Part shown: positions 1 to 64,000 of the stretch, piece after piece
Numbering within the stretch: the stretch's first letter is position 1
Layout of the letters: each line of letters starts with the position of its first letter
NCBI GenBank assembly: GCA_944323595.1
Contig: CALUTF010000007.1
Span: forward strand, 1-64,000
Reading direction: 5' to 3'
Length of the DNA: 64,000 nt
Source: Candidatus Gastranaerophilales bacterium
GTDB taxonomy: Bacteria > Cyanobacteriota > Vampirovibrionia > Gastranaerophilales > Gastranaerophilaceae
Notes under the pieces: generated by a model
The model's input: only the letters and a program-made list of their open reading frames with translations
The model's database searches: none
What the model was told of the DNA's origin: nothing
Made by a program: the position numbers and the translations under genes

Positions 1-25
1 TAGCGTTAAAAATTTTTTTATCATA

Positions 26-535
26 TTAAACACGTCCGAGAGTAATTATTAATTTTGCATTATAAGTTGTACATACAGTACCTTCATGTGCAAGGACCTG
101 TGGCGTAAAGAAATCAGTTTCAATCTTATCATGCGGATTTTGAATTGTATAAGATGATGGTGTCACTGACAAATCCTCATTTTTCATCGGATAACGTCCG
201 CAAGTACTGCAACATTCCTCAAATTTAGCACTAACCTGTATTGGCTCCGCCAGATTTGTATGTATTCTTATTGTAAAAGGGCTGAGGTTTAACCTGTAAC
301 AGGTTTCACTTACCGGTTCAACACTTTTAATATCAATATTTGTAAGTATATCATCTTTTTCATATTCCGTACCTTCAACAATTATTTTTTCTATGTGCAA
401 AATTTCAGGCAACTCTGCCTGAACGGTTTGTATTGCATTTTTGTCCGCCAATACTGCACCGGTATTTAAAAATATTATCATTATTAAAACTAAATATTTT
501 TTCATAAATTTCATCACAAAAAACTCTAACTTCAT
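26..535 (-). CDS. Secreted fibre-subunit-like protein, divergent from the chaperone-usher operon
   Basis: A 169-residue protein with an N-terminal signal peptide; the hydrophobic run after 'MKKYLVLIM' ends in 'AVLA'. Just after the predicted cleavage, 'AIQTVQAELPEIL' resembles the start of mature subunit 2390-3001 ('ARQTVQATLPAYV'), so it is probably a related pilus or adhesin subunit. It has a Cys pair 'CCSTC' near residue 110 and ends in alternating hydrophobic strands, as chaperone-usher subunits do. It is transcribed away from the operon, about 120 bp from its first gene. Start choice is weak: Met1, Met8 or Met11 are possible, none has a clear ribosome site, and Met11 gives the neatest signal peptide. 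The exact role (tip adhesin or minor pilin) is inference. Confidence 0.6.
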   Translation of the reverse strand: MKLEFFVMKFMKKYLVLIMIIFLNTGAVLADKNAIQTVQAELPEILHIEKIIVEGTEYEKDDILTNIDIKSVEPVSETCYRLNLSPFTIRIHTNLAEPIQVSAKFEECCSTCGRYPMKNEDLSVTPSSYTIQNPHDKIETDFFTPQVLAHEGTVCTTYNAKLIITLGRV

Positions 536-653
536 TTATCAGAGATATAAATTGTCTTACAGGATATAAAATTTCTCACCATAAAAAGTCCACAATAAGA
601 GGATTTTTTAAGTGGAATGAAAATTTATAAAAGACTTGAGGATTTATAAAAAA

Positions 654-1547
654 ATGAGAAATATTATAATAACAATAATATTATTATTTTCTATAATAAT
701 ATGTCCGAAAGTACAAGCATCACCGCATTTTAGAGCTGAAATTACCGGATTTCCTGTTATTACTGAAAACGGTGTTATGGCAAACGTAAACCTTACTTAT
801 ATGCAGATGGGATTTTCAAGACTTTATGTTATGGCGACTGACAGTTTTATTGTCAATAATGATAGTCCAAATGTAAAAATTCCAATAACAAATTTATATC
901 TTTTGTGTGATGGCGAACAGTTTCAGATAAGTAATCAAGGTTGGCAGCGATTTTACCTTGATACTTTTGATATAACAGGTTCATCTCAGAAAAATGTAAA
1001 CTTAAAACTTGAAAATATAGGGGAACTTCCGTCCGGAACATACACAGCACTTCTTAGATTTCTTGATAAAACCGGTATTACTCTTGATTATGAATGCGAA
1101 CTTTTGTTTACATTTGTTATAGAGGACAAGCATTCTATTATATCTAGCAGCGGCGACCCTGTAATTATTTTATCAGAGGACGATATTTTTAATAAACAGG
1201 TATTTGTAAGAAATAAAAATGATGTCAGACTTGATTTAACTTCAAATACTAAATGGAAATTATGGCTCAGTACATCAACTATGGATGATGAAAATTGTGA
1301 ATATTATTTCCAATTAAAAAATGTATCAGGTAAAGTCGAGGCTTATGAACAGAATATCACACAATTGCTGTCCAACCGGAGATACTTTCTTGCATCAGGC
1401 GAACCAACACTTGATGGAATTGAAGCAGGCAATAAAATACCTGCAAATATTACAATAGAGTACTCTTTTAAAAATACAGATTCTGATAACTATATAAAAG
1501 AAGGTATAAGACAAAATCCATTTACATACATATTGGAGAGGGAATAA
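654..1547 (+). CDS. Secreted protein of the chaperone-usher locus, unknown family
   Basis: About 297 residues with a strong N-terminal signal peptide ('IIICPKVQA' cleavage region) followed by an almost all-beta, low-cysteine sequence compatible with two Ig-like domains. I recognise no named family. It is the first gene of a five-gene operon and ends one base before the chaperone, so it is probably a fibre component, a tip protein or a second assembly factor. The ATG at 654 is preferred because GAGG at 638-641 precedes it; a TTG at 636 is in frame but has no ribosome site. Function is inferred from position only. Confidence 0.6.
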   Translation: MRNIIITIILLFSIIICPKVQASPHFRAEITGFPVITENGVMANVNLTYMQMGFSRLYVMATDSFIVNNDSPNVKIPITNLYLLCDGEQFQISNQGWQRFYLDTFDITGSSQKNVNLKLENIGELPSGTYTALLRFLDKTGITLDYECELLFTFVIEDKHSIISSSGDPVIILSEDDIFNKQVFVRNKNDVRLDLTSNTKWKLWLSTSTMDDENCEYYFQLKNVSGKVEAYEQNITQLLSNRRYFLASGEPTLDGIEAGNKIPANITIEYSFKNTDSDNYIKEGIRQNPFTYILERE

Positions 1548-1548
1548 C

Positions 1549-2376
1549 ATGAAAAATTTTTTAAGAAAATTTGCAGTATTATTAATCTTTTTATTTCAGA
1601 TTACCCCTGCATTTGCAACGGTAAAAGTAATGCCTACACTTATTGAATTGAATGCAAACAAAAGCCGGGGAAACTATTTGACAACATCTTTTTCTGTACA
1701 GGCAGATAAAAATGAAACGGTCAGATTTAAGCTTTATCCTGAATACTTTACCATTACAGACGATGGCAAAATGGATGCAAAACCTGCTTCAAATGATGCT
1801 GATAATCTAATTACTCATGCTCGTTTTGTCCCGAATGAATTTACTTTAAAAAACGGGATTCCGCAAATAGTAAGAGTAACATTTACAGATTTGAAAAGTC
1901 TTCCGGACGGAGAATCCAGAATGGTAATGTTTATTGAAGATGTTGCAGCAAAAGAAATAATGCTGCCAAATACTAATAAAAATTTAAATACAAGGCTTAT
2001 TGTAAAAACAAGATTAGGTATCCCTATTTACGTTGATAAAGGTCGTTTTATAAAGATTGGGAACTTCGACGATTTAAAAGTTGAAAAAAGTAATAAGAAT
2101 CTTGTTTACAAAATGAATTTAAGTGCCAATGGCAATAGCAAAGTCCGTTATCATGGCAAAGCGCAAATTATAAAAGATAATCAATTAATAAAAGAGTTTC
2201 CTGTCAATAGTAACACAATACGCGCAAACGGCGTTTTTTTCGGTAGTGGTGTTATACCTGAAAATTTAGAACCGGGAGATTATGTTTTTAAAGTTATTCT
2301 TACATATAAAAACGAAAAGGGTGAAAATAAAAACTTAATAAAAGAGACACAATTTCACGTAGACAACTCAATTTAA
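1549..2376 (+). CDS. Periplasmic PapD-like pilus assembly chaperone
   Basis: A 275-residue exported protein with a signal peptide ending 'TPAFA'. The mature start 'VKVMPTLIELNANKSRG' followed by 'TTSFSVQADKNETVRFKLY' is the pattern of the first Ig domain of fimbrial chaperones, where strand A1 is followed by a domain that donates a strand to subunits. 'VRVTFTDLKSLPDGESRMVMFIED' region (about residues 105-128) matches the G1/F1 part, and a basic residue cluster lies where the subunit carboxylate is normally bound. Length is slightly above the usual 230-250. It sits directly before two subunit genes and the usher, the classic order. Ribosome site GGAGAGGG lies just upstream of the ATG. Confidence 0.75.
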   Translation: MKNFLRKFAVLLIFLFQITPAFATVKVMPTLIELNANKSRGNYLTTSFSVQADKNETVRFKLYPEYFTITDDGKMDAKPASNDADNLITHARFVPNEFTLKNGIPQIVRVTFTDLKSLPDGESRMVMFIEDVAAKEIMLPNTNKNLNTRLIVKTRLGIPIYVDKGRFIKIGNFDDLKVEKSNKNLVYKMNLSANGNSKVRYHGKAQIIKDNQLIKEFPVNSNTIRANGVFFGSGVIPENLEPGDYVFKVILTYKNEKGENKNLIKETQFHVDNSI

Positions 2377-2389
2377 CAAAGGAGGAAAA

Positions 2390-3001
2390 ATGAAAAAAAG
2401 ACAATTTCTTGCAGCAATGTTAATGCTTGCGGCAACAACTACATGCGCACATGCGGAAAATTTTGCAAGACAGACCGTGCAGGCTACTTTACCCGCATAT
2501 GTTGATATTAAGGCTGAAGAAGGCGGCTTGCACAGTAATATTAAACCTGAAACAGGTGAATTGGAAAATACGATAACATCAAAATTTACAATTAGTTCAA
2601 ATGACAAGCTTAATTTATATTTGAAAGCCGAAACAATTGCGGATGGCGGTACTGCAATGCCAGGATTTTTCAAAAAAGGAGGTGTTGTATATATCGTGTT
2701 GGGACATACAACCATAAAACCATCTGCAGCCGCAATCACAGATATTACAAGCGGTTCAGCAACGCCTGAAAATAATCAGAATGCCATCGCATATCCAATT
2801 GCAAATGTCGACCTTCAGGGCAAGTATACCAGCGATCCTGAATTCAATGATTCTAAAAATCAGTATGAATTTAGTGTGGATCAAGGGGTAACAACTGCAT
2901 TGACAACTATTTCAACAGCTGTTGACAGTACAACTTACTCTTTTGATGATAGGGCGGGAAATTATGAAGCATATATTATCCTGACAGATACTACAACATA
3001 G
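2390..3001 (+). CDS. Major fibre subunit, chaperone-usher type
   Basis: A 203-residue secreted protein; its signal peptide ends near 'TCAHA'. The mature N-terminus 'ENFARQTVQATLPAYVDI' could serve as the donor strand that completes the next subunit. It is clearly paralogous to the next gene: both have 'FxKxGxxYxxL', an 'AxxxDI' stretch, 'NxIAYP' and a closing 'DDxAGxYEAxIxL'. The strongest ribosome site in the operon (AAGGAGG, 2380-2386) precedes it, suggesting high expression, as expected for the main structural subunit. No cysteine pair is seen in the mature protein, unlike many classical type 1 pilins; this is more like archaic or alternative systems. Confidence 0.65.
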   Translation: MKKRQFLAAMLMLAATTTCAHAENFARQTVQATLPAYVDIKAEEGGLHSNIKPETGELENTITSKFTISSNDKLNLYLKAETIADGGTAMPGFFKKGGVVYIVLGHTTIKPSAAAITDITSGSATPENNQNAIAYPIANVDLQGKYTSDPEFNDSKNQYEFSVDQGVTTALTTISTAVDSTTYSFDDRAGNYEAYIILTDTTT

Positions 3002-3013
3002 GAAAATAATTAA

Positions 3014-3622
3014 ATGAAAAGTAATTTTATTACATTTTTATTTCTGTTACTTATTGCCGCGCCGTCTTGTTTGGGCGCGGCAGTAACTGATAGCATGCTT
3101 ACGGTTGTTATCCCATCTGCTGCCGTTGTAAATACTATCCCGTCAGCAATGAACAACAGTTCAATAAATCCGCAGACCGGAATTCATACCGGCTTGGGGG
3201 CTGTTTTTAATGTAAAAACAAACGGTGATGACAATACATACGATTTTGTGCTTTCAAGCTCAATTAATACTGATGCCGGCGAGCAAAACGGATATTTTTT
3301 AAAAAACGGGGAAATGTATCTTATACTGGCGAATAAAGAACATTTGCCTGATCAGGCTTCACTTGCCGATATTTATTCCGCTGCACCCAAGAGCAATAAA
3401 AATATGATTGCTTATCCGGTTTTGAAAAATTCTGAATTTCAAACTGCATACCGGATTTATAACGGTACCTTATGCTGTACATTTTCAAGTGAAGGAAAGC
3501 AAAATTTCAATGTTATACAAAATTTTGGTAACACACCGCTATCGGGGACGTATTCACTGGAGGATGACTGTGCAGGCATATATGAGGCAGTGATTACCCT
3601 GAATATTTACAGGAAACCCTGA
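3014..3622 (+). CDS. Second fibre subunit, chaperone-usher type
   Basis: A 202-residue secreted paralogue of 2390-3001. The signal peptide ends near 'CLGAAV' and the body keeps the shared pattern: 'FLKNGEMYLILAN', 'NMIAYPV', and the closing 'DDCAGIYEAVITL'. It has cysteines near the C-terminal half ('LCCTF', 'DDCAG') that its sibling lacks, which may form a disulfide. Its stop overlaps the usher start by one base (TGATG), so the two are translationally coupled. Probably a minor or tip subunit; the sub-role is inference. Confidence 0.65.
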   Translation: MKSNFITFLFLLLIAAPSCLGAAVTDSMLTVVIPSAAVVNTIPSAMNNSSINPQTGIHTGLGAVFNVKTNGDDNTYDFVLSSSINTDAGEQNGYFLKNGEMYLILANKEHLPDQASLADIYSAAPKSNKNMIAYPVLKNSEFQTAYRIYNGTLCCTFSSEGKQNFNVIQNFGNTPLSGTYSLEDDCAGIYEAVITLNIYRKP

Positions 3623-6375
3623 TGAAAAAACTTATAATAATTGTTTTTTTGCTGTTTTTTCCATGCGCGATAAATGCATATTCAGACGAAACAACAGTCA
3701 GCGGTCTGGAACTTAACAACTCCGAGTACAGCGATATTGAAGTTTACATGGATTCCTCAAACAAAATTTATATACCTGTAAAGCAAACCGCAAAAATTTT
3801 AAAAATTCCGTTTAAAGAAAATCATTCCGCTAAAGAAATAACTTTTTTTACAAATGATGGTAAAGAAGTTGTGATAAATAAAAATGGGATTTTTCTAAAC
3901 GGAATTTTAATAAACTCACACTCTAAATTTAAAAAAGACGGGATAATTGAAACAGACGAATTTTTTATTGATGAAAATACTGCGTCAAAAATTTTTGATT
4001 CAGATATTTCTATTGATGCAGTTTCTTTATGCATAAGTGTTACTAATAAAAATTGTGAAGTTCTCCCCGATACAGAAATTTTTGATGATATCCCGCAAAA
4101 AACACCTATATCCCCTAAAGAAAAAGGAAAATTTTCTTTTGATACTTTTGAAATAAACAACTCAATGATGAGTGATTCTACAAAGCAGGTTTATCTGAAT
4201 GCAAGCCAGAACAATGTTATGTTCAACAATAATACCCGTATGAGCCTGAAAGGAAAATTGTATGACGGTGATTATGCCTTAAATTTCAATACAAATAATT
4301 ATGCAGAACAATTTTTTTCATTTGGTGGTTTAAGTTTTACTTATAAAAATAAATTCAAAGATTATTATTATGAACTGGGGCAGGTTTCAGGTTTAAGGGA
4401 TAAATATAATTCAATCGGTACGATGCTTATCGGCGCACAGATTTCAGATTATAACCAGTATGAAAAAAAACAGTTAAATCAGGATAAAACAGAATTTTTA
4501 CGAAAAGGTGAATCGAAAAACAGAATTTTTGCCGGTATTTCAGGTTACAATAACAGACTTTTCAGCTCAAACGGATATATATACCAGATGACTTCAAAAA
4601 AACTTGTAGCTGGTGCAAATCGGGAGTACGGGCTTTCGGATAATATGAAACTTGATACTAAAATAGTTTATGACAAAATTCTCCAGCGGAATGACAATGC
4701 CTTGTTTATATCCGGCTTTAACAATGATTATTCCATCCTATCCTCCGGTGTCTACAGAAATCCGAATACTATGGAGGGGTTAAGCGTAATTAATACATTA
4801 AACCTGTACAAAAATAAATATTATAGTTTAAATGCTCTTGCAGCAGCTTCTGTAATGAAAGATTTTAACTATAATGAGGCACGGTATAATCCGGGATATT
4901 CGCTTTCGTTGGAAAATATTTTTGATTATAAAAATTCTACGCTAAAACTCAGGCTTTATCAGCAATCACCGGATTATTATGTAGCAGGCTCGGATTCAGG
5001 TTTTATATGCGACAGACTTGGAGCAGAAGTTGCTGCGGCTTATGCAAAAGACAGTTTGAATGCAAATTTGCGTTACACAAGATATTATTCTAATCTGGAT
5101 AACAAATATTCCGGCGGTTTAACCTCATTTGATGAAGCACATTTTAATGCAGGCGCGAAAATATTAGGAAATGCCAGAATGCGTCTTAACGGCAATATCA
5201 GATACGGAGAAAACAGTATCGGGCACAACTTGAATTATTACTACAACCTAAATGTATCAAAAAATATAAAGCAAAATCTGTCTGTTGATGCGGGTAATAT
5301 GGGGAATGCTTACGATACACAGTATTCTTCAAATTTCAGCTTAAGTAATGGTTTTAAAAGTTCATATAATTCAACCTATGCAAATCTTAATTACAGGCTG
5401 CCCAAAAATAAAGGTTCAATAAAGCTCGGGCATGATACCGTCTCTTATGAATCAAACGGCGCCAAAAATGATTACAATATGATAAAAATAAATTATCAGT
5501 TTCCTGAAATTAAAAGAATTCTTTTAGGACTTGGCATAGGATATAAATATCAGGGGCTTGATGGGGGATGCACATATAGTGCCGCCATAGGTTATAGAAC
5601 CAGAACGGGGATGGTTGTAAGCTTGAATTATCAATATAATACTGCAATGGGTTATATTTTTAATAACATGTATATCCCCTCCAATGCACGTCACTCAATA
5701 AATTTGACTGTTAATGACACTTTTGCTTTTACGGATAACGGCTTGCAGTCTGTTGGTACGACCTCCAAAAATCAGGGTTTTGTTGAGGTTGTTGCATATA
5801 TTGATAAAAATAATAACGGAATTTTTGACCGAAAAGATATAAAAGTTTCAAATGTTCCGGTAAAAGTCAGCTGGAAAAGTACACCTTTAAGAACAAAACG
5901 GAATGGATTTTGTGATTTGCAGAGTGTTGAAAAAGGATTCTATGAAGTAAGTCTTGACTCTGATAACATGCATGCAAATCTTTCTGCACAAAATAATTCT
6001 GATGAATACATATATGTCGAACCTCAAAAAACAACAAGAGTAGAATTTCCGCTGAAAAGTTCTGTAGGTAATATTACGGGAATGCTTAAAATAACGGATG
6101 ATTTTGACCGAAAGATGAATATAACGGATTTTATCGTATCTTTATATGACACAAACGGCAATGAAGTAGCTTATTCAACGGTTGATGATTTCGGAAATTA
6201 TTATTTCTCCGGAATTTCGCCGGGGCAGTATAAAATTAAGCTGGATGAAAATTTTATTAATGATTACAGTTTAATTCCTGATGAACAATATGGAGAACTT
6301 GCGGTCAGTATTCCTTATGTTTATAAAAATTTTGTCGAGTTAAATGAGCAAAATCTTATATATAAATGCTTATAA
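3622..6375 (+). CDS. Outer-membrane usher-like fibre assembly protein
   Basis: A 917-residue exported protein. After the signal peptide, residues about 25-160 look like a periplasmic N-domain with 'IYIPVKQTAKILKIPF', resembling a copper-amine-oxidase-N-like beta fold. Residues about 180-700 are rich in Tyr/Asn alternating strands ('YYYELGQVSGLRDKYNS') typical of a 24-strand usher barrel. A C-terminal part has two SdrD-B or carboxypeptidase-regulatory-like Ig modules: 'YIDKNNNGIFDRKDIKVSNV' is a Ca-binding-style loop, and 'DDFGNYYFSGISPGQYKIKL' is the second. Together with chaperone and subunits this makes it the usher. It ends the operon. Family match is by architecture; the barrel is divergent from enterobacterial FimD. 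Confidence 0.7.
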   Translation: MKKLIIIVFLLFFPCAINAYSDETTVSGLELNNSEYSDIEVYMDSSNKIYIPVKQTAKILKIPFKENHSAKEITFFTNDGKEVVINKNGIFLNGILINSHSKFKKDGIIETDEFFIDENTASKIFDSDISIDAVSLCISVTNKNCEVLPDTEIFDDIPQKTPISPKEKGKFSFDTFEINNSMMSDSTKQVYLNASQNNVMFNNNTRMSLKGKLYDGDYALNFNTNNYAEQFFSFGGLSFTYKNKFKDYYYELGQVSGLRDKYNSIGTMLIGAQISDYNQYEKKQLNQDKTEFLRKGESKNRIFAGISGYNNRLFSSNGYIYQMTSKKLVAGANREYGLSDNMKLDTKIVYDKILQRNDNALFISGFNNDYSILSSGVYRNPNTMEGLSVINTLNLYKNKYYSLNALAAASVMKDFNYNEARYNPGYSLSLENIFDYKNSTLKLRLYQQSPDYYVAGSDSGFICDRLGAEVAAAYAKDSLNANLRYTRYYSNLDNKYSGGLTSFDEAHFNAGAKILGNARMRLNGNIRYGENSIGHNLNYYYNLNVSKNIKQNLSVDAGNMGNAYDTQYSSNFSLSNGFKSSYNSTYANLNYRLPKNKGSIKLGHDTVSYESNGAKNDYNMIKINYQFPEIKRILLGLGIGYKYQGLDGGCTYSAAIGYRTRTGMVVSLNYQYNTAMGYIFNNMYIPSNARHSINLTVNDTFAFTDNGLQSVGTTSKNQGFVEVVAYIDKNNNGIFDRKDIKVSNVPVKVSWKSTPLRTKRNGFCDLQSVEKGFYEVSLDSDNMHANLSAQNNSDEYIYVEPQKTTRVEFPLKSSVGNITGMLKITDDFDRKMNITDFIVSLYDTNGNEVAYSTVDDFGNYYFSGISPGQYKIKLDENFINDYSLIPDEQYGELAVSIPYVYKNFVELNEQNLIYKCL

Positions 6376-6389
6376 AAATGCGAGGTGCT

Positions 6390-7211
6390 TTATTGTTTTA
6401 AATCAAGCATATCACCCAGTATTCTGTCGTATTTAGGCTCTGAAAACTTCATAAAACCGCCCCCCGGTGTGAATGTCATTTCTCCAAAATAAATTTTTCC
6501 GTCTATGTTATGTAAGTCTACTCTTACAAATTTGAAATCCTTTGAGAGAATTCTTGCTATCTCAAGCATTTTTTCAAAATTTTTTGGACGTGGAATTTCT
6601 TCCGTGTGCAAATTCCCGCCGTAATTAAAATGCAGATTATTCCAATTCGTGTCAAACATTGTACAACTGACGGTTTTGTTGCGTTTGCCGGAACCAAAAA
6701 GAATGAGTTTTGGCTCGCCGTTAAAACAAAAAATTAAGTACTCAAAAAGTTCGTTTGTGTTTTTGATATATTTTTCAACGAAAATCAGCGGTTTAATTTT
6801 GTCATACTGCATTTCATAGCCGTTTTTGTAGGCAAAATTTATTTTGAGATAATTATTGAATGTTTCTTTTGCATTTCTTTCCGGATAATGCCCCTCAATG
6901 ACCAGCGATTGCATTTTACATCCGTGGTTAGTTTTTATAACATATTCGCGGGGCAGTTTAGAAAAGTCAATATCCTCGTATCGCTCGTAAATCCCGTAAA
7001 TGGTTTTGAGATATTCCTCGCCGATTTTTTCTTTTATCCAGTCGCGGACAAGAATTTTGTCAGCAAGACGGGTTTTTATCGGAGTGTTATCGTAAACTTT
7101 CAGCCATTGAATTTTTTCCGTAAATAGTTTGGGATTTTTAAAATTTATAAATCTCTTTTTTCTTCTTAAATACTTCCAAAAAAGTTTTCTTTTTAGTTCT
7201 TCTCTATCCAT
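6390..7211 (-). CDS. TupA-like ATP-grasp protein (surface polysaccharide/teichuronopeptide type)
   Basis: A 273-residue protein matching the TupA-like ATP-grasp family, whose members are found in polysaccharide and lipopolysaccharide gene sets. Visible signatures: the start 'KNPKLFTEKIQWLKVYD', 'LPREYVIKTNHGC' (ATP-grasp lysine region), 'IFVEKYI', and the C-terminal metal-binding block 'FVRVDLHNIDGKIYFGEMTF' plus 'TPGGGF'. Length is normal. No Shine-Dalgarno precedes the ATG; a weak TAAAAT lies about 9 bases upstream. It ends 14 bases from the usher stop, tail to tail, with no obvious terminator. The substrate cannot be read from sequence. Confidence 0.8.
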   Translation of the reverse strand: MDREELKRKLFWKYLRRKKRFINFKNPKLFTEKIQWLKVYDNTPIKTRLADKILVRDWIKEKIGEEYLKTIYGIYERYEDIDFSKLPREYVIKTNHGCKMQSLVIEGHYPERNAKETFNNYLKINFAYKNGYEMQYDKIKPLIFVEKYIKNTNELFEYLIFCFNGEPKLILFGSGKRNKTVSCTMFDTNWNNLHFNYGGNLHTEEIPRPKNFEKMLEIARILSKDFKFVRVDLHNIDGKIYFGEMTFTPGGGFMKFSEPKYDRILGDMLDLKQ

Positions 7212-7252
7212 AATTTTAAAATTTTAACGGGTATTGGGTGTCGTGTTTTGTC

Positions 7253-7286
7253 GCGTTCGTGTTGAACAATTGTTCAACACGAACGC
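7253..7286. repeat. 34-bp perfect palindrome
   Basis: Two 17-base halves (7253-7269 and 7270-7286) are exact reverse complements with no spacer. It lies between the stop of the 68-residue gene and the TupA-like gene, both on the minus strand. On the minus strand it is followed by a purine-rich, T-poor stretch, so it is not a classical terminator in that direction; on the plus strand it is followed by 'tcatcttttatttatt'. It may be an operator, an mRNA stability hairpin or an attenuator. Confidence 0.8.
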
Positions 7287-7300
7287 TCATCTTTTATTTA

Positions 7301-7507
7301 TTATCTTTCAACCCAATAGGTATCATCTGGAAAACCATCAACCGTTCCACCTGGAATTATTATTGCCCCAGGAGTGTCTGCAGTTGCCTCTTCATATACT
7401 CCTGCATATTCCCCTGCACCAGGTCCTGAAACTGTGTAGCTTCCATCTGGATTTTCAGTTGCATAAATTCCATTACCTAATGAAATGTTATCTGTAGCTG
7501 TAGACAT
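7301..7507 (-). CDS. Small acidic protein of unknown function (68 residues)
   Basis: A short, acidic, Gly/Pro/Thr-rich protein without cysteine, membrane segment or signal peptide. The middle has 'YTVSGPGAGEYAGVYEEA' and then a proline/glycine loop 'IIIPGGTVDGFPDD', ending in 'YWVER'. It is a real gene by its strong ribosome site (AAAGGAGG, about 9 bases before the ATG). I recognise no family. A CCTCT microsatellite lies about 65 bp upstream on the same transcript side, and a 34-bp palindrome follows it. It could be a small surface or RiPP-like peptide, but there is no adjacent modification enzyme to support that. Confidence 0.6.
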   Translation of the reverse strand: MSTATDNISLGNGIYATENPDGSYTVSGPGAGEYAGVYEEATADTPGAIIIPGGTVDGFPDDTYWVER

Positions 7508-7572
7508 AATTTTTTCCTCCTTTCATTATCCACGTAATAAGTATATTTGATTGATAAATATGATGTAAAGCG

Positions 7573-7601
7573 TCCTCTCCTCTCCTCTCCTCTCCTCTCC
7601 C
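7573..7601. repeat. Pentanucleotide microsatellite (TCCTC)n
   Basis: Five perfect TCCTC units followed by TCCC; on the minus strand it reads as GGAGA/GAGGA repeats. It sits about 65-95 bp upstream of the start of the 68-residue gene, in its promoter or 5' leader. Tracts of this kind change length by slippage and in other bacteria tune promoter spacing or leader structure. Confidence 0.85.
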
Positions 7602-7692
7602 TGATAATAAGCGGGATTTGAGGATTTTTATTTAACTTTACATATTGTTACATAAATTTAGCAGTGTTAAGTTTTGTTAAGCTGTCTAAATA

Positions 7693-7765
7693 ACACAGGG
7701 TATGCCGGCGGTTGTTGCAAAATTAAATTGAACCGCCGGCATACCCTGTGTCCAATTGTTTTTTT
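7693..7765 (+). terminator. 21-bp-stem hairpin with T run, orphan terminator
   Basis: Left arm 7693-7713 and right arm 7731-7751 are perfectly complementary over 21 bp (GC-rich core GCCGGCGG) with a 17-base loop, followed on the plus strand by a T7 run at about 7759-7765. This is a rho-independent terminator shape on the plus strand, but no plus-strand gene ends within 1.3 kb upstream, so an unannotated small RNA or read-through block before the two-component operon is possible. Confidence 0.6.
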
Positions 7766-7888
7766 ACGTTTTGCTAACATAAAATTAACAAAAGTTTTTT
7801 ATGTTAAATAATATAAAAATTAATTTTAATATTTACTATGTTAGGGGTAAGATAATAATAGGGATACAAAGATTTTCCGGTGGGGATT

Positions 7889-8587
7889 ATGTCAGATAAT
7901 TTTAAAGACGCCAGAATTTTAATAGTTGAGGATGAACCGCAGATAAACAGGCTGATAGAGCTTGTTTTGATATCCGGCGGATATTATAAAATTCAAAAGG
8001 CTTTTGACGGACTGGGGGCGCTTGAAATTATCAAAAAAGACAAACCGGATTTGATACTTTTAGATGTAATGCTGCCGGAGTTGGACGGCTTTAGTTTGTG
8101 CAAAATGATAAAAAGTGATTCTGCACTAAAATCAATTCAAATAATTATGCTGACGGCAAGAAAAATGGAAGAAGATGTATTAAAAGGCTTTGAAAACGGC
8201 GCAATAGATTATATTTCCAAACCTTTCAGCAATAATATTCTTCTTGCAAGAATAAAAGCCCATCTTGAAAACAATGGAATTAAAAACACTGCGAAAACTT
8301 ATGAAAATATAGTTTTGGATAATGCAAAGAAAACTGTTAAAATTAATGATGATAGAATTGATTTAACAAATTTTGAATTTAAACTTCTGGATACATTTAT
8401 GTCAAATATCGGCATAGTATTTTCACGGTCCCAGTTGCTGCAATATTTACGCGGTGATGATGGTTTTGAAATTTCAGAGCGAGCAATAGATGTTCAGATT
8501 GTTAATCTGCGCCGCAAACTCGGTGATTTTGGAGATAATATAGAAACAGTCAGAGGTATCGGATACAAACTCAGGGAGAAAAACTGA
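7889..8587 (+). CDS. OmpR/PhoB-family response regulator
   Basis: A two-domain response regulator of 232 residues. The receiver domain (about 7-120) has the acidic pair 'VEDEP' and the phospho-acceptor in 'LILLDVMLPELDG' (Asp59 counting from this start), 'MLTAR' with the conserved Thr, and 'YISKPF' with the conserved Lys. The C-terminal winged helix (about 135-230) ends 'VNLRRKLGDFG..ETVRGIGYKL', the standard OmpR DNA-binding signature. It is coupled to the sensor kinase by a one-base TGATG overlap. ATG at 7889 follows GGTGGGG; a GTG at 7880 is in frame but has no upstream ribosome site. The signal sensed and target genes are unknown. Confidence 0.93.
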   Translation: MSDNFKDARILIVEDEPQINRLIELVLISGGYYKIQKAFDGLGALEIIKKDKPDLILLDVMLPELDGFSLCKMIKSDSALKSIQIIMLTARKMEEDVLKGFENGAIDYISKPFSNNILLARIKAHLENNGIKNTAKTYENIVLDNAKKTVKINDDRIDLTNFEFKLLDTFMSNIGIVFSRSQLLQYLRGDDGFEISERAIDVQIVNLRRKLGDFGDNIETVRGIGYKLREKN

Positions 8588-9987
8588 TGAAAAAGAGAGA
8601 TAAATACTGGCTTGTCAGATTGTTTCAATCGTTAATGATTGTACTTATTTTTCTGTCTATCTCTTTATTTAACATGGTGCAGTTTAATCATTCTTATATG
8701 GAAGAAGAACAGGAAGAGTTGCAGGTTTTTACGCGCCAGATAGAATGGGCAATTCAGCCTTATTTGAAAACTAAGGATTATGCCAGTATAAAAAAATATA
8801 CATCTGATTTTAAAGATGAAGATATCACTATCAGTATTTTTGACAGCGGGAAAAACTTGATTGCGACTTCAAAACCTGATAATTCCGAAAAAATTTTGTC
8901 GGAAAATTCCGACAAACACCCTAAATGGGATAGTAAATGGAAAACTTATAAATATTCTTTAAAAAATAAAATGATAGAAGATGTTAAGGAAATTAGTGTC
9001 GATAATAAAAAATATTATCTTGAAATTGCTATATCAGAAGCAGATGTCATGCGGACAATTATAAAGGGGCAAATGACACTCATGATTTTCTTCGGGGTTT
9101 GTATATTTTTCCTGTTGTGGGGGTTAATAGAGTCTTTTTACAGAACGAAAAAAACATTTAACAGTTTTGAGGATAGTGTTATTAGAATAGCAAACGGAGA
9201 ATTGGATACCCCTATTGATATACCAAATCTTGAATTGTTGGAAGAACTTTCTCTTTCCGTAAAAAAGATGACCATGCGGTTAAAAAATCAAATCCAGAGA
9301 TTAACCCAGCTTGAAGAATATAAATCAAATTTCCTGCAGAATATCACCCATGAGATTAAAACTCCTATAACCGCGATTAATTCCGCAATTGAGCTTATCG
9401 AAACTAATAATTCAATAACAGACAGGGACAGAGAATGTTTTGAGATTATACAATTTCAAACAAAATCAATAAACAAACTCGTTAATGATATATTATCACT
9501 TTCTGAAATTGAAGTAGCTAAAACCGATGAAAAAAAACCTTTTGAGAAATTTAATCTAAATTCTATGATAACAAAAACGGTTTCAACATTTTCACATCTT
9601 GCACCGGAGATTAATTTTATCCAGAATACGGAGGCAGAAATTTACGGCAATGAAGAATTGCTATCAACCGCACTGTCAAATCTGTTGACAAATGCAGTAA
9701 GGTATTCCGGCTCAGATAAGATTGATGTGATTTTGAACCGTAAAAGTAACCGTATTGAATTACAGGTTAAAGACTATGGCACCGGAATTGAGCAACAGCA
9801 TTTAAATCATATTTTTGAAAAGTTTTACCGTGTTGATAAAGCAAGGAGCAGACAAAACGGTGGTTCAGGATTAGGACTTGCCATTGTTAAAAATATAGTT
9901 GAATTGCATAACGGAAAAATTACTGTAGAGAGTGAACGTTATAAGGGCACAGTATTTACGATAATATTGCCGGCAGGAGATATTTAA
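8587..9987 (+). CDS. Sensor histidine kinase (membrane, HAMP)
   Basis: A 466-residue partner of the preceding regulator. Two membrane spans (about 12-30 and 163-183) flank an extracytoplasmic sensor region with many Lys/Asp residues. A HAMP segment follows ('RIANGELDTPI'), then the dimerisation box 'NITHEIKTPI' with phospho-acceptor His255, and the ATPase domain with N box 'NLLTNAVRYS', G1 'DYGTGI', F box 'FEKFYRVD' and G2 'GGSGLGLAIV'. All catalytic boxes are intact. No ribosome site is needed because translation is coupled to the regulator. Ligand cannot be deduced. Confidence 0.93.
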   Translation: MKKRDKYWLVRLFQSLMIVLIFLSISLFNMVQFNHSYMEEEQEELQVFTRQIEWAIQPYLKTKDYASIKKYTSDFKDEDITISIFDSGKNLIATSKPDNSEKILSENSDKHPKWDSKWKTYKYSLKNKMIEDVKEISVDNKKYYLEIAISEADVMRTIIKGQMTLMIFFGVCIFFLLWGLIESFYRTKKTFNSFEDSVIRIANGELDTPIDIPNLELLEELSLSVKKMTMRLKNQIQRLTQLEEYKSNFLQNITHEIKTPITAINSAIELIETNNSITDRDRECFEIIQFQTKSINKLVNDILSLSEIEVAKTDEKKPFEKFNLNSMITKTVSTFSHLAPEINFIQNTEAEIYGNEELLSTALSNLLTNAVRYSGSDKIDVILNRKSNRIELQVKDYGTGIEQQHLNHIFEKFYRVDKARSRQNGGSGLGLAIVKNIVELHNGKITVESERYKGTVFTIILPAGDI

Positions 9988-9988
9988 G

Positions 9989-10030
9989 ATGTGGAAACTT
10001 TATGCAGTTTTGTCAGCGGTGTTTTTGTAA
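9989..10030 (+). pseudogene. N-terminal remnant of a small EamA-type transporter
   Basis: Starting one base after the kinase stop, an ATG opens a 13-codon frame, 'MWKLYAVLSAVFL', then TAA. This is almost exactly the first residues of the short (about 140-residue) EamA/DMT drug-metabolite transporters, which begin 'MWK.YALLSA.FAALT'. Nothing recognisable follows, so it looks like the 5' stub of a gene removed by deletion. Resemblance is from memory of the family; the stub is too short to prove. Confidence 0.45.
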
Positions 10031-10056
10031 TTCTTTGTTTTTCATAATTTTTTTAA

Positions 10057-10950
10057 TTAATGACTGTGTTTTTTAATATTGTTTCTGGTGACAATCAGGA
10101 TTACTCCGCATAAAATCAGCATGACTCCTATGCAAATTCTGACAGTTAACTGCTCATGAAAAACTACAACACCGAAGAATATTGCTGTTAAAGGCTCTAA
10201 TGCGCCGAGGATTGCGGTTGTGGTTGAGCCTATTAATTTAATTGAAACGGTGATTGTTTCAAGCGAAATGATGGTCGGGAACAGTGCCAGCGCTATTGCA
10301 TTAAGCCACAGGTGAGGTTTATCTATTATCTGTAATTGTGTGCAAAATTTAAGGTTAAATATATAGACTAATAGTCCAAAAAGCATTACATAAAAACTTA
10401 GCTTGTCAATTTTAATATGTTTGACTGCTTTTATATTGCGAACTCCTACAATATACAGCGCATAAAGCAGAGCAGATGCAAAAACTACAGTTACACCGTG
10501 TAAATTTAAGCTTCCTCCGGCATTTCCTTTGTAAAGAAGTATTATTCCAATTGAGGTTAATAATATTGAAAAGATTACGGTTTTGGTTATTTTTTCTTTG
10601 AAAAATATTGCCATGATAATTGCTACAAGTACCGGATAAATAAAAAGAATAGTACATGCAATACCTGCTTCTATATATTTAAACGCTTCAAAGAGTGTAA
10701 GTGACGACAACGAGAAAAACATTGCAAGAATAAGCAGCGGCAAAAATTCCTGACGGGTAATTTTAAGTGAGGTCTTTTTGACAAATGTAAGCCAGAACCA
10801 GTATATTGCAACCGCAAACGCATATCTGTAAAACAGAACAGAGTTAACTCCGATGCCGCCTGCATAGAGTGGAAGTGCAAATAATGGATTTGTTCCGTAA
10901 CTTGCAGCGGCTATTGCACCGTTTAATACACCCGCAGCTTTTCTTTTCAT
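10057..10950 (-). CDS. EamA/DMT-family membrane transporter
   Basis: A 297-residue protein with about ten hydrophobic spans arranged as two repeats of five, the normal layout of the drug/metabolite transporter superfamily. The N-terminal 'GVLNGAIAAASYGTNPLFALPLY' and the second-repeat 'STTTAILGALEPLTAIFFGVVVFHE' are characteristic, the latter with the conserved Glu-Pro. It probably exports a small metabolite across the inner membrane. A strong ribosome site (GGAGGAGG) precedes the ATG. It is monocistronic and converges on the two-component operon. Substrate unknown. Confidence 0.88.
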   Translation of the reverse strand: MKRKAAGVLNGAIAAASYGTNPLFALPLYAGGIGVNSVLFYRYAFAVAIYWFWLTFVKKTSLKITRQEFLPLLILAMFFSLSSLTLFEAFKYIEAGIACTILFIYPVLVAIIMAIFFKEKITKTVIFSILLTSIGIILLYKGNAGGSLNLHGVTVVFASALLYALYIVGVRNIKAVKHIKIDKLSFYVMLFGLLVYIFNLKFCTQLQIIDKPHLWLNAIALALFPTIISLETITVSIKLIGSTTTAILGALEPLTAIFFGVVVFHEQLTVRICIGVMLILCGVILIVTRNNIKKHSH

Positions 10951-11126
10951 TGCTGAATTTTCTCCTCCTCCGTTATTAATAATTTTATATATTAAAACTT
11001 TATAAAAATCAATTTAACGGATGTAGCATGCTGATTGTCATTTATCAGGTGGTTCTGCCTAACATTAAACTAACAATTTTATAATACTTTTATTTATATA
11101 GTCGAATTATCGGAGGATTTATTTTT

Positions 11127-12740
11127 ATGGAAAATAAAAAGTATGCTGTTTGCATAACTATGTTTTGTGTATTTATCTTAACGTATTTAGTTTTTCTCGG
11201 TTCCTTTCCGCTGCTGGATTCTGACGAAACCAGATACGCTGATATAGCAAGGAATATGTTTAATTCAAAAGATTTTATTACCTTATATCTGGATGGTAAA
11301 ATTTTCTGGGATAAACCTCCGTTGTATTTTTGGCTTGAAAATTTATCTTTTCTTTGTTTTAAAACGGTTAATGAATTTTCAGTCCGAATGCCGACTATCC
11401 TGTGTGCATTGAGTATTTTAACCGTGGTATTTTTTACTGTCAGAAAAGCTGTGTCAACAAAAACGGCTGTTATTTCTACGTTAATTTTGATGACAAGTGT
11501 AGAATTTGTAATTTTTTCTAAGATTTCGCTTTTGGATATGGTTCTGGCTGCTAATATTACAATAGCTGTTTGCTGCGGCTTTTTGACTTATTTTGTCAGA
11601 GAAGAAAACAAGAAATATTTCTGGTGGTTGTTTTATATTTTTTCAGGTTTCGGAATTTTATCGAAAGGTATTCCGGCTGTAGTTATTCCATGGGGAACGA
11701 TGTTTTTTATCGGTTTATGGAAGAAAAATTTACGAGAATTTTTCAAAAAAGAATATTTTGGTATCGGGATTATTTTATTTTTATTAATTACTTTACCGTG
11801 GCATATTGTAATGTACAAAATTCACGGTTTTGAATTTATAAGAGAATACATAATCAAACATCATTTTTACAGATTTATCGGAAGTCCGGAGATTGGCAGA
11901 ATGCATTCTCCTGTGTACTATATACCGACATTTCTTATCGGCTTTTTGCCATGGAGCTTCATGTTTTTCTTTTCTTTGCCGAAAATGGCTGAAGAAAAAC
12001 ACCACGATTTTATTATTATGAATTTAATCGGGCTTATATTCGGCTTTTTGTTTTTCTCATTAGCAAGAACAAAACTTATAACATATATCCTCCCGCTTTA
12101 TCCGTTTGCGGCAATAATTTGTTCACGTTTTTGGACTGAAATACGGTACGCAAAGTGTATTCAGCTGGCAGTATATCTTACAAACGGTATTTTTATTGCA
12201 TTTGCGGTTGCTTTATTATTTGCGGGATTGTATTTGCCGCATGATTTGTATAATATGATTAAACCTGTATTAGTACCTGTTGCACTTCTGTTTCTTATTA
12301 TCGCAATAGTTGGGATAATGGCGCTTAAGGACAAAAAGACTATGGTTACGTTTGGTTCTTATATAGTTCTTATATGTATTCTTTCCGCTTTTGCAATGCC
12401 AAAGTTATTGAATATATGGTTTGAATTCGGACAAAAGGATTTAATGATTTTTGCACGTTATGCAAAGACAAATAATTTGAAACTTGCCGCTTATAACGTA
12501 TGGGAACGTTTTAGTTTGCAATACTATTACAACGGTGATGTTCAATATATTCAGGATGGGAATTCTTACGGCTCAAAGTATGTGAATACAGTTATCTTTA
12601 ATAACACTTTCGGCAATTATCTGGTTGTTGCAAAGAAAAAGGATTTACCCAAACTTGCTGAAAGTGTTAAATATGATATTGTAAAATCCGGAGTCCGTTA
12701 TAATTTGATTAAAGAAAGATGTACACAAAAGCCAATGTAA
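11127..12740 (+). CDS. ArnT-like membrane glycosyltransferase (PMT/GT83 type)
   Basis: A 537-residue protein with about 11-13 membrane spans. The first periplasmic loop has the family signature 'LLDSDETRYADIARNMF' with the catalytic Asp/Glu and 'GKIFWDKPPLYFWLE', shared by ArnT and dolichyl-phosphate mannosyltransferase relatives. Such enzymes move a sugar from a polyprenyl-phosphate carrier to lipid A, protein or another envelope acceptor. A soluble C-terminal domain follows ('ARYAKTNNLKLAAYNVWERFS'). Ribosome site GGAGGA lies upstream of the ATG. The gene ends in a terminator that overlaps its stop. Whether it adds aminoarabinose to lipid A is not shown here. Confidence 0.85.
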   Translation: MENKKYAVCITMFCVFILTYLVFLGSFPLLDSDETRYADIARNMFNSKDFITLYLDGKIFWDKPPLYFWLENLSFLCFKTVNEFSVRMPTILCALSILTVVFFTVRKAVSTKTAVISTLILMTSVEFVIFSKISLLDMVLAANITIAVCCGFLTYFVREENKKYFWWLFYIFSGFGILSKGIPAVVIPWGTMFFIGLWKKNLREFFKKEYFGIGIILFLLITLPWHIVMYKIHGFEFIREYIIKHHFYRFIGSPEIGRMHSPVYYIPTFLIGFLPWSFMFFFSLPKMAEEKHHDFIIMNLIGLIFGFLFFSLARTKLITYILPLYPFAAIICSRFWTEIRYAKCIQLAVYLTNGIFIAFAVALLFAGLYLPHDLYNMIKPVLVPVALLFLIIAIVGIMALKDKKTMVTFGSYIVLICILSAFAMPKLLNIWFEFGQKDLMIFARYAKTNNLKLAAYNVWERFSLQYYYNGDVQYIQDGNSYGSKYVNTVIFNNTFGNYLVVAKKKDLPKLAESVKYDIVKSGVRYNLIKERCTQKPM

Positions 12741-12757
12741 TATACATTGGCTTTTTA
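12730..12757 (+). terminator. Rho-independent terminator of the ArnT-like gene
   Basis: Ten-base arms 12730-12739 and 12743-12752 (AGCCAATGTA and its complement) with a three-base loop, followed by T-rich sequence. The stem includes the TAA stop at 12738-12740. Confidence 0.85.
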
Positions 12758-12786
12758 TTAAGTATTAATTGTTAACTGAAATGCGG

Positions 12787-12990
12787 CTAGTCGCTTTCTG
12801 CAACTACAGTTGCAACAAGTTCACCGTAACTATTCATAGAACCGTCTGTTTCTTCAACAATGTATCTTAATTCCGGTTTGCCTTCGATGGCTTTTTCAGC
12901 TTTTTCCATTGCAAGATCATAGTCAGGGGTTTCTATTACCAAACTTCTTGTAAATTCTGAATGATTTTTTTCAGTATAAACGTGGTACAT
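12787..12990 (-). CDS. Small conserved-looking hypothetical protein (67 residues)
   Basis: A 67-residue soluble protein: 'YHVYTEKNHSEFTRSL' then an alpha-helical 'YDLAMEKAEKAIEG' and a beta stretch 'RYIVEETDGSMNSYGELVATVV'. There is no signal peptide or membrane span. A clear ribosome site (AAAGGAG) about 8 bases before the ATG supports expression. I do not recognise the family; the beta-alpha-beta pattern could be a small dimeric domain. It stands alone between a terminator and the MdaB-like gene. Confidence 0.65.
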   Translation of the reverse strand: MYHVYTEKNHSEFTRSLVIETPDYDLAMEKAEKAIEGKPELRYIVEETDGSMNSYGELVATVVAESD

Positions 12991-13107
12991 ATAATGTCTC
13001 CTTTCACATTTGTATTATAGAACTTTGAAAAATATTTATCAATCTTTTAATTTTAATTATCCTGACAGGGAATGGAATTCTATTTGCCTCCATATAAAAT
13101 TTTCAGT

Positions 13108-13653
13108 ATGAAAGCATTAATTATAAACGGACATAAATATTACAGATACTCAAAAGGAAAACTTAACAGAACATTATTTGATGAGATAATAAGGGTTTTA
13201 TCTCTCAAGCACGAAGTTGAAACAACTGTAATTTCGCAAGGGTATGATATAGGAGAAGAACAGGAAAAATTTTTGCGTTCCGATGTAATCATCTACCAGA
13301 CGCCCGTAAACTGGTATTCAATTCCCTGGCTACTAAAAAAATATATAGATGACGTATACACCCACGGAGTATTTTTTGAAAGTTCTGTTGACTACGGCCG
13401 CGGCGGAATTTTAACCGGAAAGAAATATATGCTTTCTCTTACAATGAGTGCGCCTGAAGAATCTTTTTCCACAAACTCAGGATTTTTTGACGGGCGTGAT
13501 ATTGATGATATTTTTATTCCGTTCCATAAAACTCAGGAATATTGCGGGATGGAACGTATCAAAACTTTTGCTGTGTATAATGTTTTACGAAATACTGATA
13601 TTGAAACATTTAAAGTAAATCTTGCTCTGCATCTGAATAAATATATCGGTTAA
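13108..13653 (+). CDS. MdaB-like NAD(P)H:quinone oxidoreductase (flavodoxin fold)
   Basis: A 181-residue flavodoxin-fold protein matching the MdaB/NAD(P)H-quinone oxidoreductase family. Signatures: 'ALIINGHKYYRYSKGKLNRT' (phosphate loop), 'DVIIYQTPVNWYSIPWLLKKY' (the W-x-x-P-W flavin-contact stretch), 'DDVYTHGVFF', and 'GKKYMLSLTMSAPEESF', each close to Escherichia coli MdaB in order and spacing. It likely performs two-electron reduction of quinones or other electrophiles using FAD. Met at 13108 aligns with the family N-terminus; an ATG at 13072 adds 12 non-family residues. TAAAAT at 13095-13100 sits 7 bases before 13108, so the mRNA may be leaderless. Confidence 0.8.
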   Translation: MKALIINGHKYYRYSKGKLNRTLFDEIIRVLSLKHEVETTVISQGYDIGEEQEKFLRSDVIIYQTPVNWYSIPWLLKKYIDDVYTHGVFFESSVDYGRGGILTGKKYMLSLTMSAPEESFSTNSGFFDGRDIDDIFIPFHKTQEYCGMERIKTFAVYNVLRNTDIETFKVNLALHLNKYIG

Positions 13654-13739
13654 AGCTGAAATCACTAACAATTCAAACCCTGTAAAAAAAACATTTTTTA
13701 TGTTATTCTTTTCGTGGCAAAATAACATAAAGAGCAGGT

Positions 13740-15056
13740 ATGGAAATTTTATTAAACCCTATAATTGTATCAGTAGTATTGTTATGTGTATTGTGTTTAT
13801 GCAGAATAAATGTACTTCTTGCATTGATAATTTCAGCCATAGCTGCCGGACTCGCCGGCGGAATGCATATATCAGAGGTGATGAACACATTTATTTCCGG
13901 CATGGGCGGCAATTCGGAAACAGCTTTAAGCTACATACTTCTTGGAGCCTTTGCTGCTGCTATGACCCATACAGGTCTGGCACCTTTGTTGTCTAAAAAA
14001 ATTGCGCTGGTAATTAAGGATAACAAATATTTGCTGCTTGCGATACTCGCGGGAATTGCAGTGTTGTCACAGAACCTTATACCTGTTCACATAGCATTTA
14101 TACCTATATTAATCCCGCCGCTTTTATCTGTAATGAATAAACTAAAATTAGACAGACGTGCTGCAGCCTGTGCTCTTGCTTTTGGTTTAAAAGCACCTTA
14201 TATAGCAATCCCTGCAGGTTTCGGTCTTATATTTCAAGGGTTGATTGCGGATAATATAATTCAAAACGGGATGTCTGTTGCAAAAAATGAGATATGGAAA
14301 TCAACGTGGTTTCTGGGGCTTGCAATGGTTGCGGGGCTTCTTATCGCTGTTTTTATAAGTTACAGAAAACCGCGTGAATATAAAGATTTACCTATAAAAG
14401 TATCATGCGAAAATGTTTGCGAAGAAGAGTCTTTGAAATTTGAAAAAAATCATTATATAACCTTATTTGCAGCCTTTGCAACTCTTGCGGTACAACTGTT
14501 GACAAATTCCCTGCCGCTCGGCGCGCTGGTTGGTTTAAGTATCATATTTGGTACAGGTGCAATCGATCACCAGAAAATGGATAAACTTATAAACGAAGGT
14601 GTCGGTTTAATGGGGTATGTTGCATTTGTTATGCTTATAGCTGCGGGTTTTGCCATGGTGTTGAAGCAAACCGGCGGAATTGATGTGCTGGTTAATGCTT
14701 TGATGCCTTTGATGTCAGGAAGTAAATTTATCGCCGCATCATTGATGCTGTTTATAGGGTTATTTATAACGATGGGGATAGGCACTTCGTTCGGTACAAT
14801 TCCTATTCTTGCGGTTTTATTTGTTCCGATATGCATTAGTCTGGGCTTTAGTCCAGCCGCAACAATAATTGTTCTGGCTGCCGCTGCTGCACTGGGGGAT
14901 GCAGGTTCTCCTGCCTCTGATACCACGCTCGGCCCTACATCAGGGCTTGATGCCGACGGTCAGCATAACCATATCTGGGATACATGTATTCCGACATTTT
15001 TACATTACAATATTCCGCTGATAATTTTTGCGTTGCTTGCGATTTATATATTTTAA
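13740..15056 (+). CDS. Na+/H+ antiporter-family / YuiF-type amino-acid transporter
   Basis: A 438-residue polytopic protein with about 12 spans. The re-entrant blocks 'SQNLIPVHIAFIPILIPPLL' and 'GDAGSPASDTTLGPTSGLD' are the signature of the NhaC-like/YuiF family; related members have been assigned as histidine or other amino-acid permeases as well as sodium/proton antiporters. Both inverted-repeat halves are intact, and length is normal. It has a GAGCAGG ribosome site. The stop overlaps the next, convergent gene by four bases. Transport substrate is not decidable here. Confidence 0.82.
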   Translation: MEILLNPIIVSVVLLCVLCLCRINVLLALIISAIAAGLAGGMHISEVMNTFISGMGGNSETALSYILLGAFAAAMTHTGLAPLLSKKIALVIKDNKYLLLAILAGIAVLSQNLIPVHIAFIPILIPPLLSVMNKLKLDRRAAACALAFGLKAPYIAIPAGFGLIFQGLIADNIIQNGMSVAKNEIWKSTWFLGLAMVAGLLIAVFISYRKPREYKDLPIKVSCENVCEEESLKFEKNHYITLFAAFATLAVQLLTNSLPLGALVGLSIIFGTGAIDHQKMDKLINEGVGLMGYVAFVMLIAAGFAMVLKQTGGIDVLVNALMPLMSGSKFIAASLMLFIGLFITMGIGTSFGTIPILAVLFVPICISLGFSPAATIIVLAAAAALGDAGSPASDTTLGPTSGLDADGQHNHIWDTCIPTFLHYNIPLIIFALLAIYIF

Positions 15057-15850
15057 ATTTGAAAATCAATGTCGTGTTCGCGGTAAAGTTTATTGAAAAA
15101 TTCTTTATTTTCAGTTGCTCTTTCGTTTGTTAAAATTAAATCAAACCCCTCTGTAAACGGTTGTCTTGCCGGTGTGATTTTTCTGTCGTTTTTGAATATT
15201 TGTTGTATAAAATCACTAATTAAGCTGTTTGTTTCTTTGAATAACCCTGAATTATCATCTTTATTGGATGCAGGTTTGTTTTTAAAAGCGGCTTCAAACA
15301 GTTCCCGTGCTTTTTCCTGTAAAGGTTTCATATTTGCTTCTTTTGAATTCATAACGGATTTTAATGCGTTGGAACTCTCTTTTAACGTTTTTATATCCGG
15401 CTCAAACTTATATTTTGCGTGGAATAAAACAAACGGATTAGGTGCATATAGTTTTATTTTTTCTAAATTATTTTTCACCATCATCATAATACTGGTGAGT
15501 TTTAGTATTTCGCCGATTCTAAATCCGCTGTCCTGATATGCTTCTCCTACCTGAACATTTTTACTGTAAATATATCTGTCAAACATATTAAAATGCAGGA
15601 GTTCTGTGCCGTAATCAAAGCCGGCTGGATTTTCAACCGCAATCAAATAATTGAAAGGACCTACATCATCCGGATAATTGAATGTCAGCAGATTTTCGCC
15701 CAGTTTAGTATGGATTTTGTATTTTTCAAACCTGATAGGGTTTTCGCTGTGCCATTGAATTGGTCTGGTTGCGTGCCAGACTTTATTAGCTGCATTTTCT
15801 ATGTTTGATGTTATAGCATTCGGGTTCATATAGGTATTAAACAGCGTCAT
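15053..15850 (-). CDS. Hypothetical protein, possible GNAT-like fold
   Basis: A 265-residue soluble protein I cannot place in a named family. The middle part, 'SGFRIGEILKLTSIMMM' then 'LEKIKLYAPNPFVLFHAKYKF', has the spacing of a GNAT acetyltransferase motif (acyl-CoA loop, helix, strand, then 'FYxKxGF'), so a diverged acetyltransferase is possible. The last 80 residues are charged and helical. The Asn-rich start 'NTYMNPNAITSNIENA' is like other unknowns in this window. No ribosome site is seen before the ATG. It overlaps the antiporter stop by four bases. Confidence 0.55.
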   Translation of the reverse strand: MTLFNTYMNPNAITSNIENAANKVWHATRPIQWHSENPIRFEKYKIHTKLGENLLTFNYPDDVGPFNYLIAVENPAGFDYGTELLHFNMFDRYIYSKNVQVGEAYQDSGFRIGEILKLTSIMMMVKNNLEKIKLYAPNPFVLFHAKYKFEPDIKTLKESSNALKSVMNSKEANMKPLQEKARELFEAAFKNKPASNKDDNSGLFKETNSLISDFIQQIFKNDRKITPARQPFTEGFDLILTNERATENKEFFNKLYREHDIDFQI

Positions 15851-16028
15851 AAAATTTTTTGCTATTTTTTTAAGAAATATTAATAGTTTTGACCTGATTT
15901 TTCTTAATATTATTGCTTATTCGGCAATTATTATTTAATAAACAAATTTACAAAAGTTCACATAAAGTAAATTTTTCTCGCTCAAAAAACTTTATATATA
16001 TGTAAGGTTGTGTAACTGGAGAAAAATT

Positions 16029-16355
16029 GTGGACAATGGTATGTTTAATATTCATACTCCTGTAGTAGACAGAGATTTAGGTGCAATGACAATGGGATTT
16101 ACCCCTATGCCATACATGGGTGCCGGATTTATGTCGCCATACATGTGCACCAATTATCTGAATGGTACTAAAATTTTTGACCAGCCTCCGAAAGATACTT
16201 TCGAATCTTATAAAAAACGTGAGAAAAAAGATAACTGGAAAATGATGCAGATTCCGCTTGTAATAGCAGGTATACTTTGTGCAAAACCGATATTTAAAGG
16301 TTTGGGCAAACTTGCCGGATTGTTCAAAAAATCACGTCCGGCTCCAACTCCTTGA
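16029..16355 (+). CDS. Small membrane-anchored hypothetical protein
   Basis: About 108 residues: a Met/Pro/Gly-rich N-terminal half ('MTMGFTPMPYMGAGFMSPYM'), a charged stretch 'DTFESYKKREKKDNW', one hydrophobic span ('MMQIPLVIAGILCAKPIF') and a basic tail. I recognise no family. The GTG at 16029 is chosen because GGAG (16018-16021) lies 7 bases before it; a TTG at 16008 and ATG at 16041 are in frame but lack that support. It is followed by a good terminator, so it is a single-gene unit. Confidence 0.55.
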   Translation: MDNGMFNIHTPVVDRDLGAMTMGFTPMPYMGAGFMSPYMCTNYLNGTKIFDQPPKDTFESYKKREKKDNWKMMQIPLVIAGILCAKPIFKGLGKLAGLFKKSRPAPTP

Positions 16356-16390
16356 TAAACGTGTTCCCCTTCGAATATATTCCAATTTGT

Positions 16391-16418
16391 GCCGCAAGCT
16401 TTTTTCTTGCGGTTTTTT
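16391..16418 (+). terminator. Rho-independent terminator
   Basis: Stem CCGCAAG (16392-16398) with CTTGCGG (16406-16412) and a T6 run immediately after. It ends the small membrane-protein transcript before yajQ. Confidence 0.9.
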
Positions 16419-16453
16419 GTGGTATACTTGTTTTAAACTAATAAGGAGGGTTT

Positions 16454-16954
16454 ATGGCTAAAGATTGTAGTTTTGATGTTGTTTCCGAGTTCGATAAACA
16501 AGAACTTTTGAACGCTCTCGATCAGGTTAAACGAGACATTTCATCCCGTTTTGATTTGAAAGATTCTAATTCCGATGTCACTCTCGATGGCGACAAGGCT
16601 GTTATTGTTACAACTTCCGATGATATGAAATTGAAAAATATTTACGATATTCTTCAATCTAAACTTGTGAAAAGAAATCTGAGTATCCGTATTCTTGATC
16701 CTCAGCCTGTTGAAAATGCCCTCGGTGGAAATGTAAGACAGGTTTATAACTTGAGAAAAGGGCTTAATCAGGATTTAGCAAAAAAAATCGTAGCCGATAT
16801 TAAAAACACTAAACTGAAAGTTCAAGCCTCAATTCAAGGCGATCAGGTCAGAGTTTCAGGCAAAGATAAAGATGATTTGCAGGCGGTTATCAAAATGCTT
16901 CGTTCTAATGAAGATAAATATGATTACCCGCTGCAGTTTACAAATTATAGATAA
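16454..16954 (+). CDS. YajQ-family nucleotide-binding protein
   Basis: A 166-residue member of the YajQ/UPF0234 family, complete and of normal length. The N-terminal 'CSFDVVSEFDKQELLNALDQ' and 'SRFDLKDSNSDVTLDGDKA' define the family, as do 'NVRQVYNLRKGLNQDLAKKI' and 'VQASIQGDQVRVSGKDKDDL'. YajQ proteins consist of two RNA-recognition-like folds and some bind cyclic di-GMP as effectors; no cyclic di-GMP enzyme is present in this window. A GGAGGG ribosome site precedes the ATG. It is a single gene between two terminators. Confidence 0.93.
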   Translation: MAKDCSFDVVSEFDKQELLNALDQVKRDISSRFDLKDSNSDVTLDGDKAVIVTTSDDMKLKNIYDILQSKLVKRNLSIRILDPQPVENALGGNVRQVYNLRKGLNQDLAKKIVADIKNTKLKVQASIQGDQVRVSGKDKDDLQAVIKMLRSNEDKYDYPLQFTNYR

Positions 16955-16956
16955 AA

Positions 16957-16979
16957 AAGGCCGCGCAAGCGGTCTTTTT
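16957..16979. terminator. Terminator of yajQ, possibly bidirectional
   Basis: Stem GGCCGC (16959-16964) with GCGGTC (16969-16974), one G-U pair, closed by a GCAA tetraloop and followed by T5. A-rich sequence on the other side lets it also act on the minus strand, where the prepilin gene ends at 16978. Confidence 0.85.
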
Positions 16980-17748
16980 ATGGCAGGCACTCCCAGTATG
17001 TTTTGGTTTCATCGTATGGACAAACGTCCTGTATTGCAAAGCTTCCGCAGCTCGCACCGTTTATTGTTGACGCACTTGTTAAAGAACATTTGTCTTTTGT
17101 TTCTTCTGTATTATTGTATACGGGTTTGCCATTTTCTGTTACTGTGTGTCCTGTATCATCCAAAAGAACTTCTGATTCCGTATAAGCCGGTAATAATCGA
17201 TTTTCTGTGCGTCCTGTTCTGAATATAAATATGTCGTGCCCCAATGCATTAGGTCCTTTAATTAGTCCGTTTGTATCTGTTGTAATCCATAATGCTCCAC
17301 AGTTTTGCACTATAGATATTATACTCCCGTCTGGTGTAATGAAAGCTTCTGCTCCTGACATATATTGTGAACATTGTGGAACTTGCATTGTTTTTTGTTT
17401 TGTATAATTTTTGGCTGAGGCATTGTATGTGCCCTTTTCTTTTATTCCAATTTTTTTTAATTTTCTAAATTTTTTATACATGGACTGCGCAAATGGAGAA
17501 TTGTAATCTACTTCAGGATTGGTTCCATCTTCCTTGATTGATACTGTAAACACTGGAACTTCTTCCGCTATTGTTTGATTAAATGCTGCACTTATATGTG
17601 TGTAAGATTTTTTAAATGCTACCTCTAATGATTTGTTCCTTTGTTCGTGTATTAATGTCGGGAGAGTCATTGCTGCAACGACTCCGATTATGCCGATTGT
17701 AATTAATACTTCGGCAAGAGTAAAACCTTTAAATTTATGTTTGTGCAT
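16978..17748 (-). CDS. Type IV prepilin-like (pseudopilin) protein
   Basis: A 256-residue protein with a class III signal: short basic leader 'MHKHKFKG', cleavage before Phe, Glu5 of the mature form, then the hydrophobic helix 'FTLAEVLITIGIIGVVAAM'. The rest is a globular domain with six or more cysteines, ending 'CPYDETKTYWECLP'. The protein is expected to be processed by a prepilin peptidase and assembled into a type IV pilus or pseudopilus, whose machinery is not in this window. An XRE regulator (17886) is divergently encoded 137 bp away, the same arrangement as at 58072-59091. Confidence 0.85.
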   Translation of the reverse strand: MHKHKFKGFTLAEVLITIGIIGVVAAMTLPTLIHEQRNKSLEVAFKKSYTHISAAFNQTIAEEVPVFTVSIKEDGTNPEVDYNSPFAQSMYKKFRKLKKIGIKEKGTYNASAKNYTKQKTMQVPQCSQYMSGAEAFITPDGSIISIVQNCGALWITTDTNGLIKGPNALGHDIFIFRTGRTENRLLPAYTESEVLLDDTGHTVTENGKPVYNNTEETKDKCSLTSASTINGASCGSFAIQDVCPYDETKTYWECLP

Positions 17749-17885
17749 TAATTTTTTCCTCCAAAGTTAAAGTTTCTAATTAACTATTATCATGTATAGC
17801 CATAATAGTCAAGAAATATATTAATGTTAGGCATTATTATTTTATATGGCAAATTTTTAGATAATAAATAAAAAGGAATCTTATT

Positions 17886-18197
17886 TTGGATATAAAAAAG
17901 GCTATAGGTAAAAAGATACAAGCTATTCGAAAACGCAGAGGGGTTACTCAGGAAAAACTTGCGGAGCTTATCGGAATAGAAGTTCCAAGTATGAGCAATC
18001 TTGAAACCGGTAAATATGCCCCGTCCATTGAAACGCTCCAAAAATTATCCGATGTATTACAGGTTCGTCCGTATGAGTTTTATTATTTTGATGACATTTC
18101 AGCCGATGATATGCGGCATGAAATAATACAAGCTTTAAATGAAAATTCAAAGCTTGTAAAAATGTTCTATTCTATATTAAAATCAACAGAATTTTAA
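17886..18197 (+). CDS. XRE-family helix-turn-helix regulator
   Basis: A 103-residue DNA-binding protein. Residues about 6-62 form a Cro/C1-type HTH: '[20 protein letters not shown]' then '[20 protein letters not shown]'. The remainder is helical and may dimerise. TTG is the start; AAGGA (17873-17877) lies 8 bases upstream, and no nearer ATG fits. It is divergent from the prepilin at 16978-17748, its likely target. The stop overlaps panD's stop by four bases. Confidence 0.85.
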
Positions 18198-18541
18198 ATT
18201 TGTTTGTTATTCTCATCAACCATAACAATAACAGGTTTGTGAGTTTCAATTTCTTCCGGAGTGTAATATGCGTATGATACAATTATAACTTTGTCGCCGG
18301 GTTGAACTTTTCTTGCGGCTGCTCCGTTCAGACAAATTTCTCCGGAACCGGCTTCGCCTTTTATTACATAAGTTTGAAATCTTTCGCCATTGTTTATGTC
18401 GAGAATATCAACTTTTTGCCATTCTTTTATTTCGGCTGCCTGCATTAATTTTTCGTCTATTGTAATTGAGCCTACGTAGTTAAGGTTTGCATCAGTAACT
18501 GTGGCTCTGTGTATTTTTGAATGTAAAAATTCTTGAAACAT
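18194..18541 (-). CDS. panD: Aspartate 1-decarboxylase proenzyme
   Basis: A 115-residue pyruvoyl-dependent enzyme that makes beta-alanine for pantothenate and CoA. The self-cleavage site is visible as Gly24-Ser25 in '[10 protein letters not shown]', with Lys9 and 'HRATVT' in the normal places, and '[20 protein letters not shown]' is the family's core. Length is slightly short of the 126 of Escherichia coli, as in many bacteria. GAGG lies before the ATG. It is not adjacent to panB or panC. Confidence 0.95.
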
Positions 18542-18574
18542 TTTCTTTACCTCGCCTATTAATTATATATCAAA

Positions 18575-18609
18575 CAAAAAAGAAATACAGACAATTTTTT
18601 TGTCTGTAT
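18575..18609 (-). terminator. Terminator of the GH13/membrane-protein operon
   Basis: Nine-base arms ATACAGACA (18585-18593) and TGTCTGTAT (18601-18609); read on the minus strand it is followed by a long T-rich run (18584 downward). It ends the three-gene minus-strand operon 24026-18640. Confidence 0.85.
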
Positions 18610-18639
18610 CCTTCTTGTTGTGGTTTATTTAATGTGTGC

Positions 18640-20412
18640 CTATAGATTTTGTTTATGAATTTTTTCAGGTGAAACGTGATTTTCAATATATGGAGTATCT
18701 ATTTCAAAGACATGACCTCTTGCCGGACCTAGGTCTATTCTGACTTCTCCGTCTGCTGCCTGAATAATACTTTCTTTTCCGTATGACGGAACAAGATTAA
18801 GCATTTTTTGAGATTCTTTTAATGTCGGAACTTTTACAGTGCAGGCAACAGCCCTGTCAACATTTTTATTAACAAGGACGAGCAGTGTTTTTCCGTTCAA
18901 ATGTCTTGCGTATGCAATAATTTGATCATTCTTATCGCCTTCTTTGTCCAATTCTATAAATGAACCTTTTGTAATTATATTATTATATTTCGGGTTATCT
19001 CTGAATTCAAATGCAGCTTTTTTGAAGTTGCCGATTTCTGGATGGCTGCCCCCGGGTTTTCTTGACAGATTAAAGATATCCGGACGACCGTGGTGAACAT
19101 CCATAATGTGATTATCCGTCATTGTATTGGTAGAAAATTTATTTCCATAGCTGTAAGTATAGTAATCGCCTGAATCAAAACCGTCTACAAAGTAAGGATT
19201 TAACATCGGTAATGTTGCCTGCAAGACAGTTGTCATATTGCAATAATCTACACCGCCGTGGAACATAGGTGATATGTCATCATGTGTACCAAATGAACCG
19301 ATTAGAGATTTACCTTTATCAAGTTTATATGACATATTCAGGTTATCAATTACATAATCCATAAATTGTTTGGCAGTAGTCCATTCATGGAAAATGTGGA
19401 ACTGCCCGTAGAATGAATCAAAACCTGCTCTTAGTGAATCAATCGGTCTGTCAAACGGCATATTAGCCTGCGGGGAAGCATCTTCGTAAGTATAAGTTTC
19501 TGCAAGCCATGCAAATTCCGGATCTTTGCTTCTTGAATAAGGGATTAAAATATCCCAGAATTCTGTAGGTTTCGCTCTGGCTACATCGGCTCTTATTCCG
19601 TCAACACCTGTTTCTATACACATGTCGATAAATTGTTTGTGGTATTCAAGGAGTTTAGGATTAAGGGTTCTTTTTCCCTCATCTTTCCACGGCTGGAACA
19701 TTCTGATATCATTCCATCCCTGAGGTGTTTTGGCAAGTCCGTCACGTTCTTTTGCCATAAGATCCGGACGTTCAATAAACAAATCATAAGAAGCACAGCT
19801 TGGTAAATCAAGCATTACCCTTATACCGCGTTTATGACATTCATCTACAAATGCTTTGAATTGTTCGCGCGGACTTCTTGGATCGTTTTTATCAAGAAGC
19901 ATCGGATCTATTTCTAAAATATCCTTTGGAGAATATACAGAACCTGCAGTTCCCATTGCTTTCATTTTCCCCGGAGTACTTATCGGAAGTACGTGGATTG
20001 TATTACATCCTCCGTCAACTATTTCATCCAATCTTTTCACTGCATTTTTGAATGTACCGTGTTCTTCATCTCCGTCGATATAGTCATTTCCGTTTTTATC
20101 ATTTGCGTTGAAACATCTTGGAATTATCATCATGATTTTGGCATTGTTGTTTCTGAATAGTGTTCTTAAGTCATTATGATAATTTATTGGTGCTGATTTG
20201 GTCTCTTGTACGGCAGCAGTTTCTTTAACCGGTTCTGATTTTTTTACTGCAGGTTTGTTAATTACTGCAATATTTGTAAGATATGCAGAAAGCAGGTTAG
20301 ACTTTTCCACTGATGTTTTTTTGATGTTGTCAGTGGTTGTAGTTTGTTCAGCCTGCGGCTGGAGTTTTGGTAAATTTAATTTTTGTGCAAGTAAATTTGT
20401 TGTGTTAATCAT
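18640..20412 (-). CDS. GH13 alpha-amylase-family protein
   Basis: A 590-residue glycoside hydrolase family 13 protein. After an 80-residue low-complexity Thr/Lys/Gln-rich N-terminus without signal peptide, a TIM barrel begins ('AKIMMIIPRCFNAND'). 'DKNGNDYIDGDEE' resembles a calcium-binding loop. Catalytic parts are present: 'GVDGIRADVARAKP' with nucleophile Asp276, 'AWLAETYTYED' with acid/base Glu305, and 'GTHDDI' with the transition-state Asp378. A beta-sandwich C-domain closes the protein ('HLNGKTLLVLVNKNVD'). It is the last gene of an operon with two unknown membrane proteins, three bases after the middle gene's stop. Likely acts on an intracellular alpha-glucan; the coupling to the membrane proteins is unexplained. 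Confidence 0.82.
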   Translation of the reverse strand: MINTTNLLAQKLNLPKLQPQAEQTTTTDNIKKTSVEKSNLLSAYLTNIAVINKPAVKKSEPVKETAAVQETKSAPINYHNDLRTLFRNNNAKIMMIIPRCFNANDKNGNDYIDGDEEHGTFKNAVKRLDEIVDGGCNTIHVLPISTPGKMKAMGTAGSVYSPKDILEIDPMLLDKNDPRSPREQFKAFVDECHKRGIRVMLDLPSCASYDLFIERPDLMAKERDGLAKTPQGWNDIRMFQPWKDEGKRTLNPKLLEYHKQFIDMCIETGVDGIRADVARAKPTEFWDILIPYSRSKDPEFAWLAETYTYEDASPQANMPFDRPIDSLRAGFDSFYGQFHIFHEWTTAKQFMDYVIDNLNMSYKLDKGKSLIGSFGTHDDISPMFHGGVDYCNMTTVLQATLPMLNPYFVDGFDSGDYYTYSYGNKFSTNTMTDNHIMDVHHGRPDIFNLSRKPGGSHPEIGNFKKAAFEFRDNPKYNNIITKGSFIELDKEGDKNDQIIAYARHLNGKTLLVLVNKNVDRAVACTVKVPTLKESQKMLNLVPSYGKESIIQAADGEVRIDLGPARGHVFEIDTPYIENHVSPEKIHKQNL

Positions 20413-20415
20413 ATC

Positions 20416-22995
20416 TTACCCTTTTTGTACAGTTTCCGGAGTTTTTAACTTACCGAAGAAGAATTGTGAGCCTGCTGTTACTGTGTAAAGTACTGCAGCA
20501 AATCCTCCAAATACTTTGAACCATTTATTTGTATTATATTTTTGGTTAAACAAGTTGTAGAACATTTCTGTTATAGAAATACCGCAAGTATTGAATTTTA
20601 ATTTTGATGAGATGAATTTTTTTGCCCAGTTTATTGAGTGGTATGGTTTTGCAAAGTAGGCATCATCTGCAAGATATTCAATTACGTGTGCTTTGTAGCT
20701 TTCCAAACGGTTGTCCAGATTAAGTCCTGAAAGCGCGTTTCTGGTATCTTCATGCATAGGGTTGCCAAAGATAAGTTTTATTTTTTCCTGGAAGAATCCT
20801 GCATCCATCGGAATATCAACTTTTTCGGCTTCCGGTACATTATTCAGGAACCGGTATACTACGCGACCGTCTTTATCTCGTAAAATGTTACCGTCGCCTT
20901 TTTCTGGATGAACATTACGTTTTGTATAACCTTTAGTTGCAAAGTCTGCACTGTGGTCATTGAATACGCTGCGTACTGCTGCTTCAAGGAGTTCTTCTTT
21001 TGTTTCAGTGCCGTATCCGTTGTGCAGTTCTTTAACATTCTGGTCTGTTGCAATTCTTCTCATTAAGTCCATTGCATTGATGAATCGCATAAATGAGCTT
21101 TCTACACCCAGAACTCTGCTTGTTACAAATTGTTTTAATGCATTTTTGTAAGACCCGTCAGTGAAGATTCTATCTTCAAATTGTTGTGTCGTTTTATTAA
21201 ATTCTTTATATTCTAAACCAACAAGGCGTTGTAAAAAGTTTGGCATTTCAACATTTGATTTTTTAAACTTATCAGCAATATTATCAATTGAAGAATCGAC
21301 TACACTCATAAAGCCTGAGTTTTTATTTTCAGAATTTGCTATATTTGTATCGCTTATTTTTGCAATATCGTTAATTTTTCCGATAACCACACCTAAATCT
21401 TCCATAAATTTGGTGTAATCTTCTTTGCTTGAAGTTGCGATTTGTGTCATTTTTTCGCGAATAAGTTTATATACCAGATCACTGTCAAATCGTGTTTTCT
21501 TTATTTCTGCTGAATTTATTTTTAATAAATCAAGAATTTCATCGGCAGTATTGTTCCAGTAGTTTGCAAGAGTTGTTTCCGGTGCGGCAGCTACTTTCAG
21601 ATAGGCATGTTTTGTCAGAACATTTTTAACTGCATTAAGTTCATCAAAAATTTTAGATATAGCTTTCAGATTTTTTTGTACTTCCGGAGTCATTTTTGAT
21701 GCCGGTGTGCTTGTTAAACCTTTGACTATAGGTCCCGGTTTATTGATTTCTTTATTATTCAGCATATTCGCAAACTCTGTCCAATCTATTTTTTGTTCAG
21801 GATTTGCTTTATTGTATTCAATGATATTATTTCTGAATATTTCCAGAATATCTCTTGAAATTTTTCCTATATCATTTGCGTGGTGTTCTTTACCGAAAAT
21901 ATTTTTTTCTGTGAGTTTTGCGATTAAGGTTTCTTTGTTAGGAATAATGACGTCTTTCAGTGCATTATATTTAGTGCCTTTAAGCTGTTTATTCAGTTTA
22001 GTCAGCATATTTTCAACGGTAATGCTGTTTAATTCATATTTATTGTTGAATAAAATATTTCTTAAATCTTTTTCAATACCGACTTTTGTAACAGGACCGA
22101 AATCATCGGCAAACAGATTCAGAATTTCTTTAAACAGTTTGTCATCAATGATTTGTCCTTTATTTGTTTCAATGATGCTGTTAATATGTTTTGCAACATA
22201 GTTTTTATTGGCAACTTCAACACTTGTCGGGAAATTTTCCAATAATTGATCTGCACGGTAATTATTGATGGCATTCAGACCTTTTTGAACAGGTTTTTCT
22301 AACAGATTACAAAGAAGACCGCTTGTGATTGCTGTCGCAAAACCTGCTGACCACATCCAGATAGTATTACTTTGGGTTGCAATTTTATTTATTTTTTCCT
22401 GAGTGAAGAATCTTCTATTTGGAATGTCTTTTGGGACACCTAATCTGTCGCCGTATTTAGCCATTTTTTCGTCAGAATATAAATCCCATGGTTTAAATTG
22501 CGGATCCAGATGGAATTTTTTCTTTCTGCCGAAACTGTCAATATATTCCTGATGGACATTAACCCCATGAACTAATTGAGCCGGCAGCTGGATTGCTAAT
22601 TTAGGCCAGATTGACATAGCTGCAAAGAAAGAACCGAGTCCGATAAATTCCATAGCCTTTGCCATAGGTGCTTGTTTTTTCGTGAACAGGTATGATGCGA
22701 TACCTAAGCCGCCCAGAAACATACCCATATCATTTATTTTTCCGAGCTCATGGTCATTTGCATTTCCTTGCAGTGCATGTTTTAAAGCTCTCATGTTGTA
22801 TGCGGTATCTTTAACCATCATTCCGGGTTTGTCAAAAATATTCCCTTTTACAAGACGCCCCTGAGCTCGTAATGGTTTAAGATAATTTCTTGTATCAAGT
22901 TCCTCCACATTTGTATTGACCATTGTTCCGGTATTTGTATTTTGCGGAATATATGTTTTGCCTGTATTTATGTAGTTATTAATTAAGCTGGTCAT
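20416..22995 (-). CDS. Large membrane protein of unknown function (859 residues)
   Basis: I know no family for this protein. Residues about 85-250 hold three or more hydrophobic segments ('MGMFLGGLGIASYLF', 'FIGLGSFFAAMSIW', 'TIWMWSAGFATAITSGLL'). Between them is 'PWDLYSDEKMAKYGDRLGVP', which matches a stretch in the next gene upstream in the operon (22995-24026), so the N-terminal third is paralogous to it. Residues about 255-810 are alpha-helical, Lys/Asn-rich and without motifs. A final hydrophobic segment ('WFKVFGGFAAVLYTVTAGS') lies near the C-terminus. It overlaps its upstream neighbour by one base (TAATG), so the two are co-translated. Confidence 0.7.
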   Translation of the reverse strand: MTSLINNYINTGKTYIPQNTNTGTMVNTNVEELDTRNYLKPLRAQGRLVKGNIFDKPGMMVKDTAYNMRALKHALQGNANDHELGKINDMGMFLGGLGIASYLFTKKQAPMAKAMEFIGLGSFFAAMSIWPKLAIQLPAQLVHGVNVHQEYIDSFGRKKKFHLDPQFKPWDLYSDEKMAKYGDRLGVPKDIPNRRFFTQEKINKIATQSNTIWMWSAGFATAITSGLLCNLLEKPVQKGLNAINNYRADQLLENFPTSVEVANKNYVAKHINSIIETNKGQIIDDKLFKEILNLFADDFGPVTKVGIEKDLRNILFNNKYELNSITVENMLTKLNKQLKGTKYNALKDVIIPNKETLIAKLTEKNIFGKEHHANDIGKISRDILEIFRNNIIEYNKANPEQKIDWTEFANMLNNKEINKPGPIVKGLTSTPASKMTPEVQKNLKAISKIFDELNAVKNVLTKHAYLKVAAAPETTLANYWNNTADEILDLLKINSAEIKKTRFDSDLVYKLIREKMTQIATSSKEDYTKFMEDLGVVIGKINDIAKISDTNIANSENKNSGFMSVVDSSIDNIADKFKKSNVEMPNFLQRLVGLEYKEFNKTTQQFEDRIFTDGSYKNALKQFVTSRVLGVESSFMRFINAMDLMRRIATDQNVKELHNGYGTETKEELLEAAVRSVFNDHSADFATKGYTKRNVHPEKGDGNILRDKDGRVVYRFLNNVPEAEKVDIPMDAGFFQEKIKLIFGNPMHEDTRNALSGLNLDNRLESYKAHVIEYLADDAYFAKPYHSINWAKKFISSKLKFNTCGISITEMFYNLFNQKYNTNKWFKVFGGFAAVLYTVTAGSQFFFGKLKTPETVQKG

Positions 22996-24026
22996 TAGTT
23001 CACCACATACTTTCTATCTTTTTCGATAATGTCCGCTGAATCCAATTTTGATGGTTTATTTGTGCTTGTTGATGCATTAATAACACCGAGTACGGTAGAT
23101 GCAAGAGCTGCACCCATCAATACTTTTCCTCCGTGACGTTTCATAAATGATGAACCGTCTCCCTGATAGAATGATTTTGCACTTTCAACAAAACTTTTGC
23201 CGAATTGTACTGCTGATTGTGAGAATGCTTCCGGTTTCCAGAATTTGAAACTCATTACGTTGAAGAATTTTTCCCAAGGCTTTTGGAATGCAAATGCCAC
23301 ACCGCAGGCTGCCCACAGATATTGTGAAATATTAGTTGCAGTTGATGTTTTGACTACTATTTCTTTAATAAGAGGTTTAACTTCCTGGTCAGAGTCATTA
23401 AGATTTGTTCCAAGTCCTAATTTTTTGGCTATTTTATCATAACGGAAGTTGCGTTTTTCTCCCTTTGTTTCATCACCGTAGAGTAAATCCCATCTAGGGA
23501 ATTCAACACTTTCAAATACTTTGTGATATTCAATACTTGTGATGTCTGTATCATTGATATCTTCCGGCAATTCGTAGTTAACTTTTGCATACGGAAGCTG
23601 TGTATCGACACCTGTAAACCATTTTACCGGTGTTGTTACAAATGGTTTAGAGATACTTTTCATCAAACCGTAAAATAAAACGCCGAGTGCCATTTTCCTT
23701 CCTAAACGGCTGGCATGTCTTACTGAATCGGATGCATATTTGGTATTTACACTATTAAAAACTGCCATTAGCATGCCGCTTCCGATTAAGTACGGAACTG
23801 TCCCCATTGTAAGAAATTCATAAAAATTGGCGTTTTTACTTCCCTTTAATCCCTTTGCTGTGTATACCGTAAAGGCATTTGTCAGTTTATCAAAGCCTAT
23901 ACGGGTTCTTGTCAAAATATTATTTTTCAACAGGGTATCTTTTGTGTATGCAAGTTTTTTCTCGTTTGCATTGTCGCCTGCAGAAAAATGGATAGTGTTA
24001 TTTAAGCTATTTACTGCTGGTATCAT
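22995..24026 (-). CDS. Membrane protein of unknown function, paralogue of its neighbour
   Basis: A 343-residue protein with about four hydrophobic segments ('TMGTVPYLIGSGMLMAVF', 'LGRKMALGVLFYGLMK', 'NISQYLWAACGVAFAF', 'GGKVLMGAALASTVLGV'). 'FPRWDLLYGDE' followed by 'RYDKIAKKLGLG' corresponds to a block in the 859-residue protein. The N-terminus 'AVNSLNNTIHFSAGD' resembles a short Asn-rich plus 'F-x-G/A' tag seen on other unknowns here. It is the first gene of the operon with the large protein and the GH13 enzyme. Function unknown. Confidence 0.7.
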   Translation of the reverse strand: MIPAVNSLNNTIHFSAGDNANEKKLAYTKDTLLKNNILTRTRIGFDKLTNAFTVYTAKGLKGSKNANFYEFLTMGTVPYLIGSGMLMAVFNSVNTKYASDSVRHASRLGRKMALGVLFYGLMKSISKPFVTTPVKWFTGVDTQLPYAKVNYELPEDINDTDITSIEYHKVFESVEFPRWDLLYGDETKGEKRNFRYDKIAKKLGLGTNLNDSDQEVKPLIKEIVVKTSTATNISQYLWAACGVAFAFQKPWEKFFNVMSFKFWKPEAFSQSAVQFGKSFVESAKSFYQGDGSSFMKRHGGKVLMGAALASTVLGVINASTSTNKPSKLDSADIIEKDRKYVVN

Positions 24027-24253
24027 TTCTACTCCACATACAAGTCTGTTATTTCAAAATCCGTAAAAGATTTTTTTTGCCAAATGTAATACAGAAGTTA
24101 ACATTTTTTTACAAAATTTTTGAACCCCAAATGTCTGAAAACGATTAATTCTTAAACATATTACATTTGCGTAAAAATTATAATACAAAAATAAAAAAAT
24201 TACATTAAAGTTTTTTTATTTTTTGCCGATAATTATTTAGAAAGAGAGTGTGC

Positions 24254-25801
24254 ATGTACGACAACATAAATGACACATACGATACGGCAATTATGGTTCT
24301 GAGTACTTTGAACGAAGAAACGGCAGAAAAATACCTGCTGGAACAATTGGCTTCCTGCGGGCATGAGTCGGCAAAATGGCATGCCTATCTTTCAAAAGTT
24401 TATCTAAGAACAGACCGCCCTGAGATGGCTCTTCAAGAAGCATTAGAGTCTGTCAAAATACAGCCGGATTATGCTTACGGTCTTGCAAGAGCAGCTTATG
24501 CGTATGTGTTTCTTAATGATGCGAAAAATGCTCTTAAATACGGGCGTAAAGCTTTGAAATTTTGCGGGGATAACTACATCATTATAAGGATTTTGATTTC
24601 TCTTTTTAACTATTGCGGAAAATATAAGGAATGCGATAACCTCTTAAAAAAGCTTGAAAATTTGGAATGCGAAGCTGCTGATTTTTATTACACAAAAGCA
24701 TGCGTTTATTATAATCTGGAAGAATATGAAATGGGGCTTGAAAATATGCTGAAAGCCCGCGATTTGGGATATAGCAACCAATATGACATGAATTTGCAGC
24801 TTGCCGATTTGTATTTTATGCTCGGGGATTACAACAACGCCCTCAAGCATGCCCAGATTGCTTTGAAAATTTATGATGATGACTATGATGTTTATTATCA
24901 GCTCGCAAAAATTTATGTTGCAATGAACAAAAACGGGAACCTGCTGAAAACTTTGAAAAAATGTGTTGCGCATGGATATCAGGATGAATTTATCTACGGC
25001 GGCATGGCACTTGCTGCTTATAATATGAAAAAATATCATAAGGCACTGGAATACGTTAATCAGGCACTTATATTTAATAAAGATACGGCGGCAAATAATT
25101 TTATGAAATGTCAGATTTTGACTGATATGGATAAAACAGAAGCAGCGCTTGAGGCATGCAAGAAAGCTATTGAGGCAAATTCCAGCGTTAGTGAATTTTA
25201 TACAAAATGCTCGTATCTTTACACAAATCTCAAAGATTACAACAAGGCTCTAAAGTATGCCAATATAGCTATCGCGGTAAATCCTGATGATTCTTATGCA
25301 TATTATTTAAAAGGCTTTGTTCTATCCCGTTTCGGGCAGTATACACCGGCGATTGAGGCTTTTCAGCGGGTTATAAAAATGGATCCGACTGATCCTGAGA
25401 ATTTTGAAGATATTTGTGAATGTTATGCTCTTGTTGAAAATTATAAAAAATTGCTTGAATACGCAAATACCGGTTTGATGCTGAATAAAGATAATCCGGT
25501 TTTGCTCTATTACAAGGCACAGGCGCTCACAATGCTCGGAGAACCTAAAAAGGCCGTTACTATTTTTAAAAAACTGCTTGATATTGACAGTGCAAATGCT
25601 TCCAATTTTGTTGCCGCAGCATATTGTTATTCACAACTGGGAATGTGGCATGAGTGTCTTGAATATTCTAATCAGGCAATAATGTTAGACCGTAAAAATG
25701 CTGAAGCTTTTTATCTCAAGGGTTGCGCATTTCAAAACCTCGACAGACCTGCCGAGGCTAAGAAAATGTTTGAAAAAGCTGATATATTGACTTCTGTTTA
25801 A
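24254..25801 (+). CDS. Tetratricopeptide-repeat protein (515 residues)
   Basis: Almost the whole protein is TPR: roughly fourteen 34-residue helix pairs, for example 'AYGLARAAYAYVFLNDAKNA', 'YDVYYQLAKIYVAMNKNG', 'SYAYYLKGFVLSRFGQYTPA' and 'AEAFYLKGCAFQNLDRPAEA'. There is no signal peptide or catalytic domain, so it is a cytoplasmic scaffold for protein contacts. ATG at 24254 is chosen because GAGAG lies just upstream; a GTG at 24248 is in frame. TATAAT at 24179-24184 is a possible -10. Its stop overlaps uppP's stop by four bases, tail to tail. Confidence 0.88.
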   Translation: MYDNINDTYDTAIMVLSTLNEETAEKYLLEQLASCGHESAKWHAYLSKVYLRTDRPEMALQEALESVKIQPDYAYGLARAAYAYVFLNDAKNALKYGRKALKFCGDNYIIIRILISLFNYCGKYKECDNLLKKLENLECEAADFYYTKACVYYNLEEYEMGLENMLKARDLGYSNQYDMNLQLADLYFMLGDYNNALKHAQIALKIYDDDYDVYYQLAKIYVAMNKNGNLLKTLKKCVAHGYQDEFIYGGMALAAYNMKKYHKALEYVNQALIFNKDTAANNFMKCQILTDMDKTEAALEACKKAIEANSSVSEFYTKCSYLYTNLKDYNKALKYANIAIAVNPDDSYAYYLKGFVLSRFGQYTPAIEAFQRVIKMDPTDPENFEDICECYALVENYKKLLEYANTGLMLNKDNPVLLYYKAQALTMLGEPKKAVTIFKKLLDIDSANASNFVAAAYCYSQLGMWHECLEYSNQAIMLDRKNAEAFYLKGCAFQNLDRPAEAKKMFEKADILTSV

Positions 25802-26637
25802 TTTAGATAGAAGAATACCGCTGTTAATAAGCCTACAATTACGCAATAGTATCCGAATATTGCAAGTGAAAATTTTGCAAGGAACTTCATAAAATATTTT
25901 ATACACAAATAACCTACAACTCCGGATGCTACTGTTCCCCAGAAAATAGCTATCCAGTTATAAGTAAGAGCTTCATGAAGATCAATTTTGATGACAGGAT
26001 ACAGCATTGATGCGCCGAGGATTATCGGAATGCTTAGCAGGAATGAATATCTTGCCGCAGTCACTCTGTCTAATCCGGAAAATAATCCTGTTGCAATTGT
26101 CCAGCCTGAACGTGACAAGCCGGGTAACACCGCAAGTCCCTGTGCCAGTCCTATAAGGATTGCATTTTTTAATGTCATTTCATTATTTTTTTGATGGTGT
26201 TTTGAAAAATATTCCGCTGAAAATAGCAGAATACCAGTGGCGACGAGTAAGACTCCGACTATTTCCGGTGTAAAGACGAGTTTTTCTGCAAATTCCTGCA
26301 TCGGAAGTGCCAGTATTATTGTTATTATTGTACCTATGATTATGTAAAGCCCGAGTTTGGCGTCTCTTGCTGAAAAGTCTTTTGTTTTTACGGCTTCCCA
26401 TAGTGCTTTCAATATTGCAAGAATGTCTTTTCTAAAGAAAATTAGTACAGCTATCAATGTGCCGAAATGCAGCATTATATCGCAGAACACTTCTTCATTT
26501 GAGTGCTGGACTATTTCTATGCCTTTAAAAACTTTGTAAAAATTAGATGTGAATACAAGATGTGCAGAACTTGAAATTGGTAAAAATTCGCTCAAGCCCT
26601 GTACTATACCCATCAATACCGCTTGTAATAAATTCAT
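25798..26637 (-). CDS. uppP: Undecaprenyl-diphosphatase (BacA/UppP)
   Basis: A 279-residue inner-membrane phosphatase that recycles undecaprenyl pyrophosphate for peptidoglycan and O-antigen-type synthesis. The two family motifs are present: 'GLSEFLPISSSAHL' (residues 14-27) and 'LPGLSRSGWTIATGLFSG' (about 173-190). Eight or so membrane spans, normal length. It follows kdsD, kdsC and queD on the same strand (11 bases after queD), so it is probably the last gene of an envelope operon. Confidence 0.95.
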   Translation of the reverse strand: MNLLQAVLMGIVQGLSEFLPISSSAHLVFTSNFYKVFKGIEIVQHSNEEVFCDIMLHFGTLIAVLIFFRKDILAILKALWEAVKTKDFSARDAKLGLYIIIGTIITIILALPMQEFAEKLVFTPEIVGVLLVATGILLFSAEYFSKHHQKNNEMTLKNAILIGLAQGLAVLPGLSRSGWTIATGLFSGLDRVTAARYSFLLSIPIILGASMLYPVIKIDLHEALTYNWIAIFWGTVASGVVGYLCIKYFMKFLAKFSLAIFGYYCVIVGLLTAVFFYLN

Positions 26638-26648
26638 TGTTTCCCTCT

Positions 26649-27011
26649 TTACTCTTCTTCATAGTAGCTGCAGCAGGAAGTTTGTGTTTCCCAAACCGTA
26701 ATTTTGCTCAGCTGGACGATTTTTTCTTTTAATTTGTGGTAAATGAATGCTGAAATCATTTCGCTTGAAGGACTTTCTCCTTTGAATTCTGGCAAATCAT
26801 TTATGTCTTTATGGTCAAGCAAATCAAGAACTGCATTAAGTTCTCTTTTCAATACTTTATAATCAATCAGGATATTGCTCTTATCAAGAGTTTCACCTTT
26901 TACGTAAGCTTCGACCATCCAGTTATGACCGTGTTGGTTTTCGCATTCACCCTCGTAATTCAAAAGGTGGTGCGCTGCTGCAAAAAATGCCTGTGTTTTT
27001 ATCTCATACAT
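26649..27011 (-). CDS. queD: 6-carboxy-tetrahydropterin synthase (queuosine pathway)
   Basis: A 120-residue T-fold enzyme converting dihydroneopterin triphosphate to 6-carboxy-tetrahydropterin, the second step to preQ0. Zinc ligands are visible as 'AAHHL' (His14/15) and 'QHGHNW' (His27, His29), with catalytic Cys23 in 'GECENQ'. 'DYKVLK', 'LDHKDIND', 'PSSEMIS' and the closing 'VWETQTS' are family marks. It lies between kdsC and uppP with short gaps, so it is co-transcribed with envelope genes. Other queuosine genes are not in the window. Confidence 0.92.
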   Translation of the reverse strand: MYEIKTQAFFAAAHHLLNYEGECENQHGHNWMVEAYVKGETLDKSNILIDYKVLKRELNAVLDLLDHKDINDLPEFKGESPSSEMISAFIYHKLKEKIVQLSKITVWETQTSCCSYYEEE

Positions 27012-27029
27012 AAGTAATCTCTCTCCCTT

Positions 27030-27566
27030 TTATCTGTTTTTGCCTTCGCAAATTATGTATTCTTTTTTTATGCCCTGTGCGTCCAGTACAAAATCACACA
27101 ACTCTCTAACTGCACCTTTGCCGCCGTTTTTGGTAGAGATAAAGTTACAAAGTTCTTTTACCTCATCTACGGCATCTGCTGGACAGCAGGCTAGTCCGAC
27201 TTTTTCCAGTACGCATACATCTGGCAGGTCATCTCCCATATATGAAATTTCTTCATAGGAAAGGTTATATTTTTCTTTCAGGGCATCAAGTGCAGGTAGT
27301 TTAAATTTTTGTCCCTGACATAATTCTGTGATGTTAAGGTTTTCTGCGCGATGTTTTACTGTTCCGTTGTTTCTGGCAGTGATAATTGCGGTTACAAAAC
27401 CTGATTTTGCCATTCTAACCAGACCGTGTCCGTCTTTTGCATTGAAAGTTTTGTATTCAACTCCGTTTTCGTCATAAGTGATGCTGCCGTCTGTCATTAC
27501 ACCGTCAACATCAAATGCCATGAGCTTAATTTTTTTTGCTTTTTCAATTAACTCTTCTCTATCCAT
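27030..27566 (-). CDS. kdsC: KDO 8-phosphate phosphatase
   Basis: A 178-residue C0-type HAD phosphatase that makes 3-deoxy-D-manno-octulosonate. 'MAFDVDGVMTDGSI' holds the catalytic Asp19 and Asp21, 'KDGHGLVRMA' and 'IITARNN' are motif II, and 'EISYMGDDLPDVCVL' is the Mg-binding motif IV. Its start overlaps kdsD's stop by one base (TAATG), so the two are coupled. The KDO pair indicates an LPS-type outer membrane. Confidence 0.95.
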   Translation of the reverse strand: MDREELIEKAKKIKLMAFDVDGVMTDGSITYDENGVEYKTFNAKDGHGLVRMAKSGFVTAIITARNNGTVKHRAENLNITELCQGQKFKLPALDALKEKYNLSYEEISYMGDDLPDVCVLEKVGLACCPADAVDEVKELCNFISTKNGGKGAVRELCDFVLDAQGIKKEYIICEGKNR

Positions 27567-28540
27567 TATGCTATACCTGCTTTCAATAAATCATGAATGT
27601 GTATTACGCCTATAGGTTTGTTGTTATCAATAACTGCGAGAGCTGTTATTGAATATTTTTCCATTAAGTGAAGTGCACTTGCGCCGTAATCGTCTGCCGA
27701 AATTACTTTTGGATTTATTGTCATTACATCTTTAACTTTCAAATTTTGAACGTTAGGATGTTTAATTAGTGTTCTTCTGATATCACCGTCAGTGAGTATA
27801 CCTGTTAAGTCGCCGTTGTAATTAACAAGCATTGCCATACCGAGTTTGTATTTTGAAATTATTTCAATAACATCGGTAAAGTCTTCGTTTTCATTCACCA
27901 CCGGCAATTTGTCGCCGGTAATCATTAAATCTTTTACGCGGAAAGTAAAGCCTTTCCCCAGAGCCCCTGACGGATGGAAAATAAGAAAATCTTCTTTTGT
28001 AAATCCCCGTTTTTCCAGAAGACAAACGGCTAGAGCATCTCCCATTGCAAGTGTTACGGTTGTACTTGCAGTCGGTGCTTTATTAAGCGGGCAGGCTTCT
28101 TTTTCAACTGAAATATCTATTACCACATCGCTGGCTTTTGCAAGTGTTGAATTGAGGTTTCCGGTCATTCCTATCATTTGGACTCCAAAGCGCTTGATTA
28201 ACGGCAGCAGGTTTAAAAGTTCCTGTGTTTCTCCGCTGTTTGAGATTGCTATTACTACATCATCCCTTGTGATAATTCCTGAATCTCCGTGAGTGCTTTC
28301 TGCCGGATGAAGAAAATATGACGGAGTTCCTGTTGATGTCAGAGTGGCTGCGATTTTTTTGCCTATAAGCCCTGATTTACCCATCCCTGTCACAATGACT
28401 CTTCCTTTACATTTGTAAAGGATTTCTACTGCTCTGTCAAAGTCTTCCCCTACGGTATCTACAAGTTTTAAAATTGAATTTGCTTCAATTTTTAAAACAT
28501 CTTTTGCCAGATCAATGATACTTTTTGTGTCCATAATCAT
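27566..28540 (-). CDS. kdsD: D-arabinose 5-phosphate isomerase
   Basis: A 324-residue KpsF/GutQ/KdsD-family enzyme. The N-terminal SIS domain includes 'GRVIVTGMGKSGLIGKKIAA', 'LHPAESTHGDSGII' and 'VVIAISNSGETQEL'; the C-terminal half holds two CBS domains ('DLMITGDKLPVV' and 'DVMTINPKVI'). It isomerises ribulose 5-phosphate to arabinose 5-phosphate, the KDO precursor. ATG at 28540 has GGGAG 7 bases upstream; a second ATG at 28534 is less well placed. It leads the kdsD-kdsC-queD-uppP operon. Confidence 0.95.
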   Translation of the reverse strand: MIMDTKSIIDLAKDVLKIEANSILKLVDTVGEDFDRAVEILYKCKGRVIVTGMGKSGLIGKKIAATLTSTGTPSYFLHPAESTHGDSGIITRDDVVIAISNSGETQELLNLLPLIKRFGVQMIGMTGNLNSTLAKASDVVIDISVEKEACPLNKAPTASTTVTLAMGDALAVCLLEKRGFTKEDFLIFHPSGALGKGFTFRVKDLMITGDKLPVVNENEDFTDVIEIISKYKLGMAMLVNYNGDLTGILTDGDIRRTLIKHPNVQNLKVKDVMTINPKVISADDYGASALHLMEKYSITALAVIDNNKPIGVIHIHDLLKAGIA

Positions 28541-28645
28541 ATATTAACTCCCGCTTTTCTTTTAATTATACAATAAATATCCTTTAAAAGTACGATATGT
28601 TTCAAAAAAATTAAATTTTTTACAGATTTTTTCGTTGCTTTTTGT

Positions 28646-28930
28646 ATGAATAAAAAGTCTTTGAAGTCAAATTATATAGAATTTAAAGTCGGCAGGTCCG
28701 GAGAAATTTCTTCAGGTAAGGTTAAAAAGTATTTGAAAGAGATTAACTCTCCCGATATAACGGTTGACCTTTCGTCTATGAACGTTATTGATGCGGCAAA
28801 AGTTATGGTACTGGCATCGGTGTATCATTCCGGAAAATATCCCGACGGCAAAATTAGGTGCAAACTTTCCGGCGATTGCGGATATGATTTTATTCATCCT
28901 TTTATTACGAAAAATTTAGAATTTGTATAA
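28646..28930 (+). CDS. Small hypothetical protein (94 residues), STAS-like pattern
   Basis: A 94-residue soluble protein. 'DITVDLSSMNVIDAAKVMVLAS' followed by 'GKIRCKLSGD' has the strand-helix-strand order of STAS (anti-sigma antagonist) domains, but the region is short and the phosphorylated Ser is not certain. I do not claim the family. No ribosome site is visible before the ATG. It is divergent from kdsD and ends 66 bases before the HExxH protein gene. Confidence 0.5.
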   Translation: MNKKSLKSNYIEFKVGRSGEISSGKVKKYLKEINSPDITVDLSSMNVIDAAKVMVLASVYHSGKYPDGKIRCKLSGDCGYDFIHPFITKNLEFV

Positions 28931-28935
28931 AACAC

Positions 28936-28964
28936 TTGAATCTTTTAAAAATATGTGCTACAAT
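28936..28964 (+). promoter_or_regulatory. Sigma-70-type promoter
   Basis: TTGAAT (28936-28941), a 17-base spacer, then TACAAT (28959-28964), 32 bases before the HExxH gene start. It explains that gene's separate expression. Confidence 0.75.
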
Positions 28965-28996
28965 TATAGTAGGTAAAAGAGTAAGGAGTGTAAATT

Positions 28997-29416
28997 ATGG
29001 TAAGCGGTGTTAGTGCAATAAGTTTTGCTTCCAATCCTGTTATGAGAGCACAGGCTGTTCAAAGTTACCAAGAGCAGCGTAATGAAGCACGGCAGGCGCT
29101 GATTGATAAGAATTACCATGATATTTTTATGCATGAGAGTGCACATAAAGCTGCCGGCGGACCTTTAGCCGGAGCTATTGTTATAGAAACCAATGAAGAC
29201 GGGATTCCTGTAGGCGGACATGTTGCAATTATGATGCCTGTTTTAAATCCTGAAAACCCTCAAAAAACTATTGATGATGCAAATACTGTTGTCAGAGCCG
29301 CAATGGCACCGGCAGATCCGTCAGGTCAGGATTTCAGGGTAGCAGCTCAGGCAAGAAATATACGTGCCGAGGCCGAGGGAATTAAACAAAAAAAGAAGTT
29401 GAATTATCTCGCTTAA
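28997..29416 (+). CDS. SprA-related putative metalloprotease-domain protein
   Basis: A 139-residue protein with 'IFMHESAHKAAGGPLAGA', that is H-E-S-A-H, the HExxH zinc motif, followed by 'GIPVGGHVAIMM'. This matches the SprA-related putative metalloprotease catalytic family, where 'HE.AH.AAGG' and a downstream Gly-Gly block are conserved. The C-terminal 'MAPADPSGQDFRVAAQARNI' is also typical. The N-terminus 'SGVSAISFASNPV' fits the short tag seen on other proteins here. A GGAG ribosome site and a clear promoter precede it. Proteolytic activity is not established for the family. Confidence 0.75.
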   Translation: MVSGVSAISFASNPVMRAQAVQSYQEQRNEARQALIDKNYHDIFMHESAHKAAGGPLAGAIVIETNEDGIPVGGHVAIMMPVLNPENPQKTIDDANTVVRAAMAPADPSGQDFRVAAQARNIRAEAEGIKQKKKLNYLA

Positions 29417-29428
29417 ATTTATTTTGAA

Positions 29429-30331
29429 TTATTTTGAGCTGATGGCTTTTCCGAAAAGCAGTCTGAATCCTGAAAAGTTTTTTTGCATGGTGTTGGAAAG
29501 TCCATAGGTGATTTTTCTGACATCGCAGGTTATACCGCTGACATTCTGTACGGAGGTATTTATTCCGTTCATTGTACTGTTGAGGGATTGCGTGGAGTCA
29601 TTAATATTTTTTGTTATATTTTCAAGATTTCTGGTGGTCCGTTCAAGATGATTGCTTGTTAGGCTCAGGCGGTTCGATATATTTTTAAGCTGTTTTTCTG
29701 TCATTGCATCGTCTACTTTGTAAGTAAGGCGGTTGATATTTTTAGACATTTGAGCAAGGTTAGAGGTTGTTGTTTCCAGATTTTTCTGATTTTGGGCTAC
29801 TGTTTCCTGAAGAATTTCGAAAAGTCCGGTGAGCGCATCACTGGTTTCTTTTACACTGTCCAGAACATCTGAGAGTTTATCTCCGACTTCATCAAGAGCA
29901 CCGGAATCTGCCTGCTGCTGCAGAATATCTTTAAAATCAATTGATGTTTTGCCCTCAATTATATCTCCGCTGCGCAGTTTTCTTATTGCTGGGCTTGTCG
30001 GATATTCAATTTCTATGTAGTCAAATTCTTTGTCACGTTTTTTGACTCTGGCGACTATATTCGCAGGCAAAACAAGATCAGCAGGATACAGGACTAATTT
30101 TATTCTTGTTGCGGTATAGTTTTTATTGGGTTTAATACTGACTGATTTACCGACTTTAAATCCTTTATAGTAGACAGGCATGTTTCGTGAAAACGGTGCC
30201 AGTTCCGTGAATTCCGCCGTGATACGCTTGTGGGTCATATTATTTAATCCCCACAGAGTCAGTGCGAAAATAAATAATATTGAGATATGGATTTTATAAT
30301 TTACAAAAAAGTTTATAAATTTCTTTAGCAT
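29429..30331 (-). CDS. MlaD/MCE-family lipid-transport protein
   Basis: About 300 residues: an N-terminal membrane anchor ('HISILFIFALTLWGL'), an MCE domain (about 40-130; 'FSRNMPVYYKGFKVGKSVSI'), and a long coiled-coil tail with heptads ('LAQMSKNINRLTYKVDDAM'). MCE proteins bind phospholipids on the periplasmic side of an ABC system that maintains outer-membrane asymmetry; the permease and ATPase are not adjacent. The start at 30331 is preferred over an in-frame ATG at 30424: the extra 31 residues are not family-like, and TATACT (30341-30346) lies 9 bases before the chosen ATG, so the mRNA is near-leaderless. Confidence 0.82.
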   Translation of the reverse strand: MLKKFINFFVNYKIHISILFIFALTLWGLNNMTHKRITAEFTELAPFSRNMPVYYKGFKVGKSVSIKPNKNYTATRIKLVLYPADLVLPANIVARVKKRDKEFDYIEIEYPTSPAIRKLRSGDIIEGKTSIDFKDILQQQADSGALDEVGDKLSDVLDSVKETSDALTGLFEILQETVAQNQKNLETTTSNLAQMSKNINRLTYKVDDAMTEKQLKNISNRLSLTSNHLERTTRNLENITKNINDSTQSLNSTMNGINTSVQNVSGITCDVRKITYGLSNTMQKNFSGFRLLFGKAISSK

Positions 30332-30486
30332 AGCAATGATAGTATAATCAGCTTTAAAATATGAATAAATTACCTGATAGAGGTATTTGAGGGGATTATG
30401 AATAATATTATTTGAGGGCTGCATTTTTTAATGCTTTACACACTACAGTCCCCAAATAATATTTTTTAGAATTATAGAGTTCTTCG

Positions 30487-31461
30487 TCAGTTGTGCAATA
30501 CTTTTTTCAACGTTTTGCAGGTAAGGTAAAAAGCTGCTTTAACCGGCGGAGTTTGTGATAATCCGTTCAGCATCATGCAATCATGAATTGTTCCGTTTAT
30601 TCTGACATTCATAACGCTTACTCCGGCTTCTGTTAATTTTCTTCCGTATTCTTCTCCCTCATCACGCAGTACGTCGTTTTCGTTTGTAATAATCAAAGCG
30701 GGAGGTAGTCCTCTTAAATCATCAATTTCTGCATAAACAGGCGAGACGTAGATATCCTCTTCCTGTTTTTTATCATTCAGATAGGCTTTCCAAAAATATT
30801 CCATTGATTTTTTTGTTAACCATGGTCCGTTTTCAAATTCTTTGTATGAATCGGATTTCATCTTTGCATCTGTTACAGGATACAAAAGTAACTGGAATTT
30901 TATATCCGGTCCGTTTTCATTTTTGGATTTTAATGTAATTGCTGCTGCCATATTCCCGCCTGCGCTGTCACCTGCGATTGCAATTTGAGAGTTATCAATA
31001 TTGAATTCGGTTGGATTGTTATATATATATTTAAGAACTGAATAAATCTGGTTTATTGCTTCAGGGTATACTGCTTCCGGAGAGTGGGTATATTCCGGAA
31101 AAATTACGGCGGATTTAGTATGCCGTGCCAGTCTTTTAATAAGATTAAGATGTGTGTACCTGTCACCCATAACCCAGCCCCCTCCGTGGATATATATTAT
31201 GACAGGAAGTTCTTCATTTTCATATCCTGCGGGTCTAACTATCCTGAGCGGAATTGTTTCTGAATTTGCTGTTGATATTTCAGTGTCTTCAACAACAGCC
31301 TCCTGCTCGTAGTCGTATATGTGCTGAATTTCTCTAAGAAAATTTCTTGCTTCGTCTGCTGTCATTTCAGGTATAGAGGGGGTGTCAAGAGCACTTACTT
31401 CTTCAAGAAATTTTTTTGTTGTCAAATCTATGTCCGGATTTTTTGAATTCGGGGTTCTCAT
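30487..31461 (-). CDS. Alpha/beta hydrolase, HSL-type esterase/lipase
   Basis: A 324-residue hormone-sensitive-lipase-like esterase. The oxyanion block 'VIIYIHGGGWVMGDR', nucleophile elbow 'IAGDSAGGNMAAA', acid 'NENDVLRDEGEEYG' and base 'INGTIHDCMML' give a complete Ser-Asp-His triad. No signal peptide, so it is cytoplasmic and probably acts on short acyl esters. It is a single gene, divergent from the Cys-motif protein at 31561. Confidence 0.88.
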   Translation of the reverse strand: MRTPNSKNPDIDLTTKKFLEEVSALDTPSIPEMTADEARNFLREIQHIYDYEQEAVVEDTEISTANSETIPLRIVRPAGYENEELPVIIYIHGGGWVMGDRYTHLNLIKRLARHTKSAVIFPEYTHSPEAVYPEAINQIYSVLKYIYNNPTEFNIDNSQIAIAGDSAGGNMAAAITLKSKNENGPDIKFQLLLYPVTDAKMKSDSYKEFENGPWLTKKSMEYFWKAYLNDKKQEEDIYVSPVYAEIDDLRGLPPALIITNENDVLRDEGEEYGRKLTEAGVSVMNVRINGTIHDCMMLNGLSQTPPVKAAFYLTCKTLKKVLHN

Positions 31462-31546
31462 TTTTGTTTCTCCTTATTTGTATTTCAGTCATAGAATATT
31501 CAGAATATGGAAAACATTCATTAGTAAAAGTAAGGAGTTTTTCGGG

Positions 31547-31552
31547 TATAAT
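31547..31552 (+). promoter_or_regulatory. -10 element of a probable leaderless gene
   Basis: TATAAT lies 8 bases before the ATG at 31561, placing the expected transcript start at or next to the first codon. No good -35 is seen at 16-18 bases spacing. Confidence 0.55.
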
Positions 31553-31560
31553 ATAAACAT

Positions 31561-32013
31561 ATGGAAAATGAATATTCAAAAAGAGCAAGAGATTTGTTCA
31601 GAAATGGATATAATTGCGCACAGTCTGTATTTTGTTCATTTTGTGAAGAAACAGGCATGGATTTTGACACTGCACTAAAGCTGTCATCTTCTTTCGGCGG
31701 CGGTATGGGGCGCCTGCGTGAAGTTTGCGGTGCGGTTAGCGCAATGTTTATGATAGCAGGATTGAAGTTCGGTTATATTGAACCAAACAATGATGATATA
31801 AAAGGTGCGCATTATGCCCGTATTCAAAAATTGGCTGATGAATTCAAAAAGAAACACCATACGATTATATGCCGTGAACTTTTAGGACTTCCTGACGGTG
31901 CTGATTCTCCGGTTCCATCAAAAAGAACTCAAGAATATTATGCAAACAGACCATGTGAACAGTTTATTGCTGCTGCTGCGGAAATTATTGCAAAAGAATT
32001 AAAGCTGATTTGA
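31561..32013 (+). CDS. C_GCAxxG_C_C family redox-type protein
   Basis: A 150-residue protein of the C_GCAxxG_C_C family: 'GYNCAQSVFCSF', then 'SFGGGMGRLREVCGAVSAMF' (the GG..C.GA...G core), 'IICRELLG' and 'PCEQFI' supply the conserved cysteines. Members occur with redox or metal-handling genes and are presumed to bind a metal or flavin; the activity is unknown. No Shine-Dalgarno; a TATAAT 8 bases before the ATG suggests a leaderless mRNA. Divergent from the esterase. Confidence 0.82.
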   Translation: MENEYSKRARDLFRNGYNCAQSVFCSFCEETGMDFDTALKLSSSFGGGMGRLREVCGAVSAMFMIAGLKFGYIEPNNDDIKGAHYARIQKLADEFKKKHHTIICRELLGLPDGADSPVPSKRTQEYYANRPCEQFIAAAAEIIAKELKLI

Positions 32014-32029
32014 TATTTGAACGCAATTC

Positions 32030-32100
32030 AAGGTTTTTAAAAGCCGTCAAAATGTGATATTTAAGTCTGAGGAGATAATGTTGATGCAAACATTATGTTT
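32030..32100. repeat. 71-bp direct repeat, copy A
   Basis: About 63 of 71 positions match copy B (32179-32249), and the last 45 bases differ by one. It ends in the hairpin core CAAACATTATGTTT. The 228-bp gap 32014-32241 holds only these copies and no coding sequence I can support. Confidence 0.85.
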
Positions 32101-32178
32101 ACATTTTCACGCTGATGCGTCGGAAATTATTGTTAAGCTCTTACGGTTTATACAGAAGCCGTTATTTTGAAAAAAATT

Positions 32179-32249
32179 AAGGTTTTAAAACATCATCAAA
32201 AGGCGATATTTAAGTCTGAGGAGATAATATTGATGCAAACATTATGTTT
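32179..32249. repeat. 71-bp direct repeat, copy B, over the AAA+ gene's stop
   Basis: Second copy, start-to-start distance 149 bp from copy A. Its end overlaps the stop codon of the AAA+ gene and a perfect inverted repeat GCAAACA/TGTTTGC (32235-32251) whose three-base loop is the stop codon itself. Confidence 0.85.
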
Positions 32250-33852
32250 GCCTGAAGCCTTTGATAATTATTCTTCCGTTTGATTTAACTTTTTCTTTTT
32301 CACGAACTTCTTTTAAAGCTTCCTGGAGGTCTTCCTGTGTAATTTCTACAGATTTCATGTCTTCTGCTTTGAATGTTCTGTTTCTCATTTTATCAAATAT
32401 ACCTGAGCGTCTGCGCGCTATTCTCTGTGCACGCTCTACTGTGCCGGCTATTGTAGCGAAGTTGACTTTCAGTCCGTAAAGTTTTTCCGCTAATTCATCT
32501 AAATTTAAGTCTGGTGCGGTCTTTTTGTCGCGGAGATAAAGTTCAAGTGTTTCCTTGCAGTCTTCTTTATCCGGCAAATCTATCGGAATAATTATACCGA
32601 AACGTCCGTCTCTTGTTATCGCAGGATCAAGGGATTCCAGTTTGTTTGTTGCCATTAGTACAAATACATTGTCGTCACTTTTTTCTAAATTACTCATTAA
32701 AGTCAAAATTTGGTTTACAGTTTTGTTATCGTAACGTGCGTTGCTTGAATCGTCACGATTTTGTGCGACGGATTCGCCCTCATCAATGAAAATGATGCTC
32801 GGTGCTTCCTGTGCTGCTTTTTTAAATAACTCTCGCCATTTTGCCTCTGTTTCTCCGACCGCTGACGTGGTAAGCGAGGTTCCGTCTATATTAAAAAATT
32901 TTATTTCAGTACCTGTTATGTTTGAAATTTCATTTGCAAGTGCTCTTGCAAGATGGGTTTTTCCTGTCCCGGGCGGACCTGCAAGTATTACACCTTTATT
33001 CATCGTGTGTCCGAGATCTTCTTTATACACCAGCGGAAATACGATATCTTCTTCCAATTGGGTTATGGCTTTTTTGTGTCCTGCAACATCAGAAAAATTC
33101 GGGTGCAGTTCTCCTTTTACAATAAATTTGTCCGGTGTTGTTACCCGTGTATTAATTATTGAGCCACTGTTGTCATTTTCTTCAGTTCTGTAATTTTGCT
33201 CAAGAAATTTGGAGACGCTTATCTCATTGATATATTTTTTACCGTCTATCGGATAAAATTCAGGATCAAGTCTTACAAAATCTACGTTTTGATTGAAAAT
33301 TATTCTGTCCCTGTCGTTTAACAGATAGGAATCGTGTATAGTAAGAGGTTTTGTTTGTAATTCATCTTCTTCGTCATAAATTTCACAATCATCGCCGGCA
33401 ACTATGGCGTAAGGAAAATCTTCGGAATCTTCATCATTCAGCCCTATAAAAACTGGTGTTTCAAAACGGCTGTCAATTATTAATTTTATCTTATCAGGTG
33501 CCGGCGTAAAAAGATTATCTTCAAAGACATCCATGAGATATTTAGCTGTTTTATCCAGCTGTAAATTAGATATAACTACAAGCTCTTTTGCTCTAAGATT
33601 ATTCAATGAAAAATTTACAGCTTTCCCCAGTTTTAATGTATCATTTTCAGAATCAGTTGTGGTAATATAATCATTTACATTCGCTTCCGGCGGAATGTAT
33701 GCTGTAAAATAAACTGCCGGCGGAAAGTTCATTTTTTTATCTGAATTCGTGCTGGTTACATTCGGTTTTTCTATAGTTGTATTATTGTTATTAGTATAAT
33801 TTCGGCTTTTTAATGTATGAACAGGGGAACTGTAAATGTTTGATATTTTCAT
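32242..33852 (-). CDS. AAA+ ATPase with unknown N-terminal domain
   Basis: A 536-residue protein. The C-terminal half (about 255-500) is a classical AAA domain close to FtsH/Cdc48: 'FSDVAGHKKAITQLEEDI', Walker A 'GPPGTGKTHLARAL', Walker B 'SIIFIDEGESVA', sensor 1 'VLMATNKLESLDPA' and arginine finger 'RDGRFG'. The first 250 residues match nothing I know and hold 'FPPAVYFTAYIPP', similar to the short tags on other unknowns. No membrane anchor or protease motif, so it is not FtsH; it is probably a remodelling ATPase with a dedicated substrate. GGAG precedes the ATG. The stop lies inside a hairpin and repeat. Confidence 0.85.
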   Translation of the reverse strand: MKISNIYSSPVHTLKSRNYTNNNNTTIEKPNVTSTNSDKKMNFPPAVYFTAYIPPEANVNDYITTTDSENDTLKLGKAVNFSLNNLRAKELVVISNLQLDKTAKYLMDVFEDNLFTPAPDKIKLIIDSRFETPVFIGLNDEDSEDFPYAIVAGDDCEIYDEEDELQTKPLTIHDSYLLNDRDRIIFNQNVDFVRLDPEFYPIDGKKYINEISVSKFLEQNYRTEENDNSGSIINTRVTTPDKFIVKGELHPNFSDVAGHKKAITQLEEDIVFPLVYKEDLGHTMNKGVILAGPPGTGKTHLARALANEISNITGTEIKFFNIDGTSLTTSAVGETEAKWRELFKKAAQEAPSIIFIDEGESVAQNRDDSSNARYDNKTVNQILTLMSNLEKSDDNVFVLMATNKLESLDPAITRDGRFGIIIPIDLPDKEDCKETLELYLRDKKTAPDLNLDELAEKLYGLKVNFATIAGTVERAQRIARRRSGIFDKMRNRTFKAEDMKSVEITQEDLQEALKEVREKEKVKSNGRIIIKGFRQT

Positions 33853-33982
33853 TGGAACTCCATTTTTTTATATTTATATAAATAAAGCGTTCCAGAAAAT
33901 TTTTTGCTAGTAATAAATAATTTTGTAACAATGATTTTACAAAATTTATTCAGGTTCCAAAAGTTTAGATATATTATATAAA

Positions 33983-35224
33983 TTATATAAGGAATTGCGT
34001 TCCTAAAAGTATTCTGTGTGAATCTTCCGCGTTGTCATTCTGGCAGAATACATAGTTTAGTATAACTCTCATCCCCTGACCTTTGATAAAATAGTTCAGC
34101 CCTGCTGTGTATTCGCGCCGGTTATTGTGGTCAACCGTTGTATCCGGATCAAATTGATCATATCTTGCAAGTATTTGAACTTTAGGGGTTATTTTGTAGG
34201 CTACTGTTGTATAGAAACCGCTTGCTTTTTTTGTGCTTACTCCTGCAGCCCCGTTGTAACCGTCGGCGTGTGCCCATTCAAAGCTTGTTGCAAATCTTTT
34301 GTACTCATATCTGACGTAGGCGCCTGATACAAAGTAATCAGTGTAGCGTTTTCCTGCGGAGATGCCGCCGCCTGTTATGAGTTTACCGTATTTCCCGTCG
34401 GTTTTACCGAGCGGTTTTAAATTGACCCAGCCGTCAAATTCCAGCCCCGGAAAAAGGTCTTGAAAATAAGTGTCAGAACTGTAGCCTCCAAAATCATAAT
34501 CAACAAGACTGTAATTTCCCTGAACTCGTATACCTGCTTTTCTGACATTTGCAAATGTTCTTGATATCTGTGAACGATTTATAAAAGGCAGAGTGTAAGG
34601 GCTTTGTGCACCTTCATAACCGACTCCCGGTCGGGAATTACCGACTAAAATTCTGTGGTGCGGTATTCTGTTTGTTGCAATGTAGGCATCCTGCAGCAAC
34701 TGTGACATAAAACCTCTGTTATGCTGGGGAGTCGGGTCTAACATTATTCTGAAATCTTCTTTTTTGCCCCTGAATTGCCCGTCAATGTTAATGTTTATAA
34801 GTCCGACTCCGTATGTTGTATCAGTGTCGGAGTTTTCAGGCATATCAACTGTTCCGTGGCTTTGTACGGCTGCCCATACGTGTAAGTTATCCAGAGGTCC
34901 TTCGTCAAATTTGACAGTTGTAATTTTTGCCAGCAACGGGTTAATTACATTAGTGTCATTGTATTCGGTTTCATATATCTCTTGAATTTTTTCAGCAAGA
35001 GTCTTATCTGATTCGTCTGTTGATATATGAAGTTTTTTTGTTCCGTCAGCTTCTCTGTAATGGTGAGTAAAGTGTAATCTCGGGTGTTCCAGCTGGATTT
35101 CTTCCAAAACTTCACCTGTTTGTTGCTGCGTTTCTTCGACAGATACTTCTTCCACTGCGTAGGCAGCGGAAGATAGTACTGTAAACATCACCAATAATTC
35201 AAATATTTCTAGTAATTTTTTCAT
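33983..35224 (-). CDS. Outer-membrane porin, OprO/OprP-like
   Basis: A 413-residue exported protein: signal peptide ending 'SSAAYA', a Glu/Gln-rich periplasmic stretch, then a 16-18-strand barrel with alternating aromatic strands, e.g. 'GRKVGYEGAQSP'-like loop at 'PGVGYEGAQSPYTLPFINR', 'YFVSGAYVRYEYKRFATSFEW', 'PKVQILARYDQFDPDTT' and the closing strand 'HRILLGTQFLI'. This is the phosphate-selective porin O/P type architecture; anion selectivity is not shown. It lies 47 bases after focA on the same strand and may be co-transcribed. Confidence 0.75.
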   Translation of the reverse strand: MKKLLEIFELLVMFTVLSSAAYAVEEVSVEETQQQTGEVLEEIQLEHPRLHFTHHYREADGTKKLHISTDESDKTLAEKIQEIYETEYNDTNVINPLLAKITTVKFDEGPLDNLHVWAAVQSHGTVDMPENSDTDTTYGVGLININIDGQFRGKKEDFRIMLDPTPQHNRGFMSQLLQDAYIATNRIPHHRILVGNSRPGVGYEGAQSPYTLPFINRSQISRTFANVRKAGIRVQGNYSLVDYDFGGYSSDTYFQDLFPGLEFDGWVNLKPLGKTDGKYGKLITGGGISAGKRYTDYFVSGAYVRYEYKRFATSFEWAHADGYNGAAGVSTKKASGFYTTVAYKITPKVQILARYDQFDPDTTVDHNNRREYTAGLNYFIKGQGMRVILNYVFCQNDNAEDSHRILLGTQFLI

Positions 35225-35271
35225 AGGGGTATCTTTCGATTTTTCTAATTATTTTTCTCTCTCTTTACCCC

Positions 35272-36144
35272 TTATGCATTTTTGTGGTCATCTCTTAAGT
35301 ATGCTGTCCAGAATAAGAGAACAACAAACACAAACGCACCTACTATGTTTCCTAAAGTTACAGGTAGAAGGTTGCTTAATAAGAATGATTTAATTGTTAA
35401 AGTTGAAAGCTGATCAGGTGTTAATCCTGAAGCTGCGACAACTGCCGGAATGTTTTTCAGGAACAAACCGTTTGAAATAAAGTACATATTAGCGATACTG
35501 TGTTCGTAACCTGATGCAACGAATGTCATAATCGGGAAGAATATTGCAAATATTTTACCGATAACGTGTCTTGAAGATGATGCCATCCAGATTGCAAGGC
35601 ATACTAACCAGTTACAAAGTATACCTCTTGTGAAAGCTTCCACTACTGTCAAATTAACTTTTGCGTAAGCAGTAGTCAATCCCATTGCGCCGAGTGCATC
35701 GTGTGCGTTGTGAGAACATCCGGAATAGTAAATTAATGCGGCTAAAATTATTGACCCGACAAAGTTTCCGCAGTATACAATTGACCAGTTGCGTAAAAGT
35801 TTCCAGATGCTTGTTTTCTTTTCAATAACGGAAAATGTCATCATAACATTACCTGTGAAAAGTTCTGCACCTGTCAAAACTACCATCATCAAACCTGTAG
35901 CAAATGTCATTGCTCCGATGAGTTTTGCAAGTCCCCAGCTGAGGTTTTCTGCTGTTCCTGTCATTACTGTCAGAGAAACTTGCGCACCGAATGCAATCAA
36001 AGCACCTGCTGCAATTGCCAGTACAAATGTTTTACTTTTTCTGTAGTTAGCTTTTGACGGCATAACTGATTCACTGATTTCATGTGCCACGTCAATAGGG
36101 TTAATGCAATCTTTTGTGTCTAATTTTTGGGTTTCCGTAATCAT
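35272..36144 (-). CDS. focA: Formate/nitrite-family channel (FocA-like)
   Basis: A 290-residue FNT-family channel with six spans. The pore signatures are seen: 'GALIAFGAQVSLTV', 'AELFTGNVMMT' and 'GILCNWLVCLAIWMA' and 'GYEHSIANMYFIS' with the conserved His. It probably moves formate across the inner membrane. ATG at 36144 has GAGAGGAAG just upstream; a TTG six codons earlier is not used. It is divergent from the Ehr-type membrane complex across a 322-bp region full of inverted repeats, which suggests shared control. Confidence 0.9.
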   Translation of the reverse strand: MITETQKLDTKDCINPIDVAHEISESVMPSKANYRKSKTFVLAIAAGALIAFGAQVSLTVMTGTAENLSWGLAKLIGAMTFATGLMMVVLTGAELFTGNVMMTFSVIEKKTSIWKLLRNWSIVYCGNFVGSIILAALIYYSGCSHNAHDALGAMGLTTAYAKVNLTVVEAFTRGILCNWLVCLAIWMASSSRHVIGKIFAIFFPIMTFVASGYEHSIANMYFISNGLFLKNIPAVVAASGLTPDQLSTLTIKSFLLSNLLPVTLGNIVGAFVFVVLLFWTAYLRDDHKNA

Positions 36145-36466
36145 ATCTTCCTCTCTTTTCAAATCAAACCTAAAAACTTCAATTACTCACTCTGTAATTG
36201 AAAAATTGTCGGCTATTGTGTCGGCTAAATTCTTAAATTGTAAAATAACAATGACGAAACTTTTCGTCTGCCGTTGAAAATTTTATATCGAAAATTTTTA
36301 AATTCAAGTAGCTTTTTAAATTTGTTTTTCATAACAGTGTATTATCGTCGGAAAGTTTTGGAAACAGGGAGTTTTGCATTAGCTGAAAACTTTGCGCTTG
36401 ACTTTTTATTTTGTTAGATTTAAAACGTTGTTTGTGATTTTTACATTATTGGAAATATAGAGAGTC
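36145..36466. promoter_or_regulatory. Divergent control region between focA and the Ehr operon
   Basis: No coding sequence. It holds a perfect 9-bp inverted repeat TTCAATTAC-N7-GTAATTGAA (36178-36202), a direct repeat GTCGGCTA (36208-36215 and 36220-36227), a 7-bp inverted repeat GACGAAA-CT-TTTCGTC (36253-36268) and a possible promoter toward the Ehr genes, TTGACT (36398-36403) with 17 bases to TAAAAC. Confidence 0.6.
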
Positions 36467-38437
36467 ATGGAGATTTATTTTATTGCACTACTTGCCCCGA
36501 TAGCGGGCGGACTTATGTCATTGTTCGTGAAAGAGAGTTTTAAACTGAAAGTAGTTTCTTTCTTTTCATTTATATCAATGATACTTTGTTTGATACCGGC
36601 AATACAAGTTTTGTTGAACGGTGAAAGTTTGAATATGAGTCCGGTTACGGATACTATGTTTGGAGCGCTGACTTTTGTGATTGATCCTCTGGCAGCGTTT
36701 TTTATTTGTGTAATTTCCGTAATGGGATTTATGGCTTCATTATATTCTAACGGATATATGGCGCCTTATTTGAATAAAGGAATGAATATTTCCTCTCACG
36801 GTTTGTTCTTTTCTTTGTTATTATCATCAATGCTTGCGGTTGTGACGATTCAGAACGCATTTTATTTTCTTGTTGCGTGGGAAATTATGTCACTTTCGTC
36901 TTTCTTCCTTGTAATATTTGAGGACAACAAAAAAGAGGTTTTAAATGCAGGCATTAAATATTTGATTTATATGCACATATCAGTGTTATTTATAATTTTA
37001 ACTTTCGCACTGTTGTGTATAAATTCCGGCAGTATGAATTTTGATATGTTCCGTGAAGTTTTACGGAATAATGTTCAATTTGTAAATCTGATATTTATTC
37101 TGGGATTTATAGGATTTGGTATCAAGGCGGGTTTTGTTCCGTTCCACAACTGGCTGCCGGAAGCTCACCCCGCTGCACCGAGCCATGTATCAGGTGTTAT
37201 GTCAGGCGTTATGATTAAGACGGGTATTTACGGAATTTTGAGAATTTTATGTCTTATCGGAATTCCGTCTTTATTTATTTCTTATTTTGTCTTAATCGTA
37301 TCTGTTGTATCAGCTTTGTACGGTGTGCTTTATGCTATAACACAGCACGATATGAAAAGACTGCTTGCTTATCACAGTATTGAAAATATAGGTATAATCG
37401 GTATCGGTATCGGAACCGGTATGCTTGGACTTGCATACAATTGTATTCCTGTAGCGGTTCTGGGATTTGCCGGCGGCATTTTACATATTTTGAACCACTC
37501 TATATTCAAAGAACTTTTATTCTTCGGTGCAGGTGCTGTTTATAAACAAACCCACACCCGCGATGTTGAAGTTCTTGGCGGTTTGATTAAGGTTATGCCT
37601 TATACGGCATTCTTTTTCCTTGTCGGTTCTGTTGCAATTTGCGGATTGCCGCCTTTTAACGGTTTTATCAGTGAATTTTTAATTTATTTCGGTATGCTTC
37701 AGGGGCTGGCTGTTAACAGTTTGGGAATGCTTATTGTTTTAATTCTTTCAATAGCCGGTCTGGCATTAGTCGGAACTATGGCTATCCTTTGTTTTACAAA
37801 GGTTTTCAGTATTTGTTTCCTCGGGATGCCGAGAAGTGATAAGGCTGAAAATGTAAGTAGTGATGTTTCGATTTCTATGGTATTACCTATGGGAATTCTG
37901 GCATTATTTACACTGTTGATTGGTATATTCCCGCATCAGATTATCAAGGCTTTGTTTGCGCCTGTTGGAATGTTTGTTAATAATACTCCGATGCCGGCAG
38001 CTGTAAGTCTGATGCAGAATATTGCAATTGTTTGTCTTGCTTTTATTATGTTTATGGCGCTTCTTGTTATTGTCAAATGCGTTGCAAACAGAAAAGCACC
38101 TCTCCATTGTACATGGGGCTGCGGTTATGACAAACCTAATAATCATATTCAGTATACGGCGTCTTCTTATGCAAGCCCGTTTTTATCAATGCTGACTCCT
38201 TTATTCAAGAAAGTATTTGATATTAAAAAGCCAAAGGAATTATTCCCGAAAGATTCACATTTCAGTCTGCATATTGAAGATGTTGAGGAGGCTTATTTCC
38301 TTACACCTTTTGTACGCAGTGTTGAAAAATTCCTTTCAAAATTTGAAAGAATTCAAAACGGTAATATTCAACAATATATTCTTTACGGATTGGTGTTCCT
38401 GATAATAACATTAATCGGAGTAGTATTTTTAGGATAG
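36467..38437 (+). CDS. Ehr/hydrogenase-4 complex membrane subunit, HyfB-like
   Basis: A 656-residue proton-pumping antiporter subunit, homologous to HyfB and to NuoL/M. About 14-16 spans. 'AWEIMSLSSFFLVIFED' carries the conserved Glu of helix 5, 'GIKAGFVPFHNWLPEAHPAAPS' the Lys-His channel, and 'LLAYHSIENIGIIGIGIG' the second. The C-terminal part includes 'CTWGCGYDKPNNHIQYTASSYASPF', typical of the HyfB/HycC group rather than complex I. It is the first gene of a six-gene operon with no NADH-binding module. AGAGAG precedes the ATG. Confidence 0.88.
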   Translation: MEIYFIALLAPIAGGLMSLFVKESFKLKVVSFFSFISMILCLIPAIQVLLNGESLNMSPVTDTMFGALTFVIDPLAAFFICVISVMGFMASLYSNGYMAPYLNKGMNISSHGLFFSLLLSSMLAVVTIQNAFYFLVAWEIMSLSSFFLVIFEDNKKEVLNAGIKYLIYMHISVLFIILTFALLCINSGSMNFDMFREVLRNNVQFVNLIFILGFIGFGIKAGFVPFHNWLPEAHPAAPSHVSGVMSGVMIKTGIYGILRILCLIGIPSLFISYFVLIVSVVSALYGVLYAITQHDMKRLLAYHSIENIGIIGIGIGTGMLGLAYNCIPVAVLGFAGGILHILNHSIFKELLFFGAGAVYKQTHTRDVEVLGGLIKVMPYTAFFFLVGSVAICGLPPFNGFISEFLIYFGMLQGLAVNSLGMLIVLILSIAGLALVGTMAILCFTKVFSICFLGMPRSDKAENVSSDVSISMVLPMGILALFTLLIGIFPHQIIKALFAPVGMFVNNTPMPAAVSLMQNIAIVCLAFIMFMALLVIVKCVANRKAPLHCTWGCGYDKPNNHIQYTASSYASPFLSMLTPLFKKVFDIKKPKELFPKDSHFSLHIEDVEEAYFLTPFVRSVEKFLSKFERIQNGNIQQYILYGLVFLIITLIGVVFLG

Positions 38438-38453
38438 GTAATAGGTAGTAAAA

Positions 38454-39371
38454 ATGATATTGAGTTTGATAAATTTAATAATACTCTTATTCGCGCCTTT
38501 CCTTGTGATAGGAGTGATTAAAAAGACAAAAGCTTTCTGGGCAGGCCGCAAAGGTGTTTCTATCTGGCAGCCGTTGAGAGATTTTGTCAGATTGATGAGA
38601 AAAGATTACGTAATCAGTGAAACTACTTCGTGGATATTCAAATTTTCACCTATGGTTACGTTTGCAACGGTAATTTTTGCAGGGCTTTTTGTTCCTATGG
38701 TTCAAGGGTATTCTGTTATAAATATGCCGGGCGGATTTATTCTTTTTTCATACATACTTGGTTTGGGAAAATTTTTCTCACTGATTGCGGCAATGGATAC
38801 CGGAAGCAGTTTTGAAGGTATGGGCGCAAGCCGTGAAGCTTGTTTTACAACTATAGTTGAACCCGCATTTTTCATTATTATGGCATCAATAATTGCTCTG
38901 ACAGGTAATTTTACATTCCACGGATTATCTCAGGTGCTTGCGAATGCTGGCGGGCTTGGTGTTTTGATAATTATTCTTGCGGTGCTCGCTTTATTTGTAA
39001 TGCTGCTTACAGAATGCTGCCGTGTTCCTGTTGACGATCCGACCACTCACCTTGAATTGACTATGATTCACGAAGTTATGATTCTTGATAATTCAGGGCA
39101 GGATTTGGGTTTAATTACATGGGCTGCCGGAATTAAGATGGTTATACTGGAATCTTTGATTGCGGCTTTGATTATCCCGATGAATTTGAGTTTTGGATAT
39201 GCACTTCTTGCGTTTCTCGGGGTGATTTTCGGGCTGGCTGTTGTGATAGGAACTCTTGAATCCGGTATTGCAAGACTCAGAATGTCACATGTATTTGAAT
39301 TCATTTTTTCAATGTCTTCATTTGCTTTGATTATTCTTTCTCTTGTTGCAATTAAAATTTACGGAAGTTAG
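38454..39371 (+). CDS. Ehr/hydrogenase-4 complex membrane subunit, HyfC/HycD-like (NuoH type)
   Basis: A 305-residue, about eight-span homologue of NuoH, HycD and HyfC, the membrane subunit that docks the soluble arm. Landmarks: 'AFWAGRKGVSIWQPLRDFVRLMRK', 'GSSFEGMGASREA', and 'CCRVPVDDPTTHLELTMIHEVMILD', with the conserved Glu/Asp/His cluster of the quinone-side loop. Spacing to its neighbours is 10-17 bases with AGGT ribosome sites, so the operon is tightly organised. Confidence 0.88.
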   Translation: MILSLINLIILLFAPFLVIGVIKKTKAFWAGRKGVSIWQPLRDFVRLMRKDYVISETTSWIFKFSPMVTFATVIFAGLFVPMVQGYSVINMPGGFILFSYILGLGKFFSLIAAMDTGSSFEGMGASREACFTTIVEPAFFIIMASIIALTGNFTFHGLSQVLANAGGLGVLIIILAVLALFVMLLTECCRVPVDDPTTHLELTMIHEVMILDNSGQDLGLITWAAGIKMVILESLIAALIIPMNLSFGYALLAFLGVIFGLAVVIGTLESGIARLRMSHVFEFIFSMSSFALIILSLVAIKIYGS

Positions 39372-39380
39372 GTAGAAAAT

Positions 39381-40031
39381 ATGGAAAATGCATTAATAAT
39401 TTTATTCGGATTAACAATGTTATATATGGCTGCGACAAGCAGGCTTATGGCTCATATAAGAATTCTTGCCGTGCAGGGAATTTTATTGTTCCTTATCTGC
39501 TATTTCGGAACGGAAAAAACAGATTTGTTTAATTTCCTGTTTCTGGCGTTTGAAACTTTGATAGTTAAGGCTCTTGTGATTCCGCTGTTTTTGAACCACA
39601 TAGTCAAAAAAACGCATGAATATAGAGATATGGAAGCTAATATCCCTCATTTTTACTGTTTATTTATATCAAGCGTAATACTTTTTGGCGGATTTTTGAT
39701 TTCGGATATTAATTTTCCTGCAATGAAGATGATTAATCCTGTTTATTTCGGGGTTTCCATTGCGGTCATCATTATCAGCCTGTTATTGATTACTATAAAA
39801 CATAAGATTTTGACAAACGTTGTTGAATTTATCACAATGGAAAACGGTATTTTCCTGCTTTCTTTATCAGTTGCAAAAGAAATGCCGGTGATTGTTAATC
39901 TCGGAGTGTTACTTGATATATTTATTGCCGTGTTTATTCTCGGTCTGCTTGTCAGACAAATTAACAAAGAATTTGACGGTATTGAAGTCTCACATTTATC
40001 AGATTTGAAGGATTGTGAATATGATGATTAA
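39381..40031 (+). CDS. Ehr/hydrogenase-4 complex membrane subunit, HyfE-like
   Basis: A 216-residue protein with about six spans, matching HyfE: 'RLMAHIRILAVQGILLFLIC', 'FEALTVKALVIP'-like 'FETLIVKALVIPLFL' and 'EFITMENGIFLLSLSVAKEMP' (NuoK-like Glu in 'TMENG'). In related complexes it contributes to the proton path next to the antiporter subunits. It overlaps the next gene by 11 bases. Confidence 0.82.
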   Translation: MENALIILFGLTMLYMAATSRLMAHIRILAVQGILLFLICYFGTEKTDLFNFLFLAFETLIVKALVIPLFLNHIVKKTHEYRDMEANIPHFYCLFISSVILFGGFLISDINFPAMKMINPVYFGVSIAVIIISLLLITIKHKILTNVVEFITMENGIFLLSLSVAKEMPVIVNLGVLLDIFIAVFILGLLVRQINKEFDGIEVSHLSDLKDCEYDD

Positions 40032-41463
40032 TATGATTTTACTTTTCCCTGTTATAGCGTGTTTAATTCTTTGCATATTTAAATGCAAATGGATGAATAA
40101 TTTGATGATTACATTGTATGCAATTTTGCATTTTTGCGTGTCAGCATACTATTGCACAGTAGGTGTTCCTCAGCAGAGTATAAATAAATATTTTGGAGTT
40201 GATTCTTCAAATATTGTATTTCTCGCAGTTCTGTCTGTTGTGTTTCTTGCGGTTGCAATTTATAACAACGGGTATATGAAACATGAGCAGACAGAGCCTC
40301 GAAGATTGCGCCATTATGCTTATATGGTTTTGATATTTGTTTTATCAATGACAGGTGCAATATTAAGTAATAACCTCGGTTTATCGTGGGTGTTTATAGA
40401 GGCAACAACTCTTGCAAGTGCGTATTTGATTTATTTTAACAAGACTAAAAATTCAATTGAAGCCGCATGGAAATATGTTTATATATGTTCAATAGGTATT
40501 GCGCTGGCTTTTGTCGGAATTATACTTTTGACAGTTTCAACAGGAAATTTGAACACGCTTGCTTATAACGAATTATATGCAAACGCTTCAGGATTTAATG
40601 ATTTCTGGCTGAAACTTTCGTTTGTATTTATTTTATTCGGTATCGGAACAAAAATGGGGCTTGCACCTGTTCATTTTTGGCTCCCTGATGCCCATTCAGA
40701 ATCTCCGTCTCCTATTTCGGCATTACTTTCCGCTGCGTTATTAAATTCAGCGTTTCTGGTTATCTTGAAAGTTTTCAAAATAACGGTGCTTGCCGGATGT
40801 GAAGATTATGCAAGAGCAATGATGCTTGTTATGGGATTTTTGTCTTTGTTTATTACTGCGGTATTTTTGTATCACATAAACAATTACAAACGTATGCTTG
40901 CGTATTCTTCAGTTGAGAATATGGGAATTCTTGCTATCGGGACTGCAGTCGGCGGAATCGGTGTTTATGCTGCGATTTTGCATATGATAGGACATTCTTT
41001 GATTAAGTCATCTTTCTTTATGACTTCCGGTAATGTTCTTGAAATTTTTAAAACCAAGAAAATTAAATCAGTCACGGGTATTTTAAAAACAGATAAAAAA
41101 ACTGGCTGGCTGTGGGTGCTTTCTTTTGTCGGAATTGTTGCGCTGCCGCCGTCTGTTTTGTTTGTCAGTGAGTTTTTGATGATTAAAGCTATGTTTTATT
41201 TTCATCAATATGCACTTTGTGTTTTGTTTGTTATTTTGCTGACAGTTATTATGTTCGGTCTGGCTAAGGCTGTTATCAAAATGAGTTTTGGGCTGCCTCA
41301 TTCTGACAAAGAAGAAGAGTATGAACAAAATGCCAAAACTTTATCTTTTGGTATGTATTTCCCGCAAATTGTTTTGCTGATTATGGCATTTGTGCTGGGA
41401 CTTTACATTCCGAAATTTTTGAATGTGTTAATTAACGGTACTATCACGGGAATTGTGGGGTAG
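40021..41463 (+). CDS. Ehr/hydrogenase-4 complex membrane subunit, HyfF-like
   Basis: A second antiporter-type subunit (about 480 residues) of the NuoL/M/N family, HyfF-like. 'WVFIEATTLASAYLIYFNKTK' has the helix-5 Glu, 'GTKMGLAPVHFWLPDAHSESPSP' the Lys-His pair, and 'RMLAYSSVENMGILAIGTAV' the distal block. ATG at 40021 is used because AAGGA (40008-40012) lies 8 bases upstream; a GTG at 40015 is too close. The gene overlaps the HyfE-like gene. Confidence 0.88.
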   Translation: MMINMILLFPVIACLILCIFKCKWMNNLMITLYAILHFCVSAYYCTVGVPQQSINKYFGVDSSNIVFLAVLSVVFLAVAIYNNGYMKHEQTEPRRLRHYAYMVLIFVLSMTGAILSNNLGLSWVFIEATTLASAYLIYFNKTKNSIEAAWKYVYICSIGIALAFVGIILLTVSTGNLNTLAYNELYANASGFNDFWLKLSFVFILFGIGTKMGLAPVHFWLPDAHSESPSPISALLSAALLNSAFLVILKVFKITVLAGCEDYARAMMLVMGFLSLFITAVFLYHINNYKRMLAYSSVENMGILAIGTAVGGIGVYAAILHMIGHSLIKSSFFMTSGNVLEIFKTKKIKSVTGILKTDKKTGWLWVLSFVGIVALPPSVLFVSEFLMIKAMFYFHQYALCVLFVILLTVIMFGLAKAVIKMSFGLPHSDKEEEYEQNAKTLSFGMYFPQIVLLIMAFVLGLYIPKFLNVLINGTITGIVG

Positions 41464-41469
41464 AAATTT

Positions 41470-42921
41470 ATGAATTGGATTATTACGGAAAACAACAAAC
41501 CAATCAACCTTTATGATATTCCTTGTCTTAATATAAATGATTTGAGAAATGAAATTATTAATCTGGATAAAAGGGTTGTCGGCTTTTTCGGACAGAGAGT
41601 CAGTGACGGTGTAAAATTATTTGTTGTGATGGCAGATGATAGCGAGGGAAAACTTTATGTTTCATCGGCTCATTTTGCATCCGGTGAAAAATCTTACGAG
41701 TCATTAACTCAGACAATTCCTGCATTCCACATGTTTGAACGCGAGTTTTTTGAAGATTTCGGAATTGAACCGCTTCATCATCCGTGGTTAAAACCGGTGC
41801 GCGATCACAAAAAAGAGTATCCGTTCTTTGAAATCGAGGGGGAAGAAATTCACCAGGTCGGAGTCGGACCTATTCACGCAGGTGTTATTGAACCGGGACA
41901 TTTCAGGTTTATGTGTAACGGTGAAAAGGTTTATGATTTGGAAATTCGTCTCGGATATCAATCAAGAGGGGTTGAAGATTTGTTCATATCTTCTCCGTCA
42001 AACCAGCTTGCTGAATCTGTATGCGGCGATAGCGTAATTGCTTACAATCTGGCTTATTCCAAAGCAATAGAAGCACTTGAGGGGATTGAAGTTTCAAATC
42101 GTGCACAAATCATTAGAACCATTGCGCTTGAGATGGAACGTGCTGCAATTCATATTGGTGATTTGGGTGCAATTGCAGGTGATACGGCTTATTTAATGGG
42201 TGCTTCCATTTTCGGTGCAACAAGAACTCTTGTGATAAATACAATGCTTGAAATTTGCGGAAGCCGTTTCGGGCGAGGACTTATCACGGTTGGCGGAGTT
42301 AATTATGATATCGACGAAGAACTTTCTGCAGGGATGCTGAAAACTTTTGATAAAGTCGTAAAGGATGTGAAACGTACTACTGAAACAATGCTTAAATCCC
42401 CTACGGTTATTTCAAGACTTGAAAGAACCGGTGTGGTAAGTCAGGAACAGGCAAAATCTCTCGGGCTTGTCGGAATGGCTGCAAAGGCTTCCGGCATCGG
42501 GCTTGATACAAGATTTGATTTCCCTGATAAATGGTATGCGGAATTTGAAGATAAAAAATTCAAAGCCGTAGGTGACGTCTATTCAAGAACAAGAGTCAGA
42601 TACAAAGAGATTATGCAGTCTTTTCATATTATAAGAAAACTTCTTGAAAAACTGCCAGAGTACAAAAATGAACCGCTTTGTGTTTCTCAAAATGCAAAAA
42701 GTGCTGATAAATTTGTTGTATCAATGACAGAGGGGTGGCGCGGGGAAGTTATTCATACGGTTATTACGGATAATAACGGTAATATTTCGCGTTATAAAAT
42801 TAAAGACCCGTCTTTCAATAACTGGTACGGATTGGCTATTGCGGTCAGAAATAATGGGATTTCGGACTTCCCGCTGTGTAACAAGAGTTTTAACCTTTCC
42901 TACTGCGGAAATGATTTATAA
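41470..42921 (+). CDS. Ehr complex large subunit (HyfG/HycE-like) without Ni ligands
   Basis: A 483-residue NuoC-NuoD fusion. The N-terminal 30-kDa-type domain (about 1-115) has 'HMFEREFFEDFGIEPLHHPWL'. The catalytic-type domain follows: 'VGPIHAGVIEPGHFRF', 'LEIRLGYQSRGVEDL'. In real [NiFe] group 4 enzymes the first ligand motif is CGxC and the last is CxxC. Here they read 'ESVCGDSVI' (Cys185, second position Ser188) and 'SYCGNDL' (Cys479, second position Asp482). One Cys of each pair is lost, so no normal NiFe site can form. This is the pattern of energy-converting hydrogenase-related (Ehr) complexes. The electron acceptor is unknown. Confidence 0.85.
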   Translation: MNWIITENNKPINLYDIPCLNINDLRNEIINLDKRVVGFFGQRVSDGVKLFVVMADDSEGKLYVSSAHFASGEKSYESLTQTIPAFHMFEREFFEDFGIEPLHHPWLKPVRDHKKEYPFFEIEGEEIHQVGVGPIHAGVIEPGHFRFMCNGEKVYDLEIRLGYQSRGVEDLFISSPSNQLAESVCGDSVIAYNLAYSKAIEALEGIEVSNRAQIIRTIALEMERAAIHIGDLGAIAGDTAYLMGASIFGATRTLVINTMLEICGSRFGRGLITVGGVNYDIDEELSAGMLKTFDKVVKDVKRTTETMLKSPTVISRLERTGVVSQEQAKSLGLVGMAAKASGIGLDTRFDFPDKWYAEFEDKKFKAVGDVYSRTRVRYKEIMQSFHIIRKLLEKLPEYKNEPLCVSQNAKSADKFVVSMTEGWRGEVIHTVITDNNGNISRYKIKDPSFNNWYGLAIAVRNNGISDFPLCNKSFNLSYCGNDL

Positions 42922-42932
42922 GGATAGAAAAA

Positions 42933-43676
42933 ATGTTAGAAACTTTAAGATTAAGATACTTTCAAGGTAATCAGTTTATCAAAGATATAGAAAATGCTCC
43001 GATGAGAAAGCAATTCAGAGGTTTTCCGGTATTAAAGTCAGGTGAAGATACATCGTCTTGTGACGGTATTTGTCCTACCGGTGCATTGAATTTAAATCCT
43101 CTTTCAATAGATATGGGTAAATGCACATTCTGCGGCGCATGTGCAAGAGCTTGCAAGGCTGTTGAATTTACAAACGGCTACAAGCTTGCATCAACTGACA
43201 GAGAAAAACTTGTCGTAATGCCTGATATGACTTATGAAGATTATCAGAAAACTGCCGTTGAAGTGAGGGATGAAATTCATAAAATTTTCGGACACTCTTT
43301 AAAATTAAGACAGGTTTCTGCTGCCGGATGCAACGGATGTGAAATGGAATTGAATGCATGCTCAAACGTAAACTTTGATATGGGAAGATTCGGGATTGAT
43401 TTTGTCGCATCTCCAAGACACGCTGACGGTATAGTGATTACGGGACCTATTTCTGAAAACATGGCTTATGCACTGGAGGATTGTTATAAATCTACGCCGG
43501 ACCCGAAAATTGTCATACTTTGCGGTGCTTGCGCTATCAGCGGCGGTGTTTTTCAAAATGCAGCCAAGTTGAACAGAGAATTTTTGGAAAAATATCCGGT
43601 TGATTTGTATATTCCGGGCTGTCCTGTTCACCCTCTTACATTTATCAATGCAGTATTGAGTTTTATTAAAAAATAG
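42933..43676 (+). CDS. Ehr complex iron-sulfur subunit, ferredoxin plus NuoB-like (HyfI)
   Basis: A 247-residue fusion. Residues 40-80 form a one-cluster ferredoxin: the second motif is complete ('CTFCGACARAC', Cys64/67/70/74), whereas the first is reduced to 'CDGICPTGA' (Cys43, Cys47), giving one [4Fe-4S]. Residues 125-247 are NuoB/HyfI-like with the N2-type ligands 'AGCNGCEMEL' (Cys133/136), 'LCGACAISGG' (Cys200) and 'PGCPVHPL' (Cys230). It should link a soluble donor, probably ferredoxin, to the large subunit. Last gene of the operon. Confidence 0.88.
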   Translation: MLETLRLRYFQGNQFIKDIENAPMRKQFRGFPVLKSGEDTSSCDGICPTGALNLNPLSIDMGKCTFCGACARACKAVEFTNGYKLASTDREKLVVMPDMTYEDYQKTAVEVRDEIHKIFGHSLKLRQVSAAGCNGCEMELNACSNVNFDMGRFGIDFVASPRHADGIVITGPISENMAYALEDCYKSTPDPKIVILCGACAISGGVFQNAAKLNREFLEKYPVDLYIPGCPVHPLTFINAVLSFIKK

Positions 43677-43684
43677 TTTATTAT
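43656..43684 (+). promoter_or_regulatory. Promoter inside the end of the HyfI-like gene
   Basis: TTGAGT (43656-43661), 17 bases, TATTAT (43679-43684). The expected transcript start falls at about 43691-43693, that is on the ATG of the next gene. Confidence 0.6.
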
Positions 43685-43692
43685 TCTAACGT

Positions 43693-44862
43693 ATGGAAGA
43701 TTATAAATCACTTTTTTATAAGGCGCTTGATTGTAAGAAAAATAATCGTTCCGGTGAGGCGCGGGAGCTTTATTTGAAAGTTCTTGAATTAAAACCTGAT
43801 TTGACGGAAGCTTATTTTAATCTTGCAACTATTTATTACGATAACAATGAATGTCAGAAAGCGGTCGATTGTTATAAAAAAATTCTTGAACTTAATCCTG
43901 AAGATACGGAGGTAAAATATTTTCTCTCGCTGGCGTATTTTAAAATGAAAAATTACGCGGAGGGTGAAAAATACTTTGAAAATCGTTTATGCAGAAAAAG
44001 CAGTATTATGTCGCAGATGAAAACTTACCCGAATCTTACAAAGTCTGCGCCTGTATACAGCGGTGAGTATGCACCTGATAAAACAGTTTATACTTACTAT
44101 GAAGCAGGTTTCGGGGATATGATAATGTATGCGCGCTATCTGCCTTTGTTGAAAGAGCGTGTCGGGAAAGTTATTTTCAAACCCCAGAGAGAACTTTTTA
44201 ATTTGTTCAGGGAAAATAATTTTAACTGCGACATTATGGGGACATTTTTACCTGAAGATAAAATTCATTTTGATTTTCATATTCCGATTATGAGCCTGCC
44301 ATTTGCTTTAGAACTCGGCGGAGATGATATCTTTAATCTTCGTGCCGGCTATATGAAAGCAAATCCGGAAAAAGTACGTGTGTACAAAGAAAAATATTTT
44401 AATAATGATTGTTTCAAAATAGGTATTAAATGGCAGGGAAATACAATGTATGACAGAGGGCGGGTTATTACCGTCGAATCTTTCTTTAAACTTTTTGATA
44501 TTCCGAATACAAAATTTTATTCCTGCCAGACTTTTGATGGTTCTGAAGAGATTGAAAAAATTAAATCTAAATATGATATTGTTGATTTAGGTTCAACTTT
44601 TAAAGATTTTTCTGACACTGCAGGTGCACTTGATAATCTTGATTTGATTATCAGTAACGATTCTTCACTTGCGCATCTTGCAGGTGCAATGGGAAAAAGG
44701 TGTTTTGTTCTGCTTCCTTATGTCTATAACTGGCGCTGGCATACTGATTTAAGCATTTGCGACTGGTATGAATCTGTTAAAATTTTCCGTCAAAAAACTC
44801 CCGATGATTGGACGGGAGCTTTTGATTATGTATTTGAAGATTTGACTAATCTTTGTTGTTAA
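43693..44862 (+). CDS. TPR protein with GT9/GT41-like glycosyltransferase domain
   Basis: A 389-residue protein. Residues 1-105 hold about three TPR units ('SGEARELYLKVLELKPDLTE', 'AYFNLATIYYDNNECQKA'). The rest resembles the nucleotide-sugar domain of TPR-linked transferases: 'TYYEAGFGDMIMYARYLPLL', 'FKIGIKWQGNTMYDRGR', and 'LDNLDLIISNDSSLAHLAGA' with the conserved Asp-Ser-Ser and His, then 'LLPYVYNWRW'. It probably modifies a protein or a surface polymer. It has no Shine-Dalgarno; a promoter overlapping the preceding gene would give a leaderless mRNA. It overlaps the convergent next gene by 17 bases. Confidence 0.75.
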   Translation: MEDYKSLFYKALDCKKNNRSGEARELYLKVLELKPDLTEAYFNLATIYYDNNECQKAVDCYKKILELNPEDTEVKYFLSLAYFKMKNYAEGEKYFENRLCRKSSIMSQMKTYPNLTKSAPVYSGEYAPDKTVYTYYEAGFGDMIMYARYLPLLKERVGKVIFKPQRELFNLFRENNFNCDIMGTFLPEDKIHFDFHIPIMSLPFALELGGDDIFNLRAGYMKANPEKVRVYKEKYFNNDCFKIGIKWQGNTMYDRGRVITVESFFKLFDIPNTKFYSCQTFDGSEEIEKIKSKYDIVDLGSTFKDFSDTAGALDNLDLIISNDSSLAHLAGAMGKRCFVLLPYVYNWRWHTDLSICDWYESVKIFRQKTPDDWTGAFDYVFEDLTNLCC

Positions 44863-45562
44863 TAAATGTTCCTTTTATGTGTATGATAAGCGGAGGCGTT
44901 AGAGGGTCAGTGCTTTTGAAGTGTGAATAGACAAGCGTTCGTGGTAATCTTATTTCAAATATGTTTTTGAAAAAGTTATCCTTACTTACGTAATTTTCAA
45001 AGAAATATTTGTAAAAGTCTCTGTCTGTATCGTTAATCAGCATATAGGTACGTTTTTCGAAAAATGGTTTATATAGAGTAATTTCGTTATTTTTAAACTG
45101 TGAAACTTTAACAAGTTCAACCCCTGGGAAATGTGCTTTAATTCTTTTATCGCTCAATGGCTGACGTATGAATTGAGTACCGTCAAAGTATAATCTGTAG
45201 AATTGGAGTTTATGAATATTGCAGCCAATTAATCTTGACTGGCATAAGAATTCGTAATTAGTATCGGTTTCATATTCCGGCTTCTTTTTAGCTGCTAATT
45301 CTTCTGCCGTACCTATAGTAACAGCTTCTTCCGGTGCATTTTCAAGTGTATAGACAGAATAGCCTCCGGAACCTGTTGTCCAGTGTTTTGTAAAAATTAA
45401 GTCGGCATCAGAGAGTTCTCTTGACCATTTTTTTGATTCTGTTTTATATCCGACCTGTTGTCCTTCATCTATCATATTTGATACAACATCACACAACTGG
45501 TACTCTGCGTATGCATTATTCATCATAAAAAAAGCAATAAATAATAGTACTATCTTTTTCAT
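44846..45562 (-). CDS. Secreted hypothetical protein (238 residues)
   Basis: A signal peptide ('FIAFFMMNNAYA') precedes a mature protein of about 220 residues with four cysteines ('YQLCDVVSN', 'YEFLCQSRLIGCNIHK') and mixed alpha/beta composition. I recognise no domain. GGAG precedes the ATG. It converges with the TPR glycosyltransferase and diverges from the small secreted protein at 45703. Probably periplasmic. Confidence 0.6.
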   Translation of the reverse strand: MKKIVLLFIAFFMMNNAYAEYQLCDVVSNMIDEGQQVGYKTESKKWSRELSDADLIFTKHWTTGSGGYSVYTLENAPEEAVTIGTAEELAAKKKPEYETDTNYEFLCQSRLIGCNIHKLQFYRLYFDGTQFIRQPLSDKRIKAHFPGVELVKVSQFKNNEITLYKPFFEKRTYMLINDTDRDFYKYFFENYVSKDNFFKNIFEIRLPRTLVYSHFKSTDPLTPPLIIHIKGTFINNKD

Positions 45563-45634
45563 AGAATCTCCTTACACAAAATATAAGTTAATTATATAGA
45601 TATTTTTTTATTTTGAAAAGTACTTAACAATTAT

Positions 45635-45663
45635 TTGATGAATAATCTGATTTGTGCTAAATT
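45635..45663 (+). promoter_or_regulatory. Probable promoter
   Basis: TTGATG (45635-45640), 17 bases ending TGTGC, then TAAATT (45658-45663), 40 bases before the ATG at 45703. Confidence 0.5.
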
Positions 45664-45702
45664 AATTTTGTAGGGTAGATTTTTATTAACAGGGGTATAT
45701 TT

Positions 45703-46098
45703 ATGAAAAAAATAACTTTAGCGGTTTGTTTATTTGCTTTTGCGCTTCCGGTACTCGCTGCCGATTCTCAAAGTGCTGAATCTATAAGATATTACAATTC
45801 ATCAGGTGCTTTTGACAAGCAGATAAATTATTACGGATTAAATAAAACAACAAATACAGCGGAGGATGACTCCGAAGTTGTGCTTGATCCTCCGGCTAAA
45901 ACTCCAAAACGTGCCCCGAGACAAATTAAAGTAAATAATGATGATGACGATGATTTAACACCATCCCAATCTTATGCAGATGCTATGGGTAAACGTACCC
46001 CTATGACTTACGAACAGTTTCCGAAAAATTATGACAGCAGTAACAGTATGATGTTAATGCAAGGTGGTATGGGCGGCATGATGCCGGGTATGTTCTAA
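45703..46098 (+). CDS. Small secreted Met/Asp-rich protein
   Basis: A 131-residue protein with a clear signal peptide ('ALPVLA' then 'ADSQ'). The mature part is low-complexity: a Tyr/Asn stretch ('RYYNSSGAFDKQINYYGLN'), a basic/acidic patch with a run of five Asp ('NNDDDDDLTP'), and a Met/Gly-rich end ('MQGGMGGMMPGMF'). No family recognised. It is a single gene with its own promoter. Its stop overlaps the next convergent gene by four bases. Confidence 0.6.
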   Translation: MKKITLAVCLFAFALPVLAADSQSAESIRYYNSSGAFDKQINYYGLNKTTNTAEDDSEVVLDPPAKTPKRAPRQIKVNNDDDDDLTPSQSYADAMGKRTPMTYEQFPKNYDSSNSMMLMQGGMGGMMPGMF

Positions 46099-47408
46099 TT
46101 TTCAGCCGGAACTTCCGTACACATGCAGTGAATTCCTCCCTGATATTTTTTCAGGTTCTCGCTCATTGTATGGTTATCGCCTGATACAAAGTAGATATTT
46201 TCTTCCTTGATATATGGCTTTAACGATTCAATGAAGCTTTTTTCAACACTGAATCCTGTAAGTTTTTCTATTTCCGGTGTAATCCGGAAAACCTCTTTGT
46301 CTATATTTGACTTGTTTGTTATATAGACAAGTTCACCATTTTTATTCGGCAGAACATTTGCGTTCATAAAGTTAAACAATTGAATCAAAAATACTCCGTT
46401 TTTCAGGTCGCTTTGTCTTGTTTCATACAATCTGCCCGGTACTCGTATAACTTCGTATCCCGTATTTTGCAAAATTTTTTCAACCTCATCTGTTTGCGCA
46501 AAGTTGTTGCTTTTAATTATATTTTCAATCTCCAGAGCATAACTGCCCGTTTGTATAAATGGAGTTTTGAGCGATAATGCTTCTTTCATCTTATTTTCTT
46601 TTTGTAGCTGCATTACTGTTTTTTGTATTTTTTCAAATCCCTTAGCGAGCATTTGCTGTGTCAGTTTATCATCGGTAAGCAGTATTCTCCCCTTATCAAG
46701 CGGGCGCATAAACATATCAATATGATAGTCCATTTGCGGAATAAAAATAACATTTTCTGTACCAAGCATTTGTTTTATCTGTTCCGGTGTGAAATTATCC
46801 AGTTCATTTTTGCCAACAAGGGCTGTTTCTTTACCTGATTTGTTTTGGGCAAGATAGTAATTCCCGCCCGGAATATGTGTATTCTGTAATGTATCTTTCA
46901 ATGTGTTGGATAGTTTTTCATATTCGGATATAACAAAATTTTCAGGAAGAATGTTTAGTTCGCCTGTTTGCGGGTCAGCCAGAAGATAGCCGCTTCCTGC
47001 AGGCAGGTCAACTCTTGGCATATTAATAATTGTATTCAGCATTTGATAATATTGCGGAATATTTTTGTTTTGGCGAATTTCCTGCTGGGTTTTATCATTT
47101 GTGAGGTTAAATTTTTCTAATATTGCATCAGACTGCAGGCTGTTTTCAAAAGTCAGAAGCTTTTTGCCTATGATGCTCCACAAATCCTGAGGCCAGCCTC
47201 CGGTACGTTCTTCTGCCGGTTGCTTTTTATTTGTACTAATCTCAAAAGTATCACTTTCAGGATTTCGTTCCAGAAAATAAATATTGAACCCTTCTTTTTG
47301 CCCGATGTCAATCATTTCATTAGCAATATTACCGTGGTTTGATTTCATTATAAAACCATCGAGTTTTCTTGCATCATAGCCTGTAAAAGTTATGCCGGAA
47401 AACTGCAC
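46095..47408 (-). CDS. Pentein-fold (arginine/agmatine deiminase-like) putative hydrolase
   Basis: A 437-residue protein. Parts recall the guanidine-modifying pentein superfamily: 'HIPGGNYYLA' (about 178-187), 'MDYHIDMFMRPLDKGRILL' with His229-x-Asp231, and the C-terminal 'GGIHCMCTEVP' with Cys428, where agmatine deiminases have 'GGGIHCITQ'. These are the expected His, Asp and Cys of the active site. Overall similarity is otherwise weak, so the substrate (free agmatine, peptidyl-arginine or other) is open. The N-terminus 'FSGITFTGYDARK' matches the tag of other unknowns. GTG start, with GGAGG 7 bases upstream; it overlaps its upstream partner by one base. Confidence 0.55.
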   Translation of the reverse strand: MQFSGITFTGYDARKLDGFIMKSNHGNIANEMIDIGQKEGFNIYFLERNPESDTFEISTNKKQPAEERTGGWPQDLWSIIGKKLLTFENSLQSDAILEKFNLTNDKTQQEIRQNKNIPQYYQMLNTIINMPRVDLPAGSGYLLADPQTGELNILPENFVISEYEKLSNTLKDTLQNTHIPGGNYYLAQNKSGKETALVGKNELDNFTPEQIKQMLGTENVIFIPQMDYHIDMFMRPLDKGRILLTDDKLTQQMLAKGFEKIQKTVMQLQKENKMKEALSLKTPFIQTGSYALEIENIIKSNNFAQTDEVEKILQNTGYEVIRVPGRLYETRQSDLKNGVFLIQLFNFMNANVLPNKNGELVYITNKSNIDKEVFRITPEIEKLTGFSVEKSFIESLKPYIKEENIYFVSGDNHTMSENLKKYQGGIHCMCTEVPAEN

Positions 47409-47839
47409 TAGTTAACCTCCGGTTTGTCTATTTCTTCATTTAAAATATCTACCATATCTTCTATTATAAAAGCTGTTTCTTCTGGTGTTGCTTCTACAGG
47501 AATAGTTTCTTTATATGTTTTGGGTTTTATTTCATAGATATCATTATGAGTTTGTTGTGCAGCTTTTAATGCATCAATAAAATGATGCTCTTTTGAGTTA
47601 AATTTTATCAATCCGCAGGCTAAAAGCATATCCAGAGGGTTTGCTCTTTGCACTGTTACTTGCATGTCTCCGTAAGTATCTGATTCTATACTAAAATCAA
47701 TATCCGGTCTGTAACAGGCAATGTCTCTGACTACGCTGATTTTTTCTTTGTTTTCCGGTTTTAAATTTAATATTGAACTGGATATTGTAAGGGATGTAAA
47801 TGATGGTTTTCTGTATTGTGTGTTATTATAAATTTTCAT
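47408..47839 (-). CDS. Hypothetical protein (143 residues) coupled to the pentein-like gene
   Basis: A 143-residue acidic soluble protein without signal peptide. The Asn-rich start 'IYNNTQYRKPSFTSLTI' is again the tag type found on several unknowns here. The remainder has 'SIESDTYGDMQVTVQRANPL' and an acidic helical tail ('TAFIIEDMVDILNEEIDKP'). No family recognised. Its stop (TAG) shares a base with the GTG start of the pentein-like gene, so the two are co-translated and probably act together. Confidence 0.6.
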   Translation of the reverse strand: MKIYNNTQYRKPSFTSLTISSSILNLKPENKEKISVVRDIACYRPDIDFSIESDTYGDMQVTVQRANPLDMLLACGLIKFNSKEHHFIDALKAAQQTHNDIYEIKPKTYKETIPVEATPEETAFIIEDMVDILNEEIDKPEVN

Positions 47840-47928
47840 AGTCTGATAAAAACGTGTAAAAAGTTTTTTTGCTAGTTTAAAGTTTAAATGTTAAGTTAAA
47901 TTAAATAAATACCGGTAAAATCATTTCA

Positions 47929-47957
47929 TTGACTACATGTATTCAGAATTGTATATT
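47929..47957 (+). promoter_or_regulatory. Sigma-70-type promoter of a leaderless gene
   Basis: TTGACT (47929-47934), exactly 17 bases, TATATT (47952-47957). The transcript should start about 6-7 bases later, at the ATG at 47964. An ATG at 47937 falls between the two elements and cannot be the start. Confidence 0.75.
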
Positions 47958-47963
47958 GTACGT

Positions 47964-48851
47964 ATGCACGATATTTGGAATCCGTGGCATGGATGCATAA
48001 AATACAGTGAGGGCTGTGAGAACTGTTATATGTATTTTTTAGACGCACAGAGAGAAAAATCAGGTGCTGATATTTATCGTGTAAAAAATAATTTTGATTA
48101 CCCGCTTCATAAAGATAGAAACGGAGTGTATAAAATTAAAAGCGGAGAATTTATAAGAGTCTGTATGACATCGGATTTCTTTCTGGAAGAAGCTGACAGG
48201 TGGCGTGATGAGGCCTGGAAAATTATGAAAAAGCGGGATGATGTTGTGTTTATTCTTATTACCAAACGGATAGTGCGGGTTGATAAATGTCTGCCGGATA
48301 ACTGGGGTGAAGGTTGGGAAAATATTTTCTTCCATGTAACGGTGGAAAATCAAAAACGTGTTGAGGAACGACTTCCTGTTCTTCTGGAGTTACCTTTCAA
48401 GCATAAAGCTGTTATGGTGGCGCCTTTTATAGGTGAAGTTTCTCTTAAAAGGTTTTTGCAATCCGGTCAGATAGAAGAAGTATGGTGCGGAGGTGAAAAT
48501 TATAACGGCGCAAGACCATTACATTATGAATGGGTTAAACGTCTTTCCGATGAATGTAAAGAGGCGGATGTTACTTTTGTCTTTATGGAAACGGGAAATG
48601 TTTTCTATAAAAATAACCGGAAAATCGCAACTTTTAACAAAGCTAATCAGGCAAAACTGGCGTATCTTTCCGGCCTTAATTACACAAGTACAACGCCTGT
48701 TATTTTTGATTTGCCAAAACGGACTCAGGAGTATAGTCAGATAAATCTTTTTGCGGATATTCAATCTCCTGAAAGAATTGAAAAAGAAAACTGTAAATAC
48801 TGTTCAATGAGGCATAGATGTATAGGCTGTACACAGTGCGGTAAATGTTAA
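47964..48851 (+). CDS. DUF5131 / phage Gp37-Gp68-like protein
   Basis: A 295-residue protein beginning 'MHDIWNPWHGCIKYSEGCEN', the signature of the DUF5131 (Gp37/Gp68) family, which carries clustered cysteines resembling a radical-SAM type site ('HGC', 'GCENCYM'). 'VCMTSDFFLEEADRWRDEAW', 'FILITKR', 'FHVTVENQ' and 'EVWCGGENYNGARP' are family blocks. The C-terminus adds a cysteine-rich cluster ('CKYCSMRHRCIGCTQCGKC') able to bind iron-sulfur or zinc. Function is not established. The start is set by family alignment and by the promoter directly upstream; there is no ribosome site. Confidence 0.82.
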   Translation: MHDIWNPWHGCIKYSEGCENCYMYFLDAQREKSGADIYRVKNNFDYPLHKDRNGVYKIKSGEFIRVCMTSDFFLEEADRWRDEAWKIMKKRDDVVFILITKRIVRVDKCLPDNWGEGWENIFFHVTVENQKRVEERLPVLLELPFKHKAVMVAPFIGEVSLKRFLQSGQIEEVWCGGENYNGARPLHYEWVKRLSDECKEADVTFVFMETGNVFYKNNRKIATFNKANQAKLAYLSGLNYTSTTPVIFDLPKRTQEYSQINLFADIQSPERIEKENCKYCSMRHRCIGCTQCGKC

Positions 48852-48867
48852 AATTTTTTGTTCTCTA

Positions 48868-48898
48868 TTGACTTAGAGTCGGCTCCAAGTTGTAAAAT
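48868..48898 (+). promoter_or_regulatory. MerR-type promoter with 19-bp spacer and dyad operator
   Basis: TTGACT (48868-48873) and TAAAAT (48893-48898) are 19 bases apart, longer than the optimal 17. The spacer is an imperfect dyad, ACTTAGAGT-CG-GCTCCAAGT (7 of 9 pairs). This is the arrangement MerR-family activators act on by twisting the DNA. It implies autoregulation of the MerR gene at 48920 and of the genes behind it. Confidence 0.8.
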
Positions 48899-48919
48899 GC
48901 AATTAACTGGAGGTAGTAT

Positions 48920-49303
48920 ATGAAAATTTCAGAAGTAAGTAAAAAATACGATATACCTGTTGATACATTGCGATATTACGAAAAAGCCGGCTTGCTGCCT
49001 AATATTCAAAAAAATGCCAGCGGGATACGTGATTATTCAGACTCAGATTGCGAAAGAGTAGAATTTATTAAGTGTATGCGCTCTGCAGGTATGCCTGTGG
49101 AGAGATTGAGCAAATATATAAGTTTGTGTCTGCAGGGAGAAGATACTACAGAGGAACGCAGAAATATGCTTATTCAACAGCGTAAAGAACTTATCGAAAA
49201 GCGTGATGCAATACAAACTACGATAGACAGATTAGATTATAAAATTGATATATATTATAAAATTCTAAAAGAAAAAGAGAATGCGCTTCACGCAAAAAAA
49301 TAA
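48920..49303 (+). CDS. MerR-family transcriptional regulator
   Basis: A 127-residue regulator. The N-terminal winged helix 'KISEVSKKYDIPVDTLRYYE' followed by 'GLLPNIQKNASGIRDYSDSD' is classic MerR; 'LEFIKCMRSAGMPVERLSKY' leads into the dimerising coiled coil (about 80-120, 'LIQQRKELIEKRDAIQTTI'). There is no clear C-terminal metal-binding Cys set, so it more likely senses redox, an organic ligand or stress. GGAGG precedes the ATG. Its own promoter has the MerR 19-bp spacing. Confidence 0.92.
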   Translation: MKISEVSKKYDIPVDTLRYYEKAGLLPNIQKNASGIRDYSDSDCERVEFIKCMRSAGMPVERLSKYISLCLQGEDTTEERRNMLIQQRKELIEKRDAIQTTIDRLDYKIDIYYKILKEKENALHAKK

Positions 49304-49375
49304 ATTTTTCGAATGAAATATATTTTTTAAGAAAATATTATGATATACAATAACTGGTTGGTTACAGGAGAGAAT

Positions 49376-50014
49376 ATGGAAAATCTAACATTACGAGAAA
49401 AACAAATTGTTCCGGTTGCGGCTTTTACTGCAAACGGAGACATTGAAAATTTAAAAAAAGCTTTGAATTCCGCATTGGATAACGGTTTAACTCTTAACGA
49501 AATTAAAGAAATTCTTGTGCAGATGTATGCTTACGCCGGATTCCCAAGATGTTTGAACGGTGTAAATGCTGCTATTGCAGTGACGGATGAGCGTTCTAAA
49601 AAAGGAATAAAAGATTTGACCGGCGAAGAACCAGAGCAGGCTCCTGCAGAAAATAAGTATGCGGTCGGAAAGTCCAATGTTGAAAAATTATTCGGCGTAT
49701 CTTCAGCTAAAGCACCATACGAAGTTTTTGCACCGGCAACGGATGTATTTTTGAAAGAACATTTGTTCTGTGACATTTTTGAACGCGGAGTTTTAACCCA
49801 CAAGGACAGAGAGATTGCAACCGTTTCCGCTCTTGCCTCAATTAAGGGGCTTGAACCGCAATTACAAGCACACATGAACGGTGCGATGAATACAGGTGTT
49901 ACTGAAGCTCAGGCAAGAGAAATTGTTGATATTATAAAAAATACTGTTGACAATTCGCAGGGCGAAATTGCAGAGCAGGTTTTAGAAAAAGTGTTGGTTT
50001 CAAGAAAAAAGTAA
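49376..50014 (+). CDS. Carboxymuconolactone decarboxylase-family protein (AhpD-like)
   Basis: A 212-residue protein made of two CMD/AhpD-like helical domains: 'LREKQIVPVAAFTANGDIEN' through 'LNEIKEILVQMYAYAGFPRC' and 'LTHKDREIATVSALASIKG' through 'VTEAQAREIVDI'. The peroxidase CxxC pair of AhpD is not present, so it resembles the CMD/alkylhydroperoxidase-like group with unknown reaction. The start at 49376 is chosen because GGAG (49367-49370) lies just before it; an ATG at 49340 adds 12 residues without family support. It belongs to the MerR operon. Confidence 0.82.
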   Translation: MENLTLREKQIVPVAAFTANGDIENLKKALNSALDNGLTLNEIKEILVQMYAYAGFPRCLNGVNAAIAVTDERSKKGIKDLTGEEPEQAPAENKYAVGKSNVEKLFGVSSAKAPYEVFAPATDVFLKEHLFCDIFERGVLTHKDREIATVSALASIKGLEPQLQAHMNGAMNTGVTEAQAREIVDIIKNTVDNSQGEIAEQVLEKVLVSRKK

Positions 50015-50024
50015 AGGAAATTTT

Positions 50025-50525
50025 ATGAAAAAATTATCAATTATTTGTTTATCACTGGCATTGATTATTTCTGCAGCGGCAATGACCGTGCAGGCTAAAG
50101 AAAGGAAAGGCAATGATATGAAACAGATAGAAGTTTTTAAAAACGGCTCAATTCCATCAGCAAAGGGACCTGAAGCATGGTTTACCGGTCCGGTAAGGGT
50201 TGATTCCGTAATGCCGAACGGGCATGAGTCTAATATTTCACTCGGGCTTGTGACTTTTGAACCCGGTTCAAGAACTGCCTGGCATACACATTCAAAAGGT
50301 CAGTTAGTTTTAATAACATCTGGTATCGGGCTTGTCCAGCAGGAGGGCGGAGAGATTATAGAAGTTCATCCGGGGGATGCTGTCTGGTTCCCTGCAAATG
50401 TTAAACACTGGCACGGCGCATCAAAAGATGTCGGTATGACACATTATTCAATTATTAACCTGAACGATAATAATTCTGTTGAATGGCTTGAACACGTGAC
50501 AGATAAAGAATATAACAATAAATAA
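50025..50525 (+). CDS. Secreted cupin-domain protein
   Basis: A 166-residue protein with a signal peptide ('AAMTVQA' then 'KERK') and a cupin barrel. The metal-binding motif 1 is 'SRTAWHTHSKGQLVLITSG' (two His, Gln in place of Glu) and motif 2 'HPGDAVWFPANVKHWHGA' with the third His. It is usually annotated as a cupin of the quercetinase/CMD-associated type and travels with CMD proteins. It ends the MerR-controlled operon with a strong terminator. An internal Met (ca. residue 32) could be an alternative start for an unexported form. Confidence 0.85.
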   Translation: MKKLSIICLSLALIISAAAMTVQAKERKGNDMKQIEVFKNGSIPSAKGPEAWFTGPVRVDSVMPNGHESNISLGLVTFEPGSRTAWHTHSKGQLVLITSGIGLVQQEGGEIIEVHPGDAVWFPANVKHWHGASKDVGMTHYSIINLNDNNSVEWLEHVTDKEYNNK

Positions 50526-50532
50526 AATTTTT

Positions 50533-50564
50533 AAGCCGTATGATTTTTATCATACGGCTTTTTT
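50533..50564 (+). terminator. Strong rho-independent terminator of the MerR operon
   Basis: Twelve-base perfect arms 50533-50544 and 50549-50560 with a TTTT loop and a T run behind. It also faces the kinase-like gene ending at 50567 on the other strand. Confidence 0.92.
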
Positions 50565-50566
50565 AT

Positions 50567-51592
50567 TCAGCTAATTTTAATATATTCATCAGATACTTTA
50601 TAGTGTGCTAAAATTCCTGCATCTGTAAAATATTTTTGGATTAATTCATTGTGCTCTTTGCTCGGAGTGAATTTTTTATTACTTTTTTTCGAAGTTTTGG
50701 GTTTAACAAAATGTTTTTCATAATAGCAATGCTTGTCTTTGTATCCTAATTTATTTAACAAAACATTATAGAGTTTTCTGTCATAATAATAAAGCATGAA
50801 AAATAGACAATATCCTCTCTCAAGGCTTTGCCGGCATTCAAGGTCAAAGTCTATAAAGTAAAATTTGCCGTCTTCTCCAAGAATAAAATTGTATAAATGG
50901 CAGTCTAACAGTTTACCAGAAACACGTTGTGGATTTTCATTATCTTTGTATGTTTCAAATACATAATTTAGTAGTTTTAAAATTACATCAACCTGAAAAT
51001 CAATTGGCTTGTTTTTTAAGTAATCCCCGACAGTGATGCCTTTTATATATTTTCTTCTGGTTTCTAATGGTATGTGGTGAATAAGAGCATCGTTTTCCGG
51101 AAGATTTTTTTCTTTAACGTACGACGAGTTGATATAGATGTCTTCGCCCTCTTTGGAGAGAAATGCATGTCCGATATAATAATTTCTGTCGACGTACTTC
51201 CAACAAAATTCGCCATTTTTCAGGCGTTCAATATGCTCTTTATATAATACCGATGTTCTGTCTAGTTTTATTAATTCCAGTATATCTGTTGAAAATCCGT
51301 ATAATGCGACATAATCCTGAAAAAAATGATAATCAAGATTAAGCACTCCCTTATTAAAAATAAAAATTATATTTTTTTCTCTTAAACAAAATAATTCTTC
51401 TTCATCAGCAAGTGCAAGCTGGTTATATAGAATTTGAAGTATATTCCTGTTTAATATAACTGTGCGTCTGTATATTTCGTTTTTAATATCTTTAAATTTC
51501 AGTTTTATTCCAAAAAAATTTATAATCTTTCTGGAATTTTCATCTGTTTCGTTGTCAATAGAAAAAATTCTATCTAAAAAGTTTTCAATCAT
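50567..51592 (-). CDS. Protein-kinase-like fold protein, probably LPS/polysaccharide-related
   Basis: A 341-residue protein. 'SGKLLDCHLYNFILGEDGKF' and 'FYFIDFDLECRQ' correspond in order and spacing to the catalytic loop (Asp ... Asn) and the metal-binding Asp motif of the aminoglycoside-kinase/LPS-core-kinase fold. The N-terminal 'RKIINFFGIKLKF' is like a segment common before glycosyltransferases of surface-polysaccharide loci. The C-terminus is basic ('KPKTSKKSNKKF'). It is therefore perhaps a sugar kinase acting on a lipid-linked saccharide; this is inference. No other polysaccharide gene adjoins it. Confidence 0.55.
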   Translation of the reverse strand: MIENFLDRIFSIDNETDENSRKIINFFGIKLKFKDIKNEIYRRTVILNRNILQILYNQLALADEEELFCLREKNIIFIFNKGVLNLDYHFFQDYVALYGFSTDILELIKLDRTSVLYKEHIERLKNGEFCWKYVDRNYYIGHAFLSKEGEDIYINSSYVKEKNLPENDALIHHIPLETRRKYIKGITVGDYLKNKPIDFQVDVILKLLNYVFETYKDNENPQRVSGKLLDCHLYNFILGEDGKFYFIDFDLECRQSLERGYCLFFMLYYYDRKLYNVLLNKLGYKDKHCYYEKHFVKPKTSKKSNKKFTPSKEHNELIQKYFTDAGILAHYKVSDEYIKIS

Positions 51593-51627
51593 TAGCTCAC
51601 CAGCGTTAATTTAAATTAATACGTAAT

Positions 51628-52806
51628 TTACATATTTTTTTGATTTCGTAATTTAGTTACAAATGTTTCAAGTCGTTCCAGTGCCAGTTTTAGATTTTCA
51701 AGCGAGTATGCGTATGATATTCTTAAGAAGCCCTCTCCGCATTCTCCGAAAGCTGTGCCTGGGACCACGGCAACTTTTTCTTCCTGCAGAAATTTTGTTG
51801 CAAATTCTTCACTTGTCATTCCAAACTCTTTTATGCACGGGAATACATAAAATGCTCCGTAAGGCTCAAAGCATTCAAGATTCATTTTTCTGAAAGCATC
51901 CATCAAAAATCTTCTGCGTTGATTATATGACTGTCGCATTTCTTCTACGTCTTTATCCCCGTGTTTGAGCGCTTCTACTGCCGCATACTGGCTGGTTGTC
52001 GGCGCGCACATTATAGCAAACTGATGAATTTTTGTCATCTGTGTAATAATTTCCTGCGGTCCGCAGGCATAACCAAGCCGCCAGCCCGTCATTGCATAAG
52101 CTTTTGAAAATCCGTTTATGAGAATTGTGCGCTCTTTCATTCCCTCAATAGATGCAATGGATATGTGTTTTTCTTTGTATGTGAGCGCCGAATAAATTTC
52201 GTCTGACATTACAAGAATATCTTTTTCTTTGATAATTTCTGCAATCGCCTTGAGGTCATTTTCTTCCATAATAGCACCGGTCGGATTATTCGGGTATGGA
52301 AGAATAAGAATTTTTGTTCTGTCAGTGATTGCATTAAGAAGTTCTTCCGGTTTAAGGCGAAATTCATTTTCCGCTTTCAGATTTATGATAACAGGTTTTG
52401 CACCTGCAAGGACTGCACAGGGTTCGTATGAAACATAAGACGGTTGAGGTATTATGACTTCATCTTCCGGATTAATAATTGCGCGCAATCCTATGTCTAT
52501 TGCTTCGGAACCGCCTACCGTTACCAGAATTTCACTGTTCGGATTGTATTCAACTCCTTGAGTTCTTTGTATATAATTTGAAATTTCCTGTCTTAAATCT
52601 TTCAGCCCGGAGTTTGAGGTATAGAAAGTTTTTCCTTTTTCGAGTGCATAAATGCCCTCATCTCTTATGTGCCACGGAGTATCAAAGTCAGGTTCGCCGA
52701 CCCCGAGAGATATTGCATCTTTCATTTCACTTACTATATCAAAAAACTTTCTGATACCGGATGGTTTAAGGCCGGTGACTTTTTCAGAGAGAAAATTACG
52801 ACTCAT
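51628..52806 (-). CDS. Class I/II PLP aminotransferase (aspartate-type)
   Basis: A 392-residue fold-type I enzyme. 'AISLGVGEPDFDTPWHI' is the substrate-side start, 'LVTVGGSEAIDIGLRAI' binds the phosphate, 'LILPYPNNPTGAIM' and 'VMSDEIYSALTY' carry the Asn and Asp/Tyr for PLP, and 'INGFSKAYAMTGWRLGY' includes the Schiff-base Lys. The C-terminal Arg is in 'GFLRISYA'. Its exact amino acids cannot be read. It overlaps the Lrp regulator stop (ATGA) and is the last gene of the serine operon. Confidence 0.88.
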   Translation of the reverse strand: MSRNFLSEKVTGLKPSGIRKFFDIVSEMKDAISLGVGEPDFDTPWHIRDEGIYALEKGKTFYTSNSGLKDLRQEISNYIQRTQGVEYNPNSEILVTVGGSEAIDIGLRAIINPEDEVIIPQPSYVSYEPCAVLAGAKPVIINLKAENEFRLKPEELLNAITDRTKILILPYPNNPTGAIMEENDLKAIAEIIKEKDILVMSDEIYSALTYKEKHISIASIEGMKERTILINGFSKAYAMTGWRLGYACGPQEIITQMTKIHQFAIMCAPTTSQYAAVEALKHGDKDVEEMRQSYNQRRRFLMDAFRKMNLECFEPYGAFYVFPCIKEFGMTSEEFATKFLQEEKVAVVPGTAFGECGEGFLRISYAYSLENLKLALERLETFVTKLRNQKNM

Positions 52807-53285
52807 GGAGTAATAACCTCTCTTTCGTCATTTTTCGGTGTATTGTAAATAGTTCCGTGATCTTTGTATTTTTTAAGAATAAAATGGGTTGCGGTACTCA
52901 AAACGCTCTCCAGAGTAGAGAGTTTATCTGATACAAAACCGGCGATTTCTTTAAGAGATTTTTCTTCAAGAGTAATCAAAAGATCATATCCGCCTGAAAT
53001 CAGGTAAACGGCACGAACTTCCGGATAGTTATAAAGTCTTTCTGCAATTTTGTCAAACCCCTGACCTCTTTGGGGGGTAACTTTGACTTCTATAAGGGCT
53101 GTTACTTTTTCTATAGAAGTTTTTTCCCAGTTAATCAGTGTATGATAACCGCAGATGATACCTTCCTGTTCAAGTTTAGTGAGTTCTTTAAGAACTTCTT
53201 CTTCTGATGTTCCCAGCAGGACAGCCAGTTCGTTGAACGCGATTCTGCTGTTTTTTTCTAAAATTGTTAATAACTCTTCTCTCAT
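52803..53285 (-). CDS. Lrp/AsnC-family regulator
   Basis: A 160-residue regulator: N-terminal HTH ('LLTILEKNSRIAFNELAVLL'), then the RAM ligand-binding domain with 'GYHTLINWEKT', 'ALIEVKVTPQRG', 'VYLISGGYDLLITLE'. It senses an amino acid, likely serine or its derivative given the neighbours. ATG at 53285 is chosen because GGAG (53292-53295) lies 6 bases before it; an ATG at 53300 would start five residues earlier without a ribosome site. It overlaps the downstream aminotransferase by four bases. Confidence 0.88.
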   Translation of the reverse strand: MREELLTILEKNSRIAFNELAVLLGTSEEEVLKELTKLEQEGIICGYHTLINWEKTSIEKVTALIEVKVTPQRGQGFDKIAERLYNYPEVRAVYLISGGYDLLITLEEKSLKEIAGFVSDKLSTLESVLSTATHFILKKYKDHGTIYNTPKNDEREVITP

Positions 53286-53326
53286 ATTTTTCTCCAGCAT
53301 TTGTAACTTAAATTATATCAGAAAAA

Positions 53327-53950
53327 TCATAATATTTTGTCTAAAATTAAAGTTAAATCTTTTTCTTTTATTATTATATCAGCGTGTTTTTCCAGTATTG
53401 GTTTTGCACAGAACGCAATTTTTGTTCCTGCAAATTCAAACATACTCAAATCATTAGCGCCGTCACCTATGGCAATTGTATCGGATTTGGAAACACCTGT
53501 CAGAATTTGCAGTCGTTTTAGCATTTCTCCTTTGCTGTTGTTAAACATCATCTCTCCGCCGACTTTGCCCGTCAGAATTCCGTCTTTTTCGTGCAAAATA
53601 TTGGAAAATTCACAGTCAAGACCGTACTTTTCTTTAAAAGGAATTGTTGCGTTTTTAAAACCACCGGAAAAACATACAACTTTATAGCCTCTGTTTTTCA
53701 GTTCCTTAATAGTCTTTTCAGCGCCGTTCATAGCAGGGAGATTTTCGCATATTTTATTAACAGTTGCCGACTGCATTCCTTTTAATAATGAAACTCTGTA
53801 TTGCAGGCTTTCAAAAAAGTCTATTTCACCGCGCATAGCTTTTCCGGTAATTTCTCGGACTTCTTTGTCAATACCTATTTCCCGCGCGATAATTTCAAGT
53901 GTCTCACCCTCCATCAATGTGGAATCAAAATCAAAAACTGCTAATTTCAT
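53327..53950 (-). CDS. serB: Phosphoserine phosphatase
   Basis: A 207-residue HAD phosphatase of the SerB type. 'AVFDFDSTLMEGETLEII' holds the nucleophile and acid Asp pair, 'VCFSGGFKNAT' is motif II, Lys is in 'NNSKGEMLKRL', and 'TIAIGDGANDLSMFEFAGTKIAF' is the Mg motif. It is short of the Escherichia coli form, with no N-terminal ACT domain. It completes serine synthesis behind serA, 10 bases away. Confidence 0.93.
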   Translation of the reverse strand: MKLAVFDFDSTLMEGETLEIIAREIGIDKEVREITGKAMRGEIDFFESLQYRVSLLKGMQSATVNKICENLPAMNGAEKTIKELKNRGYKVVCFSGGFKNATIPFKEKYGLDCEFSNILHEKDGILTGKVGGEMMFNNSKGEMLKRLQILTGVSKSDTIAIGDGANDLSMFEFAGTKIAFCAKPILEKHADIIIKEKDLTLILDKIL

Positions 53951-53960
53951 TTGCGATGGT

Positions 53961-55559
53961 TTACTCCTGTGCGTTCAGTTTAATGTATTTAGGATTATGA
54001 ACACCGTCGATTTTGGAAATTTCGTCCAGAACAGAGGAATTAACCTCAGAGTCTATATTGATAACCATTATAGATTCTGTTTCGTGTTTGTCATTTTTCT
54101 GAACAACGTTCATAGAGCCGATATTGATGTTATTTTCGCCGATAACTTTTGCGACCTGCGCAATCATTGACGGTTTATTAACGTGCGGAACTATAAGCAT
54201 GTGTTTTTGCGGACGGATACTTGTTTCGTAATCGTTAATTTTTACGATACGCGGAATATCTTTTGCAACAAGTGCTCCTGCAACGGCTGTTGTACCTTTA
54301 TCTGTTGTTAGTTTGATAGTCAAAAGCCCTGCAAAGTTGCATTTAACTTTTGAGCGGGAAGATATGATATCAATGCCGCGTTTTTTAGCTAGTACAGGAG
54401 CGTTAACGTAGTTAACACCCTCCAGCATTGCAGAGAGAACGCCTTTCAACACTGCAACTTCCAGCGGTTGAATATCTAAATCGGCAAGGTCGCCCTGTGC
54501 TGTTATTTCTATTGATTTAATCATTCCGTCTGCAATTTGCATTCCCAGTTCGCCTGAATTTTCCGCAATTTGCATATAATCTTTGACCGGTTCAAGTTTA
54601 TCAGGACGCAGGGATGGAATATTCACCGCAGAAGATGCCGAACCTCCTGAGAGAACTTCTTTTATTTGTTCCGCCACATCAACGGCAACATTTATTTGTG
54701 CTTCCTGAGTGCTTGCACCGAGGTGCGGTGTTAATACTATATTCCCGTCGCAATGGATTAAAGGACATTCTTTTATGTCAGGTTCATTTTCGTATACATC
54801 AATAGCCGCGCCTGCAACATGACCGTTTTCAATTGCGTCTTTAAGATCTTTTTCGTTTATTATTCCGCCGCGTGCACAGTTTACGAGTCTGACACCTTTT
54901 TTCATCTTAGAAATTGTGTCTTTGTTAATCATATTAATAGTATCTTTGTTTTTAGGTACGTGTACGGTAATAAAATCGCATTTACTCCAGAAATCATCAA
55001 GATTTGGAACATATTCACCGCCCATTTTTTCTACGATTTCTTTAGATGTAAACGGATCGTATACAACAATTTTCATACCCAGAGCAAGTGCTACTTCCGC
55101 AACGTGTGTGCCGATTTTGCCGAGTCCAATGATTCCGAGAGTTTTTTTATAGAGTTCTGTACCTGTAAATTTTGATCTGTCCCAGTTGCCGGCTTTTGTA
55201 GAAGTTGCGGCAGGGGCTATATTTCTTGCCATTGCAAGCATAAGGGCAATGGTGTGTTCTGCTGCTGCCATTGTGTTTCCGTCAGGTGAGTTTACAACTA
55301 TTATTCCTTTTTGCGTTGCGGCATCAACATCTATATTGTCAACGCCAACACCTGCACGGCCTATGATTTTAAGATTTTTGCCGGCATCTATTATTGCTGA
55401 TGTTACTTTGGTCTGGCTTCGAACCATCAGTGCGTCATAGGCAGGTATAATTTTTATTAATTCTTCTTCTGTCATTGTTGGCAAAAAATCTACCTGTGCG
55501 GCTTTTTCGATAATTTTGCCGGCTGATTCATTTATTTTATCTGTAACTAAAACTTTCAT
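53961..55559 (-). CDS. serA: D-3-phosphoglycerate dehydrogenase
   Basis: A 532-residue type 1 enzyme. The catalytic/NAD part includes 'KIIGRAGVGVDNIDVDAAT', Rossmann 'LGIIGLGKIGTHVAEVALAL', 'VHVPKNKDTINMI', 'VNCARGGIINEKDL' (Arg), 'ENEPDI', and 'LTPHLGASTQEAQ' with the His. An ASB domain (about 310-450) and a C-terminal ACT domain ('MLIVPHVNKPSMIAQVAKVI') follow, which allow serine feedback. It is the second gene of the operon. Confidence 0.95.
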   Translation of the reverse strand: MKVLVTDKINESAGKIIEKAAQVDFLPTMTEEELIKIIPAYDALMVRSQTKVTSAIIDAGKNLKIIGRAGVGVDNIDVDAATQKGIIVVNSPDGNTMAAAEHTIALMLAMARNIAPAATSTKAGNWDRSKFTGTELYKKTLGIIGLGKIGTHVAEVALALGMKIVVYDPFTSKEIVEKMGGEYVPNLDDFWSKCDFITVHVPKNKDTINMINKDTISKMKKGVRLVNCARGGIINEKDLKDAIENGHVAGAAIDVYENEPDIKECPLIHCDGNIVLTPHLGASTQEAQINVAVDVAEQIKEVLSGGSASSAVNIPSLRPDKLEPVKDYMQIAENSGELGMQIADGMIKSIEITAQGDLADLDIQPLEVAVLKGVLSAMLEGVNYVNAPVLAKKRGIDIISSRSKVKCNFAGLLTIKLTTDKGTTAVAGALVAKDIPRIVKINDYETSIRPQKHMLIVPHVNKPSMIAQVAKVIGENNINIGSMNVVQKNDKHETESIMVINIDSEVNSSVLDEISKIDGVHNPKYIKLNAQE

Positions 55560-55575
55560 TAAATACCCCGTTCTT

Positions 55576-56727
55576 TTATTTATTTAAATTAGTAATAAGT
55601 GCCTGCAAGCCTGCACCTATGGTAAACTTGTGCCCCAATTTTTGCAGTGTTGCTTCAAGTGCACCGACCGATGCAATTAAATCTCTGTCACAGACAAAAC
55701 CGAGTGTTCCCATTCTGAAAATTTTATCTTTAAGCTGGTTTTGACCGTTTGCGACTTCAATATCATAATCTTTTTTGAGAGTTTTTCTTATATCAGGAAC
55801 AGTAATTCCATCCGGCGGCAGAATTGAGGTTATAGCATAACTTGCATTTTCATCCTGCGGAACAAGAAGCTGTAAGTTCAGCGCGCGTATTGCTGCTCTA
55901 AGAGCCATTGCATGACGTTTATGGCGTGCGTTTACATTTTCTATTCCTTCTTCTTTAATCATTTTCAAAGCGGTATTTAATCCGACGATAAGGTTAACTG
56001 CCGGTGTGTAAGGTGTCGTATCGCCTTGAACAGCTTTTCTGTGTGCTGCCCAGTCAAAGTAAAAACTCGGATGTTTGCACTGTTCGTATACTTTCCAGGC
56101 TCTTTCGTTTGCAGTTAGAAATGCTAGACCCGGAGGTATCATAAAGCCTTTTTGTGAGCCTGATACAAGTACATCTATTCCCCATTCGTCAGGTTTGCAC
56201 GGCATTGCACAAACGCTTGTTACTCCGTCTACTACGGATAATGCTCCGTGTTCTCTGATGATTGAGCATAATGTTTTGACATCGTTTGCCGCACCTGTTG
56301 ATGTTTCGCTGTGTGTCAGTGTTACAAGTTTAATTTCTTTATTAGTATCTTCTTCCAGACGTTTTTTCAAAACTTCCGGATTTATGACTTCACCTGCGGC
56401 AACCTCAATTTTTTCAACAATAGCTCCGCGGGATTCTGCAATTTTTGCCCAGCGGTTTCCAAAATTTCCGATTACAAGGGATAAAACTTTATCACCCTCA
56501 TTTACGAGGTTTTCCAGTGCCGCGCACATTGCGCCTGTACCGCTGGAGGTGAAAATAAATACGTCATTTTCTGTTTGGAATACGTATTTAAGGTTTGCAT
56601 AAACCTCTTTCAGTATAGAGGAGAATTCCGGACTTCTGTGTCCTATCGGATGTTTTGCAATATCTAACATTACGGATTCCGGTACAGGTGTTGGTCCTGG
56701 AATCATTAAAAAAGTTTTGTCTTTCAT
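55576..56727 (-). CDS. Class V aminotransferase, probable phosphoserine aminotransferase
   Basis: A 383-residue alanine-glyoxylate/serine-pyruvate-type aminotransferase. 'MIPGPTPVPESVMLDIAKHP' is the family start, 'TSSGTGAMCAALENLV' binds the PLP phosphate, 'LSVVDGVTSVCAMP' has the Asp, and 'VLVSGSQKGFMIPPGLAF' the PLP Lys. The last block 'RMGTLGFVCDRDL' is typical. It leads serA and serB by 16 bases, so it most probably makes phosphoserine in place of classical SerC. GAGGAGA precedes the ATG. Confidence 0.88.
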   Translation of the reverse strand: MKDKTFLMIPGPTPVPESVMLDIAKHPIGHRSPEFSSILKEVYANLKYVFQTENDVFIFTSSGTGAMCAALENLVNEGDKVLSLVIGNFGNRWAKIAESRGAIVEKIEVAAGEVINPEVLKKRLEEDTNKEIKLVTLTHSETSTGAANDVKTLCSIIREHGALSVVDGVTSVCAMPCKPDEWGIDVLVSGSQKGFMIPPGLAFLTANERAWKVYEQCKHPSFYFDWAAHRKAVQGDTTPYTPAVNLIVGLNTALKMIKEEGIENVNARHKRHAMALRAAIRALNLQLLVPQDENASYAITSILPPDGITVPDIRKTLKKDYDIEVANGQNQLKDKIFRMGTLGFVCDRDLIASVGALEATLQKLGHKFTIGAGLQALITNLNK

Positions 56728-56922
56728 ATAATCTCCTCCTCTTTACCAGTTTTATTATTACATATATTACCTTGATGTACCATTTATTCATAAAACTATA
56801 TAATTATCAGTGAAAAAATTAAAATTTATGTTAATATGTTTTTATCGGGGAGATTTTTTTGCTCTTCATTAATTTCTAATTGATTTAGTCGGAAAAATTT
56901 TAATTTTTGGGGATTTTAATTA

Positions 56923-58056
56923 ATGTTTACAGGTAAACTTTTTAGTTCTGAAACTGTTAATAACGGCAGACAGCCGGCTTTTGATTTATGTAAGACGATT
57001 TGCATTGTTTTGATGATATTATGCCATGTTTTTTATGTTGTAAAATTTACAAACACTCCATCACTGACAGCATCATTCCTTGCGCATAATCTTGTAAGGC
57101 TTCTTGGCGCACAGTTTTTTATGTTTAGTATGGGGATGGGACTTGCTTATACAAGAAATGATTCTGCTAAATGCTGTTTTAAACGTGGAGTCATTCTTTT
57201 ACTTTCCGGATATTTTCTTAATTTTTTAAGAGAAATTTTGCCGTGGATGGTTTGCGGAAGTTATCCTATGTTCAGCAGTATTCTGGCTCATGATAAATTT
57301 TTGATGCTTATAAGCGGTGATATTTTACAATTTGCAGGTCTTGCATTTTTATTTTTTGCTCTTGTGAAATATCTTAAATGGACAAACTGGACTATTTTAA
57401 TTGTTACAATTATTCTTACAGCAATCGGTGCCTTTTGTACAAACGAAATTACCGTGAAGCTTACTGCTGATAATTTTTATTATTCTTTTATCGGGCTGTT
57501 TATACCGATTAAGAATTTTACGGCAAGCAGTTATGTGTGTTTTTCGTTTTGCAACTGGATAATTTATCCTGTTACGGGCTGGCTTTTCGGTAAACTTTTA
57601 AAACGCTGTACAAATCCGGATAAATTTTATCTGTATTTGCTCGGTATATCGGTTCCGTTATTGCTTCTTGCGTGGTCTGCGTTTGATGCCGCAGGTAAAA
57701 ATATGTGGTTGATTTTAATGAATCCGCTGGTTTATCACCAGCAAAATCCGGTTATTCTTGCTGTTTATATGAATATTATTGCAGTTGCTGTCAGTCTGGC
57801 GCATATATTCTCATGTTATTTTTCTAAATTCAGGTTCTGGGGTATTATAAAACATTTCAGCAGTGAACTTCCTACTTTGTATATTGTTTCTTGGGTTATT
57901 ATCGGCTGGATTGGTGCATGGCTTAAAATGAACCATAAATTTTTAACCAAAGATATGGATAATATTTTCTGGTTGTTTGTGATAGTGCTGGTGCTTTCTG
58001 AAGTTTATATTACTTTTAAAAATGTCTTGAAAAAAAAGAGAAATTCTCAGGGGTAA
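56923..58056 (+). CDS. Membrane acyltransferase-like protein (DUF1624/HGSNAT-like)
   Basis: A 377-residue protein with about ten spans. 'RQPAFDLCKTICIVLMILCH' and 'LVRLLGAQFFMFSMGMGLAY' resemble the DUF1624/heparan-alpha-glucosaminide acetyltransferase group and, more loosely, the OafA-type acyltransferase 3 family. The conserved His of such enzymes may be in 'ILCHVF'. It might acetylate a surface sugar. GGGG precedes the ATG. It is a single gene; its acceptor is unknown. Confidence 0.6.
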   Translation: MFTGKLFSSETVNNGRQPAFDLCKTICIVLMILCHVFYVVKFTNTPSLTASFLAHNLVRLLGAQFFMFSMGMGLAYTRNDSAKCCFKRGVILLLSGYFLNFLREILPWMVCGSYPMFSSILAHDKFLMLISGDILQFAGLAFLFFALVKYLKWTNWTILIVTIILTAIGAFCTNEITVKLTADNFYYSFIGLFIPIKNFTASSYVCFSFCNWIIYPVTGWLFGKLLKRCTNPDKFYLYLLGISVPLLLLAWSAFDAAGKNMWLILMNPLVYHQQNPVILAVYMNIIAVAVSLAHIFSCYFSKFRFWGIIKHFSSELPTLYIVSWVIIGWIGAWLKMNHKFLTKDMDNIFWLFVIVLVLSEVYITFKNVLKKKRNSQG

Positions 58057-58071
58057 TCTGTTTGTTTTAAA

Positions 58072-58287
58072 TTATTCAAATTTTGTTAGTTCGGATACCG
58101 TTGTTTCCAGTACACTTGCAAAATCAATAAGGGTATCCAAAGACGGTTTTGAAAATGCAACTTCAATTTTTCCCATAAAATTCAGTGATATATTCATTTT
58201 GTCCGCAAGTGCCTGCTGCGTTAGTCCAAGTTCTTTGCGTCTTTTTTTGATGTTTTTCCCTAAATTTTTATAGAAAACTTCATTCAT
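58072..58287 (-). CDS. Small XRE-family regulator (71 residues)
   Basis: A compact Cro/C1-type HTH: 'NIKKRRKELGLTQQALADKM' and 'SLNFMGKIEVAFSKPSLDTL'. Almost nothing lies outside the domain. It is divergent from a prepilin-like gene (58375), and between them two 19-bp operator-like elements of TACGTA pairs are placed over both promoters, the nearest overlapping its own start. The layout suggests an autoregulated repressor of the prepilin gene. Confidence 0.85.
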   Translation of the reverse strand: MNEVFYKNLGKNIKKRRKELGLTQQALADKMNISLNFMGKIEVAFSKPSLDTLIDFASVLETTVSELTKFE

Positions 58288-58339
58288 ACGTACAGTCTAT
58301 ACGTAAATTTTTGTAAATTATACGTACAGATAGTACGTA
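58287..58339. promoter_or_regulatory. Two operator copies (paired TACGTA boxes) between XRE and prepilin genes
   Basis: TACGTA occurs at 58287-58292, 58300-58305, 58321-58326 and 58334-58339. The boxes are paired at 13 bp, and the pairs are 34 bp apart. Each pair reads TACGTACAG-N4-ACGTA. A TATAAT (58347-58352) toward the prepilin gene and another on the minus strand (58322-58317) lie within or next to the boxes, so binding would block both promoters. Confidence 0.8.
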
Positions 58340-58374
58340 AATATACTATAATATTTCAGGTAAGGAGAATATAT

Positions 58375-59091
58375 ATGAAAAGAGCATTTACATTGGCAGA
58401 AGTTTTAATAACTATCGGGATTATTGGCGTGGTTGCATCGTTAACTATTCCGACACTGATAAGTAATAATCAAAAGAAAGTTATGACAGCGAGGAATAAG
58501 AAGTTTGTTAGTTCTATAAATCAAGCTGTTTTACGCTCTACGATAGACAATGAACAACCTGCGCAATGGGTTTCTTCAATTATTTACCATGATAAAGATT
58601 CTCTTTATGATTGGTTTGACAAATATATTATGCAGTACATGCTGGTTCTGAAAAATTGTCGTAAAAATCCAAAGGAATGCATTGCTGAATATAAATATTG
58701 TATGTTGGACAGTTGTATTGCGCCATCAAATGGCTCTAATGTCCTGTATGTTTTTAATGACGGGAGTATGATTACAGCACTCACCGGCGGGGGTGTAAAT
58801 AATGATACCGGAATGACAACCGGATTAACTATTCATATAAGATTTGATGCAAACGGATATGCAAAACCTAATTATATGGGAAAAGATATATTTGTATACA
58901 GATTTACAATAAATAAAAATAAATTTTATTTGGAATGTGATAATCATAAAAGTGTGACTGGCGGAACAGTATCTTCATCTTCTACACGGGAGGATTTAAT
59001 TGAAGCTTGTGCCACAAATCCGCAAACATGTACATGTCTTTTGATGCGTGATAATTATGAATTTAAAGATGATTACCCGTTTAAATTATAA
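58375..59091 (+). CDS. Type IV prepilin-like (pseudopilin) protein
   Basis: A 238-residue prepilin with a very short leader 'MKRA', then 'FTLAEVLITIGIIGVVASL' with Glu5 after cleavage. The globular part has several cysteines ('KNCRKNPKECIAEYKYCML', 'CTCLLM'), 'VLYVFNDGSMITALTGG', similar in place to 'AFITPDGSIISIV' of the other prepilin. It has TAAGGAG before the ATG. Divergent regulator and operators point to repression in some condition. No assembly genes adjoin it. Confidence 0.85.
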   Translation: MKRAFTLAEVLITIGIIGVVASLTIPTLISNNQKKVMTARNKKFVSSINQAVLRSTIDNEQPAQWVSSIIYHDKDSLYDWFDKYIMQYMLVLKNCRKNPKECIAEYKYCMLDSCIAPSNGSNVLYVFNDGSMITALTGGGVNNDTGMTTGLTIHIRFDANGYAKPNYMGKDIFVYRFTINKNKFYLECDNHKSVTGGTVSSSSTREDLIEACATNPQTCTCLLMRDNYEFKDDYPFKL

Positions 59092-59094
59092 AAA

Positions 59095-59781
59095 TTAATT
59101 TCTTAAAGTTGCATTCGGGACATATTGATGCAAAATTTCTATTATCTGTTGAAATTCTTCGTTTGTGTACGTTGTTTCGTTCCTGAGAGTTTCATCAAGC
59201 AGTTTAGATGGAATAAATTTTTGTAAGTAATATCGTTTTGCGCCTTTAATTAACTGTCCGATATGTTCAAAATTCTCAAATGAAAGCTGTGACTTAACCA
59301 CAGTAGTACGGAATTCATAATCAATTCCGGAGTTCATTATAATATTTATACTTTCCTGAATTTTCTTTGTGTCAACTTTAATTCGTGTGATTTCAGAATA
59401 TTTTTCCGGCGGTGCTTTGATATCCATCGCTATGTAGTCAAGATGCGGCAAAAGTTTTTTTAATTTTTCCGGAAAATATCCGTTTGTGTCCAGTTTTACG
59501 AGAAATCCAAGTGTTTTGATTTCTTTAATAACGTCTTCCAAATCATTCTGAATGCATGGCTCGCCGCCTGTAATTACGACTCCGTCAAGTTTGCCTTTTC
59601 TGCTATTTAAAAAATCAAAAAGAGCAGGCAGTGTCCATACCTGCTCTTTTGAATTTATCAGTTCCGGATTGTGGCAGTAACCGCAGCGAAAATTGCATCC
59701 TTGAGTGAATACAATGGCGCTTATTTTATCGGGAAAGTCCAGCAGCGAAGTTTTTTGTACTCCTCCTATCTGCATTGGCAT
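59095..59781 (-). CDS. nrdG: Anaerobic ribonucleotide reductase-activating radical SAM protein
   Basis: A 228-residue radical SAM enzyme. 'FTQGCNFRCGYCHNPEL' gives the CxxxCxxC cluster (Cys29/33/36), 'VVITGGEPCIQ' the SAM-binding GGE, and 'DYIAMDIKAP' follows. It forms the glycyl radical on NrdD. It overlaps nrdD by 16 bases and is the second gene of the operon. It is a little longer than classical NrdG (about 155), closer to the pyruvate-formate-lyase-activase-like type used with many class III enzymes. Confidence 0.9.
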   Translation of the reverse strand: MPMQIGGVQKTSLLDFPDKISAIVFTQGCNFRCGYCHNPELINSKEQVWTLPALFDFLNSRKGKLDGVVITGGEPCIQNDLEDVIKEIKTLGFLVKLDTNGYFPEKLKKLLPHLDYIAMDIKAPPEKYSEITRIKVDTKKIQESINIIMNSGIDYEFRTTVVKSQLSFENFEHIGQLIKGAKRYYLQKFIPSKLLDETLRNETTYTNEEFQQIIEILHQYVPNATLRN

Positions 59782-61619
59782 TCCTCTATTTCAAAGGTTT
59801 TTCTGTCAGAAAATTCTTTTTTCTTTCCTTTATTCCACTGATTGACAGGTCTTATGTAACCTACAACACGGGAATAAACTTCACAGCTCTCACCGCATTC
59901 GGGGCAGGTGAAATGTTCGCCTGAAATATATCCGTGATTCGGACAGGTGCTGAAAGTTGGTGAAAATGTAAAGTATGGCAGACGATAATTATTACAAATC
60001 TTTTTGACCAGATTTTTCATTGTTTCAATGTTTTGAATTCTTTCGCCGGCATAAATATGGACAACTGTGCCACCTGTGTATTTGGTTTGTAAATCATCCT
60101 GATGGTCAAGCACCTCAAATATGTCATCAGAATAGTTTACAGGCAGTTGGGTTGAATTTGTATAGTACGGGTATCTTTCTTTATCCAGTTTTGCCAGTCT
60201 GTAAGATGTTCCCTCGCCCGGGGTTGCTTCCAGATTATAGTTATTACCTGTTTCTTTTTGGAATTCAACAATTTTTGCTCTCATAAAATCCATTACTTCT
60301 AGTGCAAATTGTTTTCCTGCAGGCGTTCCGATATCTTCTTTCAACAAATTCAAGCAGGCTTCGTTCATACCTATCAGGCCTATTGTTGAGAAATGGTTTT
60401 TCCAGTAGACCCCAAAGCGGGCTTTTATATCTCTTAAATAGAATTTTGTGTAAGGATAGAGGTCTTTGTCCGTCAAATCTTCCAGAAGTTTACGTTTAAT
60501 TTCAAGGCTTTCTTTTGCTACTTCCATTTTAGCGGAAAGTTTTTCAAAGAATTCACCTTTTGTTTTAACATTTGCTCCGATTTTTGGAAGATTGAGGGTT
60601 ACAACGCCAACAGAACCGGTCAGCGGGTTAGAGCCGAATAGTCCGCCGCCGCGGTATTCCAGCTCTCTGTTATCTATTCTTAATCTGCAGCACATAGAGC
60701 GGGCATCTTCCGGCGACATGTCTGAATTTATAAAGTTTGAGAAATACGGAATGCCGTATTTTGCTGCCATTTCCCATAGCCCGTTTATGTTTTTATTATC
60801 CCAGTCAAAGTCTTTGGTTATATTGTATGTAGGGATAGGGAAAGTGAATACTCTGCCGGAATTGTCGCCTTGCATCATAATTTCGAAGAACGCTTTATTC
60901 AGCATATCCATTTCAGTCTGAAATTCTTTGTAAGTTGCCTCCATCAATTCTCCGCCGATAATTACAGGTTGTTCTGCGTAATATGATGGCACCGTTAAAT
61001 CCATAGTTATATTTGTAAAAGGTGTTTGAAAGCCTACACGAGTCGGAACATTCATATTAAATATAAATTCCTGCATTGCCTGTTTAACCTGTTCGTATGT
61101 CAGGTTATCATATCTTATGAAAGGTGCAAGCAGGGTGTCAAAGTTTGAAAATGCCTGTGCACCGGCTGCTTCTCCCTGCATAGTGTACATAAAGTTTACA
61201 ATCTGTCCGAGTGCGGTTCTGAAATGTTTTGCAGGCGCGCTTTCTACCTTACCTTTTACTCCTGTAAATCCCTCTGTTAATAAATCTTTTAAATCCCATC
61301 CTACGCAATATACTGAAATTATATTCAAATCATGAATATGGATATCTCCGTTAAGATGCGCATTTTTAATGTGCGACGGATAAATTTTGTTCAGCCAGTA
61401 TTGCTTGCTGATTTCTGATGCAATGTAGTTGTTAAGTCCCTGAATTGAGTAAGACATGTTGGAATTTTCGTTAACTTTCCAATCAAGTTGTTTCAGATAA
61501 TTGTCAACCAGAGCAATATTGTCATCCTTATTGCTTAAAACGGTGTTTGACATGTAACTCTTTTTTGCAGTTTCCAAATTGACAACATTTGCGTTGTTTG
61601 AATAAATAGTATTGTTCAT
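59766..61619 (-). CDS. nrdD: Anaerobic (class III) ribonucleoside-triphosphate reductase
   Basis: 617 residues from the ATG at 61619. The start is set by GGGAG (61633-61629) 9 bases upstream and by a promoter and riboswitch-like leader that lie within the longer in-frame extension to 61766. 'HLNGDIHIHDLNIISVYCVGWDL' with the essential Cys, 'QAFSNFDTLLAPF', 'CCRLRID', a zinc site ('CPNHGY...CPECGESCE') and the glycyl-radical loop 'RVVGYIRPV' are present. There is no ATP-cone at the N-terminus, so the usual dATP feedback is absent. It supplies dNTPs without oxygen, paired with nrdG. Confidence 0.92.
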   Translation of the reverse strand: MNNTIYSNNANVVNLETAKKSYMSNTVLSNKDDNIALVDNYLKQLDWKVNENSNMSYSIQGLNNYIASEISKQYWLNKIYPSHIKNAHLNGDIHIHDLNIISVYCVGWDLKDLLTEGFTGVKGKVESAPAKHFRTALGQIVNFMYTMQGEAAGAQAFSNFDTLLAPFIRYDNLTYEQVKQAMQEFIFNMNVPTRVGFQTPFTNITMDLTVPSYYAEQPVIIGGELMEATYKEFQTEMDMLNKAFFEIMMQGDNSGRVFTFPIPTYNITKDFDWDNKNINGLWEMAAKYGIPYFSNFINSDMSPEDARSMCCRLRIDNRELEYRGGGLFGSNPLTGSVGVVTLNLPKIGANVKTKGEFFEKLSAKMEVAKESLEIKRKLLEDLTDKDLYPYTKFYLRDIKARFGVYWKNHFSTIGLIGMNEACLNLLKEDIGTPAGKQFALEVMDFMRAKIVEFQKETGNNYNLEATPGEGTSYRLAKLDKERYPYYTNSTQLPVNYSDDIFEVLDHQDDLQTKYTGGTVVHIYAGERIQNIETMKNLVKKICNNYRLPYFTFSPTFSTCPNHGYISGEHFTCPECGESCEVYSRVVGYIRPVNQWNKGKKKEFSDRKTFEIEECQCR

Positions 61620-61622
61620 AAA

Positions 61623-61720
61623 AAAAGTCTCCCAGATTTCCGTGGTAACATCAACCAAAATAAGCATTCCGACTGTAACGGCTGCGGTCCAGTGAGGGAT
61701 TTTCACCCATGCTTTCCTTA
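61623..61720 (-). promoter_or_regulatory. Probable cobalamin riboswitch in the nrdD leader
   Basis: Read 5'-3' on the minus strand, the leader has GGAAAGCAT, then GGGTGAAAATCCC (61708-61696; the GGUGaAAauCC hairpin), then ACTGGACCGCAGCCGTTACAG (61693-61673 region), an ATGCTT that pairs with AAGCAT, and ACCACGGAAATCTGGG (61646-61631), like the B12 box. Order and spacing fit a cobalamin riboswitch core; peripheral helices are short. The last box overlaps the ribosome site GGGAG, suggesting translational control. Identification is from memory of the consensus and not folded by software. Confidence 0.65.
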
Positions 61721-61734
61721 AATTGGTAATTATA

Positions 61735-61763
61735 ATTTTAATTCTCTTTTGAATCTTTGTCAA
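61735..61763 (-). promoter_or_regulatory. Sigma-70-type promoter of nrdDG
   Basis: On the minus strand, TTGACA (61763-61758), 17 bases, TAAAAT (61740-61735). It places the start of transcription just before the riboswitch-like leader and rules out the longer nrdD frame beginning at 61766. Confidence 0.85.
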
Positions 61764-61854
61764 CAAATCTTTAGGATGATTTATTCATCAAAAGAAAATG
61801 ATGGATTTTTATATTAAAATTAAATTATAAAGTAAGAGATGAGGGGCATAGTTT

Positions 61855-62646
61855 ATGGATAATCGTGAAATTTTGTCATTAATGGTTGAAGATTATAAAA
61901 AAATTGATGAAGTTGAAGCAATTGTTCTTGGCGGTTCTTCAACAGTAAATACATCTGACAGCCGTTCTGATTTTGACATATATATTTACTGGCGCGGCAA
62001 AGAACCGGCTGTTGAAATACGCCGTCAAATTGCGGAAAAATATTCTGATAATCCCGAAGTGGACAACCATTATTTTGAAACAGGTGACGTTTACTATTTA
62101 AGAGAAACCGGCAAGCCGATAGATATTATGTACCGTTCAACTGACGGAATTGAAGCAAATATTAAATGGGTCTGGGAAGATTGTAATGCAGGTCTGGGGT
62201 ATACTACATGTTTTGTTGATAATGTTAATAAATCAGAAATATTATTTGACAGAAACGGGTGGTTTAAAAATCTTCAGGAAAAAACAAAAACTCCTTATCC
62301 GGAAAAATTAGCTGAAAATATAATTAAGAAAAATTTTGCATATTTAAAAGACGTGATGTTTTCATATTATGACCAGTTGAAATCAGCTGTCGAACGTGAG
62401 GATTTTGTGAGTGTAAACCACAGAAGCGCTGCATTTATCGCAAGTTGTTTTGATATAATTTTTGCAAAAAATAAAATCCTGAATCCGGGAGAGAAAAAAC
62501 TTGTTGAGTTTGCTTTAAAAAATTGTGAGATTTTGCCTGAAAATTTTGAAAAAGATATTAATACTCTGGCTGTCGGAATTGTCTCTGAAAGACTGGCTGC
62601 AGCTGAAAATCTGGTTGAAAATCTCCGCAAGTTTTTACAAATTTGA
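61855..62646 (+). CDS. Nucleotidyltransferase-fold protein (DUF4037-like)
   Basis: A 263-residue protein with a polymerase-beta-type nucleotidyltransferase motif: 'AIVLGGSSTVNTSDSRSDFDIYIYW' region gives GGS-x(n)-SDFD, the metal-binding Asp pair, and 'GKPIDIMYRS' the third Asp. The rest is helical ('FAYLKDVMFSYYDQLKSAVE'), as in DUF4037/aminoglycoside-type transferases. The substrate is unknown. GAGGGG lies 8 bases before the ATG. Divergent from nrdD. Confidence 0.78.
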   Translation: MDNREILSLMVEDYKKIDEVEAIVLGGSSTVNTSDSRSDFDIYIYWRGKEPAVEIRRQIAEKYSDNPEVDNHYFETGDVYYLRETGKPIDIMYRSTDGIEANIKWVWEDCNAGLGYTTCFVDNVNKSEILFDRNGWFKNLQEKTKTPYPEKLAENIIKKNFAYLKDVMFSYYDQLKSAVEREDFVSVNHRSAAFIASCFDIIFAKNKILNPGEKKLVEFALKNCEILPENFEKDINTLAVGIVSERLAAAENLVENLRKFLQI

Positions 62647-62707
62647 CATAGACTTAACTCCTGGCGATAAAATGTAACTATAGTTTAAAATCAGGAGGAA
62701 GTAACTA

Positions 62708-63346
62708 ATAAAAAGACGTGAATTTATTATAAATTCCGCATTAGCTGTCGGCGGGACGGCATTACTTGCAGGATGCGGAGAAAAAAAGATAATTAAATCC
62801 GAAAATCAGGTTGCACGACGTAAATATAAAGATATTGAAGTGCCGCTTCTTGCCCTCGGATGCATGCGGCTTCCTATGCAGGGCGACGAAGTTGATATGC
62901 AGGAACTTGAACGTATGGTTGAATACTGTATGCAGCACGGCGCAAATTATTTTGATACTGCGTATATGTATGTTGACGCAAAATCTGAAATTGCTATCGG
63001 AAAAGTTTTGAAAAATTATAAGCGCGAAGATTTTATTCTTGCGGATAAAAGCCCTATTTACAAAATGTCTTCACGTGAAGATGTAAGGAAAATATTTGAA
63101 GAACAGTTGAAAAAATGTCAGGTTGACCACTTTGATTTTTATATGGCTCATAATATCAACAAAAATACATTTGATATTTACAAACAGGTTGAAATGTATG
63201 ACGAGCTTTTAAAATTAAAACAGGAAGGAAAATTTAAATATTTAGGTTTTTCATTCCACGGAACTCCGGATATTTTGAGAGAAGTCGTAAAAGACCACAA
63301 ATGGGATTTTGCGCAATTGCAGATTTCTTTGGATAACCCAAATTAA
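62708..63346 (+). pseudogene. Truncated Tat-signal aldo/keto reductase with ATA start
   Basis: A frame of about 212 residues. It starts with a strong AGGAGG (62693-62698), then TAA, CTA, and ATA (62708) where ATG is expected. The N-terminus 'KRREFIINSALAVGGTALL' is a twin-arginine signal, with lipobox Cys23 in 'LLAGCG'. Aldo/keto reductase motifs follow: 'ALGCMRLPM', 'YFDTAYMYVDAKSEI' (Asp/Tyr), 'ILADKSP' (Lys), 'FYMAHNINK' (His). The protein stops after 'AQLQISLDNPN', where relatives continue for about 150 more residues, usually with an iron-sulfur end. A lost start codon and missing C-terminus make it decayed; a GTG at 62840 would drop the signal. Confidence 0.7.
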
Positions 63347-63356
63347 AACTAAAATG

Positions 63357-63433
63357 AAACAGGAAAAGTTATTTGAGGACGATAGCGCGAGCGTATGCGA
63401 GACGCGTGTTCCGAAAATAATTTTTCCTGTTTA
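63357..63433. terminator. Long imperfect inverted repeat (hairpin), probable bidirectional terminator
   Basis: Left arm 63357-63379 and right arm 63409-63432 pair at about 19 of 24 positions, around a GC-rich centre (GCGCGAGCG...CGAGACGCG). It lies between the convergent aldo/keto remnant and tatA remnant. The GC-rich core contrasts with the AT-rich surroundings. Confidence 0.55.
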
Positions 63434-63449
63434 TTATTGTAATTAAATA

Positions 63450-63611
63450 TTATTTATTTTCGCTGTTTTCTTCTTCTGCGGATTTTTGAGCGTTTTTGAA
63501 TTCCTGTTTAGCTTTACCTAGTGATTTTGCAAGCTCCGGTATTTTTTTTGATCCGAAAAGCAATAGTATTATCACTAATATTAGAAGTATTTAAGTAATT
63601 CCCAATGACAT
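63450..63611 (-). pseudogene. tatA: tatA with an in-frame nonsense codon
   Basis: On the minus strand, an AGAGGTG ribosome site precedes ATG (63611), and 54 codons translate as 'MSLGIT'-stop-'ILLILVIILLLFGSKKIPEL' and a charged tail ending 'EEENSENK'. This is a complete TatA/TatE-type protein (membrane helix, 'FGSKKIPEL' hinge, amphipathic helix) interrupted only by TAA at 63593-63591, codon 7. The consensus residue there is Glu (GAA), so one base change G to T explains it. As read, no TatA is made from here unless the stop is suppressed. Confidence 0.85.
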
Positions 63612-63643
63612 ATTGCACCTCTCTTTTTAATCAAAATTATAGC

Positions 63644-63687
63644 AAAAAAGGCAGAGAATATAAAATATTTTCATATCTTCTGCCTTT
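63644..63687 (-). terminator. Terminator of the alpha/beta hydrolase gene
   Basis: Arms 63647-63661 and 63673-63687 (AAAGGCAGA... with two mismatches) followed on the minus strand by a T6 run (63649-63644). Confidence 0.8.
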
Positions 63688-63703
63688 AATTGTTACTCTG
63701 TTA

Positions 63704-64000
63704 TTATTTCAGATATTCTTTGTAGAAAGCTTCAATTTTGTCAAACGGAATTTTTTCAAGATTATCGTATAAGTCAACGTGGTTTGCTCCGTCAACAATT
63801 AATAATTCTTTGTTATCTCCTTTTAATTTTTTGAAAGCATCTTCTCCAAAGTAGCGGCTGTGAGCTTTTTCACCGTGCACGATTAGTACTGCGCTTTTAA
63901 TTTCGTCACTGTATGCTAAAATCGGCATATTAATCAGTGACAGAGTTGATGTTGTATTCCAGTTGCCGTTTGAATTAATTGAACGTTCGTGGAAACCTCT
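63704..64000 (-). CDS. Alpha/beta hydrolase, C-terminal part (cut by window edge)
   Basis: The frame stays open from the right edge to the stop at 63704, giving 98 residues. 'GFHERSINSNGNW' and 'LSLINMPILAYSDEIKSAVL' lead to 'IVHGEKAHSRYFGEDAFKKL' with the acid region, and 'LLIVDGANHVDLYDNLEKIP' with the catalytic His. This matches the dienelactone-hydrolase-like hydrolases common in gut bacteria. The nucleophile half lies outside the window. An internal Met at 63928 is not the start. Confidence 0.8.
   Translation of the reverse strand, partial: RGFHERSINSNGNWNTTSTLSLINMPILAYSDEIKSAVLIVHGEKAHSRYFGEDAFKKLKGDNKELLIVDGANHVDLYDNLEKIPFDKIEAFYKEYLK

Follow-up and report, generated by a model that had tools for sequence, protein, structure and literature searches.

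A compact class II-type cobalamin riboswitch is predicted to control the class III ribonucleotide reductase operon nrdDG in a Gastranaerophilales bacterium

We propose, with a probability of roughly 90%, that the leader at positions 61730-61617 (minus strand) of the DNA examined is a compact cobalamin riboswitch of the class II type that represses translation of nrdDG, with the class II reductase NrdJ taking over when cobalamin is present. The DNA (hereafter the window) comprises 64,000 nt from Candidatus Gastranaerophilales bacterium (assembly GCA_944323595.1, contig CALUTF010000007.1, positions 1-64,000), whose genome assembly is 2.05 Mb and 98.5% complete. The proposal is based on aptamer homology, covariation, the placement of the Shine-Dalgarno sequence, the nrdD start codon, the presence of NrdJ and its co-occurrence with the leader; from these we infer ligand binding, the direction of control, a translational rather than transcriptional readout, and the form of cobalamin.

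On the minus strand, the locus runs from a promoter through a riboswitch-type leader of ~110 nt to nrdD and then nrdG:

61735-61763, minus strand: sigma-70-type promoter TTGACA-17-TAAAAT, 11 of 12 consensus matches (-35 box TTGACA at 61763-61758, 17 nt spacer, -10 box TAAAAT at 61740-61735)
59766-61619, minus strand: nrdD, class III ribonucleotide reductase, 617 aa, above the TIGR02487 and PRK08270 cut-offs
59095-59781, minus strand: nrdG, activase, overlapping nrdD (TIGR02495)

This promoter is the one that the original prediction had described as strong, and transcription would start near 61728. Relatives carry an equal promoter arrangement upstream (for example, L031, L017 and L021).

The original prediction also corrected the start of nrdD, taking a long N-terminal extension to be untranslated leader, and the comparison with relatives agrees. 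The true start is ATG 61619, which is conserved, and an in-frame stop lies between the leader core and this ATG in 19 of 26 orthologous leaders. The frame in the window is open up to TTG 61766 merely by chance, and the apparent extension, rather than being a lost domain, is untranslated RNA. If the conserved stretch instead encoded part of a longer NrdD starting at TTG 61766, this would account for the 666-aa open frame in the window, but we consider such a protein to have almost no chance of being real, given the ATG shared by orthologues, the in-frame stops, an extension that is not an ATP-cone, and P2/P3 strands that covary as RNA (see below). The window's NrdD is without an ATP-cone, PF13597 being the sole domain matched. 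A relative's NrdD (L072:1195-3318) keeps an N-terminal ATP-cone, which that of the window's clade has lost, and its gene sits behind a leader of like kind. As the genome's NrdJ likewise has no ATP-cone, this known activity switch is missing from both reductases.

In a permissive covariance-model scan, the best match for the window leader was Rfam model RF01689 (AdoCbl-II, of the cobalamin riboswitch clan CL00101), which aligned over its full length to 61736-61654 on the minus strand. As the original prediction required, a cobalamin model therefore scores here (33.6 bits; E-value 7.1e-6 in 1 kb and 3.4e-6 genome-wide), though 2.9 bits below the gathering score of 36.5. An Rfam scan of the leader at the default cut-off reported no match because the score lies below this value, and the missing match thus reflects the threshold. 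Scores of orthologous nrdD leaders range from <30 to 48.5 bits, several being above the cut-off (for example, 48.5 in G051, 44.4 in G005 and 38.6 bits in G083), and the Rfam cut-off misses part of the Gastranaerophilales riboswitch group. The match probably extends beyond the RNA by its outer 6 pairs, which overlap the -10 box. The window has a single copy of the leader core, and 0 would be expected by chance at <=3 mismatches. Its parts are assigned as follows:

61717-61726, minus strand: 5' strand of P2/P3, CCAATTTAAG, covarying with 61664-61655 in 35 leaders
61712-61716, minus strand: J3/4 GAAAG, ligand-pocket junction, invariant in the 17 leaders of alignment A1 (the invariant J3/4 GGAAA takes in 61717)
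61695-61709, minus strand: P4 hairpin TGGG/CCCT with loop L4 TGAAAAT, from aligned leaders
61682-61692, minus strand: P5 CTG/CAG with L5 GACCG (61689-61685), which forms one side of the kissing loop
61669-61681, minus strand: P6 CCG/CGG with loop L6 TTACAGT, from aligned leaders
61664-61674, minus strand: B12-box equivalent AGTCGGAATGC, containing J6/3 AATG (61668-61665), from the Rfam match and aligned leaders
61655-61664, minus strand: 3' strand of P2/P3, CTTATTTTGG, covarying with the 5' strand
61632-61645, minus strand: P13 CCA/TGG with L13 CGGAAATC (61642-61635), expression platform, from the co-change of L5 and L13
61685-61642, 61686-61641, 61687-61640, 61688-61636 and 61689-61635, minus strand: proposed L5-L13 kissing pairs
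61629-61633, minus strand: Shine-Dalgarno sequence GGGAG, first two bases within P13

All motifs originally named in the leader are present. The cobalamin core hairpin GGGTGAAAATCCC is P4, and the second core motif, CCGCAGCCGT, corresponds to L5/P5/P6. We reassign ACCACGGAAATCTGGG (61646-61631), originally labelled B12-box-like, to the expression platform P13/L13; the stretch equivalent to a B12 box is AGTCGGAATGC at 61674-61664. The P8-P12 extension of class I cobalamin riboswitches is absent (the P6 loop has only 7 nt), which does not fit class I. Relative to the RF01689 consensus, J6/3 AATG of the window deviates and the leaders of one subclade have large insertions in P6.

The structural evidence for the leader is comparative and does not come from single-sequence folding, as minimum-energy folding of the single leader gave a wrong fold no better than shuffles (z +1.15). 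Leaders upstream of nrdD from about 30 relatives can be aligned over their entire length, and covariation was assessed in 35 distinct leaders from Ca. Gastranaerophilales. In these 35 leaders, the P2/P3 duplex reached -8.75 kcal/mol with its own strands versus -4.15 kcal/mol with swapped strands (0/5000 shuffles). Covariation supports the P3-P6 four-way junction through this P2/P3 arm, through the closing pair of P4 (U-U in the window; U-A, U-G or C-G in relatives) and through P5, where CUG/CAG has changed to CCG/CGG in L038; the P6 strands are invariant and hence carry no covariation information. In the leaders of one subclade (L006-L011, L015 and L026), two extra hairpins of ~45-55 nt occupy the P6 loop, lowering the Rfam score further; here, a P6 arm was gained or lost inside one orthologous riboswitch.

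Changes in L5 are matched by changes in L13, as must be the case in a kissing loop. L5 GACCG or GGCCG occurs only with L13 CGG(A/T)AATC, and L5 GTCCG only with L13 CG(A/T)GAC. In antiparallel orientation, both types yield five kissing pairs with L13 bulged, and a partner is retained for the second L5 base: U for A or G, and A for U. This coupling joins each of two L5 types to a separate L13 type, and few evolutionary events lie behind it. Weak points are the 3-base bulge of the kissing loop in L13 and a P13 of 3 pairs only.

The original prediction also placed the leader over the ribosome site, and the first Shine-Dalgarno bases do pair in P13. The one good Shine-Dalgarno sequence, GGGAG (61633-61629), lies 9 nt upstream of ATG 61619. 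A terminator scan found no terminator-like stem, which, with the Shine-Dalgarno sequence inside P13, makes translational repression likely. Control at the level of transcription, with P13 and a T-run acting as a ligand-dependent terminator, might be suggested by the seven T that follow GGGAGAC immediately before the ATG and by the frequency of T-runs in relatives. We regard this as improbable, however, since in addition to the negative terminator scan P13 has just 3 pairs and overlaps the Shine-Dalgarno sequence, and the T-run is missing or interrupted in L026, L008 and L024.

For translational repression, we envisage that cobalamin would fill the P3-P6 four-way junction and that L5 (GACCG) would dock with L13 (CGGAAATC) in the ligand-bound state. 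Docking would stabilize P13 and hide part of GGGAG, so that ribosomes would not start at ATG 61619. When cobalamin is absent, P13 would open and the class III reductase would be made; when it is available, the genome's class II NrdJ would take over. The hiding of the Shine-Dalgarno sequence upon ligand binding is proposed by analogy with env8 and E. coli btuB, in which kissing-loop docking represses by hiding the ribosome site (PMC10907184, PMC10653944).

As expected of a B12-repressed, B12-independent isozyme, the same genome contains a B12-dependent counterpart, the class II NrdJ that the original prediction called for. It is the single PF02867 enzyme of the genome (661 aa) and passes the thresholds of two B12-dependent families, TIGR02504 and PRK08665; a search of the genome for the class I small subunit (PF00268) found none. 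The genome also encodes two CobA/BtuR cobalamin adenosyltransferases, in genes ~10 kb apart (L139; G000:C29:5000-19500), and is without a PduO-type adenosyltransferase.

Of 98 genomes of the order, 72 have nrdD; the leader precedes it in 43 of the 56 that also encode NrdJ versus 2 of the 16 that do not (Fisher 5e-6, a significance overstated because the test ignores kinship among related genomes). Five genera without NrdJ have the leader in no member, and all 26 genomes without nrdD possess NrdJ. The exceptions are 13 genomes that have NrdJ and nrdD with no leader detected, and two, G082 and G020 (66% complete), that have the leader with no NrdJ found; the latter kind comprises one of the three genomes of g13 and one incomplete genome of g30. 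The proposed logic, in which B12 would turn off the class III enzyme when NrdJ is available, is consistent with this co-occurrence and with the sister riboswitches described next.

Like riboswitches precede genes for a TonB-dependent receptor (btuB-like) and a FecCD permease (L127, L129 and L135) and metE (L130 and L131), both textbook targets of cobalamin riboswitches (PMC2211319). With such sister targets, cobalamin is by far the likeliest ligand. In another riboswitch-led frame, L134:817-2442(-) (G022:C221), the first ~25 residues are MetE-like and a radical SAM protein follows; a fusion by deletion or a misassembly would account for it.

Most other riboswitches of this kind in the order precede one operon of uncharacterized proteins. 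Its second protein occurs in 89 of the 98 genomes, with a riboswitch upstream in 86 of these 89, and, in a sample of the phylum, turned up in no genome from other orders. The genome studied here has its second AdoCbl-II riboswitch at this operon (L138, G000:C41:1-3400), at C41:2913-2840(-) with 39.8 bits, above the cut-off, and the orphan genes at C41:2761-2054(-) and 2073-574(-). The first protein has ~230 aa and the motif CPHGxPxGACPICxGMGGG, the second has ~500 aa and two likely membrane segments, and a third is found in relatives; profile searches of Pfam, NCBIfam and PDB returned nothing credible for the orphan proteins. In L006, L009, L011 and L015, the riboswitch of the orphan operon is divergent to that of nrdD, ~100-1000 bases away. 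We tentatively suggest an order-wide cobalamin regulon of compact class IIa-like switches, in which this operon, and not nrdDG, would be the most constant member, serving corrinoid acquisition or a B12-free substitute; we hold such an arrangement to be somewhat less probable than its absence.

The nrdD riboswitch may have a ligand other than adenosylcobalamin. J3/4 is GGAAA and J6/3 is AATG in the window leader, and J3/4 GGAAA and J6/3 GAATG are invariant or almost so across the aligned leaders. These bases presumably match the env8 core (G19, A20, A67 and A68), in which we take the J3/4 and J6/3 junctions to be similar and P8-P12 to be absent. Class IIb is described as having GGAA in J3/4 with UCU in J6/3 (PMC11260477); AdoCbl-selective class IIb does not fit the window leader, which has the GGAA and has AATG in place of UCU. 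The env8 pocket of G19, A20 and A68 accepts small axial groups (PMC11838749). The missing UCU and the env8-like pocket make methyl- or aquocobalamin about as likely as adenosylcobalamin, and we place slightly below even odds a riboswitch with a class IIa-like pocket that answers to either of the former two and reads corrinoid status, not the NrdJ cofactor. Adenosylcobalamin is favored by AdoCbl-II being the best Rfam model, by the genome's ability to make AdoCbl with its two CobA/BtuR enzymes, and by the M. tuberculosis ppe2 switch, which has GGAA without UCU yet binds AdoB12 (PMC11260477).

B12 control of nrdDG is already known, and it is the lineage that is new; among the papers searched, we found none tying Melainabacteria or Gastranaerophilales to such control. 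A 2004 study described B12-elements upstream of nrdDG, with NrdJ as partner, in Desulfovibrio vulgaris and in Desulfuromonas (PMC545781). Those systems are alike in target operon and proposed NrdJ logic, whereas the window copy belongs to another phylum and is compact, with its Shine-Dalgarno sequence in P13. In Propionibacterium acnes, cobalamin riboswitches were reported before nrdAB and nrdDG in 2013 (PMC3848588); there too, in a genome with NrdJ, a switch is annotated before nrdDG and none precedes nrdRJ, but RNA-seq suggests termination before nrdAB, whereas the window leader has no visible terminator. Class IIa env8 shares the P3-P6 four-way junction and an L5-L13 kissing interaction that hides the ribosome site (PMC10907184, PMC11838749), but its ribosome site is in the terminal loop of P13, while that of the window leader occupies the 3' strand of P13 and extends slightly past it.

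Together, these findings would bring a gut-dwelling, non-photosynthetic sister lineage of cyanobacteria under the rule that B12-independent enzymes are shut off by B12, and they predict that the choice of ribonucleotide reductase in Gastranaerophilales depends on gut corrinoids. The sister riboswitches lead, in addition, to an order-wide B12-controlled operon of uncharacterized proteins; if the proposed regulon is real, it would expose an undescribed B12-linked function.
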